DNA of 64,000 nucleotides, from assembly GCA_030272585.1 (NCBI GenBank), contig BSYQ01000004.1, positions 4,526,001 to 4,590,000 of the forward strand, read 5' to 3'. Positions 1 through 64,000 of this stretch are shown here, one piece after another. The position numbers and the translations under genes were made by a program. The notes under the pieces are model-generated. The model was given only the letters and a program-made list of their open reading frames with translations. It was not told the DNA's origin and searched no databases. This DNA comes from Bryopsis sp. KO-2023 (lineage: Eukaryota; Chlorophyta; Ulvophyceae; Bryopsidales; Bryopsidaceae). Numbering within the stretch: the stretch's first letter is position 1; each line of letters begins with the position of its first letter.

Positions 1-57
1 ACGTAGTATGTCTGCACAAAATCCATGCAAAGTTTGAGACGTTTTTGTGAAACGCAG

Positions 58-995
58 GTCATCACCTGGATGCAGAAGACAGCATCCTGACGGCGGCATG
101 CGAAGTCGTCCAACAGTGGGAAAAGCGTCCGCCGTCTTTTCTGAGCCCCGCCCTTGAAATTCTTGCCTCGGGAGGAAGTGATCTGCCCAAGTTCCACTGT
201 GCACAGCTGCTACCGGTTCTTTCCAAAATCGTCATATCCCGCCAGCACACCGCAGAGCCAGTGGCGAGACTATGCAAGCAAACCGCACTCACCTGCCCGC
301 CATCTGAGGTGAGACTCCATGGAGAAGCCATTCACCTTGCATCTTCGGTATTCTGCACAAGAGTCGGGAATTAGCCCCCATCCGGCATTGGTTTCACTGG
401 CCATCCATGTACAAAAACAATCGATTCGCCGCAGGATCTGTTCCATGCACTGCTCAGCCACCCTCATTGGCTGGTTATGCACCACGCCATGGAGGCGGTC
501 GTGGCCATAGCCAGACAAAGCGATCACCCGAACCTCCTCGACCTGGTGCCTGTCGACATCCGGGGTAACTCGGATGAAAACAGCCCTTTCGTCAACCTCC
601 TCAAGGCATACCTGCAGCGACGTCACGACAATCACCCAGACCGAGCTGCCACCGTAATTTTCAAAACAGAGCATGAGCTGAGGAGTGCAGGAGAGGAAGG
701 GGGGGACATAGATGGAATACGGGCTGGAATCGAACGCATCAAATTGCAGCATGCAGGCTTAGGTTCTGCCCAAGGTGGTGGCGGCGGCGGCGGGAGAGGA
801 GGAGGAGGAGGGACATCAGAGGTGCTGGTTCGTTTGGAGCAATGTATCGAAGATGTGGGTAGGGAAAGAAAAAGGTTGAAGGCGGAGGCGCTGGACAGAT
901 TCAATCAAGAGGTGGAGAGGCTGGGGGGTATGTTGGTGAAATCAAGTGGAGATGGTGGGTGGTATGAGAATGATTTCGATTTGATGGAGCAGTGA
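58..995 (+). CDS. FIRRM/FLIP-like protein, C-terminal part (5' end outside window)
   Basis: Two exons are readable: 58-308 after an acceptor ending cgcag, and 435-995 after an intron at 309-434, ending in TGA. The intron is phase 0 and removing it gives one open frame. The encoded end is helical. The stretch at the start of the second exon (HALLSHPHWLVMHHAMEA, then a VPVDI motif) resembles the conserved C-terminal region of FIRRM (C1orf112) and plant FLIP, partners of the AAA ATPase FIGNL1 in controlling RAD51 during recombination. That assignment rests on remembered motif similarity and is tentative; another HEAT-like protein is possible. A glycine run and a charged coiled-coil-like tail with many E, R and K follow, which looks lineage-specific. 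The stop is at 993-995. Confidence 0.45.
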
Positions 996-2705
996 GGGAC
1001 AGTGCAGGGGAATGTTAGGGGGGGGGGATGTAATACTGTAGATTTACTAGCTCAGCAAAATGGTTCGGGTCAGAGTTCGGATGGTGCAAGTTTTGGACGT
1101 CGAAACGAGTTAGTGGCTGACAACCCCGCATCTGAGCCTTGTGAAAGCCAAAATCAACTCGCCAAAATCCCCACCCCCCGCAGTTACGGTTTTGTCGTTG
1201 ATAACGTTTAGAAAAATTTTCATAGCTCGAGCTGTTCGGTCCACCACAAAACACAACAGAACCTTGGTCAAAATTCTTCACCATTTTTTCCCCATCTTTT
1301 CCTTTCGGCTCTATCCATCCCTATTTCCTATTGTTATTTTTTGTGAATTGCACCCTCCTCTGGTGATCAGGCAAACTTTTAGCAAACAATCGAGCCTGCA
1401 TGCCGAAGCAGACGGCAGGGTAGGGCCTATCCACGTGCTCCGAACACTAGTGCTGGATCTATGGGAAATGTATCATGTATCGAGTTGCTTTCTTTTACTT
1501 TCGTTGGTTAGCTCCGTTGCTTTCTTGCCAAAAAAAAAGAAAGAATTGGGAATGTGAAAAGATTATGCATGGTTCTCTTTAAAACTGAGGCGATGTTTTC
1601 AGTGTGGCTCCTTTACCAGCTTATTGTAGAATATCGTTCAATGAGGGGCAGCTGTAGATACTTTTGCATGAGGCCAAAACCATGCGGTTCACTGAAACAT
1701 CATGCCAGAGAAAAAGGAAAAAGAAACACATGCAGTGTCTGTAAGTCTGACAGAGCCATTGATTTCAAGGTTTGCTCCTTTATAAAAAAAAAGAGTTTTA
1801 CATGATTCGATATTTTTTCTTGGTTTTCAGTGGTGTGGACAATATCAACAGAAGGTGTGGATTTTGCAAAGCCGAAAAAAAATAAAAAGTTATTCTAAAT
1901 GTGGGAATGGGACACTGTGCAGCCCTGCAAAATCTAATTTAAAACATCAACAGAAGATCTACCAGCGATGCCAATGCCATTGTTGTCTTTTTTCCTCATT
2001 CCATCTTAAACTTGCTCCAGAATTTTTTTGTGGTTCTTTTGAACTGGTGGGGACCTTCCTCCACCCTCCAAAAACACAATTACCATCCACAAGGAACAAA
2101 GTCTTATGACTCATTTCACTCTCTCAACCGCACTGAACAACCGACTGCTTACTCAGCCGCTTTTCCATTTTCTCACACGGGTATGTGACAGGAAAAAACT
2201 CCATTTTTTTTTTTACTTCGCACTGAGGAAATCCTTTTTATATTAGGAAGAGAACCCCATCCCAAAAAAAGTATTGGGATGCTGAGTGAGCCTCCCAACA
2301 AATTTGATGGCTTCCCACCATAAAAAAATGAATGTTGCAGGGAATGGAGGTGAAACAGCACTTCATTCAGATGGGTTTAATTAAAAATGGTTCCATATCC
2401 AACCAAAACAGTTGCACTATCCACCCTGCCATTCGTTCAACCAGTTGGGCTTTCAGCATGGCTGAAAATAATCACAGACCCCTCCACAAGGAAATTGGTG
2501 TTGCCAGAATCGAATGCCTCCTCCAGTCAGACATAACGGAAAAAATTCTCGTAGTTCTGGCAGATTGACGTTGACGGCGCCCCCGTATTTAATTCTCTTG
2601 GCGCCTTTTTTTCTCCTTCGCTTTCTTGCCCTTTGTGTGTACTTGTGCCAACTGCGGAGCGTGCCTTTTGTTTTCGGAGCGAACCTATCGTCGTCGACGT
2701 CCAAG
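996..2705. other. Intergenic stretch, no gene seen
   Basis: Between the FIRRM-like stop and the small membrane protein start I see only short open frames without domain character, A/T runs and no paired splice sites that extend any frame. The 3' flank of the first gene and the promoter of the next presumably lie here. Confidence 0.5.
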
Positions 2706-4350
2706 ATGGGAAAAGACAGGTAAGAACGCCCCTCTACTTCGTGAAATTCCAGCAGAAGTTTGAAAAAGACGTCTTCGACTCGACGCGTTGAAAGACAGCG
2801 TGACGAAAACGCAATCCGTCGATGATTGATCTCGAACGAGTCCATATCTTACGACCTGTTTTTTTTTAAGGAACACGCAATCTGTCGGTTGGTTGATCTC
2901 GAACGAGTCCGTATGTTCCGACCTGTTTTTTTGAGGAAAACGCTATTGATTGATCTCGAACGAGTCCTTATGTTCCGACCTGTTTTCTGAGAGGAGGGGC
3001 AGTCCCTTTTTTTTCCTGCTCTTTCTATTTTCAAGACCACAAAGCGGATCCAGGATTCCAGAGAGGGGGGTGCGCGTTCGATACCTGAAGCCCCACTCGA
3101 ACGTTTCAAAACTTTGTCTACTTTTTGGTGGTGTAAAAAGGGAAACAACGCGACGAGACGGGGGTGCGCGCGCTCCTGCGCACCCCCCCCGGATCCGCCT
3201 CTCTGGGTCTGACAGATCCGAATAAAAAAATATTGTTAGTATGTATATATTATCCCACCTGACTCCCAATATTTTTTAATATTGAAACTATTTTGCATGA
3301 GGCCAAAAGGCCAAGTATATATGTGCTATAGCTATAGCACATATATACTTGGCCTTTTGGCCTATAGGCTGACTCCTCAGTGGAGGTAAACCACTGTTTC
3401 ATCCTTTGTATATCTAGATCTCTCCCCAAAGGTTTAACTACTATAAAGAAACTGGATCTAGCCACAGGTGGATTCTGCAGGTTGTTTTTTTTTTCAAGTC
3501 AGACCAGGAATGCTCTTGTGTGTTCCAGTTCGGTTTCTTTTGTTTTTTCTTCTTGCCTTTAAGTAATCAAACCAAAAAAATTAATGTTTCGAATGTGTCT
3601 GACTAGGAGCATCATGTTTTGCATCCTCGCGGGTGTCATCACATCAGCGCTGATGTGTGGCTTCGTCGCAAGAATGGAGAAGAGGAGTGATATGGACACC
3701 GACGTTGGAGATGGATACTACTACGGGGTATATTATGGGCAGATCGCCCATTCTTTCGACAAGATTGTCTACGAGGTGAGTTGAAATAAAACGCAAAAAA
3801 AACTTGATGTTAAGAAAAAGGGAGGGAAAAGAAAAAAATGGAATCTGAATTAAGACTCTAGCATGGAAAAAAAAGGGGGAAAAGGGGGGAAAAAAGAAAA
3901 CGAAGAAAAAAGTGATTCGAACCCCCTTTTCTCTATCCTTCCTTAAAATCGATCTCCATTTTTCAGCCCTGTAAATTAAAGTTCAATTGGTTTATGCGTT
4001 TTCATTCGAAAAAAAATTTCTGGTTCACTCAAAAGAGGATAAAATATTAAAAAAATCTGCAGCATCAAAAATTCGAATTCTTTTTGCAGACTTGCGATGC
4101 ACCGATTACCGCCACGACTGACTCCGTCGCGCTCGCTCCAGAGATTCCCTTCCATCAAAAGTGCATCCCGTCCTGGGTCGATGTGCTGATCGTGCTGATC
4201 TGGCGCTTTCTCTTCCGGGCCCTTTTCACCTTCATCACCACCAATCCCACAATCACCGCAGTCGCCACAAGCAGTCTCGACAAATCAACGGGGGCCGTCA
4301 TTCGATTTTGTTTAGAAATTCGACGGCGGGCGGGGCTACAGCCCCTGTAA
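2706..4350 (+). CDS. Small two-helix membrane protein of unknown function
   Basis: I assemble three exons: 2706-2719, 3607-3775 and 4090-4350. The first is only 14 nt and encodes MGKD plus two bases of an Arg codon. The G at 3607 completes that codon and SIMFCILAGVITSAL follows, a good signal-anchor or signal peptide. The second junction is phase 0, with GAG before gtgagt and an acceptor ending ttttgcag. The product is about 147 residues with a hydrophobic segment near residues 6-27, a Tyr/Gly-rich stretch (GYYYGVYYG) and a second hydrophobic segment around WVDVLIVLIW. The short first exon is inferred from phase and a good donor; a start at the ATG at 3584 or 3614 is the alternative. I recognise no family. 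Intron 1 (2720-3606) is loaded with repeats. Confidence 0.5.
2805..2990. repeat. Three tandem copies of a 55-65 bp unit
   Basis: The core TTGATCTCGAACGAGTCC, followed by a TAT, TT, CGACCTG and T-run block, occurs three times, starting near 2826, 2894 and 2951. Copies differ at a few positions (ccatatcttacg, ccgtatgttccg, ccttatgttccg). They lie inside intron 1 of the small membrane protein gene. Confidence 0.85.
3161..3190. repeat. GC-rich hairpin
   Basis: An inverted repeat with arms GGGGGTGCGC and GCGCACCCCC flanks an 8-nt centre at about 3161-3190. The sequence around it (ggatcc, a run of G, gtgcgcg near 3046-3077, and the inverse near 3179-3203) forms a looser, larger inverted pair, so the whole 3046-3203 stretch could be a nested foldback element. 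Confidence 0.7.
3300..3363. repeat. Perfect 64-bp palindrome
   Basis: Two 32-nt arms meet with no spacer between 3331 and 3332. The left arm starts AGGCCAAAAGGCCAAG and the right arm is its exact reverse complement, ending in GGCCTTTTGGCCT. Base 3299 and base 3364 do not pair, so the symmetry stops exactly there. It lies in intron 1 of the small membrane protein gene. Confidence 0.95.
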
Positions 4351-4859
4351 AAAAAAAAAAAAAAGAGTAACCCCCCCCCTTGGTCACTCGGGGAAGGGGG
4401 GGGGGTGAGGGGGAGGGAAGGGATTTTTTACTTTTCATATTAAAAAAAAAAACAAATATAAAAACTCACTCATAGGGAAAATAACGTGAGTGGAAACTCC
4501 TACTACCAGTTCAGGGTATAATTTGGGTTCGGGAATAGAAAAAACAAAAAAAATTAAAAAAATCATGCAAACGGGGATAATCTGCATGGAATGGCCTTAG
4601 TTTCCTTTCTGGGTGGGAAAAAAAACCAATGGTTTTCTCGGGGGAGAAAAAAAAATTGTTCGGGGAATTAAAAAGAAATGTTCGGGGAAAAAAATTGTTT
4701 TGGGGAGAAAAAAAAGTTTCTTCAGGGAAAGAAAAGAAGATGGTGTTGTTCCAAATGTTCAGAAAAAAGAGTGGGGCCTTAGAAAAAAATCTGTCGATCT
4801 CTTTTTCGATTATGTGTTGGAAGAGGGAACAAATGAATGAAAAATTACTTTTGGTCAAT

Positions 4860-5281
4860 CGAGGACAGGGACGTTGGATCAGTTTCAGTCTACTGATCCA
4901 ATAGACAAAAAAAAAGAACAGAAATAGATATGATTTTAAATTATCTATTCATTTTTCAGTTTAAAAAAAAGGGACGGAATTGGGGTCAGAGAATGATGCA
5001 CATATTGTTGAAGGAAGGAGTGTCATCAAAAGGCTGTTGGGAAAAACACCCTTATAGAATGAAAAAGCACCCCTCGATGAAGTTTGGGGTTCAGAAGGGG
5101 GCTTGAAAAATTGATTTTGGACCAGAAGTAAAGGAAAAAAGTCATACTGTGATTTTTAACTCGACGAAAATCAGGGAAGGTGGATTGATGGTTTTTGTTG
5201 TGGTAAAGGAGAAAGAAAAAGGGGAGGGACGCAAAAGATATTGTTGACACTTGGTGAGTTTTTTTGCATCTTTGAAAAAAA
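4860..5281. repeat. Left flank: diverged array unit plus long-repeat copy 1
   Basis: 4850-4970 resembles one diverged unit of the 170-bp array (ggtcaatcgaggacagg, then ttatctattcatttttcag). It is followed by GGGACGGAATTGGGGTCAGA and about 260 bp that reappear after the array at 7655-7935. This left flank and that right flank are therefore copies of the same longer sequence, with the array between them. Confidence 0.75.
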
Positions 5282-7656
5282 GAGGTTTATTACTTTCGGT
5301 CAATTTAGGACAGGACAGCATTGACATGGGGACAGGGTCAAGTTTTATCGACTGGATTCTGGTGGAAGGGATTCAAGCAACAAAAAAAAAAAGAACTGAA
5401 ATATAGATGATTTTTATTTATCTATTCATTTTTCAGCTTAAAAAAAAAAAAAGAGGTTTATTACTTTCGGTCAATTTAGGACAGGACAGCATTGACATGG
5501 GGACAGGGTCAAGTTTTATCGACTGGATTCTGGTGGAAGGGATTCAAGCAACAACAAAAAAAGAACTGAAATATAGATGATTTTTATTTATCTATTCATT
5601 TTTCAGCTTAAAAAAAAAAAAAGAGGTTTATTACTTTCGGTCAATTTAGGACAGGACAGCATTGACATGGGGACAGGGTCAAGTTTTATCGACTGGATTC
5701 TGGTGGAAGGGATTCAAGCAACAAAAAGAAAAGAACTGAAATATAGATGATTTTTAATTATCTATTCATTTTTCAGTTTAAAAAAAAAAAAGAGGTTTAT
5801 TACTTTCGGTCAATTTAGGACAGGGCAGCATTGACATGGGGACAGGGTCAAGTTTTATCGACTGGATTCTGGTGGAAGGGATTCAAGCAACAACAAAAAA
5901 AGAACTGAAATATAGATGATTTTTATTTATCTATTCATTTTTCAGCTTAAAAAAAAAAAAAGAGGTTTATTACTTTCGGTCAATTTAGGACAGGACAGCA
6001 TTGACATGGGGACAGGGTCAAGTTTTATCGACTGGATTCTGGTGGAAGGGATTCAAGCAAAAAAAAAAAAAAGAACTGAAATATAGATGATTTTTAATTA
6101 TCTGTTCATTTTTCAGTTTGAAAAAAAAAAAGAGGTTTATTACTTTCGGTCAATTTAGGACAGGGCAGCATTGACATGGGGACAGGGTCAAGTTTTATCG
6201 ACTGGATTCTGGTGGAAGGGATTCAAGCAACAAAAAGAAAAGAACTGAAATATAGATGATTTTTAATTATCTATTCATTTTTCAGTTTAAAAAAAAAAAA
6301 GAGGTTTATTACTTTCGGTCAATTTAGGACAGGGCAGCATTGACATGGGGACAGGGTCAAGTTTTATCGACTGGATTCTGGTGGAAGGGATTCAAGCAAC
6401 AACAAAAAAAGAACTGAAATATAGATGATTTTTATTTATCTATTCATTTTTCAGCTTAAAAAAAAAAAAAGAGGTTTATTACTTTCGGTCAATTTAGGAC
6501 AGGACAGCATTGACATGGGGACAGGGTCAAGTTTTATCGACTGGATTCTGGTGGAAGGGATTCAAGCAACAACAAAAAAAGAACTGAAATATAGATGATT
6601 TTTATTTATCTATTCATTTTTCAGCTTAAAAAAAAAAAAAGAGGTTTATTACTTTCGGTCAATTTAGGACAGGACAGCATTGACATGGGGACAGGGTCAA
6701 GTTTTATCGACTGGATTCTGGTGGAAGGGATTCAAGCAAAAAAAAAAAAAAGAACTGAAATATAGATGATTTTTAATTATCTGTTCATTTTTCAGTTTGA
6801 AAAAAAAAAAGAGGTTTATTACTTTCGGTCAATTTAGGACAGGGCAGCATTGACATGGGGACAGGGTCAAGTTTTATCGACTGGATTCTGGTGGAAGGGA
6901 TTCAAGCAACAAAAAGAAAAGAACTGAAATATAGATGATTTTTAATTATCTATTCATTTTTCAGTTTAAAAAAAAAAAAGAGGTTTATTACTTTCGGTCA
7001 ATTTAGGACAGGGCAGCATTGACATGGGGACAGGGTCAAGTTTTATCGACTGGATTCTGGTGGAAGGGATTCAAGCAACAAAAAGAAAAGAACTGAAATA
7101 TAGATGATTTTTAATTATCTATTCATTTTTCAGTTTAAAAAAAAAAAAGAGGTTTATTACTTTCGGTCAATTTAGGACAGGGCAGCATTGACATGGGGAC
7201 AGGGTCAAGTTTTATCGACTGGATTCTGGTGGAAGGGATTCAAGCAACAAAAAGAAAAGAACTGAAATATAGATGATTTTTAATTATCTATTCATTTTTC
7301 AGTTAAAAAAAAAAAAAGAGGTTTATTACTTTCGGTCAATTTAGGACAGGGCAGCATTGACATGGGGACAGGGTCAAGTTTTATCGACTGGATTCTGGTG
7401 GAAGGGATTCAAGCAACAAAAAGAAAAGAACTGAAATATAGATGATTTTTAATTATCTATTCATTTTTCAGTTTAAAAAAAAAAAAGAGGTTTATTACTT
7501 TCGGTCAATTTAGGACAGGGCAGCATTGACATGGGGACAGGGTCAAGTTTTATCGACTGGATTCTGGTGGAAGGGATTCAAGCAAAAAAAAAAAAAAGAA
7601 CTGAAATATAGATGATTTTTAATTATCTGTTCATTTTTCAGTTTGAAAAAAAAAAA
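5282..7656. repeat. 170-bp tandem array, about 14 copies
   Basis: The motif GAGGTTTATTACTTTCGGTC starts at 5282, 5453, 5623, 5792, 5962, 6132, 6301, 6471, 6641, 6811, 6980, 7149, 7318 and 7487, a period of 169-171 bp. Each unit holds a conserved block (acaggg or acagga, cagcattgacatgggg) and ends with TATTCATTTTTCAG plus an A run, which looks like a splice acceptor. Units fall into three types by the A-rich linker and the letters after ttcag (cttaaa, tttaaa, tttgaaa). No open frame persists, so it looks like satellite DNA. Confidence 0.95.
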
Positions 7657-8090
7657 GGGACGGAATTGGGATCAGAGAATGATGCACACATTGTTGAAGG
7701 AAGGAGTGTCATCAAAAGGCTGGGGGAAAAAAGACCCATATGAAATGAAAGAGGACCCCTCGATGAAGTTTGGGGATCGGAAGGGGGGGGGGGGGGGGCC
7801 TTCAAAAAATTGATTTTGGACCAGAAGTGAACGAAAGAAGCCATGATCAAAGATTGGGGAAGGTGGATTGATCGTTTTTGTGCGGTGGAGGAAAAAGAAA
7901 AAGGGGAGGGACCCAAAAGATATTGTTTATCCTCAGTGTGATTTTTTTTGCATCTTTGAGAAAAAGAGGAATTTTGGAATCGAGTGGATGAGTTACTTAA
8001 TTACTATCGGTCAATTTAGGACAGGACAGCATTGACATGTGGACAGGGTCAGTTTTTATAAACTGGATTCTGGTGGAGGGGATTTAGGTG
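7657..8090. repeat. Right flank: long-repeat copy 2
   Basis: The order is the same as at 4970-5340: gggacggaattgggatcagagaatgatgcac, then gaaggaaggagtgtcatcaaaagg, then cccctcgatgaagtttgggg, then gattttggaccagaagtgaa, then a copy of the array core near 8007-8070. A run of G interrupts it near 7785. It is a diverged duplicate of the left flank. Confidence 0.8.
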
Positions 8091-8194
8091 CAGCAAGGAG
8101 AGAAAAAAAAAAGATTATTCATGGCTCCTGATTTTTCTTTCTTTTTTTGGGGGGGGGGTTTGTTACCATGGAGTTCGTGAGGGAACAGGGTACA

Positions 8195-8393
8195 TATTCT
8201 TATTCTTCATTCTTTATTTTTTATTCTTCATTTATTCATTTTTGGCTGGGAAAAAAAAAAGTGGCAGATTATATTTATATTTTTTATTCTTTATTTATTC
8301 ATTTTTCAGCTGGGAAAAAAAGCGGGCAGATTATATTTTTATTCTTTATTCTTCATTTATTAATTTTTTGGCTGGGAAAAAAAAGGGGCAGAA
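8195..8393. repeat. Three A/T-rich tandem copies of about 63 bp
   Basis: The sequence ttattcttcatttattcatttttggctggg plus an A run recurs with GGCTGGG or CAGCTGGG at 8244, 8307 and 8370. Each copy ends in a GGCAGA-like tail. No coding frame is supported. Confidence 0.7.
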
Positions 8394-8661
8394 TAGCAAT
8401 TGATTGGGAGCTTGGAGTCAGAAATCGACGATGCATACATTCTGGAAGGAAAAAGTGTAAAAGGGCTTGAGGAAAAAAAAAAAAGATGAGAATTGCAGGG
8501 GACCCTCGATTAGGATTTGGAAGGGGGGGGGCGGGGAGTGTTTGAAAAGGATATTATTTTGAAGGAGAAAAGGTGATTTTCAAGGTGACAAAAATCGGGC
8601 AAGGTTATTTGATCGATTAATAGTGGAAATAGAGGAAAGTGGAGAGGTGGGGAAAACCTAT
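8394..8661. repeat. Long-repeat copy 3, strongly diverged
   Basis: The order of landmarks (gatgcatacattctggaagg, ccctcgattaggatttgg with a G run, ttttgaaggagaaaagg, aatcgggcaaggttatttgatcgatt) parallels the two flanks of the 170-bp array at lower identity. It leads directly into the 138-bp array, so both arrays sit next to copies of the same long element. Confidence 0.55.
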
Positions 8662-10250
8662 GAGAAATTTGGAAAAAGAAGCACGAGTGGAGTTTGAAAG
8701 GGAAATCAGTGATGGTCAGAATGTTAAAAAAACAAAAAATATCGGACTTGTAGGTTGGGGAAAGACATACTCGATCCCCACTGGGTTTTATGCACCTCTG
8801 AGAAATTTGGAAAAAGAAGCACAAGTGGAGTTTGAAAGGGAAATCAGTGATGGTCAGAATGTTAAAAAAACAAAAAATATCGGAGTTGTAGGTGGGGGAA
8901 AGACATACTCGATCCCCACTGGGTTTTATGCACATCTGAGAAATTTGGAAAAAGAAGCACGAGTGGAGTTTGAAAGGGAAATCAGTGATGGTCAGAATGT
9001 TAAAAAAACAAAAAATATCGGAGTTGTAGGTGGGGGAAAGACATACTCGATCCCCACTGGGTTTTATGCACATCTGAGAAATTTGGAAAAAGAAGCACAA
9101 GTGGAGTTTGAAAGGGAAATCAGTGATGGTCAGAATGTTAAAAAAACAAAAAATATCGGACTTGTAGGTTGGGGAAAGACATACTCGATCCCCACTGGGT
9201 TTTATGCACCTCTGAGAAATTTGGAAAAAGAAGCACAAGTGGAGTTTGAAAGGGAAATCAGTGATGGTCAGAATGTTAAAAAAACAAAAAATATCGGAGT
9301 TGTAGGTGGGGGAAAGACATACTCGATCCCCACTGGGTTTTATGCACATCTGAGAAATTTGGAAAAAGAAGCACGAGTGGAGTTTGAAAGGGAAATCAGT
9401 GATGGTCAGAATGTTAAAAAAACAAAAAATATCGGAGTTGTAGGTGGGGGAAAGACATACTCGATCCCCACTGGGTTTTATGCACATCTGAGAAATTTGG
9501 AAAAAGAAGCACAAGTGGAGTTTGAAAGGGAAATCAGTGATGGTCAGAATGTTAAAAAAACAAAAAATATCGGAGTTGTAGGTGGGGGAAAGACATACTC
9601 GATCCCCACTGGGTTTTATGCACATCTGAGAAATTTGGAAAAAGAAGCACGAGTGGAGTTTGAAAGGGAAATCAGTGATGGTCAGAATGTTTAAAAAAAA
9701 ATAAATATCGGACTTGTAGGTGGGGGAAAGACATACTCGATCCCCACTGGGTTTTATGCACATCTGAGAAATTTGGAAAAAGAAGCACGAGTGGAGTTTG
9801 AAAGGGAAATCAGTGATGGTCAGAATGTTAAAAAAACAAAAAATATCGGACTTGTAGGTGGGGGAAAGACATACTCGATCCCCACTGGGTTTTATGCACA
9901 TCTGAGAAATTTGGAAAAAGAAGCACGAGTGGAGTTTGAAAGGGAAATCAGTGATGGTCAGAATGTTTAAAAATAAATAAATATCGGACTTGTAGGTGGG
10001 GGAAAGACATACTCGATCCCCACTGGGTTTTATGCACATCTGAGAAATTTGGAAAAAGAAGCACGAGTGGAGTTTGAAAGGGAAATCAGTGATGGTCAGA
10101 ATGTTTAAAAAAAAATAAATATCGGACTTGTAGGTGGGGGAAAGACATACTCGATCCCCACTGGGTTTTATGCACATCTGAGAAATTTGGAAAAAGAAGC
10201 ACGAGTGGAGTTTGAAAGGGAAATCAGTGATGGTCAGAATGTTTAAAAAA
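8662..10250. repeat. 138-bp tandem array, about 12 copies
   Basis: The motif GAGAAATTTGGAAAAAGAAG starts at 8662 and then every 138 bp exactly (8800, 8938 and so on to 10180). The last copy is cut at about 10250. Because 138 is a multiple of 3, open frames run through the array on both strands, about 351 codons on plus and over 600 on minus. Unit differences (cgagtgg or caagtgg, cctctg or catctg, cttgta or gttgta) change amino acids in the plus frame, with no sign of frame conservation. From the eighth unit on, some units carry a T-for-A change that puts TAA in the plus frame. I treat it as a satellite, not a gene. Confidence 0.93.
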
Positions 10251-10381
10251 AAAAATTGTCGGACTTGTTGTTTGTGTGGATGCCACTGGTCCAGATTTCC
10301 TGATATGGGTTTTCTTACCATTGCTATAATGATCATAGAGGCGTCGACGAGAAATTCACTTTTCCCTGTGGAGAAAGGATG

Positions 10382-10880
10382 GAGGTTTTCAGGGAAGCAA
10401 GGAAGGAAATGGAGATTTTGGCCAGTCTGGAACAGTGGATGGATTCATCGAGATAGAGAGAATATTTGCCGGACAAGGCTCCGTTTTTCTGTTTAAAAGA
10501 ACAGGGTCGCTGAGAAGCAAGATGCTTTCGTGGCTAGGATCGACATGATCACGGAAAAGCACAGAAGGAAAATGCACAACCTGTTGGAATCAACCCTCGA
10601 TAAAAATTTCAACAAGCTTTGCAGGAGGCTGAATGCTCTGGATGGCGAATCGGACACGCAAATTCCGGGTCTTCTATGTCTGACTGGGAGGATCATCATT
10701 CAAGGTTTGGCTCTCAGATCGCATCATGGGGAGTTCTCGTTGGCTCGTTGGAAAAGCTAAAAAGGGGGACTGGGGATAAATCATCGGCATTGTCGAAATT
10801 GACTGCCAAAATGTTGGCATTGCACGAGGAGACAGTGCTTTCTCGAACTCAGGGTTCCCGGGCAGGTCAGTCAATTTCTT
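10382..10880 (+). other. Candidate exons of an unrecognised coiled-coil protein or remnant
   Basis: Three open stretches on the plus strand have coding-like, helix-rich composition. About 10379-10450 reads MEVFREARKEMEILASLEQW. 10499-10660 reads VAEKQDAFVARIDM followed by KHRRKMHNLLES. About 10670-10872 reads WGVLVGSLEKLKRG and SALSKLTAKMLALHEE. Splice sites joining them are weak (an acceptor aaaag before 10499, a donor gtcagt near 10866), and no start or stop can be fixed. It could be a BAR-like or other coiled-coil gene, or a decayed copy next to the repeats. Confidence 0.3.
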
Positions 10881-11020
10881 GGTTGGGCGGGTGAGAACCA
10901 GCGAAGCGAAAAAGAGGGGTGGATCGGTGGAATCCATTCAAAAAGCGACAGTCCACGGCATAAAGGGTCTCCAAAAAGGCAATGTGATTTCCAGGAATCC
11001 CAGTTTGTAGCATTTCTGCC

Positions 11021-11215
11021 CTCCCGAAATCCAAGAAACAAAAAGTGGACAGTTTATCGCCACCAACCTCTTTTTGTAGAGGTCGGCGGCGATAGACTCA
11101 AAACCCCGCCTCAACATGGGTGGTGGTTCGGGTGAGGGAGGGAAGTGGGCGGGTTGCAACAGAGGCTGGGATTCATGGAAGGGGGAGCTGACAAGGGAGA
11201 AGAAGGAGACGAAAA
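11021..11215. repeat. Duplicated hairpin segment, copy 1
   Basis: A roughly 175-bp segment recurs at 11397-11570. It contains a 17-nt inverted repeat (11055-11071 with 11078-11094) around a 6-nt centre, then gatagactc, cctcaaca, gggtggtgg and gggaagtggg blocks shared with copy 2. Confidence 0.8.
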
Positions 11216-11396
11216 CAAATGGTTCGGAAGGGATGGATAGCCGTGGTGTGGATGTGTAGGACGAAACTGGGGGTTTCATGAACCTGATCAATCGACAGGT
11301 TGATTTTGCTGCGTGCATCAGATGGAAAAGAGAAAAAAAGGTCTTTTTATGTCGCATGGAGAAAATGGTTTTTTTTCGGATTCCACCCTCTAGCTC

Positions 11397-11570
11397 TTCT
11401 GCCCCCCCTAAACAAAAATGAACAGTTTATCGCCACCAACCTCTTATGGTAGAGGTCGGCGGCGATAGACTCGAACCCCACCTCAACAAGGGTGGTGGAT
11501 TAGGTTTAGGGGGGGAAGTGGGTGGGGGGCAGAAGAGGGTGGGATCTCGTGAAACGAAGATGAACGTTAA
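11397..11570. repeat. Duplicated hairpin segment, copy 2
   Basis: Direct repeat of 11021-11215, offset by 373 bp. Its hairpin arms are 11428-11444 and 11451-11467. The arms are identical to those of copy 1 while the loop bases differ (tatggt here, ttttgt in copy 1). Confidence 0.8.
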
Positions 11571-13679
11571 TTGGTGTAGCAGCTTTGGGATATGGGGCAA
11601 AACTGCCTATTTTTCAATTGGGATGTAAAAATTCAGTATTGGGTTTTTAAGGGCATTTTATATTTGAGAAAAGTTTAAAAAGGGCTGCAGTTACGAGATT
11701 TTTCTGAGTGAGACAAAAATTGATGTTGCGAAAAAAGAGGCCACTGTGGGGGTGCACATCGAATGGGATTTCAATTGTTGGGGGGGGGGGTCTGCATAAT
11801 TGCATACGGTTGCATCGCAGCAACGAGAGAGATTCAAGAAAGCAAACCCACACAACTCTGCTGTCTTCGGAACTTGACACAAGAGAAAATTGCATGTTGG
11901 ACTGAGGGTTTTCCTGCCTTCATGTGATTTTTGACCACAAGGCTGCAATACCTGATGGAGGTTTAGATGAAATCGAGCATATCACTTTGTGCAAAAAAAC
12001 AGGAAGTCCATTTGCTCTCCAACCTCGTACCAATCTGATGGGAAGAAAATGAACACCAGCAAATATATGGCATTTTTCTTCTTTTTCTCTCATATTCAAG
12101 GAATAAGGGTTTCCCCAAAAAATCTGAAGCTAAACAACCATCGCCCACTCTGAATATACAATTTTGGTTGATCCATGGATCGACGAATTTGTTATCGAAG
12201 TGTTGTTCTTTCCAGTACTTGTGGCTTTGCCCGAAAGCTTTGGCACAGAATCTCTTCCTTGCTGACCTTCAGACAGTGGGTTCAGTTTCTAATGGCCAAA
12301 TCATCAAGATACCTTTCAACAATGACAAATGTCAGCAACATTCAATCGCCATCCGGGCAGCCGAGCCAATTTCTTTGGATGAGACGCACCCCAGTCATCC
12401 AGGTTCCATTCAACCCATCAATGTTTGAGATTTTTAAGATAATTGCACATAATAACCCTTTTTTCTTTGGGGGGAGGGGGAAGCAATCACAACGCATCAA
12501 GGTAGAAATCACTCCTGCCACGGAATTGGAGAGGTGAAATGGGAGTGGAAAGATTTGGTATTGTGGTAGGGATTGTGGAAAAGAACACTGGGGGGCTCAC
12601 CAGCGCCAGTGTGGGACAGGGTAGCTTGATGGCATCTTAATTTTGTGAGATCTTGTCCTATTTGTTCCTTTTTGGACCCGTAGATAGGCCTGTGTAAGGT
12701 ATTTATGGGTTCGTGTGGTTCCCAGAAAAAAAAAACTCTGTTTTCCTCATACATCATGTTTTGCGTTGGGCCTGTTGGTAAGGAAAATAACCCCATACGA
12801 AAAAATTGAGCCTTTTCGGACGAGCAGGAAATTGAAGTGCTGCTGCATTCTCCACTGGTGTTTTTGTTTCCAAATAGAATTACACCAAATATCAAAAAAG
12901 TACGCCACCACCCCACGGCTCCGGCCACAAGACAAAAAAAAGAAAACCTCTCCTTTTTTCCCTTGCCTCTTTGCTACACTTCTATCCACCGTGCAAAAAA
13001 AATACCATTTCAAGGCAAGGAAATGGAGCAACAGTGGGGCTGAACATTTACGAGGGTTGCATAGACTCGAGCAGGAAAAAGAAAGAGAAAAAGTGTGACA
13101 TCACATTTCACCCCAGCAAAACACCCGCCCCCCCGCCCCAAAAGGAAACGTCTTTGTTTGGGTTTGCACTTTGAGCAAAAAAAAACTGGCTCCCAATTAT
13201 CCGCATTCTTAACCGAAACCATAAATCCTGAGAAGTTGTGCGGCCCCTTGAATTCATGATAGAAAAACACGCACACCAAAAAGACCCTCCCCCCCAAAAA
13301 AAACAAACAGGACAAAAAAATAAACCTGCTACGGAGTCTTTTTCTCTGCCTCGTCTCGCTGAACTTGCGACATTCCATTCCTGATCAAAAAGAGCCCACT
13401 TTTTCCTGTGCAAAAATAAAAAAGGAAAAGGAAACAACAAAACCGAAAATCGAAAATCCACCCCTCGACCTCCATACATATCCTTATCCTCACCATTTTT
13501 TTCCTTTCCTCTTCTGGTTTCGGTTCCAACTTTTAACACTTCCGCCCCAATACGTTTTTGTTTCCCTTGGAAAAAAAAAACCAACCCATCCATCCACCGA
13601 CAGGTAGGCTTCCCCCATCCACCGATGGTCAAAAAAACACATCATTTCCACCCCTCCTCCCCCCCACCCATCGCCTAAT
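11571..13679. other. Intergenic stretch, no supported gene
   Basis: Only short frames without domain character are present. A 120-codon frame at 12175-12537 has no similarity I recognise and no supporting splice context. The right end is the 3' flank of V-ATPase subunit H. Confidence 0.5.
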
Positions 13680-15119
13680 TCACGCCATTGCTGACAGAAA
13701 ATCCAGTTTATCCTTGGAAAGCATTATCTTTTGGACGCAGAGCAACGCATTTTTCTGTACTTCGGTATCCGAATGCCTCATCAGCTCCATGACCACCTCC
13801 TTCCCCCGCAGATCATTCACGATGTGCCGCCCATGTGGATGGTACGTCACAAATTGACCCAAATCGTAACACCCCACCGCCAGCGTCTGAACCTCCCTGG
13901 ACACCTCCAGCAACCTCAACAGCACCCTCAAAACGTGGAAATCCTTCTCCTCCAGCTTGTGAATGTTTTGCCTCCAGAACTGCTCCTCGGTGTGCATTGG
14001 GCCCCAGTCCAACCTCCCCGACAGCACCTCCTGCTTGTACTTTTCGTAATTGGACAGCACCTCGATGACCGTTTTCAGGTGGTCGTCCAGCCACTCCAGT
14101 ACCGAGGGGATATCCTCATCCTCCCAGTTCTGCAACATGCGAATTTGCACCAGTTTGGGCAGCCCAGACTCCACCACTTCTTGCGTAACGTCTGCATCCG
14201 AGGTCAGCATATTCTTGAGGGAATACAGCCCCACTCTCGTCACTTTTTCCTTCACGTTTGCCCTGACCACCCCCACCAGCGACCGAGGAATCGCGCAATC
14301 CTTGATGGCTTTAGCACAATCAGGCATGTAAGACAACAGCCACACGCAGAGGGTGGCCTCGTACAGCAGCTGGATGTTCAGGGACTGAGCCTGAACCCCA
14401 CTCCTCAGGATGGGTGCCAGCAGCGAGATCCCTCCCGCCCTGTGGAAGAGTTTCCTGACGCCCCTCTCCCTCAGGAGGCTGGCTAAACAAAACACGGCGG
14501 TGGGGATGGATTTGGTGGCGTTGGTTGGCCTCCGCAATTGGCTCGTTAACCAGTCCATGAACATCAGCACAGCCCTCTCAGCCACGGACAGGTCCACCCC
14601 TGGGTCGGAGCTGGACCCCTCGCCCGTCAATCTCGGAACGTGTTGGCCGGAAGCGAACACGGATCTCTCTTTCTCGGGCCTGGAGGCCAGCACGGCGGTC
14701 AACAACCTCGCACCCATCTCTTGAGTGAACCAATCCGTTCGTTTCAAGTGACGCTCGAACACGGTGTAAGGCTCCGCGACGCGCCCCTTGTGCGCATCGC
14801 TCTGCACGTGAAACAAACGGGCGCGGCTGGGGTCGGACGTCACCATCGCGTTCAGCAGCGCGAGAACATACTGCACGACCTGCTCCTTGGTGGTGTTGCG
14901 CAAGACGGTCATGAAAGCTTCGACGTAGGCGGGGCCGTCTTGCTCCAGCAGCGCATTCTGAATCTCCTCCGACTGCTTGTCGTAGCCCTTGATCAGCTCC
15001 AGTTCGCGCTCCGTAATGAGTTTCGCGGTCATGTACGCTTGCCAGGGGACCTCGTTCGCCAGAGCGGCCTTGCTGTCCATCGCATCGGACGAGCCTATGC
15101 TGGAGAAGGAAGGCATCAT
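13680..15119 (-). CDS. ATP6V1H: V-type proton ATPase subunit H
   Basis: One uninterrupted exon of 479 codons plus stop, about the usual 450-480 residues of this family. Subunit H (yeast Vma13p) is a regulatory subunit of the cytosolic V1 sector that couples V1 to Vo and restrains ATP hydrolysis when V1 is free. The sequence is a long series of Armadillo/HEAT helices. The C-terminal lobe is the clearest part, with SGRLDWGPMHTEEQFW, then LRVLLRLLE and VGCYDLGQFVTYHPHGR, ending in VMELMRHSDTEVQKNALLCVQKI, all hallmark stretches of subunit H. I chose the double ATG at 15119/15116 because the open frame upstream is basic and low in complexity and starts in a T-rich stretch. Its lack of introns is unusual here. 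It heads a run of minus-strand genes. Confidence 0.95.
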   Translation of the reverse strand: MMPSFSSIGSSDAMDSKAALANEVPWQAYMTAKLITERELELIKGYDKQSEEIQNALLEQDGPAYVEAFMTVLRNTTKEQVVQYVLALLNAMVTSDPSRARLFHVQSDAHKGRVAEPYTVFERHLKRTDWFTQEMGARLLTAVLASRPEKERSVFASGQHVPRLTGEGSSSDPGVDLSVAERAVLMFMDWLTSQLRRPTNATKSIPTAVFCLASLLRERGVRKLFHRAGGISLLAPILRSGVQAQSLNIQLLYEATLCVWLLSYMPDCAKAIKDCAIPRSLVGVVRANVKEKVTRVGLYSLKNMLTSDADVTQEVVESGLPKLVQIRMLQNWEDEDIPSVLEWLDDHLKTVIEVLSNYEKYKQEVLSGRLDWGPMHTEEQFWRQNIHKLEEKDFHVLRVLLRLLEVSREVQTLAVGCYDLGQFVTYHPHGRHIVNDLRGKEVVMELMRHSDTEVQKNALLCVQKIMLSKDKLDFLSAMA

Positions 15120-15876
15120 GGTTTCTCGCCACCCCTTTTTTCTCTGGGGAAAAAAAACTGTCGTTCTTTTTCTGAAGCTGTTTTCTGTTACGGTTTTGAT
15201 TTTTTTTTTCAAGGAAGCCCTGGACGATGCCAGTGTTACAGAGCCCAAGGACCCCAAAAGCCAACACCCACCCTTGGACAGCTTGCGCGTATGACGGACT
15301 GATCGATGGCGTTGACTTTCCTTTCTTTTGCGTTTTCTTTTTCCATGCGCGATTTGATTCGAATTTTTCTGAAATAAATTCCACCGATTACGGCATTTAT
15401 TCACATTTGTGGAAAAGAGGGTTCATAATGCATTTCCACTGTACATGTGTAAACATAACAGAATGGATTTCTCAATCAAGGATGCACAGAAAAGACAAAA
15501 GGGGGTCTCCTCTTTGGAAGCATGTGATCTGTGCCAGTTGCAAAATGTGAAAGGGCTGAAAACTGCTCAGGCGGCCTGTGAATTTGGCCCCCTAAAAATT
15601 ACCCTGCAAAGCAAGAGTGGCCAGGCCTCATGCATTCACAGTATACATCCGGACTGGGTGCTTCGAATAACATTATCAACATTCCACCGTAAAACTGGCA
15701 CCTCATCAACGTTTGATTGAAATTTGTCTTTCAGCCATCATGAATTCCAGCATCCTCTCTCTACTGTGGACTCCAAAATCCGGCCTGCTGGCATGAACAT
15801 TTCTAAACTATTTTGCATCACAGTCGCCTTGGGCAAGTATCTCCCAGTGAAAATCTAGCACGGTTTTGTCCGTCGC
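15120..15876. other. Spacer between V-ATPase H and DTWD1
   Basis: About 750 bp holding the 5' flank of V-ATPase H and the 3' flank of the DTWD1-like gene, both on the minus strand. The open frames here look like chance readings; no domain or splice support. Confidence 0.5.
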
Positions 15877-16692
15877 TCAGCCAGCTTTTCTTTCTGAAGG
15901 TTCTGCAGCTGGCTTTCCACTCCCTTCTCGTTTCACACCATCCCCCCCCTCCGTCTTTTTCGACGTGGCCTTGGCTCTTTTCACCCTTTTCACTTCTTGA
16001 ATGATTTCATATTGATGCGCAAAGTACCACAGAATATCATCAAACGAATGCTCAGAATACTGCTCCTTGGGCAGTGCCCCACAACCCAACAGAGCTTTCA
16101 AAAAAACCCAGATCGCCTCCACCGTCGACACCCCTTCCCCAGGCACCCCATCCGTATGAAACCTCCAGAAGGACGACCTGACCCCATTCAACCTCACCCT
16201 TTTCAAATCTTTTAACACTGGGTTGGTTTTAGCAATTTTGGACGATTTTTTCCACACCGAATCGATGAGGATGACGTCTTTGACGTCTTTCATGTCGAGA
16301 TTGTCGGCGTCCACCGCGCAGTCGCTGGGAAACAGTAGAACCGCCGTCTCGGGATCGACGTCCAGGGAGCCGTCCAAAGCGTGGAGAGTTATGTGATCTG
16401 GAGCAAGGATCGCTGCTTGGACGCCGGTGTTTCTCGAGCGGGCATCTCCGTCGACCAATATGTGAATATTGCAGGGCAGGGCGACTTTGGGTGCGGCGGT
16501 TAGGGGTATCAAGCAGTCGTGGCAGTATAGCGAACGGGATTTCTTGCAGGTCGGGCACGCGCTTCGTTGTTTTTTGGACCGGAGGGGTTCCAAGGATGAG
16601 GTGCGAAGGTCGGCGTGCAACTCGGGGGGGTCCCAATCCGGGCGACGTTTCGCAAAGTGACGTCTTTCAGGGTCGGCGGCTTGGCGCGACAT
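15877..16692 (-). CDS. DTWD1: DTW domain protein 1-like tRNA-uridine aminocarboxypropyltransferase
   Basis: Single exon, 271 residues from the ATG at 16692, near the roughly 300 residues of human DTWD1. This family uses S-adenosylmethionine to place the acp3U modification on tRNA. From the N terminus: a C-x2-C-x7-C-x2-C zinc cluster (Cys46, 49, 57, 60), a DGDARSRNTG stretch, the DTW-type motif as IDSVWKKS (Asp144, Trp147), then FWRFHTDGVPGEGVSTVEAI, matching the family block that ends in S-T-x-E-A. The Thr of the DxTW motif is Val here. The tail is Lys/Glu-rich. The open frame extends 50 codons upstream to 16842; the shorter start is preferred because the extra part is low in complexity. Confidence 0.88.
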   Translation of the reverse strand: MSRQAADPERRHFAKRRPDWDPPELHADLRTSSLEPLRSKKQRSACPTCKKSRSLYCHDCLIPLTAAPKVALPCNIHILVDGDARSRNTGVQAAILAPDHITLHALDGSLDVDPETAVLLFPSDCAVDADNLDMKDVKDVILIDSVWKKSSKIAKTNPVLKDLKRVRLNGVRSSFWRFHTDGVPGEGVSTVEAIWVFLKALLGCGALPKEQYSEHSFDDILWYFAHQYEIIQEVKRVKRAKATSKKTEGGDGVKREGSGKPAAEPSERKAG

Positions 16693-16914
16693 TTCGAGCG
16701 AAGGAGAATTGGATGGAGAGGCAGTTTTTTCAGAAAAAAGGGGATAAATTTCGTTGATTTGGCGAAAAAAAAATTGATTTCGCCCCCACAGACTCATCGT
16801 GTTTTTGCAGATCCATTCTGATGATGTGGAATTCCTTGCCACCCCTAAAAAATGCCACCATGCACTTATGGTTATTCCTGAAGGAGTGAAATTTCACATG
16901 AAATTTCTGTTTTT

Positions 16915-19900
16915 TTACAAATGGCTTGGACCATCCATGCCTTCGGGACACCAGTAGTATTTGGCATGATCGACGAGCGCTTGGATCACTTCCCGTTGTC
17001 CATTGCACTCCAGCATCGAAACTTTTCCAGACCTGAACGAGGTAAGCTGCCACACCCTTCCTGACAAGGTCCCTGAGCTGTTTCTGCAGGAATTAAAAAA
17101 TTAATAAAAAGTGAATGGATGATTCTTCTGGTTTTGGTTATGAGTGGACTGGGGTGAATTATGCGCATACCTCGTAAGATCGTCCATCAGCTTCTTGCGT
17201 TTCGATTCCCTCTTTTTGTGTTTCTTCTTCCGTTTTCTGGAGGATTTTTTCTGGTCATCGTCAGAGGAGGTCAACAGAGCATATTTCTTCCTTGGGCTGC
17301 TCGATCTAATCGAGGAAAAAAGAAATTAACCCCAAAAGTCTGAATCCACCTGATGCAGAAATGTGGCAAAAAACAGAGGGAAAAAAAGGAGGAAAACAAA
17401 AACTGATATGTGCATTCGAAAAGAATCACCTTCTGTGTTGGCTTTTCTAGGGGAGGCGAGATTATTTTTTTCTGAGTTTTTTTGGTTCTCTCCTGTTTTT
17501 TTTTGTTTCTATCTGTTTTGTTTTTTTTTTGTGTTTTTTTCTGTGCACCTGACTTCGATGCCATTGTCTGAGAGGATCGAATCCAAGGCTTCCACCCCTC
17601 CTTGTTCGACGCATTTTGACAGTGCAATTTCCATCGAGAAGACCTCCAACCATCGAAACGTAAATTCTTTATCCCTGGGAAGTGCATCGATCGTCTTTTT
17701 CAACAAGTGGCATTGATCCTAAGAGAATAAAAAGAAAAAGTTCAAAATCTTGCAACGCTTTCAACAAAAAAAAAAAATATACTCCTGAGCCCAAAATAGG
17801 GAGTTTATTTTTTCCACTTTTTCCACAAGTGAAAAAAAAATAAAAAATCAAGGGGGGGGGGGGGGGGGTACAACTGTTTCAGTCCTTTTCTCATTGATGT
17901 TTTTATTAAATTGATACTATCATTTTTTAATTTTTTTTTCGATCCCAAAGTTCAAATACCTTGTGAATGTCTGGCGACGTATGCAGCTGCATGGAATTCT
18001 TCGAGATTCGTTCCTGCAGTTCGTCATTGGCTTTCAAGAAACCCAGCAAAGCGGCAGGGTTGAATGCCAGAGCGTTCGCCAGCAAAGCATCACCGAAACG
18101 CTTCCATCGAATCGAAAACATGGCATTGAAAACGCTTTCTTGACCCGTCTAGCTGAAGATTCAAAAAAACCATCTCAGAAAGAAAAAAGACGATTAGACG
18201 ATGTGTTTATTTTCTTTACATTTGGTTTTTCAATGTAAATTCAAGCAACCCTGAACCTTCGAGATTCTTTCCCAGGGATTGTGCTTTCAACGATTCTTCA
18301 TTTCTTCTTGGCGTATTTTTCAGTTGCTTGTTTTCTCATTTTTCATCTTGTTTTTTTGTTTTTTGTTTTCTATTTTTCAATCAAAATAGTATATACAGAT
18401 ATTATATTATTATTTAATTCTTGAAAAAAGGGGGGGGGGGGGGTCTTTTCAGCAAGAAAGTGTTCCCAAAGAGAAAAGGCAAGACAAAAAATGTATTTTT
18501 TTAAGCACCTGATCTCTCCGCAGGTCGGATGCGATCGATTTCAAAAGGGCCATGACTTCCTGTTCGCTCAGATGGATTTCGATTCGATGGATCCATTCGC
18601 AAGTTTCCATTTCCTTGACCACCGTTTCGATAATCTCCTCGATTTCGGCCACCACTTCCCCGTCCCTTCCAGTCCAGTCATCATAAAGCTCCTGCAACCC
18701 AACACAGAATCTGAATGAAATATAAATATTTTAATTCAGGAGCCACTTGGACTTATGATTTGCAAAGGTTTCTTGACCGTTTGCTTCATTGTTTTCCGAA
18801 CACCCATCCAATGCTCGGATTAGGTCAAGAAATCAATCAGGGCCAGAGTCAGGCATTTAAATCAAATGCGTTGTTTTAGTTTTTTTTTATGTTTTTTAGG
18901 TTTTTTTGATGCATACCAAACACATGGGCTTTATTAATCTTTTTTTTTTTTTTTGGTGTTTTTTAGAACGTTTGAAATCACCTCTACGAAAAAATTTGGA
19001 TCCAAAGAAAGAATGTCCCCGCTTCTCAAGCAATTTCTGAATTCGTCAGACGACCAAAACTCAGGACATTCGTTCAGCAAGTTCTCCACTGTGTCCTTGA
19101 CCTGTGGGGAAAAAAAGTAAAATAAAAAAATCCACTCACCGAACAAAACAAAAAAAAGAGGGCATTTTGGAAAAAAAAATGAATGCGGGAATCACTGTTC
19201 CTACAAGAAGCTGAAACGAAAACAAAAAAAGCAGCAGATGTAAATAACGACACTGACAAGATATTATGTCACAGAAATATGTATATAAATTCAGGAATTT
19301 GTATCGAACCTGTATATTTTTGCCAAGGTAAAGAAATCCCCTCACGTACAGTTAACCGCCCTTCGATAATTTGCAACCAATCACACTTCTATTTCTTGAC
19401 CTACCTTGAGTTCATAGAAATAATGCAGTTTCGTCGCCACAGCAACCGGAGCTTGAGAGTGCCTTCCACCCCAAACCAGAAATTCCCAAACCTGCACCCA
19501 TCACAAAAAAGAAAAAAAAAAATCCAGACTTTCAAATTTCCCTGCTTTTTTTTTTTTGCTTTTTTTTAAATTAACATCTGCGACCCATGAATATTTTTCA
19601 GTCGATGATATTTTTGACTGCTTTCCAAACGAAACAAAAGCAATGTCTGTGCACTGATGGTTGTTTTTCATTTTTTTTCATTTCTTTGTTTTTCTTTTTT
19701 TTAAACCGAATTTTAAAACAAAACAACCAAGCGTTGACTCTTCCATTGAAAAAAAACACACACCCCCTATAAGCATACAAATCGATCAACTGATTTAATT
19801 TAATTTATTTCTGTTACCCTGTCCCTTTTCGCCAGTGAAAAGGTTGCAAGGGCTTTGGCACCCCATCGGAATTTGGACAGCCCCTCCGAGCTGAAATGAG

Positions 19901-21602
19901 AAAACCACTGTGGAATGCGCGAAGGATCCTCTGGGCAATCAAAAACCATACGCTCCATTATGGGCACATCAATATGAAAACTCTTAAAAACAGCAATTGT
20001 TTTTTTTTCCAACTAAGAAGCCATCGTGCAAACAAGTATTTATATATATATATATTATGATAGATTCCAGGATTGTCCAGGATTGGATCTTTCACAAAGA
20101 AGGTACACGGAAAAAAAAAACAAAAAAACAGCCAAATTTTATAGAAAGGGAAAACAGGTAGATCAACATACCCCGAAAAAATCCTCTGACGATCTTCGGA
20201 TGTCGGCTCAGGAATTCGCCGACCTATTCGAAATCCACAACTCTATTATTTATTATTTATTAAAAATGAATGAATGTGTAATTTACATTAGGCAAACTTG
20301 CCCAACGAAGGCCGTCCACAACGAGGTGATTTAGCCCTTGGTAAAAATCCAGCCCAATAAAGTCAGCTCTAGGGAACCCTCCACAGGTGCATCTAAAAAT
20401 AAAATAAACCTAGTAAGAATCCTAGCACCTTGGAAAACGAAAATCTGAATAAAATACCTTGTTCAAGTAACCCGCCATGATCGTTGGGAAAGTAGGAAAG
20501 AACCTCGGGGCCCACTGTCCCCATTTAGACCGAGAAAACCACATTGGTGATCGTAAAAACCCACTGCAAAACCAATGGATAGAAAAAGCCACCACTGTCG
20601 CCTAAGAATTTGAGAAAGTGCCTTAGGGGCCAACTGGCCCAGTAAAACCAAGTAAATCCAAGTAGAAAGAAACCAGGTATTATTTATCAAATCAACCTTA
20701 CTATTATTATCATTATTACTTTTTTTATTAGTCTTGAGGAACCAAGCAAAAAAAGCAAACTCGAGAATTTGTCCATCAGCAAACAACCCTTCAGCAAAGA
20801 ATCAGCCAGAAAATAACCCTCTTCCAAGGGGGCAGGCCACCCACAGAAAATCCGATAATGCTTCTCAAACTGCTCACCATCCTTGGTGCCCTTTCCAAGC
20901 ACATTTTCAGCAGGTCTGACTTGATCGCTTTTTCGGCTTCGTTTTCCCCGTCAGAAACGAATGAGCGGAGCCACAGCCAGTTGTCGATCGGTCGAGGTGG
21001 GCGAACTTTCGACAAAGAATTCATCAACAGAAATCTCAATTCAGAAACATGACTGTGGTCCTCCTGAAAAAAAAATAAAAAAATAAAAAATCGTCAAGAA
21101 CATAGTCGAAGCAAAATAAAAGCATCTTTCTAAGGGGGGTCGATTTTTATTGCAAGCCATCGATGGACATTGATGGTGAAAATCCCGACCAACGGAGACA
21201 TGCAAATTAACCCACTCTTTTATCTCATTTTCATTATTGTTTTTTAATCTTCTTGTGAACCCCATCCAAACAACAGAGTACATTCCAGTTCTGTCATTTC
21301 GGAGGCATTCAGAAATTCCTGATTGATAAAAAAAAAAAAAACGGAAAGGAACACCACCACAGACATCATCAATACCAATCCCTCCAAGGATGTTGGGGTG
21401 TGTGGGGGGGGGTCAATTCTGGGATATACACCAGATGTTGGCAGTTTATTTTGTCCCAAAAGACGTCAGACATTTCCCATCCAGACGTCACTCAAATCAC
21501 CTCCACCAGACGCTTCAGAGCCGCCTCCAGTTTCTCGAGCAACGCAATCGCACCGTCGGACCCGCCACCTTCATCATGCTCGTTTTTCCAGCGCAAAAAC
21601 AT
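16915..21602 (-). CDS. Unrecognised multi-exon helical protein with basic C-terminal region
   Basis: Exons read down the minus strand, phases matching at most junctions: 21602-21501, 21063-20878, 19982-19818, 19491-19405, 19101-18982, 18691-18509, 18148-17960, 17718-17549, 17305-17171, 17083-16915. A further piece (EFLNASEMTELECTLLFG from 21318) looks coding, but its donor does not fit the next phase. Start is MFLRWKNEHDEGG; the stop at 16915 follows DGPSHL. The product is roughly 500-525 residues, mostly helical, with distinctive stretches VWEFLVWGGRHSQAPVAVA, CPEFWSSDEFRNCLRSGDIL and PRDKEFTFRWLEVFSMEIAL. A lysine-rich segment (RKRKKKHKKRESKRKK) suggests nuclear localisation. I recognise no family. 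The long interval 19983-20877 may hide another exon. Confidence 0.6.
20267..20345 (+). repeat. Dispersed element, copy A
   Basis: The block tgaatgt, taattta, attaggcaaacttgcccaacga, followed 21 nt later by gatttagccc, reappears in reverse orientation at about 56184-56240 with the 21-nt insert missing. It sits in an intron of the minus-strand unrecognised gene. Confidence 0.75.
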
Positions 21603-21921
21603 GCACCCTCCTTTTCAGATCAAATCCCTCCAATCGATCTAGGACAACTCTCGCCAACCAACCCGTCCCACCGCACACAACGAATCCCACCTCCAGACTT
21701 CTGCTTTTTCGGAGAATAACCGGGTTGCGATCAAGCAGATTCTTTCCCCCTGCCAATCGTACGTGGCTTTTTTTTTCCGCGAGCTGCTCGATGCAACATT
21801 CAAGAGATCTGAAAATCCTTGCCAACGAAAAGCGCGAAAAACGTCCTTTCGAAAATGTAAGATAAAGGGGAAATCGAAGGCGGAGGAAATCGGAGTAAGG
21901 GGCCGAAAAGGGGATTTCGAC
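21603..21921. promoter_or_regulatory. Probable bidirectional promoter region
   Basis: About 320 bp separates the minus-strand start at 21602 from the plus-strand start at 21922, so both genes are probably driven from here. No TATA-like or other named element stands out. The frame upstream of 21922 stays open back to 21763, so part of this stretch could be coding for the plus-strand gene. Confidence 0.4.
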
Positions 21922-24900
21922 ATGCTGGATGTTTGTGGTTTGCCGAAACCCCCGGTTCTGCCGACGGCCCCCAATGGTCGGTGCAAGCGTCTCTCCTACG
22001 TCAGGAAACGCTGGACGGAAAGATATCAAGAACTGGTAGTTTTCAAAGTAAGGTCTGTGGGGGAAGGCATCTGAAATGTAAAACAACAGATACCTTGTCA
22101 GTTTTTTGTTTCAATTTCTTCTTTGAGAGGGGGTTGTAAGGTGCTGAGCCAACATGAGCAGCAGAAGAGAATGGATCATGGAATTCTTTCCACAATATTT
22201 TTTTTGCAGGAAATGCAATAGATGATCTAAGGGAAATAATGAGTGGATGGGTTAATGGGGAGTTTGTTGAGGCTTCTATGTCTGACTAGGAAACACATGG
22301 ACACTGTAGAGTTCCACAAATGCAGCCTGGCCTTGGAGAATGGGTCAAAAGGCAGAGACAGCATTTAAAGGTGTGAAAATCAAAATCAAAACCATCCCAA
22401 CAGAACTGCTGTCAATAAACGCTGTATATGCTTCGCCGTTTTCCGATTCTTGAAAAAAAAAAGAACAGATATGCAGCAGCTTTTCTTCTGCTATTTTTTT
22501 CATTATGATTGTTATCTCAGGTACTTTTTTCTGTTTTTTTTTTTTTTAATTCCAGAAAGGCCACATGAGTTTGGAAGACTATGAAGATCTATTGAAGATT
22601 GGATTCATCTTCGATGGAGTCTCCGACAAGTGAGTTTTACAGCCTTATTTTAATGAATAATAAAAATTTATAAATGGGCATGATAAAACACGACTCCTCA
22701 GCTTTCTTCGCTGTACAAAATAGAAATTTGCACAGAAAAAAAAGGGAAGGGGGGGGGAAATTGGATTCACCTTGTGAAACATTGTTAAAAGAGCATTTCT
22801 TATTTTCTTGATGTCAGGTTTAATAACCCCCCAACAAAATCCCTGCAGGTTTCGTTTGCTTTCGAAATTCATCGTTTGGTACAGGTGAAAATCCTTCTTT
22901 TTTTTGTATTTTGCATTTTGTTGACTGATTTTGGTGGGGAACATGTGCTAGGTGGTCGAGATCGTTCAAAAGGTTGGAGTGCTTCAGTCAGGAATTCGGT
23001 CATTGCTGCGTTCCTGATGGAGACTCCGACATCAATAAACGATATCCAGAATTGGCCGCATGGGTTCGCCAACAGCGCCATTTTCAAAGAGTACGTTATT
23101 TTATTTAATTCTTTTAATTTTCTTAATTTCCCCCCCAATTTGTTTGTTCCCCTTTTTTTTCATATTTTCTTGAACCAGTATTGCTGGATCGGTTTCAAGA
23201 GTTTGATCATAAAAAGAAATTAAAAAATTTTGCAGACCGGGCAATTGTCGAGGGACCGATTCAAGCGGCTGGATAAAATCGGCTTCGTTTGGGATCTACA
23301 GTCCGAACGTTTCGAACAGTGGTTTGCGCAACTCCTGGAATTCAAAAGCAAATATGGCCATTGCAACGTTCCATCCACGTTCCCTGAACAGCAGCCCTTG
23401 GCCAGCTGGTGAGTCTACGTTCAACCAAATATGCGAGTATTCATACGATCGTTTGTTAAAGAGTTTTACATATACACATGCACATGTATATCTTGTTTTT
23501 ATCATTATTTTTTAAATATAGAATGAGCAAGAAAGAATCCAAAACCATTTTTGTTGATTTTCATTCAAAAAAACAAGGGGGGGGGGAGCAAACACCCCAC
23601 CAGGTGGCACTCTGTAGTTTTCGTTTTGCACATGGCGGTGTCATTTATTAGTTTGCTTGATTCACACGTATATTTGTTATTTCTTTTATCTTTTTATTTT
23701 TTTTTATTTTTTTTCTGGGGGGGGGGGGGGGTAAACACTAAATAGCATTTGCCTTGGTGTGATATTCGACACACATCGAAAAGAAATGTTTTTTCATGCT
23801 GTTTTTTTTTTCCTTAGATGATTGTTTTTTTCATGCGGCTTTTTTTTTTCCTTAGAGTTTTTTTTTTCCTTGGAGTTTTTTTTCCTTAGATAATTGTTTT
23901 TTTTTCCATGCTTTTTTTTCTCTTTATATATATATATATATTTTCCTTTAATGTTGGGTCACTTTTAGGGTCCACAACATCAGAAAAAGATACAGAGAGC
24001 GATGCGACATGCAAACCACGATGCCCATCACCGAAAGCCAAGAAGCTCGGCTGTTGAAAATCGGCTTCCAGTTCGGACCCAAGGGAAAACGATGGGAGGA
24101 ACATTTCCAAATGCTGAAAGCCCTCATCCAAGAGCAGGGGTCCATTCCCGATCCGCTGCCAAACGCCGGAAAGCACAAAGGTTTGAGAACTTGGGCCCAA
24201 AACCAACGACGGCTCCACCAACAAGGTGCGGAAGAAGCGGTATTCTCTTTCTTTCAAAAAATAATATTAAAAAATAGTGATAATTTTTTTTGCTGTCGAA
24301 AAAGCGATTTGATCATTGTTAAATATTTGTAAATAGATCTTTTTTTTGTCTGTCTTGTGAAACTGCAGCCCGACCAAACCTCAAAAATTCAGAAAAAAAA
24401 ATTCCTGAGCAGAAAAGGTTGAATTCACCCAGTTCATCCATCCTATGTTTCTCAGGTCGATGTTCAATTTGATCAAGAAGAAACCCGCTGGGTTTTTCTG
24501 GAGCACCCCTGTGGTCATGCATCCACTCATTTTCTTATTTTGTTTTTTTTCGCAGGCCAGCTGTCGTTGGATCATTGGCGGAGGTTGAATCTCGTTCATT
24601 TTGTGTGGGACCCCGAAGAGGTCGCCTGGAACGAACGGCTGGCTTTGCTGAAATCCATTTCCCATAGCATCGGCTTTCAAACCGCCTATCTCAGCTTGGA
24701 CCTCATGAACGGGGAGCCCTTTCTACTGGCAGGAGGCCCCAGCCATCGGGGCAACATGCTGTATGGATTGGGGGTTTCTCGGAGCGCCGTGGAGGATTTG
24801 ATCGACTGGTATGGTGAGTCGAAAGCTGCGATGGAAAGAGGGGAGCTGCCCGGAAGCTGGGTGGAGCAGATTCGGGGGCTGGGGTTTGATTGGCAACCCG

Positions 24901-24950
24901 TTCAGGCCGGGAAAGAAATTCTGGACGATTGTTTAATGCATGTCTCGTAA
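21922..24950 (+). CDS. Helicase-associated (HA) domain repeat protein
   Basis: Seven exons join with matching phases: 21922-22047, 22556-22629, 22849-22884, 22952-23090, 23236-23408, 23969-24225, 24556-24950, giving 399 residues. The HA pattern (W, a helix, FGHC or YGHC with VP, then W-V-x2-Q-R, L-S, and L-x-K-I-G-F-x-W) occurs in several copies: RWTERYQELVVFK with LLKIGFIFD, then FGHCCVP with WVRQQRHFQR, then YGHCNVP, then RTWAQNQRRL with GQLSLDHWRRL, and a last partial copy ending WVEQIRGLGFDW. No helicase motor is present. HA domains occur in some helicases and, as stand-alone arrays, in algal genomes; a nucleic-acid binding role is inferred. The first repeat lacks its middle part, so a small exon in 22048-22555 may be missing from this model. 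Confidence 0.82.
23790..23905 (+). repeat. Tandem acceptor-like motifs in an intron
   Basis: Four repeats of a T run followed by CCTTAG or CCTTGG lie at about 23804-23890, inside the intron before exon 6 of the HA gene. The acceptor that keeps the frame is further on, at cacttttag ending 23968. Confidence 0.7.
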
Positions 24951-27900
24951 AAAAAAAAAAGAGAAAACATATGTTGAAAAAAGAATGGATCTTGCAAAAA
25001 AAAAAAATCGAACCAGAAAGAAATGAGAAGAAACTTAGTGAGAAAAAAAGTTGAGGGGGGGGGGGGGTGCGTTTGTGTGTGTGTGTGCATTATGGTTGGA
25101 TTGTCAGGGATTTTCATTTTTTTTTTTTTGCTTCATTTGCACTCCTAGATTTTTGTGGTGTTTTTTTGTTTTTGTTTTTTCGGTCATATTGATTGAGAGA
25201 TATACGGAGCATTTTCCCCACTTATTGTTTATTATCATATTGGTAGTTCATGGGGAGTATTGAAAGATGGCCGTGTTGGTTGGGTGTCTTTTTTTTGTAA
25301 TGAATGTGGTGTGCTGAACGATAAATTGGAGAAGTCGGATTTTTTTTTCTTTGAACTGCATTCCTGGAGGGGAAATCGAGAGAAAATAGTGCCTTCTTGC
25401 ATCCATCTTGGAAAAATTCTCTTGAATGGTTAAATATAACCCCCCCCCCCAAAAAAAAACCCCAACAAATTTGCTGACATTATTTAACTCAGGAAACAGG
25501 AAGTTTGTGATTTTGATTTTGATTTGTTTTTTGCTCGATCGGGAATCATTGTTGCAAAGCTGGCAGTTTTTTGTCAAGTTGTTTTGATCTGATACTGTGG
25601 GATGGAACCAAACCAGAAAACGATTTCGAGAATTCATTCCAGTTGAAGTTTTCACCATTCTTGGCCAACGTCGTATCCTCCCACAACAACATATTGCCGT
25701 GGAGTTGAGTGGAATTATGGGAGATACTGGCAGTTTACGCTAATGTCAGTCAGAGTTCGTGGTGATTATCTGTGAAGGGGGAGTACAAAGAACAGGATTC
25801 AGGTTGAACAAGCACCTTCAAGACTATCTGTGTCGGGGTCCACCACAATATCCCTTTTAAAATATCACGACTTCGTAGTTAACCGAATGTCATAACTGGC
25901 ATTCACGCCGCTCATTTCCGCCCAGTATCGTCTTTTAATATCAACTCAATCCAACAACCATCCATCGTTTCGATCCTCACTTCAAACATACGACTTCACT
26001 ATGTTGCCTGCAACTTTTTTCACTTTTCCTTTGCTGGCAAAAAAGAAGATGACACTAACAACAGTGATCAATACCACTATTCTTTATCATCTCTGACTGG
26101 TTCACTGTTATTATAAAGCCCCATCACAGAAACTGAACCGACCCAAAAGACCCAACTGCTTGAACCGATCCATTGTCCAAAAAAATGTGCAACCCTCATT
26201 CCGCAAACGTGAACCACGCGCGTGTATGATAACCCTTGCTTTGCAATCTGGAATGCGGGTTTTCACTTAAAAACTCGGGGGGGCCGGGGGTGGGCTGATA
26301 AGTTTTCAGTTGCATCTCGTCAAGTTCCGGGTTTCAGTCCCTTAATTGACTGGATTTCGCCAACAACGGCACGGCGGGGTAGTTTTCTTCTCCCGTGTCA
26401 CCGTATGAAACCATTTTAGGTTTTGGGGTTAAAGGCATCAATCTCCAACTGGCCTAAACACCATATGGTGTCTAAAACTGCCCAAAAATACATGAATCGA
26501 TATACATATATTTTATGACATTATGAACTTCGTAGCGGCGGAAATAGTGAAGCCTGCCAACACACTTGTTGAACAACACTGGTTTTTCTTGGAGGGGTCC
26601 CTGGGTGGCTCCACCAGTTTTGTTGATCAAAAAATTGCAAATCCAAAAAATGCTTTCCCAAAAGCACCCTGCAGATCAACTCATCCCTTACAAGACTATT
26701 CACTTTTTCTACACCTGAGGGTTCTGATCCAGGGGGATCAGTGCTTGTGATAATATATTATCAAGAAAAGGGGGATCAAGAAACCTACTACGTTTCTTCC
26801 GAATTTCAAGCCATCATCATACAATTGTCTGTCATGGGGCACCGGGTCCCTGACCAATCCCTCCACAAAAACAGATATCATCAAACCTGGTGCATATTGT
26901 TAACACTCCCTCACATTCGGTGCCAACCTTGGCGGTCTGTCATGCAAGCTGTAGGCAAGCATCCCCAGACTTCGGGTGCTCTGGCACTAAATGGTCATGC
27001 AGCGACTCCTCCATGAAATGGTGCTTATGAAACTATCCAATGACTGCAGATAAAGGTTAAAAAAAAAACAGAAAAAGATTTTCCCCTCTGTTTTTGCCAA
27101 CAGCCAAGTCCATGTTGAGCAATCAACAGGGTGGTTCGGTTACTTTTTTCGACTGCTTTATGTAGTTCTGTGAAAGATGAGGAAGCTCCATGTATTGTTT
27201 GACACCCTGGCCTTTTATATGAAAACATGCAAGTTGTAGAACGATCAGTTGGGTGGCGGCGGGAAAAGAGATTTGTTTGAGGTTATCAACAAGAAGACGC
27301 TACATGTTTGAGTTTTTCTTTTGTTCTTTTTTTCCTTTTTCAAAAATGGATTGAAAAACCGTTCTTCCTGGTGGCTTACTTTTTCCCTCCTTGTTGAAAC
27401 CCCTGTCTGAGTAGTGCCCCAGTAGCAGCATTGTTTTGAAATTACAAGCAATTCTTTCAATGTTTTTGTTTTCGGCGATATCTCAAAAAACAGGAAAAAA
27501 AGTTCCGTGCTGAAACAATGCCAAAAAAAAAGGTGCCCAAAATTTTACAAAGGTGGATAAACATCGCCCCCTGCATCTCTTTTTTTTGTTTTTCCCTGTG
27601 GTTTTTCCTAAAAAGCCCCATCTTGGGGATTATATCCTTCCTTCTTGCCGCCAAACCACAGCCCATCAAAAATTGAAGCAAGATTTTTTCCCCAGTATCG
27701 AACGCTGGAACCAAACTGGTTGAAACAGCAAAAAGAAGAAGAAAAAAACATAACCAATGATTATGCTGAGTCACCAAATATATATATATATACGTCAAAA
27801 TTAAATGAAAAAAAAAGAAGTTTTCGCCCAAACTCGACCCATACGTATCTTAACAGAAATCGATTCCTTAAAAAGCAGTAGGGCTCTGAATGGAAACCTA

Positions 27901-28710
27901 AACCTAATAAAAAAAAACCCTGGCTATTTTAATATATTAAAAAGCCCGATGAACAAAAAAAAAGCCCTGGCTATTTTAATATGTTAAAAAGCCTGATGAA
28001 TAAAAAACTTGAATAACCCTTTAGTTATCGAAAGATTCTTCAGCTAATAATGCAGGTGCCCTGCTTCAAAATATAGGAACCGAAAAAGGTCTTGAATTTT
28101 TTCTTTCATGAAAAATTGCGATGCAATTAATTATGCACAGTGGCGGACTAGCGTCCATGCCCTGAGAAAAAAAGATCTTGACGCGTACGCGCGAGGAAAA
28201 CTTTTTTGCAGATGCCCCAACCCCCATTTGATTTTATTTTCTGTACTTGGGCTTGTCGATCAGGGAAATGCGGCAAAAATAAACCCCTAGACGGAGTTTT
28301 GTCGATAGCCGATTGACCTGGCACCAGCACACAAATCGACACAATTAAGACAAAGAAACTCATCAAGATTGTTCAGTTTCGTTCACCAAGGGCATTTGCA
28401 CACACTCATCAACTCCATATGTTGAAAAAAAAAAAAAAACATTGGAGAAATAAAGGAATAAATAAATTCTTGAGCTTGACCTCTTCTGAATTCAAATCAA
28501 ACAGGTCCAAATCAAACCAAAGAGATCTTTGCCAAAAAAATACAGACAGCATCAGAAAGTAGACAAGCATCGTTTGCAAAACAGCCCCCCTCCCCCGTTT
28601 TTTTCAAGAAAAAAAAAGATATCATTAAGTCATTGTAGAGTTATGCAGGAAATTTCATGGTTCCAAGAACTGTTTTGATTTGCGGAAAGTGATGTTTTCA
28701 GAAGAAAAGC
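24951..28710. other. Gene-poor stretch
   Basis: About 3.8 kb between the HA gene stop and the 3' end of the next minus-strand gene. I see homopolymer runs, a short CA/GT tract near 25071-25088, and a 47-bp duplication at 27918-28008. No open frame has domain character or consistent splice sites. Confidence 0.5.
27918..28008. repeat. Two direct copies of a 47-bp unit
   Basis: The sequence CCCTGGCTATTTTAATAT, then a or g, TTAAAAAGCC, GATGAA and an A run, occurs at 27918 and again at 27965 with only a few changes. The centre (ttttaatatattaaaa) is itself palindromic. Confidence 0.85.
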
Positions 28711-31665
28711 TCACGTTTGGCGTCCTTGCTTCTTTCCATCCAGAGTGAAAACTCGATGGTCGATCGTCAGCTTGTTCGAAGTGCCGAAATCGAAGCTCTC
28801 TTCCCACATGACCTCGGGCAAAGCTCCAAGATTCCATACTCTGAAACATGGAATAAAAATAATGAATAATAAAAACAGAGTAGTGCAGAGGAAAAAGAAA
28901 ATGAGAACAAAACCCATAAAATTCCAGTTTCTGCAAACAGAATAAGATCGACTGTTGAGAAGTCAAAGGGAAAGAAACCCCGGAAATTTATCAATGATCA
29001 ACTTGAGGGGAAAGATGTGTAAAAGAAAAAAACCCTAAAAAAACAAACGAGCCGACCCGGATTGTAACTGCTCTTTGAAAAAGGTCTGCTTTAAATTTTG
29101 TGCTGTCAAATTTCTTATTTTATTTGTTTTTTTCAATTATTATTCACATTTTTTTTATTTTTTATTTTTTTTGGGGGGGCTTACCTAATCAGGATGACTC
29201 CATTTGCAAGAGCCATGGCTTGACCGCATGCTCTGCCGGATCGATAGTCCCTCCTGTTTTTGATTTCCACCAAAGACCCATCTTTCTTGTAGGATTCCAC
29301 CCAAGGTGCCATCCCAGCGACAGGTACTTTGAAAACTAGTGTGAATTCTTCTGCACTCTCCTTTATCTGCAAAGAAAACAGATTTTTTTTTTAATGCATT
29401 CTTTCTTGCTAATCTTTTAAAAACTTAATAAACAAACTGGATGGAAAGAAAAATATTAGCTCGTATGGAAATATTTAAAAAAATATATATTATTACTAAG
29501 GAATGCTTGCTCCCACCTGGATGTTGATGAGTTTGTTCCGCACTCTTTGCACAAGGAAAGATGCCCCCACGACTTTGTCGGCCTGCCCCGGCGAAGGGCT
29601 GCTTTCGGAAATTGATTTTTTCCAATCCCCCATGGCACCGACGCTCTCGGGCAGGGCCAACACCAAACTCAACGAAGTGCTGACTGTTCAAACAAGAAAA
29701 AAAAATGCAAAAAATGCAAAAAAATGCAAAAGTTGGGACCCGGACTCAAGGACAAGATAAAAATAGAGTGTTGGAACAAGGTTTGGGTGTTTTGTTTTCT
29801 TTTTCTTTCTTTCTTCACATTGGCACATCGGCGGGCCAAGACAAGCAAGCGAACGACTGTATTATGTTTTGAATGAGAAAAAAAAAGAGAGAGAGTTGCA
29901 AAATCGTATTTTAAGGGTCACTTGCTTACTTGCAGCTGGGGGGATGATTGTGGGTGCCCGGCCATCCAGCACTTTCATTTGCACCAGCTTCATTCCTTCG
30001 GATTCGATGTGCCCTTCTCCGAACAGCTCCTCCAGGTCAGACTGGGCGCTATAAAACTCTTCCTCAGAAACCACCTCGTTTTGACTTTTCGCTTCCGCAA
30101 CACCATCCTCATCTGAAAAAAAAGGTCCCCCTTTTCTTTGCTCAAAACAGTTATTTGTCAAGTTTTCATGGTCGGGAAATGGTGAGTTTAATAATATGCA
30201 AAATGGGCATGTGCAAGGCACGCATTATTTGAATTAAAATTTTTGGCGCGTGGTCAAAACACTTTAGATTTTCCAGAAATTTAGTAAAATACCATTTGGA
30301 GGTGTGGAAACTCAGGTATCGTAATCGGACGTTCAGAAAAACCAAAATGGTGGATGGATGTGTGGGCAGTAACCAGCTAGGGGGGGAGAGAATCAAAATC
30401 AAATCACCAATAAAATTTTCAGACGCTTGCACAAGAATGGATCTTGTGCATAGCTTGAAGCACCGGTGTTTTTGTTCCAGGGTAATTCTTTGATTTAGGC
30501 AAAAAAAAATGAATACAAAAAAGAGTATCTTTTTTTTAGGGAAGTGAATCATACCTGATGAGCTCCAGTACATCGACGATGGCGGAGTTGCAAGAAGCTG
30601 CACATTTTTACTGACACTGACACTGCCATCTGCCGAAAAGCACACATTGAAATATTGATTTTGCATTAAAAAAAAAAACACCCACGAAAAGAAACTGAGA
30701 GGGGAAAATACGAGGTAGCAAGAAGGAATCCTCAATATGGAAGCTTCTAAACATTTGAAAAAGAACATTTTTATTCTTAAATTGAATAAATATAAAAAAT
30801 GAGGATGAAAAATGTTCTATTTCAGACTCGGTTGTTGCAGGGGAAACTGGAGAAAGAAAGAAAAAAAAACAAAAAAACGAACGAGATATCAATCAAAATC
30901 CTACTCAACAAAAAGTAATGAGCCCCTTCTTTTTCAGTTTGTGCCGCCCACTCTGCAGCTCCAACTCTCCAAGCCATTTTATTTTTTATTTCTAAAAATA
31001 CCGCCAAAAAAGGCACCAACACATCAAATTTCTATTATCATTTTTTACCTGTGGTGGGGCTAATGCAGAAGCATCCCAAACAACAAGTCCTGATCTGTCC
31101 GATTATCTTTTTGATTTTTTTCTGCTTTTTTTCGCCGGCAGGCTTCGTTTCGGGGGCCTGTTCGATGATCGATTGAAAACAATCGGAGGTCGACTTTTCA
31201 TCATCCGCGCTGCCGGCATACCTACATTATTTAGCATAAGAAAAAAAAAATCATTCAATTTTGGTACTAGGGAGAAAAAAAAACTTGCTAAAGGGAAAAT
31301 ACGGCACACCCAAAAAACAATCAGGAAACTAATGTGCAATTAGATTGATTTACGGAGAATCGTAGATGAAGGGCTTTTTTAAGCAGGGAGGGGGGAAGGG
31401 GAACAAAAAAACCTTGTAAAACATTCTGGAAAATCAGCTTTTTTTTCCTACTTATGCATCTACATCAAAACATCAAATTGATTTTGCCAGTGACTCCAAG
31501 ATGCCAGGGTTTTACTCTGCGAAATAGACTCAAATCAGTACGACTCTGGGGGAAGAGGTAATAAATGATTGTGTAAACTGCATTCTCGATTCAATTTCGA
31601 CCTGGCGGCAACACAATCGCCGCCAGATTCAGCTGGGCGCCGCCATAAACTTGCTTTCGATCCAT
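28711..31665 (-). CDS. Unrecognised multi-exon protein with a cysteine cluster
   Basis: Exons: 31665-31602 (start MDRKQVYGGAQLNLAAIVLPP), 31221-31049, 30629-30555, 30112-29930, 29683-29517, 29366-29185, 28840-28711 (stop TGA). From 31221 down every junction fits in phase. Between 31602 and 31221 one or more small exons are missing; a 20-nt piece near 31352-31371 encoding PFIYDSP fits the downstream phase but not the upstream one. The product exceeds 300 residues: a Lys-rich stretch followed by IRTCCLGCFCIS (possible palmitoylation or metal site), an acidic Ser-rich middle, then a compact part with FTLVFKVPVAGMAPWVESYK and ACGQAMALANGVILIRVWNLG. No transmembrane segment is evident and I recognise no family. 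Confidence 0.6.
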
Positions 31666-34373
31666 TGCGCAACCCTTAGAGGACGAGCTTACTCTTGCAG
31701 GATTGGTTGTCCCTTCTCTATTGGCGGCCCAGATGGAGAAAAACCAGGGAAAACACATACAGTGGCCATCTTCCTGTCCAAAATCTGGTCTATCAAAAAC
31801 TGCGCAAACTTCTGTCAATTCGATCGACTTCCTTGCGGGGGGGGGTGGGGGGAAACTTTGGTATGGCTTCTGTCTTTTTTTGGGGGCGGAGAAAAGCATG
31901 GGAAGGGTGCGATTCACTTTCCATGTCAAGGAAAGGGACAGAGTGGACTGGAAACGAGATGTAATGAAAGGGGCTATAATTGCGCAGTGATTTCTTCTTG
32001 GGCGGATAAGTGCCTTCACTCTTTCGCCGAAAACGACCATGTGCTGGTTTTCCTGCTAGTACATAAGCTGTGTCGTTGCGCTCCCACAGCCGAAATCGTT
32101 GGTATTGGCTGGTGTAAATTCCCGCACTATCAGACTCATCCCGGAAAACCACATCCAAATGCCCGTTCCCTGTTTCAGCAGATTTTGACGTTTGTGTGGG
32201 TGAAAACCCAGGAAACAACAGCCTTGACTAAGCACTACCTCGTGCTTCACACTCACAGTGCATACCTCGTACTTCCACAAAGATGTAGATGTTGATCGGT
32301 AGATTAAGAAAAAAAACGTTCATTGTTGGATTTTGTATTGACATCTCCAAAAAGCATTCAAGCGACATTTGGGGGAAACTGATCGACCACTGACATTTGC
32401 AGAAGTGTGATGCAAAGCTGCCAGAAAAAATGGTCGACGAGGTTGTACGAAGATTTGCATGCGGAGAGCCATGGATGGTGAACCCTGCAGGAAAGCCATT
32501 GGCAGTGAACCCTGCAGGTTATGTGTGAAAGCTGAAGCATATTATGATGTTGAGTGCAAGTGATCCCGGTTATGTTTGGGCGCAAAACGCCTTGGGAAAA
32601 ATTGGTAAGGGCGACTTTGTAGCAAATGGCCCTCGGTATCCTTTAGTAAAAGGCGAAAGGGTAGCACGGTCACAGAACCATCTGCGCCGCCTGTCTTTTC
32701 CACTGTAGGCAAGATATCCATTTCGAGAATATAAAACTCCTCCTGATAATTTTATAGACCTGGGAGAAGAAAAAAGAAAATGATGGAATTAATCATCATT
32801 GAATGATTGGTCAGCCATGCCGAGGAGCGCACGCGCTGCCTCAGCCTGGCAAAAATAGTACCGTGGGAGCACCCCATAGGGGGTCCCTGCTTGCAACCGA
32901 TCTAATTGTGCAAAGAGATCAGATGAAGCAAACTATCCCCCTTCATGAGCGAGGACGAGTTCCGGTCAGGTAAGTATGATTATGAAGTCGCGGGTGGGTG
33001 ACTTGTCCGTCTGTCAATTTGTTGTGCTGCTTGTTTATTACTTCTGTTGATCATTTGGAATCCTGCACCCCTCCACTTCTTTGAGATCGCCCTATGCCAA
33101 GGCGCTAGTGAACTCTCTGCTGGTGTGCATTGTGGGGGTGCCTTCACGTCCCCTAAAAACCCACCTACGACCATCTGGCCAGGTTGCAGCGGATGCGACC
33201 CCCCCCCCCAAACACCTGCAAGTGATTTCTGTTTCGCCAACACCAACTCTTCTTCGTTTAACGACAACCAACTTCCTCCCCCCCAAAAAATACCAGAGCA
33301 CCAAATCACTGCCCTTCCATCACCACACCCTGATCGGACTCGATCTGACACAAAACAGACAGAAACTTAGCCATCGCAACCCCCCCGACCCCTCAACCCA
33401 ACCCCAAATGTGGCGCTGGGTGCAGCACTTGGGAAGTTCTGCAGCCTTGGACGGTCCGACGGTTGAAGGGACCGACCAAAGCGCATCCGTGCCCCTCGAA
33501 ACCAACCCAACACCATGCCCCCGTCGTCCCCGCCGAGGTCGCGTTTCGCCTCAGGGAGGCGACGAGGCGCGAATGAGTGGTCCACGCGCTGTACAGCGCG
33601 TCGGCGCCCAGATCCCCCTCCGATTTGCTTTATCGCGGTTCAGCGATGTTCGATCTGATTCCTTGAAGCTCCACCTCATATTCTGGCCCCTTTACCAAAC
33701 GTGGCGCCAGTACGTTTGTGGCGGGGGAAGCTGTCGCGACGGTGTCGCAAGAATGCAAGAACGTAACAAGATGAGCGTGACGATGATCGGTAATGGGGGG
33801 GTGATCTGAGAATGACGTAATGGATGGACTGGTGTCCTTCTTCAAGTTCTTCGAGCGGAAAAATCGTCGTCTGGGACGTCCGTGGCTGTTTTTTTTTCAA
33901 TACGGGTGGAGATCCAGGGCAAAAAAGAGGTATGTTGGAAAGTCGTCGAGGAATCGTCGAGCGATCACACTGCTGTCGCTCGGAGGTATTTGTGACGCTT
34001 TTTTTTTTTCGTGTCGCTTTTGCAGGAATTTTCGATTGCGTTAATTTCTTGTTTAAAGTATAAGTAATTGAGATCTGGTTGCATGAGATTTTTTTTTTAA
34101 ATTGAAAAATAATGTGTTTACTGTTTGTATTTTTTTTGATGTTTTGGTTTTTTTTCTGCTTTTGTTAATTGTGGAAGGAGGGGGAGGGTAATATTTGACT
34201 CGTGCAAAAATATCATCACTTTTTTGTTCAGGGGAAAAAACAAAACAAAACAAAAAAACTGTGGAGATTGAAATTACCCAGCCGCAACAGCCGTCTTATT
34301 GCCTTGGAATAATCTTTGTTTCTTTTTTTCCTGCAGGCCACTTGGAGGAGTTTGATCAGATTTTGGAGGGAGG
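31666..34373. other. Intergenic stretch with a GC-rich island
   Basis: The stretch separates a minus-strand start (31665) from the WDR90 start (34374). Within it, 33060-33870 is clearly richer in G+C, with long open frames in several phases, none with recognisable domains. At 33824-33930 a short frame contains SGKIVVWDVRG, which looks like one WD-repeat strand, followed by a possible donor near 33931. At 34337-34377 a T tract and ctgcag lead into GHLEEFDQILEGG and a TGA overlapping the WDR90 ATG. These could be exons of a further gene or the WDR90 leader. Confidence 0.35.
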
Positions 34374-37300
34374 ATGACGAGTCCTCCAGGTACAATCCAA
34401 CAAAAATAGAATGAAATGGATAACAAACTGAATAATAAACTGCATCTGCATTTGTTCAATATTATTTATTATTTATTCTTTTTTCATCTTTGTGAGTGGG
34501 TCAAATTTTCCTTGTTTCGTGGAGTTTGATTTTTTGTCAGAATCGAACAAGATGTATATTAAAAGACATTGCTTCTTCCTCTTTTTTTTTCAACTTTTCT
34601 TTTCTTTGTTTTTTGTATTATTTTGGGGTGTGGATGACCTATGATATTTCCAGTTAAACATGCATGTTTTTTCGTAATAATTTCTTAGCTTACTGTTATT
34701 TTTTTTCCCCACAGCGTGGCAGCACCCATTTGTGAATGTGTTCAAGCACGTGGGTCTGGACAAATGGAGGGATGCAAAAAAAGAGGGGGAAGTCGTTCCG
34801 ACCATGGTGAGGATTTCATTGGGGAAAAAAAATAAAATCTTTTGAATAAAATAGAAGGAAAGCGGATTAAAATGTATAACCTGAGCTGGCAATTTTTTTA
34901 TTTTTTTTTAAATGCCATGTGATTCATTTGTGCAGCTGCTCGATTGGATACATTTGGATCTTATATTGTTTTTTGGAATTAATTTTCTACGAAGAATTTC
35001 AGACTTCTTTCCAGACGATTTTTCTAACCCTTTTTTTTTGGCAGGAAGATTCTAATAATATGAATATATAACTATTAAAAGTTACGGTAATTTTTCCCCC
35101 TTTTTTTTAGGGAGGGGGGGGGGATGAAGGGAGGTATTAGTAAGAATGATTATCAAGAGAAAGGCATTTTCTGTGTATGATTCATCGTCGATCTCATTTT
35201 CGGTGTCCAGGACAAATTTATCGGCAAAACTGTGATCAAGATATCAGGGTCGGTGCCAGCAGCCAATTTTGTGCAAATCCCAAAATCGAGGAATCATAGT
35301 TTGGGCCTTACCGGACGATTCTTATACATACAGGTATTCGAAAAAGAAAAAAAAAAGGGAAGAAAAAGAAGCAAAAAAAAATGAAAGTTTCGCTACCCGA
35401 CAGCTGAAAATTCGAAATTGTCACCTCATTATTTCGATGGCGTGCCAAAAAAAATATAAAATAAACTCCTTCGAAAAGAGAATGCTATTGTTTGAAAATT
35501 TTCTTTTTGGCTGAAATATTCTCATTTCGATGCTTGCTTTTTGTTTTTCTTTTTTGGAGATCCGCATACATGCCAATTTTTTTTTTTTCAATTTCCTGCT
35601 TTGTTGCTATTGATAAAATGGTTTAACCAATTTCTTCATTTTTGTTCAAATTAACTTTTTTCTTTTTCTTTTTTCTTAACTTTTTTCTTTTTGGTAGGTT
35701 TGTGTGAATCCATACAAAATGTTCATTCTGCATTTGGATGTCATGACCACCGACAAAAACACTCACAGAGTTACCTTGAGCAATCTTTCCAAATCTGCAA
35801 CAACTACAAAGGTATGCCAAACTATACATAAGGTGTGGTTTAGTTTCTTATTCCGAACTCGCCCATCCAACTCTTCAACGATAAAATCTTGCAAATAAAA
35901 ATTCTCGATGGCATAATGATTATATGAAGTTATGCAATACTACAACCAAAAACTTTTGGTCGTCAAACTTTTTAAACCAGTGCTATAGATTTTTTATGCC
36001 TATTTTTTTGTCAATACTGATTGAATCAAATGAGGTGATTAATTTTTCCCCCACCTAACTTTTTCACTTTTTTCGACACTTTTTCTTTTTTTTTGAAAAA
36101 ATCCTCTCGATTTTTCAAAGAACCAACTGTTCCAAGGCAAAAATTAAAATTAAAAAAACACTGGTGGCGATTTCTCAAACATACAGAATGTGCCAACCCT
36201 CGACATACCTATCTCCTTTTTTTCTTGTTTCAGATCTTTTTTTTTTCTTTCCCTTCATCCCTATTCTTTTTCTTCTTTTTTGTTCTAAAATTTATCAGCG
36301 TTTCTATGTCTGCCAGAAAAACGCTCGGAGCATTCATTTCGCTTTGAAAGGATCCCATAAATGGAGCGTCTGGGCGATCGACATGGCCGTCGCTTTGAGG
36401 GAAAGAACCCCTTCTCCGTTCGAATGCTTAAAGGGTGTTCAAATGTGTGCTGGAATGATGGTCAGGGGCTTGTACACCTCGGATGTAAAATTCTCTTTGG
36501 AAGTGAGTGTGCCACCGAATTCATCCAACTCAATTATCGACCCAGTGTGTAAAAAAAACTTGCGAATGGTGAAGTCTAAATGGGGAAAATTACGAGTTTA
36601 GAAGCGATGCATGTCGATTTATTTGTTTTCTTCGTTATATTTCTGGACAGTGTCTTTTTTTCAAAAAGAATTCTGGACATTGTCTTTTTTTGTTGCATTT
36701 TTAAATGCTGTGTTTTTTTTTGGTTCTATTGTTAGAGATGCCGTCTTTCTTTGTTATATTTTTATATGCTGTTTTTTTTTGGTTCTGTTTTTAGACGCTG
36801 CCTCGTGACATGAGCATGTCGCAAGCGCTGGAGCCAGGGCTGTTTGATTTGCTGTGGTTTCCGAAAGAACCGGAGGATGTCGGGGAACTTTTCGGTAGAA
36901 GGTGAGGGGGTCACAAAGAATTTCCTTTCTTTTTTTTAAATGTTTTTCTGGATTTTTTTTTTCAAGTTTCTTTACTTTTTTTTCTCTTTTCTTTTTGTGT
37001 TATGGTGTTCGTTTCTGGTGCCTAGCGCAGAAAGAAAAACAGTGAGAATGACCAATTCTTATTTTGTCAGAATCTTTTTTGATGTACACTCTTTTTCCAT
37101 CAAAAAATAACACCACCACCACCCGCACCCCCTCCCCCCCCCAAAAAAAAATAATAAAAAAAAAAACATAAGAAGAATAAGAATAACACTCATTTCCAGA
37201 AACCAGGATGAGAAACTAAAATGAACATACCAACCAGATCAAGACGTGTTAATTTTGTTTTCCAACATTAAGAAATCACAGTTTACAAAATATTTGCCAC

Positions 37301-40300
37301 TCAGGAAAAAAAATCTTAAAAAAAATCTAAAATAAATGCAAACAATTGTTGAAATACTTCGATGATTTTGAAAACCCCGAGAACTAGGAAAAAACGATCT
37401 GAGAGAAGAAAAAGCCAAGACAGTAAAACCAACAAAAAAATAATTCGTCGTTAAAAATGAACAGATAAAAATCCAACAGATAAATAAATATAACCCCTCC
37501 ACGTGCCTTTCCCTTTATTTTTTATTGTCTATTTCCTGATGGAAATCTCTCTCTATGTATATATACTTTTAACAAAATAAAACAGTTCTTTCTTTCTGTT
37601 TGGCGAATTGTTTTTTTTGTGTATTTTGCTGTTCGGTTTCTAATTTTTTTATTTTTCTTGTTTTTTGACCTCAAGACCGAAGAACACTAATAACTCCAAG
37701 AACACCAAAATGCCCAGCATCAAGAAAAAGCTTGGGGAACAGCCACCTAAAAAGAATCGGGCAGCTCCGAAAGATGTCAATCCATCACCGGTGGTGCCCA
37801 AAAACGTTGAAAGCCCAACCAAACAGGGGGCTTCCCCGCTCAGAGAATTGCAAAACGTTTTTCCCGATACTCCAAATTCACTCACAAACTCTCATCGACA
37901 GCACTCCGAGGTTCGATCAAAAAAAGCATTCGATTACAGTGAGATGGTGTTACTGGGTGGGGGTATGTGCATGTGTTTCCAGATTTTTCCTGATTGTTTT
38001 CGACCTCCAGTCATCAAAAGTAAATATAGAATTTACCACCATTTTAAACAAAAAAATTCCTGAAGAAACGGAGGGCGTTTGAACTTTTTTTCGTTTCTTT
38101 TTCCCCCAAAAATTTCCCCCCCCCCCCCCCCCCCCGAAAAAAAAAAAAAAGAAAGAAAGAAAGAAAGCGAAAGGGAACAATACAATTTAAAAAATGCATT
38201 GCCTGCAGGAATGTCAGACCTCGACAAATAAAGAGACAAATTTATTAAAAAAAAAAATGGAACGAGGGGAAATGAACACAAACAAACACACACACACACA
38301 CGAGAATCAAAACTAAAAAAAGCTTCCTGGAAATAACTCTCTCAGATATTTCATCCCTTATGGATCCGCATGTCGTTTTTTCAATCAACAGCTTTGTCGA
38401 GGAAGTTTTAGTCCCTGAACAGCATCCTTTGAGTTTGATTTCAGAAAAGATTTTTTATTTTTTTTTGGGGGGAAAGAGGTCTATGACTAACCTCCAGATC
38501 TTTTGAAGAAGAGTTGTGCATAAATTTAGTCTCACTTTAATTATGTGGGGCTTCCTGATACAGGTGGATGAAAAGACTGTTGAACCCCAAATGTCAGTTT
38601 TCAGAGTGTGTGGGTTCACTGGAGAATACACAAACATGATGGTGTGGATTCCTGGTTCGGACAACATCGCTTTCGCAGCTTCCTCTGTCGTCGTTATCAT
38701 TACGGGTGCGACGATCGTCTGTTTGTTTGTTTTTGTTTTTTTTTACCATTGACTGAACACAGTCTGACTCTCAGTAAGGTGGTCACTTTTCTTACATTCC
38801 TGCTTTTTTTTATGATAAATTTTTTTGAATATGCCTGGAGTTTCATTAAAAAAAAAGAAAAAAATAGGGAAAGTAACAAAGTAACTGGTGCAATCAACCC
38901 CACCGAGTAGCTGCGCCTTCATCTGCATGTGTTTTTTTTTTTTTTCCGATTTTATTATTATTATTACTGCTATTTAATTTTTTTAAACCTCAACTCTAGG
39001 TGATGGGAGCGTTCAAAGGCAGCTGTTTGGACACAGCGCCCCGATCTGTGCGATATGCGTGGATGGCAGCGGAGGAATTCTCGCCACCGGGCAAGAAGGT
39101 CAAGAAGCGATCATCAGAATTTGGGATTTGGAAACGAAGGAATGCATGGCCATGCTGAAAGGTGATATCCTCATTACCAAATCTTCCCCCCCCCAAAAAA
39201 AAACCAAAAACCAAAAAACAAAAAACAACAAAAAAAACATGGAGTGTAGTGTTCTCCGTGCGGTCGTCGTTTTCCATTTTCACTTTTTTTTTTTTTTGCT
39301 TTCAGAAAATCATCAACAAGGTTGAAAAAGAAACAGCTTTGCTAAATCTTTGGAAAAAGTGAGTGTCTGTGTTTTTTTTTTTTTAAATGCTTTCTTCATT
39401 TGGCCCAGGTCATGCATCTGGTTTGATTTCGATGGATTTATCCTTGGATGGCGAACATCTGGTGGCTGTCGGTCTGGATGCGCAACACCGTCAATCGATA
39501 ATCACTTGGAATATAAAAGACATAAGAAAGGGAGAGGGGGTAGGCATGATCTGTCACTCCAAAAATATCCGAGAAAATAAATTTCCATTGAAATTTATTC
39601 CCCAACCAAACCGTGTGCGACTCTTTCCATCCTGAACACCCTGCTAGAGTTTCGTTTCAAGAAAAAAAAAATAGAAAAGAAACTAAGAAATTAAATCAAA
39701 ATAATAAAATATGTAAAGTTACATGGCAAGTAATATTTGATCAATGATAATCCCTCAGTTTTTGGTGTGTGTGTTTTGTGGCTGTTTTAGGGAAAAACAA
39801 AATCCTCCATTTCCCCCCTACCTGCATGACTGTTCTGGTTTTTTTATGTTCGTAGGATGCATTGATGGAAATTCAACAGACGAGCGACTTCAACATAAAA
39901 CATATCAAATGGAGTGCGTTCGACGATGACAAATTGCTGAGTTGTGGCCGAGACAGCATCAGGATATACAGAGTGAAAGAAAACCAGCTCCGGGGCATGT
40001 CCATCAAACTCGGATCGCCAGAAAAAAGAGTGAGACTTCCAAACAGTCACTCGTTTTTTAGTTCTCCTGTTTCACTTACTTGACGGTGGATAGAAGGCTG
40101 CAAGGAAATTTTTCATCCTTCAAATCCAAAACAGTCAAATGGAAGGAATAAATGAGCCGGAAAATGCTATCCAACAAAGGAAAAACTGAGTGGATTATCA
40201 ATTTTGTGGACCAAATATTACTTACCATATAATACAGTACACATATTTAATTATCGTGATTTAATTTCTTAGTTTCTTTTATGGGCGTATTTGAACCCAA

Positions 40301-43300
40301 ACAAACATCGATGAAAAGTTGGCAGTAACTTGACATGATTGCATTTTTTTTTTCTCAAGGGCATAAATCGATGGTGTGGAGCATCATATCGTGTGTGTGT
40401 TTTTATTACAGGTGAGAAAAATTCCGGGGGGTGGCTCCGCTTCGATCGGCAATCAGATATTCACATGCATGGCTTTCGAGGTGGTCAGCAATCCGCTCCA
40501 GAAGGAGAGGCATGTTTATGTGGGGAGTGCATCCGGAGCCGTGTTTCAAATCAATTACGAACAGTGAGTCGAAAACAGCAAGCAGCAATTCGAGAAATAA
40601 AGAAATCTCTCCCTAGGGATGGTGGTGATGCTTTTTTTCCCAATTCAAACACAGCACCCCCTCATTTTTTTCCTTTTTTTTTCTATTTTCTTTGGGTTTT
40701 TTTTTGCGATGGCGATTTCTTTCTTCTCCTCTCATATGAGAAAGAGGAGGTAAAGAAAAGATTTTTTGTTTTTATTTCATTTTCTTTAAAATATAATATA
40801 GATATATATGTGTATCCATTTTTTAAAGTTTTTTTTTTTTTTTTGGGGGGGGGGGTTTTTTGGGGGGGGGGGGACTATGAGCATCATTCCTACATTTTTT
40901 CCTGAATAGCTCGTGGCATTATTTTTCCCACTCCTCCATTCTCGTTGGGATTTCTTTTTTGTAATGTCGGTGGTGGTGTTGGTGAGGAGTTCAGACGGCG
41001 ATTGGACTGCATCTATCAGCTCCACAACGGGGCAATAAACTGCATGTCCATCAGCGAGGGTTTCTGTGCTATGGGCTCCGATGACGATTTCTTGAGGGTC
41101 TGGCCCCTGGACTTTTCAGATTACTTCTTGGAGGTGATGAAAACCCACAGATCCAGCATTGAAAATCTGTCCAATTCACATTTTTACAAAAATAAAGTAA
41201 ATAATTGATTAATTAAAATAAGTAAAGAAGTAGAAACAAATTAAATAAGTAAATTAATATGACCCCTATTCTAACCAAATTCCCTTCAATAACCACAGCC
41301 TGGGGTCCTAACTGTACAAACTCCACATCAACTACCCTACCAAATTACCCACAAATCGAAAAAAGGAAAATTCGCTTTCCCCGACTCTGTCATGTTTTTT
41401 CGGCACATAAATTGCATCGGGCCCAAAAGCTGCACGTAGCCTTCCAACAGTGCAAATCAGTTACATGGGGAGGATACCCAGTCAATCTTAAAACTCTTTT
41501 CTCAACTCAATATTCATCATCATATGCTTCTTTCCCCCCGATATTTATTCTTTTCATTTATTTTTCTCACAATCAAGCTAAGTTTCTATCCAGTTTTTTT
41601 GAATATCTTTTTTTTCATGAATCCTCAGGCAAAAAACGAAGCCTCGGTGACATCCATGGGGCTGTCCCCAGACGGTCTAAAAATAGCCGTCGGAACAGAA
41701 TCCGGCGCCATCGGTGCCCTGGACATCGCCACTCATTGTCATTCAACCCTGCTTCGCTCCCACACCGACACCATCAACTGCGTGGCGATTTCACCCAAGG
41801 GCTCCCCTGAAATATGCACGGCCTCCATGGATGGCTCTGTGAGGGTGTGGTCCATACCCACATGCAGTCAACAGTGTCAATTTGCTGCTGATGGGGAAAA
41901 GGCGTTCACGGTTGCTTATCATCCGCATGGGGCGGTGCTGGCGGCTGGGTTCAACAAGGGGAAAATCAGAGTGTTTGATGTCGCAGGGACGATGCTGATC
42001 CAGGTATACACACAAGAAAATTGTTCTATTTATAGAGATATATACCTGATATATAGATATTCTTTTGAATGTGCCCTGTCCTGGTGGCGGCTCGATTGCT
42101 TCCTCGTGCTGTGGATGAGGGCTATCCACCCACGGCAGAAGGTATCAATGAGAAAAACTTCGTAAGAACTTTTGCATGACTAAGTTTGACATGCACATGG
42201 ATGCATGCCCATTAGCCGCTCCGAAACAAACACACAATCCTCTCAGAAGCATCTTTGAAAAAAATATGCAAAAAAAACAGAGGTGGTCGTTTGGATGGCC
42301 TTGCAGGAATGCGTTCAGCACCGAGGCGACGTGCGCTGGGTGGAATTCTCCACGACTGGCGATCGGCTTTTTTCGATGGGCTCCGATGGAAACCTATGCA
42401 TGTACGATACCACCCATGACTATAGGCCCATCAAATACACCGCTGTCTCGGAGCCCTCCCCCCATGTGTGCATGGCCATCAGCTCGGATTCAAAATGGCT
42501 GGCGGTGACCGCCCACAAGAATGCAACCCCCAGAGCTTCCATCCTGATCTTTCATGCGGAGGGACTGGACCCCTGCTTGAAAATTGAAACTTTGACCGAT
42601 GCTTTTTCAAGGTGGGGAGCGATTTTTTGGGTTTCTCCATTTGTACAGGAAATATGGATGTTTGTATGGCCATCATAATCCTTTGTGTGTCGACCCCCAA
42701 TGCTTCATGGAAGGGAAAAAAAAGAAAGAAAAACTACTGTGAGAAAGAGAACTGATGTGGTTGCTCTATGTCAGACTGGCCTTTACGCCCGACAGCCGCC
42801 AGCTGTGGGGCATCGATGTGAAATCCCCATCCATAATCCGCTTCGATGTAGAATCCGGAGGAAATCTCGGGGCTCTGACCAACATCCATTCGGAAGGTTG
42901 CGGAGCCATGGAAATAGACCCCTCTCTGAAGTATGTATGGACCGGTGGAGGGGACGGTGTGGTGAAGATGTGGGATTATTCGTCAGAAATCGCCGACAGT
43001 TCCCCCTTTGGCGAACCCCAAAGCTTCACTGGCCACCCAGATATCATCACAGGTTGGTAGCCTTTTTTTTGGCATGCTTTTCGTCAAAACAAAAATCTGA
43101 TGGAATATCCAAGGTCGTGAAATAGCCACCAAAAGAATGATCTCTGTTGGGAGCGTTCTGGGGAAGAAAGAAATTGGCCTGTCAGACCCCCTACATAATG
43201 ACTTCCACTTTCTGTCTGTGCCAGATATCAAGCTGCTGGGCGATTATGTAATCAGTGTGGGTTATGGAAACGCCATTATCGTATGGAAAGTCGACATCGG

Positions 43301-46300
43301 ATACCCTCACTCCATGGCCTTAGCCATCCCAAAAGTAAGTAAAGTCGTCGTGTGTTGGTAATTGAGAACCACAATTCGTGATTTTGGCGGCTGCTTTGAT
43401 ATGCTTGCCGATCTCTTTCATTTTTCGGGGAACTCGGGCCCGTTGTCTCATTTTGTGATTGCCCAACAGGATCGAGCTGAGAACCTGCCGAAAACCCCAG
43501 CGCCGACGCTCGCGCTGGCACAGATGCACGATCAACGAGAGCCTTCCCCAAACAACGTGCCTGAGATGGGTGCTCGCTCAGCCGCATCCCATCCAAAACT
43601 CCCCGCCGCCGTTTCCAGACGTCTGGAGTGCGATTCCATCTTGGGCGTGTCCGGAGAAGTTCCCGATTCCGTTGTTTGGGATGCCGACACTGGTTTCTTT
43701 GCCTACTCGGCGGATAACATCGTGGTGGTGGAACATCTCCAGTCCAGGAAGCAGACTTTCCTCAGCAACCATTCTCAACAGGTCTGCGGTTTGGCGCTCG
43801 CTCCTGGTGGGTCGCTGCTGGCGTCTGGTTCGCAAGGCGTGGAGGCCAGTCGATCTGCTGATATATATATTTGGGACACTGCGAGTAGGAGGCGAGTGGC
43901 TGTTCTGGAGTACCATCCATGCTCCGTCCAGGTGCCGCCACATCTCATACACGAAATCAACACAAACCCACCTTTGTGGCGCTTCGATCACGTGACTGAG
44001 CCGTTGTTCTTTTGCGCTACTCTAGCTTGAAAGGTTGATAAGTTACTTTCTGGTCGGTTTTCTCGTGGTCTGGCACGTACTCAGGCATTGGCGTTCTCTC
44101 CGGACGCCTGCTGGCTGGTGTCACTCGGTGCCGCTCCGGAGCGATCGGTCGTCATTTGGGACGTCGTCAGTGGAGAAGCCATCGCCGTTGGTCGAACACG
44201 GGAGCACTTGACTGCCGTGGCGTGGTGCCCAGCATCGGATCGACCCGAGTTCGTAACAGTCGGGGGGGAAGGAGCGTTGATATGGACGCTGGAGTCAACG
44301 CATCTGTGTCAAAGGTCCATGGTTTTGCCTGTGGAGGCGATAGAGGCCGGATGCTGTTGCGTATGCTGTGACAGTCTGGGGCGCATTCTGATCGGGGACG
44401 GACGAGGAACTGTGTGGTCTTTGTCGGTGAGCGGCTAGTCTCCGGTCTAGACCGGCAGCGATGCTTTGCAGAGCTCCCTCTGTCGTCCCCCGTCTCAAAG
44501 TTTTGATGTTGTGAACAGATTACCACTGGGGGAGGCTCGCTTTCTCATAAAGCCATTGAACTTGAGGCGGCGGTGATGTCCATATTCGTATGTGGAGCCA
44601 GGCTCGCTGTCGGGACTGCTGACGGCACGCTGGGGTTGTACAGGTCCGTTCGGGTTTCTGTAGTCATAGGCACATGGTATCTGTGGGCCTGACTGGGTTA
44701 TAGGCTCCCCATAACGGCTGCGTGATGTTCAGGGGATCTGCGAACGACTCGTGGCTGCTGGAAAACATCGTGAAGCTGAACGGCGGCGTGACGTCTTTGT
44801 CGTTTGACGCTTGCATTCGCGAAGGAGTGGTGGGCACCGATGGAGGTGTGATTTGGTACGTCAACGTGGACGAGAAATCGAAATCGGCGTTGGTATCTGG
44901 GCACCCGTGCAAGGTTAGGAGCATGTCGGCGGCTGCACACGACCCCGACGTGTTAGCCACGACGTCAGAGGATGGGGTGCTGAGAATTTGGTCGGTTGAT
45001 AAGGTGGGATATATAGCGATGGAGAGAAACTACTATGGTTATTGTAATTGACCCTTACACATTACAGCAGTCGTTTCTTTGTCATCCAAGTGATATCCAG
45101 TTATGATGGATGTCCCTCACTGTGTTCCCCACTTGCAAGAATTCATGTGAATTCTCGTTATCAGGGAACCGTGACGATGGAAGTCAAGTCCAGCCAGAAG
45201 TGCACATCAGTATGTTTTTCGCTCTGTGGCGAAATCTGTGCAGCTGGGTACAACGACGGCACTCTCAGGCTTTTCGATGTCGAGAAGGCTGCAGTTCGAT
45301 GGACCCTTCTCAGGCACAGCTCGAGCGTGGTCGGTCTGGGAGTGGATGCTGAAGGCAAGAAACTCCTCTCCATGAGCGCGTAGGTTTAGAAACAAATCCC
45401 CCCTGCTTTTCTCAACTCGATCGATGTTATGGAGTAGAGTTGTTCTTATTGATACTGGGTCAAGTTCAAACTTTGGCATTGCCTGTTCTCACATCCTCTC
45501 CAATGATAAGGAGCAATGTTCAAGCCACTTGCGTTTGAATCAGATGATGGCTACTGGCCTTTTGGATGTCAGTCTGTCGATCATATCTTGTTTTTTACAC
45601 AAAATTGACCTGGGCCACTCGCATCTGTGAGTGGGTAGTTACCAAGATGCCTATTGCTCGGCAGTTGATGAAGACAGCTGTGGTGCTGTTTGCAGAGATG
45701 GGGTTGTGTACATAACCGAGATTGCCACTGGCAAGCTGCTTGGTCAGAACGATGGATTCCAGGGTGGAAGCCCCCCCCTATCATCCATTTCCATGTCTCG
45801 GAACGGTAACGTTTGCGCGGGTGCCTGGCCTCACAAGCTGGTGGTGTTCAATGTTCCTTGGAGCGACGCTCAATTCTCATCGAAGGCGATTTGCAAGAAG
45901 GTAGCCACTCCTCGACCATCCCCGATTGCTTTCGATTTTGCCCGCATCAGCAGCAAGCAAACCCACGGAAAAGGCCTGTTTTTGCTGTTTGACCATTCGC
46001 AACTTCCTTGCGAAATAAGCATTGTTATTGCCGCGTTATTCTCAGTGCTTGCATTTCTTGTCTTTAGTTCGACCCGACTACACAAGATGGCGGCGCTTCA
46101 TCGGCATTCTCCTCCAGCGAGCCGCACATAGTACTTTATACCAACGCCACCCTCGATGGTCGGATACTGTTCTTCGACACCCGGACTTCGCGGGTGAAAC
46201 GTAGCGTGCATTTACCCACTGGTTTCGTGTCTTCTCTCGCTGTGTCGATGAACGGAGTGTGGCTGGCGGCGGGGTCGCAGGGAGGCGCTGTTTTTATGGT

Positions 46301-46439
46301 GGAATACTCGAGCGGAGAATGGCGAGAGTTGCCTGGGCACAGGCGACCAGTGAACGCGATTCAATTCAGCCACTGTAACACGTCGCTGATGTCGGGCGGA
46401 GGAAACTTTCTGATGGTCTGGAACGTGCGGGATATGTGA
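34374..46439 (+). CDS. WDR90: WDR90/POC16 centriole protein: CFAP20-like domain plus WD40 repeats
   Basis: Twenty-five exons give about 1653 residues (human WDR90 about 1750): 34374-34389, 34715-34806, 35211-35333, 35698-35811, 36299-36502, 36795-36901, 37676-37962, 38346-38404, 38564-38705, 39000-39161, 39409-39539, 39856-40029, 40412-40563, 40995-41133, 41629-42003, 42307-42611, 42775-43052, 43225-43334, 43470-43931, 44085-44426, 44519-44643, 44733-45003, 45165-45379, 45696-45900, 46068-46439. All phases agree; only exon 8's 3' edge is uncertain. The start AWQHPFVNVFKHVGLDKW, then KISGSVPAANFVQIPKS and SLGLTGRFLYIQ, is the CFAP20/DUF667 domain that opens WDR90/POC16. A Lys/Pro-rich linker follows (exon 7), then WD repeats to the end (IIRIWDLET, GSVRVWSIP, LRIWSVDK, FLMVWNVRDM). 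The family binds the inner wall of the centriole microtubule scaffold, implying a ciliated or centriole-bearing cell. Confidence 0.95.
38116..38135. repeat. Run of 20 C in WDR90 intron 7
   Basis: An uninterrupted C tract followed by an A run and repeated GAAA. It lies in intron 37963-38345. The G-rich complement could form a quadruplex; replication slippage or assembly error could also affect its length. Confidence 0.8.
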
Positions 46440-46869
46440 TATATATTTGTATCCGTTGCGGGATGGTCGGGGTGGTGGTGGGGGGGGCTCTTCTTTTAGA
46501 TATAGCTGTGTACAGAAAGGGACATACTAGGAAAGATCTGCCAGGAGGAACTTGTACGATTTCGTGTAATTTATTAACCACTCATCTCAGTCAATGATTT
46601 GAATTTGTATTGCAAACACACCCTTCCCAGAAAGTCGGTGAACTTTTTGTTGCACAAATCACAGTGTGACGGAGAAAAATCCATCGACGCAGAAATAAGA
46701 ACCGACCATGGTTGGTCAGAATCGCGTTCCTCACTATTTTCGCTTTTGCTTGTAATCCGTTGCACGCAAAATACAACTCACACCGCCCACTCCCAGTGGA
46801 GTCGTGGAAAACAGACAAATAGCGATTTAAGAAAGCGCAACACAGAACTTGTGTTCGCTTCCATGTAAC

Positions 46870-48698
46870 ATGAAGCGAGGTCTGGATGCGATCAGGCCAA
46901 GAATTGGCAATTCAAGCTCGTGGTACCGCCACAGGCAGTCCGCCAGTGACTCCCAAAAGCGAGTCCAACTGTGCACTGGCGGTACGCATGCTCTGGTGTG
47001 AGTGTGTTGGAAAGCGGTCACGAAAGGGGCTGTTTCCATGGATTAGTTACATAAAGCGGTCTTTTCTCACACGTCAGTGGTACCGCAACAGGTAGGAAAT
47101 CATAGAAAAGGGCTCTTCCTCGACATCCCCCAGTTTTTCGACCGCGCGGCTTTGCTGAGGCTGGAGGACCAGTTCCCAGACATCCTTGCCGAGGCACGAT
47201 GCAGATGAACCGTGACGCTGTTCGAAGCAACTTCCCCGCTTCGAGAATGGAGTCTCAGACGGTGCGCTTCTGCTGTCGAAAGAAACCAACCACCAAGCAA
47301 ACGAGGGCAAGTCCGCGCTGCTGTGTGCTTCGAAGCGGCTCTCTTTTTTTACACGGCCTGTTGCTTTCTTGTTCCTGTAGAGCGCAAACAGTGGAAACCC
47401 CGCCATCAAGAGGAGGGTCCGAAAGAAGCCATACTTGTCCAGGCGCAAAAAAGCCGAGGTAACACACGAAGCATGACGTTCGTGTGTGTATGTGTGTGTG
47501 TTTTTCTCTCTTTTTGCTTGCGTTTGCTAAATCAGCGGGCTCCCAAATCACCACCTTCGTTCTTCGTATGAACACTGCTGACTTCTTGCTGTGTGTGTTG
47601 ACAGATCGCCGCCAGGAAAAGGGACGAGACGCCGCCGGAGTACAGGAACCCGGCTGCGGACCTTGAGGAGGAATTGCGTCTCCTCAAGCTGAGCCTGTTG
47701 GAGAGCGAAGATGACGAGCCTCCACACGCTCCCGAGAAGCTGCCACCCACTCTGGTATGTCTGGACACAGAAAATTCCTGTGGTGTTGGCCAACAACTTT
47801 GACTGCAGTGTCGTGGGAGGAAAATCTTGTGTTACTGTTTGCTCACTCTATTCTGTGCGACCATTCAGGAAACTCAAAACAGCGGCTCGACGTACTACGA
47901 TGAAACGGAACCCTTCTGCCTCGTCAAGCCAAGTGGGGCGATCCACATTTACGACCCCGTCACCGGAATCTTGTCCGATGACGTCTCGCCTCTGAGCTCC
48001 AACATCCCAGAGTCACCCTTTGGTCCAGGTAAAAACCTCTTTTCCCTCATAACTGAGTCGCTATTTTTTCTGCATTGCTTCTCGGAGTACGTAACCAGAA
48101 CTCTTGCTAACTGTTTGCCGTTTTCGCTTTCCGACATCCATCATGTTCTGGTCGCAGCCCCAATCGAGCCGGAAAGCCCAGTTCAGCACCAGTACGCCCC
48201 TCCCGGGCCTTACCCACAGAGCATGTGGATGAACCAGTCGATGCCGTACTATGGTATGCCAAATCACCCTCCTCCACCACCTCCGTATCCTCCCTACAAC
48301 TACATGCAGTGCCCCCCGCCTTGCTACCCGCCGCACGCGCAGTTCAACGGCATGATGCCTTACCAAGGTGCGTGGTGGTCTCAGCCACATCAGCAGCCTT
48401 ATTATCCCCCGCCGCCACCACCTCCTCCTGTACATCAGAACAGCTACCACCAGAACCAGGTGAAACATTCACTGGTCCCCTTATTGTGTTTTCCCTCAAA
48501 TCTCCCTTTTAAATGGAACTTAAACCATACCATACACCATAGTACCGAAATTTCGTCTTTCAATTCATGAAGAGTAGTGTTGAGGTCTCGTGCTTTTATT
48601 AATTGATTGTGTGGTTGTTGATTCAGAGCCTTACGTCGAAGGCGACGTCGGTCTTTCGTGCAACCAAGGGATCCCAACAGAACTCCTCTCGAAACTGA
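46870..48698 (+). CDS. Proline-rich protein of unknown function (one junction unresolved)
   Basis: Readable exons: 46870-46981 (MKRGLDAIRPRIG), a stretch after cgtcag near 47080 encoding KGLFLDIPQFFDRAALLRLE and QFPDILAEA, then 47381-47458, 47605-47754, 47869-48028, 48158-48459 and 48627-48698 (stop TGA). The last five join in phase. They encode a basic stretch (IKRRVRKKPYLSRRKK), an acidic helical stretch (LEEELRLLKLSLLESEDDE), a compact piece with CLVKPSGAIHIYDPVTG, and a long Pro/Tyr/Gln-rich region with runs of P next to YPPYNYMQ. Between about 47200 and 47380 the frame of the second piece stops (TGC AGA TGA) before any usable GT donor. Either an exon boundary is non-canonical or two genes meet here. 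Polyproline suggests binding to SH3, WW or profilin partners; that is inference. Confidence 0.5.
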
Positions 48699-49719
48699 CG
48701 CCTGGACGCGAGCTGGACTCTTTGGTGGAATTGCTTCCTTCTTCGACTATTATTGGAGCCATTAATACTTTGTTGCCCACTTTGATGCCCCCTGTTTATT
48801 GAGCCTGAGGCTCTCAAAATTTGAGTGATGAAATCTGCCCCCTTTTTTTTGTGTTTGTGTTGTTTGTACAGTTTTTTGGCAGTCGGTCTGTGTTTTTTGC
48901 TTGAGTTTTGATGCTGTAGTGGATGACTGCTTCATCCACGTGATCGATCGATCCTGGAACATTGGATGGTTTGTTCTGGGTGTTGCTTTTCTTCGATCAC
49001 CAATGGGTATGTTTTGGGATACATTGTATGAGGTCTTGCAGTAACGAAGGTCTGGAAGTTTTGAAAAAAAAGGTGACTAATTTGGTTCACCTGGCAGCAG
49101 CTGGAAACCTTTTTTGAAAAAAGCTGCTTGAAGAAGGAAAAAGAGTCAGGTTTTTGGGGGCAGTTTTATGGGGGCAATGATGCAGTGTTGAGGAGATGAA
49201 AAAAAGATGCGGAGATTTGGTTGTCACACGAAAGCAGTTTGTGTGTAATTGAGGTGGTTTTTCAAATGGACTTGGTACAGTGCCTGTGCACATATGAGGG
49301 TATCTTGCATGACAGACTGGTCCCATTCAATTATTCGATTCCAATGCATCCTGCCTGCATCTACAAAAGTTACTGAAGAAAAGAATCACTTATGTGAACC
49401 AAATCCTGAATATGCTAAGCATTGCAGTTCACTTCAAAGTTTCCCTCAAAACTTGCGATAATTTTGCAAGTTTGTCGAGACGGGGACCTCCTCCTTGTCC
49501 CCCGAATCTTAACATAACCTACTCTCAAAATAATATATATGCATATATATATATATATATACATATATTGAGCTTATTTCTGAACCACCACGTGGCAGAA
49601 TGGTGTGTAGATTTTGCTTGTCCTGAACATCCCTACGTCATTCGAAAAAAGAAAAATATACAAGTATATACAAGTGACTGCGCTGCGGCGCCCAAACGTA
49701 GCCAAGCAGATGCCACAAG
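48699..49719. other. Intergenic stretch, no gene seen
   Basis: About 1 kb between the proline-rich gene and the kinase-like gene, both on plus. It has T- and G-rich low-complexity sequence, a TA-repeat near 49532-49566 and no supported frame. The promoter of the kinase-like gene should lie here. Confidence 0.5.
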
Positions 49720-52700
49720 ATGGAGGAGCGGCGAAACTTCTACGAGAAGCTGCAAGATTTCCATCGTCAGGAGGTTGTATACTCTGATGAAGTCGCAGGG
49801 TACAGTTGCCAGCTTTGGTGCAGAGGGGTTGACTGCGTTTGACCCGTTGCCATTTTCACACAACAATCTTATTTTCCATTCTCAGGCACCAGGGTGGCTT
49901 GATAGTTTTGAAAATACCAATTCCATTTTTTCCTTGAAAGAGTTAACCATGAGTGCCAGAATTTTTTTATTGTTACGGGAATGATACAACATACGTTCCA
50001 CATATGTTGAAAAACTGAAACAGTTGAGGATCTTTTTTCTTATCCACGAATAATGTTAATGGAGGGGGCCATTGATAAAGCTTTTTTCTTAGGGGTTGCA
50101 GACCATTGGGTCTTGGTTTTTTCAGGAAAAAAAAAAAGTTTCGTTTTCTTTTACGAAACTGCAAAAGAAGGCCATCACCCCCGGGACCCCATGATGCCAG
50201 AAAGTCACAAATAAAAAGGCAAACCCACAGATTTCCGATAAAAGCAAAAGAAAGAAAGAAAGGAAAACTCCAACATCCATCTCTACTCAACAATCCAAAA
50301 TTGAACAATTGGGTTCACAGACGGGCGACTGAAAATGAAACAAATGAATAGATTGTTCAATTCCCGACGAAATTTACTCTCGTAACCATCCTCGTTGATG
50401 TATGCAGATACGCAATCTACCGAGCTCGATGCTGTTACTCTGATGCCATAGTGGCGCTGAAAATATACACCCTCCAAAAACTGAACAAGGAAAAGAAGGA
50501 ACAGGTCTTAAGGGAGGTGGACATCACTTCGAAGCAAGATTGTCCTTTTTTCATCAAATGCTTCGACGCCTTTGAAGATGGGGACAGCTGGGTCCTCGTT
50601 TTGGAACACTGCGCTGGGGGTGATCTGGGAAGCGTCATGGATTCTTGCTACGACCGCGACCATGGCTGGGTAGCTTCGCAGGTGTCCAAAACAGCCAATC
50701 CACGAGCGCCATGAGCAGAACCCACCCACACACACACAGTTTCTGATAGCTTTTGTTGTTGTGGCAAGGTTGTATACCTCCTCCTTCAGACAGTCCAGTT
50801 CCTACACTCCAAAAGCTACGTCCACAGAAGCATCGACCCCCACCACGTTTATTTCAACTCGTCGGGCATTGCAAAACTCACAGGGTTTCACAACCTGGTC
50901 GACACCCAGCTGGTGGCTCCACGAGAAGCTGTGGGACTGCTGCCCTACATGGCTCCGGAAATGGTTCGAGCGGAGCGATCCAACATCAGGACCCCGTACG
51001 ACTGCAAGGTCGGGCACTTTTCCAGTAGGTAATCCCAATGGGAACGGGCCCCCTTGGAATTTCCTGAAGAGAGTGTGCGAACCTAATGTATCGTTGAGTG
51101 CAGCCTGTTTTCTGGATAGCCCTACATTCTATCGAATACGTTCCTTGTGTGAAAATGCGATTGCATTCGTAAACTGTGCAATGAGACAACCTTTCTTGCT
51201 TCAGGTCGATATTTGGTCCCTTGGCGTTATGACGTTCGAACTACTGGCAGGGCATCTGCCCTTCGAAGACGACAATCTCCAGGTTCTTGCCGACAAAATC
51301 ATCGCGTTCGAACCAGAATATCCAAAGCACTGGTCTCCGACTTTGAAGGATTTCATGAAACTGGTGAGAATACGCTCGCTTGGAAGCGAGCGTCACGAAT
51401 GGTTCAGAGCAGCAGTTTCGTTAAGCATTCAATGCTGGAAAAAGAGGCTCCAATTCCAACGCAGAGTTTGATCTACCAATTTCAGGCGCTTCAAAAAGAC
51501 CCCTATGATCGTGCCACCGCCAGCCAGCTCCTGGAACACCCGTGGGTTCTCAACAGAATCAATTGGACGCCGGACGAGGATTTTGAAAACCCAGTGGTTG
51601 TGGAGGAGGGTCGAACGGAGAGCGAGACGCTAGAAGAGTTTCAGGTGTGTTGGGCACGCAGCTAATTCTTGCTGCGTCTGTGATTGGGTTTTGGCGATCT
51701 CCTCAACACCAGGTTTTTCTACTTCCAGGCCAAGCCAGACGGCATCCTCGCCAAATTATGGAAAGCGACCTGGAGAAAAGTCTTCAAGAAGGAGCAAAAC
51801 ACAGAGCAGAATCCTGCTAAAGGAGACGGTAGATGGCAAGCAGGAGTCAAAGCCAAAGCCAAACCATTGATATCCCCATTCCACGGGTACAAAGCTGTTC
51901 ATTGTTGATGAAATATGCAGACGCAGTAGTGCTGGCGAAAACAAACGGGACAAAATGCATGGCTTTGTTTTTGATAATGTCTCTTTTTCGTCCAGGGAAT
52001 CGGTATCTACTGAGGCTGAGTCCAGCCAGGAGCTGTGCGACGATACTTTCAGAATCGCCGCCGAATTGGAGCCGAATAGCGTCTTGACGATGATGCCTCC
52101 AGACGGAGGCGAAAAGATGCATGAAGTCATTCGAATGACTGACATAGGGCCGTCCGAGAGCGACGACGTGCATTTCCTCCCAAGCAAGTGCCCCCCAAAA
52201 AAGGACGCTGACGACTCTCACATAGATTTGCCCAGTACGTTATTAAAAGTTTGGGCTCAACGCGATTTCAAGCGATTTCTTCTCCCCAGTGTTGCATTTT
52301 GAATGGCGGCTAGTATCAATGCTTGCTCAACCCTTGTGTCTTTGCACTATTTCAGGTTCGTCTATCGGTTTCGAAACCCCTCGACTGACTCAGCAACCGC
52401 GTTCTGGCAGCAAAGCAAAGGTAGGCAGTCCGCTTTCTGGAAACTTGGCCTTCTTCTGGTGCATCCCCAACATCAATCGCCAAGAAGAGGGGGGCTGGCA
52501 TTCAAGTCCTTCTCGGCATCCACTCCACTGAATTTTCACACCTCAACTGTGGTGTTTTGCTTGAATTTTAGGTGCACCCCTTCGCCTTTGATTCCAGCTG
52601 TGAAGAGACGCTGGTGGACATCATTCCTCAAGCCCCCACCCCGACTCCGACCCAAAAAAGACCCAGCAACACCAGAACTCCAGACCCCACCCCCTCCAGT

Positions 52701-52997
52701 CCAGAGCCTGCCCAGAGAGCTGTCGAGATGCAGATGCAGTACGTCAATTCAAGAAGAATCATCTCAGCTCCTTTTGGCTTTGCTTTCAAATCTCAATGGA
52801 AAGTGGATTGCGGTCTATAATTTGTAGACCTCACCACTGTGCGTTCTACCCTGTGGGGCCACACCTGACGAGTGAATAATATCAGCTCAATTAACTTTTT
52901 TTGTTCCAACAGGCCGCCGGCCACACGAAAGCCCAAGGCAAAACCTTTGACGATCAGCGAGAGCACTATAGCAAGCCTACTACTAGATGATCCATAA
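49720..52997 (+). CDS. Protein kinase-like protein with degenerate catalytic motifs (predicted pseudokinase)
   Basis: Ten exons, all phases consistent: 49720-49799, 50408-50681, 50769-51008, 51205-51363, 51486-51644, 51729-51886, 51996-52234, 52356-52420, 52572-52738, 52913-52997; 541 residues. The kinase fold spans about residues 15-290: the VAIK lysine is present (IVALK, Lys45), as are the helix C glutamate (LREVDI, Glu63), APE (YMAPEMV, Glu182), the F-helix VDIWSLGVMTFELLAG and a C-terminal HPWVL. The glycine loop is poor. The catalytic HRD aspartate is Ser (YVHRSIDP, Ser139), the following catalytic lysine position is Asp141, and DFG reads GFH (KLTGFHN, 157-159). Phosphotransfer is therefore unlikely, and a scaffold or allosteric role is inferred. 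The C-terminal half is a disordered tail rich in Ser, Pro, Thr and acidic residues. I cannot name the subfamily. Confidence 0.85.
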
Positions 52998-53549
52998 GAC
53001 TGGACAAAACATTTCCACTCAAATTATGATGCCATTTTTTTAATAATAAGGGCTGGGAAGATGCGGAGTTCATATGAAATATGAACACCTATTTCTATTG
53101 TCGATAGAATTTTCAAAAAAACACCAAGTATTTTGCAAAATCCTACTTGTGTGAGGCTTATGCTATTCGTTGGCAGCAAAAAGCCATTAGGTACCTCAGC
53201 AACATCTCTTTCATATTCATGCGGGCTGTTTTTGTAACACCCTGTTTCTTGGAGGAAAAAAGGAGGGTGGCTTTTTTAGGTTTTGTAATCTTCTCATCCA
53301 CACGATTCAAACCAGGAAGAGATCTTTAAAGCAGGCCTATCAGTGCATCTGTTTCTACAAGAATTGTGCCCCTGTTTCTCATTTCTCAGCACACCACCCC
53401 CACTACATCGAAGCATTCCCAAAACGAAAAAAAGAAAACTGTCTATTTTTTTCATTTGCACAGAAACAACTTGGTCGTGGTTCGACCTGCTCCTCAATTG
53501 CCACTTGAGTGCCCGTATCCAGACAGACATGAGTGTCATGAGAGCTATG
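52998..53549. other. Convergent 3' region
   Basis: The pseudokinase gene (plus) and the NIPA gene (minus) end toward each other here. Small open frames overlap the NIPA 3' flank in other phases and carry no domain signal. Confidence 0.5.
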
Positions 53550-55830
53550 TCAGTCATACGGTTCATCGCTACGCTGCAGCGCTGAGAAGCTGGTTTTTGG
53601 TAGTTCGATTTCTGCATCGTCTTTTCGTCGAGATTTCACCAACGAGCTCAGATTTGACCAGGAAATATCCATGTCTCGGGTGGCGTGCAAAACGAACGTT
53701 CCACAGACGATGGTCAAAAATCCACAAGCTTCCGAAACGATCTGTTGAGTGGTTTGAGGATCCTTTTCACACACGCACAATAAGAGAATATAAAAAATGA
53801 AGAATCAAAATCTTTGTTTTTTTGGGATGTACCAGAATTCAAAGACATTTGAAAAAGCTGACAGAATTTTGCTGAGTTGATTATCTGATGTCAGGGATGC
53901 AATAGACTGAAAAAGGGGTTGAAAATCCTGGTAGAAGCAATAAATTTCAGCCGATCCAGGCATAATAATCGATAAAATTATTCTTTCCATGGAAAAGTAA
54001 GACAACCACCAAAAAGAAAAACGGTGACAGCAGCACCACACCTACACATACTCCTGAAAGATCCATTTCAATTTCAATTTTCTACTTTCCTGTGGGGTTT
54101 TGTCAAAAAAAGAGGCAAAAATACAACATCGAAACTCACTTGAAACATGACCATGGAGGCCACCACCGTGAAAGTTGTGAACATGACATAATAGAGGGGG
54201 CTGACTATGGCGGTGTTGAACAAATCAAGGGACTTGTTTAGATAGTTCATTTGAATCACCACGCAGACTGCAACCACCTGTTTCATTTATTTTTTTTTAA
54301 TGAGGGGACAAAAGGGGAAAGAAAAGCAAACACAAAAGCAATTATGGCAAAATACTTAGGCAAACAGAAAAAAAAAACCTAAAACCCCCTCATAAAATGC
54401 ACACTTCTGAATTGCAGTGTGCAGAAAAGAAGCAACAATCAAACAGGGGATGTAACAAAAAATGACCTCCCTAAAAACTGGGAGGTCGTTTTACCGATCA
54501 TGTGTTGCATTCATTCTTTCAGGCACTTTGATAAGGTGGTGAGGACATTATGTATGTATATTTCGACCATGAAATAAAATCACAATTGAAAAAAAATGAA
54601 CTTAGAAACGTTCTGCTGACACAGCTTGATCTATAAATATATTTTCTTGAAAAAAGGACCGATTCGATTTCCACCAGGTGTTTTCAAAAATTGAGAACTT
54701 ACTGACTAGTTTCGGAACATAACACAATCAGTTCATTTGAAGCTGGACGCTTTCCGTTCCTTCTTTTTAATTTTATTTTTTAATGTGTCTGTTGGCGGGA
54801 GGGGAGGAAAGAAAAAATAATAAAAATAAATAAATAAATAAATACATTAAATAATTAAATAAATAAATTAAATAGGCAAGGACTTACTCCCGCACATGCG
54901 TACGTCTGTGGGTTCATGAGTTGATTGTGCCCTTCGAACGTCAGCTTGATCGCAATGCCCAGAGCCTGCACATTCACAAAATCAAACAGAAGAATTCAGG
55001 TGGCCGGAAAAAAATAAAAAGTTCTGCAAAGAGGTATTGACAACATGTCGAGAGTCTTCGTCATCACGAATCGGTTTTCGTCATCGATATTAGTCATCAC
55101 AAATTGATTTTCATTATTTTTTAATTCTTACATCCTTTCTCTATTTTAACTACTGGGCAAAATTCTGAATAGGCGCTTTATTCTGTTGAAACCATTGATC
55201 GTTCCATCGAACATCAATCCAACCCATCTCCCAGAACAGATCCACAATAAAAGAAACCAAATAAATTCGATAATCTTTTCAAACCTAAAAAGAAAATATA
55301 TATGGATCGAAAATTAAACACCAACTTCAATTCAAAACTGCCGGTCATATGTATCATACAAATTTTGGGATATATATATATATATATATATCAGGCCTTT
55401 TGATTCTCGTTACCTTGCAGCTCATCACGGACAAGGAGCCCACAATGGAGCATATCGCGACGTAAACGAAAATATCAGTGGTGCCCCTGCTGGGTGCCAC
55501 GAAAAAAATCAAATAGAGGGTTGCAGAGATTGACAAAACTGTGTACAGAACGAACCCTGCATGGCAAAAAAAAAAAGTAAAAATGAAAACAAAAAATAAA
55601 AAATTATCGAATGGTACTTAAAAAAAAAGGAACCCCTGAAAAATATACAGAACAGAAAATGGAAGCCTGATCCGAAAAACAACACAGGTTAATCGAGCGA
55701 GAACAACTGGATGTAAAAAAACCAAAAACATGAGGAAATAAAACCCCTTGAAAAACCTTACAAAAGAAAAAAAATATGCGAAAAAAGAGCTGCAGAAAAA
55801 GAAAGAAGAGATACTTGCTTTGCAAAGGGC

Positions 55831-55879
<49 letters not shown>

Positions 55880-57089
55880 ACCTCTCTTTACCTGGTTGAA
55901 ATGCTAGCATCCATGCTTCCGAAACGGATTGCAACTGACGCTCTTCTGGCACGTGCGAAACGATGACGACCGCCCCAGCCACACACTGAATAATCCCGGT
56001 GACTCCAAAAAGGTTCAACTTTTCCTTCAGAAGTATGTCTGACAAAATCGCACTGCAAAAATCACCAGACACAATTTTTATAAAAAAAAGATACACACAC
56101 ATCATCAGTTGTCGCCGCATCATTGGCCATGACCATCAAGTTGTTTTTTTCATAAATATTTATATTTGAGCTGGATATATTTAGGGCAGGGCTAAATCGT
56201 TGGGCAAGTTTGCCTAATATAAATTAAACATTCATTTATTCATATGTATATATTTCCAAAAAAAAAAAAAAAATCAGCCAACATTGAATTTTTCACGAAG
56301 GGCAAAAACGATATTGAGTTTCGCTCAGCAACAGGATTTTTTTTGTCCCTTTCAGATCTAACAGGGAGGGGGGTCTCCGTCTTTTTAATAATAAGGTCTT
56401 TTTCTTTTTAACATATCAACGCACACAGTTTTCCAATGTATTCGGCGTTTTGGCATTCTTTTTCTTGGATAATTATTTTTCGTTGAACCCCACCTGACGA
56501 CAATGCTGAGAGCCCCAAGGGGTGTTACAAGAACAGCTGGAGCGAAAGCATAGGCGGCGAAATTAAGAAATTCGCCCCCCACCATTGTTACCATTCCAGC
56601 CCACCATATAGGCTCCTTCAAATACGAATAACCACCAGACCCTGTCGAAAAAATATCGAAAATCAATAAGGATTTTTTTTCCACCCTAAACCAGAAAATG
56701 TGTAAATATTATTCGGGCATAAGACTGACCCACAAAATCAGTTTTTAAAACACTTTTTTTTTCATTTAGTTCTCACAGGGCACATTTTCGTACTTTCTTA
56801 TCGATGGCAATATTTTTCTGGACAAAAAAGTATTTTCTTCCCACCACCCCTCGACTGCTGCACCGAAATTTATTGCTCTTTAAAATGAAGTCTTTCTTCA
56901 GAGGGGAAAAATCCCGAAAAAAAACAGAAACGATTGGAAATGGAAAAATTTTAGAAAAAAAAGGCCACCTGCTCTCTTGCCACTCGCCCCCGCGATCTTC
57001 AGCCCCTTCTTTTTTATTATGAAACTGGAACCGATGAAGATCGACGAGCTGATCGCTAAAAACAACCCTTTCGCTTGGTCCGACGACAT
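53550..57089 (-). CDS. NIPA-type magnesium transporter
   Basis: Seven exons, read downward: 57089-56969, 56641-56494, 56052-55892, 55556-55414, 54965-54888, 54277-54140, 53762-53550. They give 333 residues, like human NIPA proteins (about 330-360). The family (DMT superfamily, about nine transmembrane helices) moves Mg2+ across plasma or endosomal membranes. The first helix [17 protein letters not shown] is the NIPA signature. It is followed by [26 protein letters not shown], then [25 protein letters not shown] and the helices [20 protein letters not shown] and [21 protein letters not shown], all in family order. I chose [12 protein letters not shown] as the start because family members begin just before this helix; an upstream in-frame Met at 57158 exists. 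The C terminus is a short polar tail. Confidence 0.93.
55831..55878. repeat. (TCTG)12 microsatellite next to a splice donor
   Basis: Twelve tetranucleotide units end 14 bp from the low end of NIPA exon 3 (55892). In the transcript the donor gtaaagagaggtagaga therefore runs straight into CAGA repeats. Confidence 0.9.
56184..56240 (-). repeat. Dispersed element, copy B
   Basis: Reverse-complement match to 20267-20345: gggctaaatc, then gttgggcaagtttgcctaat, then taaattaaacattcat. It lacks 21 nt present in copy A. It lies in the NIPA intron 56053-56493. Confidence 0.75.
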
Positions 57090-58023
57090 TCCCCTCGCTT
57101 TTTGGAAGCAAAAAAAAACGTCAAGACGCTCACTATCACACCAGTGCAACCATTTCACTGCGAAAGAAATGTGTCTTCGCTTTGAATGTGGTGATAAGAG
57201 TGAGATCCGATGGAACTTTGTGTGAATAATTCATAGTGTATCCTTTTTGCAGGATTTCTTGAGAAGCTTCAGAGGTGGAAATGTGGATGTCAGACGCATC
57301 TCGGAATTTTTGGAAAAAAAAAAGAAAAAGAAAAAGAAAGAAAGCAAGGTTCTTGAAGAACGGTCCAATAAGTTTGCCAAAAAAATGAAAAAAAAGAGAG
57401 AGAAAGAAAGCAAAGCTTTTGAAGAACAGGTCAAACAAGTTTGCCAAACAACATGCCGAATTTTCACAGAATGAATCCCTCAGCACAAGTTTTTTTTTGG
57501 AAGAATCCTTGATCACATTTGATGCAAAGAAATAAGATTTCAGAGTGGAAGAGGCATGATGGCAAGCCAACTTCGAGAGAAACAAAAACGATGGTGGAGT
57601 CTTTGCAACTGCATTTTGTTATTGCTTTGGATATTATTCGTGTTTTTTGCTTGAAAAAGAAGAGTTCGGTGTGGGACTCCACTCGATTTCTCTTTTTTAT
57701 GCTCATAATTTTTTTATTATATAGTTGGGTGTTTGTTTGGGCCCCAATTTTCTGAAGAAAAGTTCCATGCCGTGTTTATTTTTTTTTTTTTTCGAGCTGT
57801 TCATGTGAAATGGAAAAGGAAATGCCCCCACAGCACAACCTGCCCCCCCACCCCCAAGAAAAAAAAAGAGACAAAAAACCAACGGTATACACAAAACCAC
57901 AGATTACATCATTACAATCTCATTAACAACGAATTCCAAATTTTTCTATCCAGCAAACAAAAATATAAAAAAAAGAAAATTATGAAAGACACGGCAAGTG
58001 CTCCTCCCTCAAAAAAAAAAATC
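57090..58023. other. Spacer between NIPA start and FAN1 stop
   Basis: Both neighbours are on the minus strand, so the NIPA promoter should lie here. 57336-57448 holds two copies (66 bp apart) of a sequence encoding KESK, then EE, then K-rich residues on plus in an open frame (57247-57474). I see no start or splice partner for it and treat it as a simple duplication. Confidence 0.5.
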
Positions 58024-61000
58024 TCATTCCAGCAAGTCGATAAATTCTATTTTCCTTTTCTTTTTGGCCAAAACTTTGAACACCTCCACATCCAATCCTG
58101 CATTTCTCAGAGCCACGCACCATGCCCTCTGTTGATTGGACAGCTGGTCATTTGGGCCCTTCACTTCACTCAGCTTGGCAACCCTACTCACAGGATTCCA
58201 CAGCAGCAAGTCTGGCAGACCCCCTTTTTTAATACAGTTAAAAAAAAATGGTTAGAAAAAATGCAAAAGAAACAACCCCTCAGTTTCGATGACCATTTCC
58301 TGTTTTCCTTTCCAAGCATAACAAAAACACACTCATCAAAAACGCCCCCCTCTGTTTTACAACCCCCCCCCCCCCCTGCCCCCCAAAAAAAGTAACAATA
58401 AGCAAAAAAATTAACAAAAAAAGTAACCAAAGAAACATAGAAAAAACAAAAAAAAAACCAAAAAAAGAACAATGCAAGCAAACCTACCGGACCAACCCTG
58501 ACAATCTTCTGCAAGCAACTCACAAATTCCTGCTAATCCACCGGACCCCACGCATTCCACAATCTCCATCAGCTCCGACAAAGAATTCCGGGTCCAATTC
58601 ACACCACTGCAATTTTTTCCGTAGTTCGCCTTCCACACCGAACAGAGAACATCCCCTGCCTGTCCATTTCGGATTTTCTCCAGCTGCGTTTCGATGATCG
58701 TTTGTCTAGCTGGGTAAAAAGCATCCGTCGACAAATCCATAGGTTTGTTCTGGAAGCGGGTTCGAAAGACATCGTCGATGTCTGGGTTGGCAAAGGAAAA
58801 AAGACTCAGACAAGAAATACGAACAATCTTTCCTGCAATGCTTCCACCTAGTGATGCCCATCCATTCAAAAAAAAGAAAACAAAAATCTAAAAATAGAAC
58901 GTCACCCCCTGTTAGATTATCGATGATCCTATCAACTGAACAAACAAAAAACCTCGGACCCTGCAGGTCAGACAGGTTGGCAAGCTTCCAGAAAGTCAAA
59001 AAAGGGGGAAAACGGTTTCGGAGCTTTTGGATGTAAGACATGACTAAAAGCAGAATCGCTAGTAATCGCATGTCAGCCATACTGCAGTGAATTACCAACG
59101 CCATCCACCGTGTCTTACTTTTATTACTGTGAATACGGCGGTGGATTGCTTCTTTTTTCTTTTTTTTTCTACCTGCAAACAGAACATCCCACATGAGCAG
59201 GCCAAAGAGAGTGTTCCAGAATCCGTTTTCTGCATGGCATCCTTTCCAACCCCCCCAGTCTTTTCGCGCATAATGCTGGAGGGCCAATTCTTCCACGTTC
59301 ACCCGGCTGCCGTCCAACCCGATGAACCTAACGGGGAATTACTGTTTCATCATGACAGAGGTCACTGTAGCCGAAAAAAAAAAGAAAAAGAAAAAGAAAC
59401 GAGGGGGGAGGGGGGGGGTGGTAAAACCCTTCCCCCCCCCAACCCCCCCTTAAAACGCTGACCGCTGGACGTACTTGCTCTTCCCTATCGTCCCTTCCAA
59501 AGGGTTTGCAAAAATTCGAACCTCCGGAGGCTCACGTAGGACGGCACTTGCCCAGACCGGCTTCTTCCATCGCCTGGGCGGTTTCCCTAATCGGAGGATT
59601 CGACGCTGGATGGAATACCGGTCCCCATGTCTGACCCATGCATCGGCTAAACTGCTCTCGCACACCTGCCGACAAATCAAGCAGACAGAAATCTATAGTC
59701 CAGCAAACCGTCCAGCGAGATGGGAATGGAGCAAATAGACAAGCAACATGGACCAAGAAAAGCACTTTTGTGTGCAGTTTAACCTCATTCCGAAACAAGG
59801 AGTTCGAGAAGGGGGGGGGGAGTATAGCGGGCTGATCCAAATTAGATTCCGAATCGACACTGGGTTTCCCTCTGGTTTCTGGGAGTTCTGAAACTGACCA
59901 TGATGAAAACACATCACAAATCTGGAGACCTGGATGCATTTTTCCCCAGTGCTTTTCTTGGGGAAATCCAGGGGGGCGTGGGGGCGTTTGGTAATTGCCG
60001 ACCTTGAACAGAGGGCTTTAAATTTCCTATGTTATAACGCATCTGGGTTTCAATCTCGGCTATTTTGCATATATGCTCCAAAGACCTCTGCTTCTATTGC
60101 ATTCCTGCAAACTCCGCCCACCTCCAGAGCTTCGTTCGGTCGATTCAAACTGACCAGGTTGGTCGTCAGTCGATCCCACCACAACCCCCTCCGTGACGGG
60201 CAGCAATTTCCCCCCAACAAGCAGAAAAGCTTGTCCACCGCCTCCTCATGCCGGCCGTTTTTCTCCAAGAGGGAAACTCCGACGGTGGCCATCTTGACAT
60301 AAACCCATGCGCTGCAAAATCGGGCGAGAAATAACGGCTTCACTGGTGGTTTTCTGTTTTTTACTGGATTTGGGGGGTCGATTTGACCAGTTTTCGCCCC
60401 GGATTGCCAGTCCACCAGCTTGTGTCCACCCTCTTCAATGCATTTCCAAGCTGGCTGGAGGGCAGCCTTCCAAAAAAAAAAAAAATGGAACTGAAAACTC
60501 ATTAAGAAACGGAATATCTCTTTTTTTTATTGACCCATTCTTGGAACCAAAAACGGAAAAGAAAAAAGCGACCATTACATATCGCATATAAGTTGGTTCG
60601 GATTTTTTTTTTCTTGGGTTTATTTTATTTTTATTTTCTTATTCCGTTTATTACTGTTCAAATATACCTCCATCCCTGCATCGTCTTTACTCTCAACAGC
60701 TTCCTCCAATCGATGGGCGCTCTCCACAGCTAATTCATAATCCAGCAGGGCCTCTCGGCTGTCAAAAGCAGGGCGTTTCACCGAAAGGCAAAATTCAGGC
60801 CATTTCACGATGCCGATGTCTGCAGTGATGAAGCTGGTCATCGAGTGGGATTCGTTCAAAAAGTAAATTCTCTGGAATCGATCGGTGATGGTGCCGGCCT
60901 CCGGCAAAAGCCGAATAGCCGGTCCTGTGATTTCAGTGAGGAGGTCCAGCACCGATTGCCCCTGCAATAACATTTTTTTTTAAGTCAAGAAATTATTCCA

Positions 61001-61829
61001 GCCCAAGAACATGGCATGTGGAGGGCAATAATACTGCTGATTAAAAAAAACAAAAAACAAAACAAAACAAAACAAGGCCCTGGAAATGTGCAATGGGAGA
61101 AAAAACACAAAAACTGTTTTGACCTCTATTTTATGTTTCGATTGATTTGCTTCCCATCGCGTAGTTGTGACCAATTCATTGAGTGCGGTTGATCTGCTCT
61201 TCAACCAAAAACCAAGAAAAAAAACAACGAGCGATTTTCGTAGCATCGATATGCAACACCTTCGCTGAACGGACGGAGAGCGCCTTTTCAACCACCACCA
61301 GCATATCCGCTTTTCGCCCAGCTTTCCGATTCTTACAACCCAGGCCCATTCTCCCCATCAGCTCCTTCAAATCGCGCACACACATCAAACCCAACATCCC
61401 CTGCCACGCTTCCTTCATCGGCACCCCCTCATGTCTGACACAGAATCGCCCCCCAACCAATTCCTTCACGGCGGACTCCACATCGGAAACTTCTTCATAG
61501 GCGAACGAGCAGGTTCTGAACCAGGGCCCTTTCCTCATTAGCAATCGCAGGAACAGGCATTTGGAGGGTTTGGAGAGATGGAGGTAGGTTTTCAGAAAGG
61601 TGCGCTCCTGGTCATCCAGTAAATGGGAATCATGCTTTTGAATTGAATCTAGAATGGTGCCGAAATTGGCCTCCAGAGAATGTCCGAAAAGCTGCCGATG
61701 CCCGCTGCCGATTTCTGTTTGGGAATTCTGTGCCTGACAGAGAGACAAAAAGCTTAGATAAGGTGTCATTCCAGGGAGTCTTTTCCAGACAAGCAAAGCC
61801 CAGGGATGGATGAACGATGTCTGACTCAT
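58024..61829 (-). CDS. FAN1: FAN1, Fanconi-associated nuclease (SAP, TPR-like and VRR-NUC domains)
   Basis: Exons, phases consistent: 61829-61260, 60961-60668, 60466-60122, 59665-59475, 59327-59173, 58781-58488, 58223-58024; 682 residues. FAN1 is a structure-specific 5' nuclease and 5'-3' exonuclease acting in interstrand crosslink repair. In order: an N-terminal block with LRLLMRKGPWFRT, a SAP-like helix pair (LKELMGRMGLGCKNRKA), a helical TPR-like region (NGRHEEAVDKLFCLLGGNCC then RGLWWDRLTTNLVSLNR), and a C-terminal VRR-NUC domain. The VRR-NUC active site is intact: Glu500 (CHAENGFW), Asp621 (GLPDLLLWN), Glu636 and Lys638 (LSEVKGPND). The human protein is about 1017 residues; the missing part matches its N-terminal tail with the UBZ ubiquitin-binding finger. 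The start is uncertain: an exon at 62138-62118 (MKLMENS, donor gtgagt) spliced to an acceptor cacag before NSQTEIG also fits. Confidence 0.95.
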
Positions 61830-62138
61830 ATTTGTGTTGATTTCTGAAGGGTAGGAATCTTTTTGGGTGTCAAAATCCACTTTTAGTTTTGCCAGTTTTC
61901 CATAGAAAAACCTAGCTTTAGCACAAAAAAAAAAGAAAGAGAAGTTGGAGAGTAAAGGAGAAAAAAAAAACCTTGCCAAACCTTGAAGGAGCACTACCCA
62001 GAAAACAAATGATGCTTTTTTAATTCAGACAACGTGAAAAAACTTATTATTCCGAGGCGTCTACGTTCAGCCCCATTTCACGTAGTGCACGTGAAATGCT
62101 GGATGTTCAAGACTCACGCTATTTTCCATCAGTTTCAT

Positions 62139-62465
62139 AATGAGACCTCTTGGATGGGAAAAAAAAGGAAAACGATCCTGGCTAGTTGATCACCGCCTCC
62201 GCCCGCGCCCAATCCTCTCTCTCTCTCTTGCCCGTTATCGCCCCTCCTATCGAGTGATACGCCTGGGCTGACGCTTTTGGGAGTGAGAACGGAGCGTCTC
62301 AACGAAACTGGAAGACAGACCCACCGTACGGTGTCGTACATATCCAGAATCAGCGGGTTCCCCCGTCTGTCATCCGATTCGGAAAAATGGTCCTCCCACC
62401 CCTATTGAACGACAGCGACATTTGGTTTTCGCGAGCTCTTCGCGCCGTTGATAGTTGTTGGAGTG
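62139..62465. promoter_or_regulatory. Shared upstream region of FAN1 and LYRM4
   Basis: FAN1 (minus) and LYRM4 (plus) diverge here, 330-640 bp apart depending on which FAN1 start is right. A CT/GA-rich tract lies near 62212-62230 and an inverted pair ttcacgtagtgcacgtgaa at 62078-62096, just inside the region if the downstream FAN1 start is used. No named element can be assigned. Confidence 0.35.
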
Positions 62466-63113
62466 ATGCCTACGGCAGCTGACGTCCGTGCGTTGTACAG
62501 AGCGTTCCTGAGACAAGGTAGGAATGCGCCACACATCTTCGGGGTGTTTGGAGGTGGCGGCTTTGCGCTCTTCTGGTGCTTTGGTGCATGTTGATCGGGC
62601 GGTTTGGTGGACACTCACCGTTGGAGATTTTCTCTGTCGCAGGCGAACTGTTCCCCCAGTATAACATCAGAGAGTAAGTTGGATGTTGGATGGCCAAACT
62701 CGTAGGCATTTATTTTCTCCTTTTTTTTTAGTGCGTGCTTTCTTTCGGGATCGTTGGAGGGTTGAAATCGGCGGTGGTTCTCTTTCGAAATAATAGCTTG
62801 AATAGGTTTCATTCCCTGGGTATAGATACATTAAGCGACGTGCGCGTGAGGGATTCGAAGCGCAGAGGAAAACCACTCAGCCGGAGGCCATCGAAGCCGC
62901 TTGGAAAAAAGCTAAAGAAGACTTGGAAGTCGCGAAGCGCCAAGCGGTCGTTTACTCGCTCTTCTCTAGGCCGCAAAAGAGTGTTATGGTATGCTCGGCT
63001 CGATCGCTTCACTCGTCCTTTCATATCGTTACGATGACAAGAAAGCGTGAAAATTTCAATGCCTAGACTTTACTTTCTATTAGCTTGTGGAACGCAACCC
63101 TCTGTTTTCTTAA
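62466..63113 (+). CDS. LYRM4: LYRM4/ISD11, LYR-motif partner of the cysteine desulfurase NFS1
   Basis: Four exons fit in phase: 62466-62517, 62643-62673, 62826-62988, 63084-63113, giving 91 residues, the same length as human LYRM4. ISD11 binds and stabilises the mitochondrial cysteine desulfurase NFS1, with acyl carrier protein held by the LYR motif, in Fe-S cluster assembly. The LYR tripeptide is at residues 10-12 (VRALYRAFLRQ). It is followed by the YNIREYIKRRAREGF block, an Arg-rich pair of helices (AAWKKAKEDLEVAKRQAVV) and a short tail ending VERNPLFS, parallel in layout to the family. The last exon encodes only nine residues plus stop; its acceptor ctattag is plain but the phase is right. 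Confidence 0.93.
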
Positions 63114-64000
63114 AACGTTGAAGGGAAAAAAAGTGGTATGTGGGATGCTTACCTCATACCACATAGTGGAGATGAGCTGTGGCAACCCATTTTATGCTGG
63201 TTATGAAAACAACTGTGCAGTTTTGCCCTTTTCCAAAAAACTTTACAGAGCAGTTAGAGAGCTTATTCTGCTTATGCATTTTTCAGGACAATCGTTTGGC
63301 TTTCAGTTTTTGATTTGGTTACAGAGGTGCTTGATGTCCAGCCTGAAGCACCAATTCTGTAGAAAGAATTTACTGGAGGATTCGTTGAATGTCGCTTTTT
63401 GTCCATCATTCCAGAAAGTGGCTGATTTGTTTACACTCCCAGCTAAACCGGCTTGCAACACTTAGCAAATACCCTTAAGTAATCAACCATATCAGGTTCT
63501 GAGATTAAGAAAAATAGGAAAAACTTGCAGGTGGCGGTGGGAAAATGCGTTTTGAACCTCTTTTTTTTGTGTGTGTATCATCCAGGAACAAACCTCCCCC
63601 AAGTGAAGCAATTTTCCCATTCGAGTTCAAAAAGGTCCCACGGGTTGAGGGGGGAAAAACATAAAAAAGAGAAAGAGAGAGAGAGAGAACCTAGTGTCTG
63701 TGCTAGGTGAGCCTACATGGTTGCACTTTGCTTGGGTTGTTCATTTCTTCGTTACGCTGGGGTGTTGGTTTCACGGAGAGCCTCATTAAACCGCTCACAC
63801 TTCCAAAACAAGATATCGATAGGCAGTTGTCCTGGTGGTTTGAGGTCTTTTGGGCGTCTTACAGAGTCAAGCCGAGGGTTGAGTGTCGGAGCGTTGCTGG
63901 ACCATCAAAGAAGTGGAAAAGAAGCTTCCTTCGTGGGCAGAGCTGAGAGTCACGAGAAAGGGGGTGTCGGAGAAATATCGACAGAAGAAATCGAAATCGA
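63114..64000 (+). other. 3' flank of LYRM4, nothing assigned
   Basis: A 126-codon frame at 63085-63465 overlaps the last LYRM4 exon in another phase and has no domain character. A GA tract lies near 63667-63689. A basic open frame (EKYRQKKSKS) runs off the window end and could begin another gene. Confidence 0.4.

Follow-up and report, generated by a model that had tools for sequence, protein, structure and literature searches.

A predicted pseudokinase in an Aurora-like clade of the green alga Bryopsis carries STRADα-like substitutions

The window analysed here is a 64,000-nucleotide stretch of DNA from the green alga Bryopsis sp. KO-2023 (contig BSYQ01000004.1, positions 4,526,001 to 4,590,000 of the forward strand), and it contains a kinase gene on the plus strand at 49720-52997. 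As an earlier note on this DNA had proposed, the gene is modelled with ten exons; every intron is bordered by GT-AG and the exons join into an open frame of 541 codons. Exon 1 (49720..49799) holds the start codon and the N-terminal part, exon 2 (50408..50681) the N-lobe, exon 3 (50769..51008) the catalytic loop and activation segment, and exon 4 (51205..51363) the F-helix from VDIWSLG onward, with the kinase fold ending in exon 5 (51486..51644). Tail sequence occupies exon 6 (51729..51886), which encodes a basic amphipathic stretch, LAKLWKATWRKVFKKEQN, at residues 311-328, and continues through the acidic, Ser-rich exon 7 (51996..52234), exon 8 (52356..52420) and the Pro/Ser/Thr-rich exon 9 (52572..52738) to exon 10 (52913..52997), which supplies the C-terminus and the stop codon. 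Fed residues 1-300 of the protein, a spliced aligner reproduced exons 1-4 without deviation and placed the start of exon 5 correctly, which is a measure of self-consistency and no independent proof.

Upstream of the kinase gene, open reading frames match the second propeller of POC16/WDR90 (PF23393, E 6.9e-18, 65.3 bits, cut-off 60); a match to the CFA20 domain scores 21.7 bits, under its cut-off of 24. The centriole-gene neighbour that had been called suggestive is therefore real as a location, but proximity is no evidence of function and the neighbourhood is a circumstantial hint. Downstream lies an exon of a NIPA-type magnesium transporter on the minus strand. Between POC16 and the kinase gene, the sequence from 48602 to about 49.5-49.6 kb has four further copies elsewhere in the genome, at 89-93% identity (C11:1043035, C11:1347472, C3:5700460 and C8:3076520), and for the two copies on contig C11, which were the ones compared further, the likeness extends back to about 46.8 kb (window about 46816-49632). 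Each C11 locus also holds a 92%-identical piece of kinase exon 4, joined in one locus by part of exon 5, and these pieces sit next to, or run directly into, window sequence from ~46.8 to 49.6 kb that is present there in inverted orientation; the two loci are 95% alike to each other over 4.6 kb. Given this content, we rejected the C11 copies as full paralogues. The exon fragments are by-products of duplication.

The encoded protein matches the Pfam Pkinase profile with an E value of 3.1e-40 (138.7 bits, cut-off 31.7), and inspection of individual residues confirmed that the framework of the fold is retained: Lys45 of the VAIK motif (codon 50460-50462) and Glu63 of helix C (50514-50516), both in exon 2 with positions counted from the exon borders, APE at residues 180-182 (50952..50960, exon 3) and the F-helix DIWSLG from Asp200. 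In exon 3, HRSIDPHH (50823..50846) replaces HRDLKPEN, such that H137-R138 are followed by Ser139 (50829) where HRD has Asp, the catalytic-loop Lys position is Asp141 (50835) and the Asn position is His144 (50844), and G157-F158-H159 (50883..50891) stands at the DFG position. The loss is somewhat wider than had been stated, as His144 and a glycine-loop stretch with a single glycine, SDEVAGYAIYRA, are additional to Ser139, Asp141 and GFH. If a pseudokinase is a kinase-fold protein that has lost at least one of the VAIK Lys, HRD Asp and DFG Asp, Ser139 and Gly157 place this protein among them, and the pattern singled out in the earlier note, both catalytic aspartates lost with the Lys-Glu pair kept, is upheld. 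Pseudokinases account for about 10% of the human kinome according to PMC4718504. Restoring D139, K141, N144, D157 and G159 would take at least 2+2+1+2+2 = 9 base changes, all within exon 3. Scanning 49000-53500 in six frames for HRD, DFG or [YV]RD[LIV]K gave no match; on these two grounds we ruled out a sequencing error, or other exon edges that restore the motifs, as the cause of their loss. The tail, 257 residues from residue 285, is indeed long, with a high content of Pro, Ser and Glu, but its SP/TP pairs are not enriched (7, compared with 5.3 on average after shuffling, P 0.27).

We searched the alga's own genome (91 Mb, 28 contigs) exon by exon for kinase relatives, modelling 20 loci first and then 51, and built a tree from 30 of the 51 and the window gene. 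Of the first 20, L024 and L025 had the highest scores. The window gene falls in a clade of eight kinases from this genome, together with L024, L026, L033, L042, L064, L065 and L069. Four trees recover its place there, with support of 99/97, 97/95, 95/97 (the tree without the motif columns) and 98/95. HRD and DFG are intact in four members (L033, L064, L065 and L069) and altered in the others, which read HRN/DFM (L026), VRD/DLF with both Asp kept (L042), HRA/CFL (L024) and HRS/GFH (window). L026 and L042 share with STRADα and the window protein a His at the catalytic-loop Asn position. Because the intact L033 pairs with L024 in a 38-row tree (97/87; the pairing was unresolved in two earlier trees), the alterations probably arose in three separate lineages: the window gene, L024 and the L026/L042 pair. 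An aromatic residue two positions after the VAIK Lys, Tyr47 in the window protein, occurs in all six other clade members readable there (L024 is not) and in none of the 24 readable among 27 other rows. The helix E pattern V[VA]xP[LI][LV] is found in all seven other clade members and in none of the 27 other rows; the window protein reads VVYLLL, lacking the Pro. Searches with L026, L033, L069 and L064, which score exons apart and of whose matches a part was modelled, found no further member, and the clade size is accordingly a lower bound. In a scan of viral contigs (one of eight scans), four stretches fit a pattern and none was confirmed as a close relative. Elsewhere among the kinase models, L040 (C4:6757000-6761500, minus strand) has LKN and GFV at the HRD and DFG positions and is another possible GF-x pseudokinase, and L034 and L068 carry HSD and D[LM]G-type motifs.

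The name Aurora-like comes from PDB searches with four of the eight members, two of which have Aurora A as their best match. For L069 and L024, the best 60 chains listed for each are Aurora A; L026 matches RAD53 first and Aurora A next; the window protein matches STK10 (3e-33) and SLK first and then Aurora C. A sister relation of the clade to Aurora was not recovered in the 38-row tree, and in the trees the window gene does not group with L025 and L063, the loci taken as Aurora. The window protein is identical to L025, labelled Aurora by eye, at 82/251 positions, which is about equal to its identity with STK10 (81/256) and L069 (84/259), and appears to differ from Aurora in having lost catalysis. 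The intact clade members presumably resemble the algal Aurora-like ALK/CALK kinases. CALK, an Aurora-like kinase of Chlamydomonas, is reported in PMC7077844 to be required for ciliary disassembly.

Among 15 queries tried in spliced alignment, STK10 scored highest (286), with L069 at 279. A profile of the seven other clade members scores the window protein at 170.0 bits and the four intact ones alone give 150.6, versus profiles of STE20 plus STRAD (145.1), STE20 (140.8), Aurora (136.8) and AGC (116.0), the groups being of unequal size. The window branch is long (1.4-1.5). When STRADα, STK10 and ULK4 were added to the tree, the window protein stayed in the Aurora-like clade with 97/95, or 95/97 with motif columns dropped, and on these 35 rows the approximately unbiased (AU) test did not reject its placement with STRAD (p 0.258, or 0.162 once the motif columns were removed), STE20 (0.113 and 0.123, respectively), Aurora (0.083) or ULK4/Fused (0.078). 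After addition of OSR1, PAK1 and MST2, which brought the tree to 38 rows, OSR1 became the partner of STRADα (100/96), and a retest covering the STRAD and STE20 placements rejected both (window with STE20, p 0.007; window with STRAD, p 0.020); the Aurora and ULK4/Fused values are those of 35 rows. STK10 and SLK, the STE20-group kinases that head the PDB matches of the window protein, have active motifs, unlike the window protein. ULK4, described as a pseudokinase with a ciliary role, resembles the window protein in having a kinase fold with altered motifs; it groups with L066 of this genome (100/98, 38 rows), whereas the window gene does not.

The earlier note knew no named family with HRS-I-D plus GFH, a statement that STRADα does not bear out. 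According to PMC2686265, in human STRADα Ser195 replaces the HRD Asp and His200 the Asn, and DFG reads GLR; the protein binds ATP without Mg2+, with Arg215 and His200 tethering the beta-phosphate and the retained catalytic-loop Lys197 contacting the gamma-phosphate, and it activates LKB1. We matched these motifs against the STRADα sequence (PDB 3gni, 2wtk). The two proteins share HRS, the Asn→His swap, DFG→G-x-basic and a damaged glycine loop. They differ in that the VAIK Lys is lost in STRADα and kept in the window protein, whereas the catalytic-loop Lys is kept in STRADα and is Asp141 in the window protein; moreover, STRADα belongs to the STE20 group, and its WEF motif (for MO25) was looked for and not found in the window protein. 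The parallel was noticed post hoc among many known pseudokinases and was recorded before the trees that tested it. Searching the genome with STRADα gave 39 matches at E values up to 0.01, none of them at the window gene, and exon 3 alone searched against the PDB did not bring up STRAD among the best 60 of 128. In view of the 38-row rejection of the STRAD and STE20 placements, the STRADα genome search and the missing WEF motif, we read the pocket likeness as convergence, with caution given the long branch, the several tests and the dependence of the outcome on sampling. In the part of the literature searched, no report emerged of an Aurora-like clade with an inactive branch whose pocket resembles that of STRAD. 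If this reading is right, one set of pocket swaps would have arisen in two unrelated kinase groups, and the metal-free ATP pocket of STRADα would be a repeatable evolutionary outcome.

Judging from its residues, the window protein is most likely a regulatory pseudokinase rather than an enzyme. We favour, with reasonable though far from full confidence, the interpretation that it is a catalytically dead member of the Aurora-like clade in which the two-lobed fold persists as a protein-protein switch. The kinase domain might be locked by a nucleotide held without a metal ion through the Lys45-Glu63 pair, and by analogy with STRADα, ATP is possibly bound without Mg2+, as His144 and His159 stand where STRADα has His200 and Arg215. 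So locked, the domain would dock on a partner kinase, perhaps one of the four intact clade paralogues, and allosterically set its activity or place, while the long tail may carry docking or phosphorylation sites. Since a single genome contains four intact and four altered members, the clade offers a natural series for losing catalysis while keeping the fold.

An ordinary ATP pocket is hard to reconcile with Asp141 and the degenerate glycine loop, and they raise the fairly unlikely alternative that the fold serves only as a binding surface and is nucleotide-free, as stated for VRK3, whose substitutions prevent ATP binding according to a published abstract. The single-glycine loop, the loss of the Asn and both Asp, and the placement of Asp141 near the phosphate site would all fit such a scaffold; however, Lys45 and Glu63 are kept, and a pocket-free scaffold needs neither. 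Extending the favoured reading of a dead, fold-keeping switch in the opposite direction, the clade may have independently evolved the full STRADα solution, with metal-free ATP held through His144 and His159 and activation of an intact paralogue, perhaps at the centriole or cilium. We consider this extension improbable; if true, allosteric activation by a nucleotide-gated pseudokinase would have originated a second time, in an unrelated group.

It is rather improbable that the gene is decaying and without function. The exon 4-5 fragments on contig C11 would suit decay, as would the exon 4 changes among the window gene and both C11 fragments, 10 nonsynonymous and 5 synonymous, against an expectation of 78% nonsynonymous if every single change were equally likely; these numbers are small, and 5 of the 15 changes are not assignable to a branch. 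Compared with one C11 copy, however, the exons differ at 14/248 sites (7/159 and 7/89) and the intron and flank at 15/131, a weak hint of constraint. The 541 open codons and intact splice sites across all ten exons argue against a dead gene, and APE, the F-helix, Lys45 and Glu63 are retained. That the protein still works as an atypical kinase whose catalytic residue has migrated is very unlikely: Asp141, two positions away from the missing Asp, could be imagined as the base, and CASK, WNK and IRAK2 are cited in PMC2686265 as active despite lost motifs, but this protein has lost the metal-binding Asp along with the catalytic Asp, Lys and Asn. Orthology with STRAD, for which the shared swaps, the STK10 match, the unrejecting 35-row tests and a Mo25 gene on contig C5 of this genome could be marshalled, is scarcely credible and was rejected on the 38-row result, the lack of WEF and the absence of the window gene from the STRADα matches.

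Several other features were seen elsewhere in the assembly. Ten ubiquitin-like stretches, 37-68% identical to ubiquitin, lie at C17:134906-198226, and nine fall within open frames of 279-355 amino acids. Polyubiquitin repeats have a 76-codon spacing and lack the insertion known from Rhizaria, which weakened a rhizarian reading of this DNA. On contig C24 (L013), three 18S matches lie about 12.45 kb apart, the 18S being divergent by eye with short degenerate repeats beside it. Among the matches listed, TTTAGGG repeats occur at the start of contig C1.
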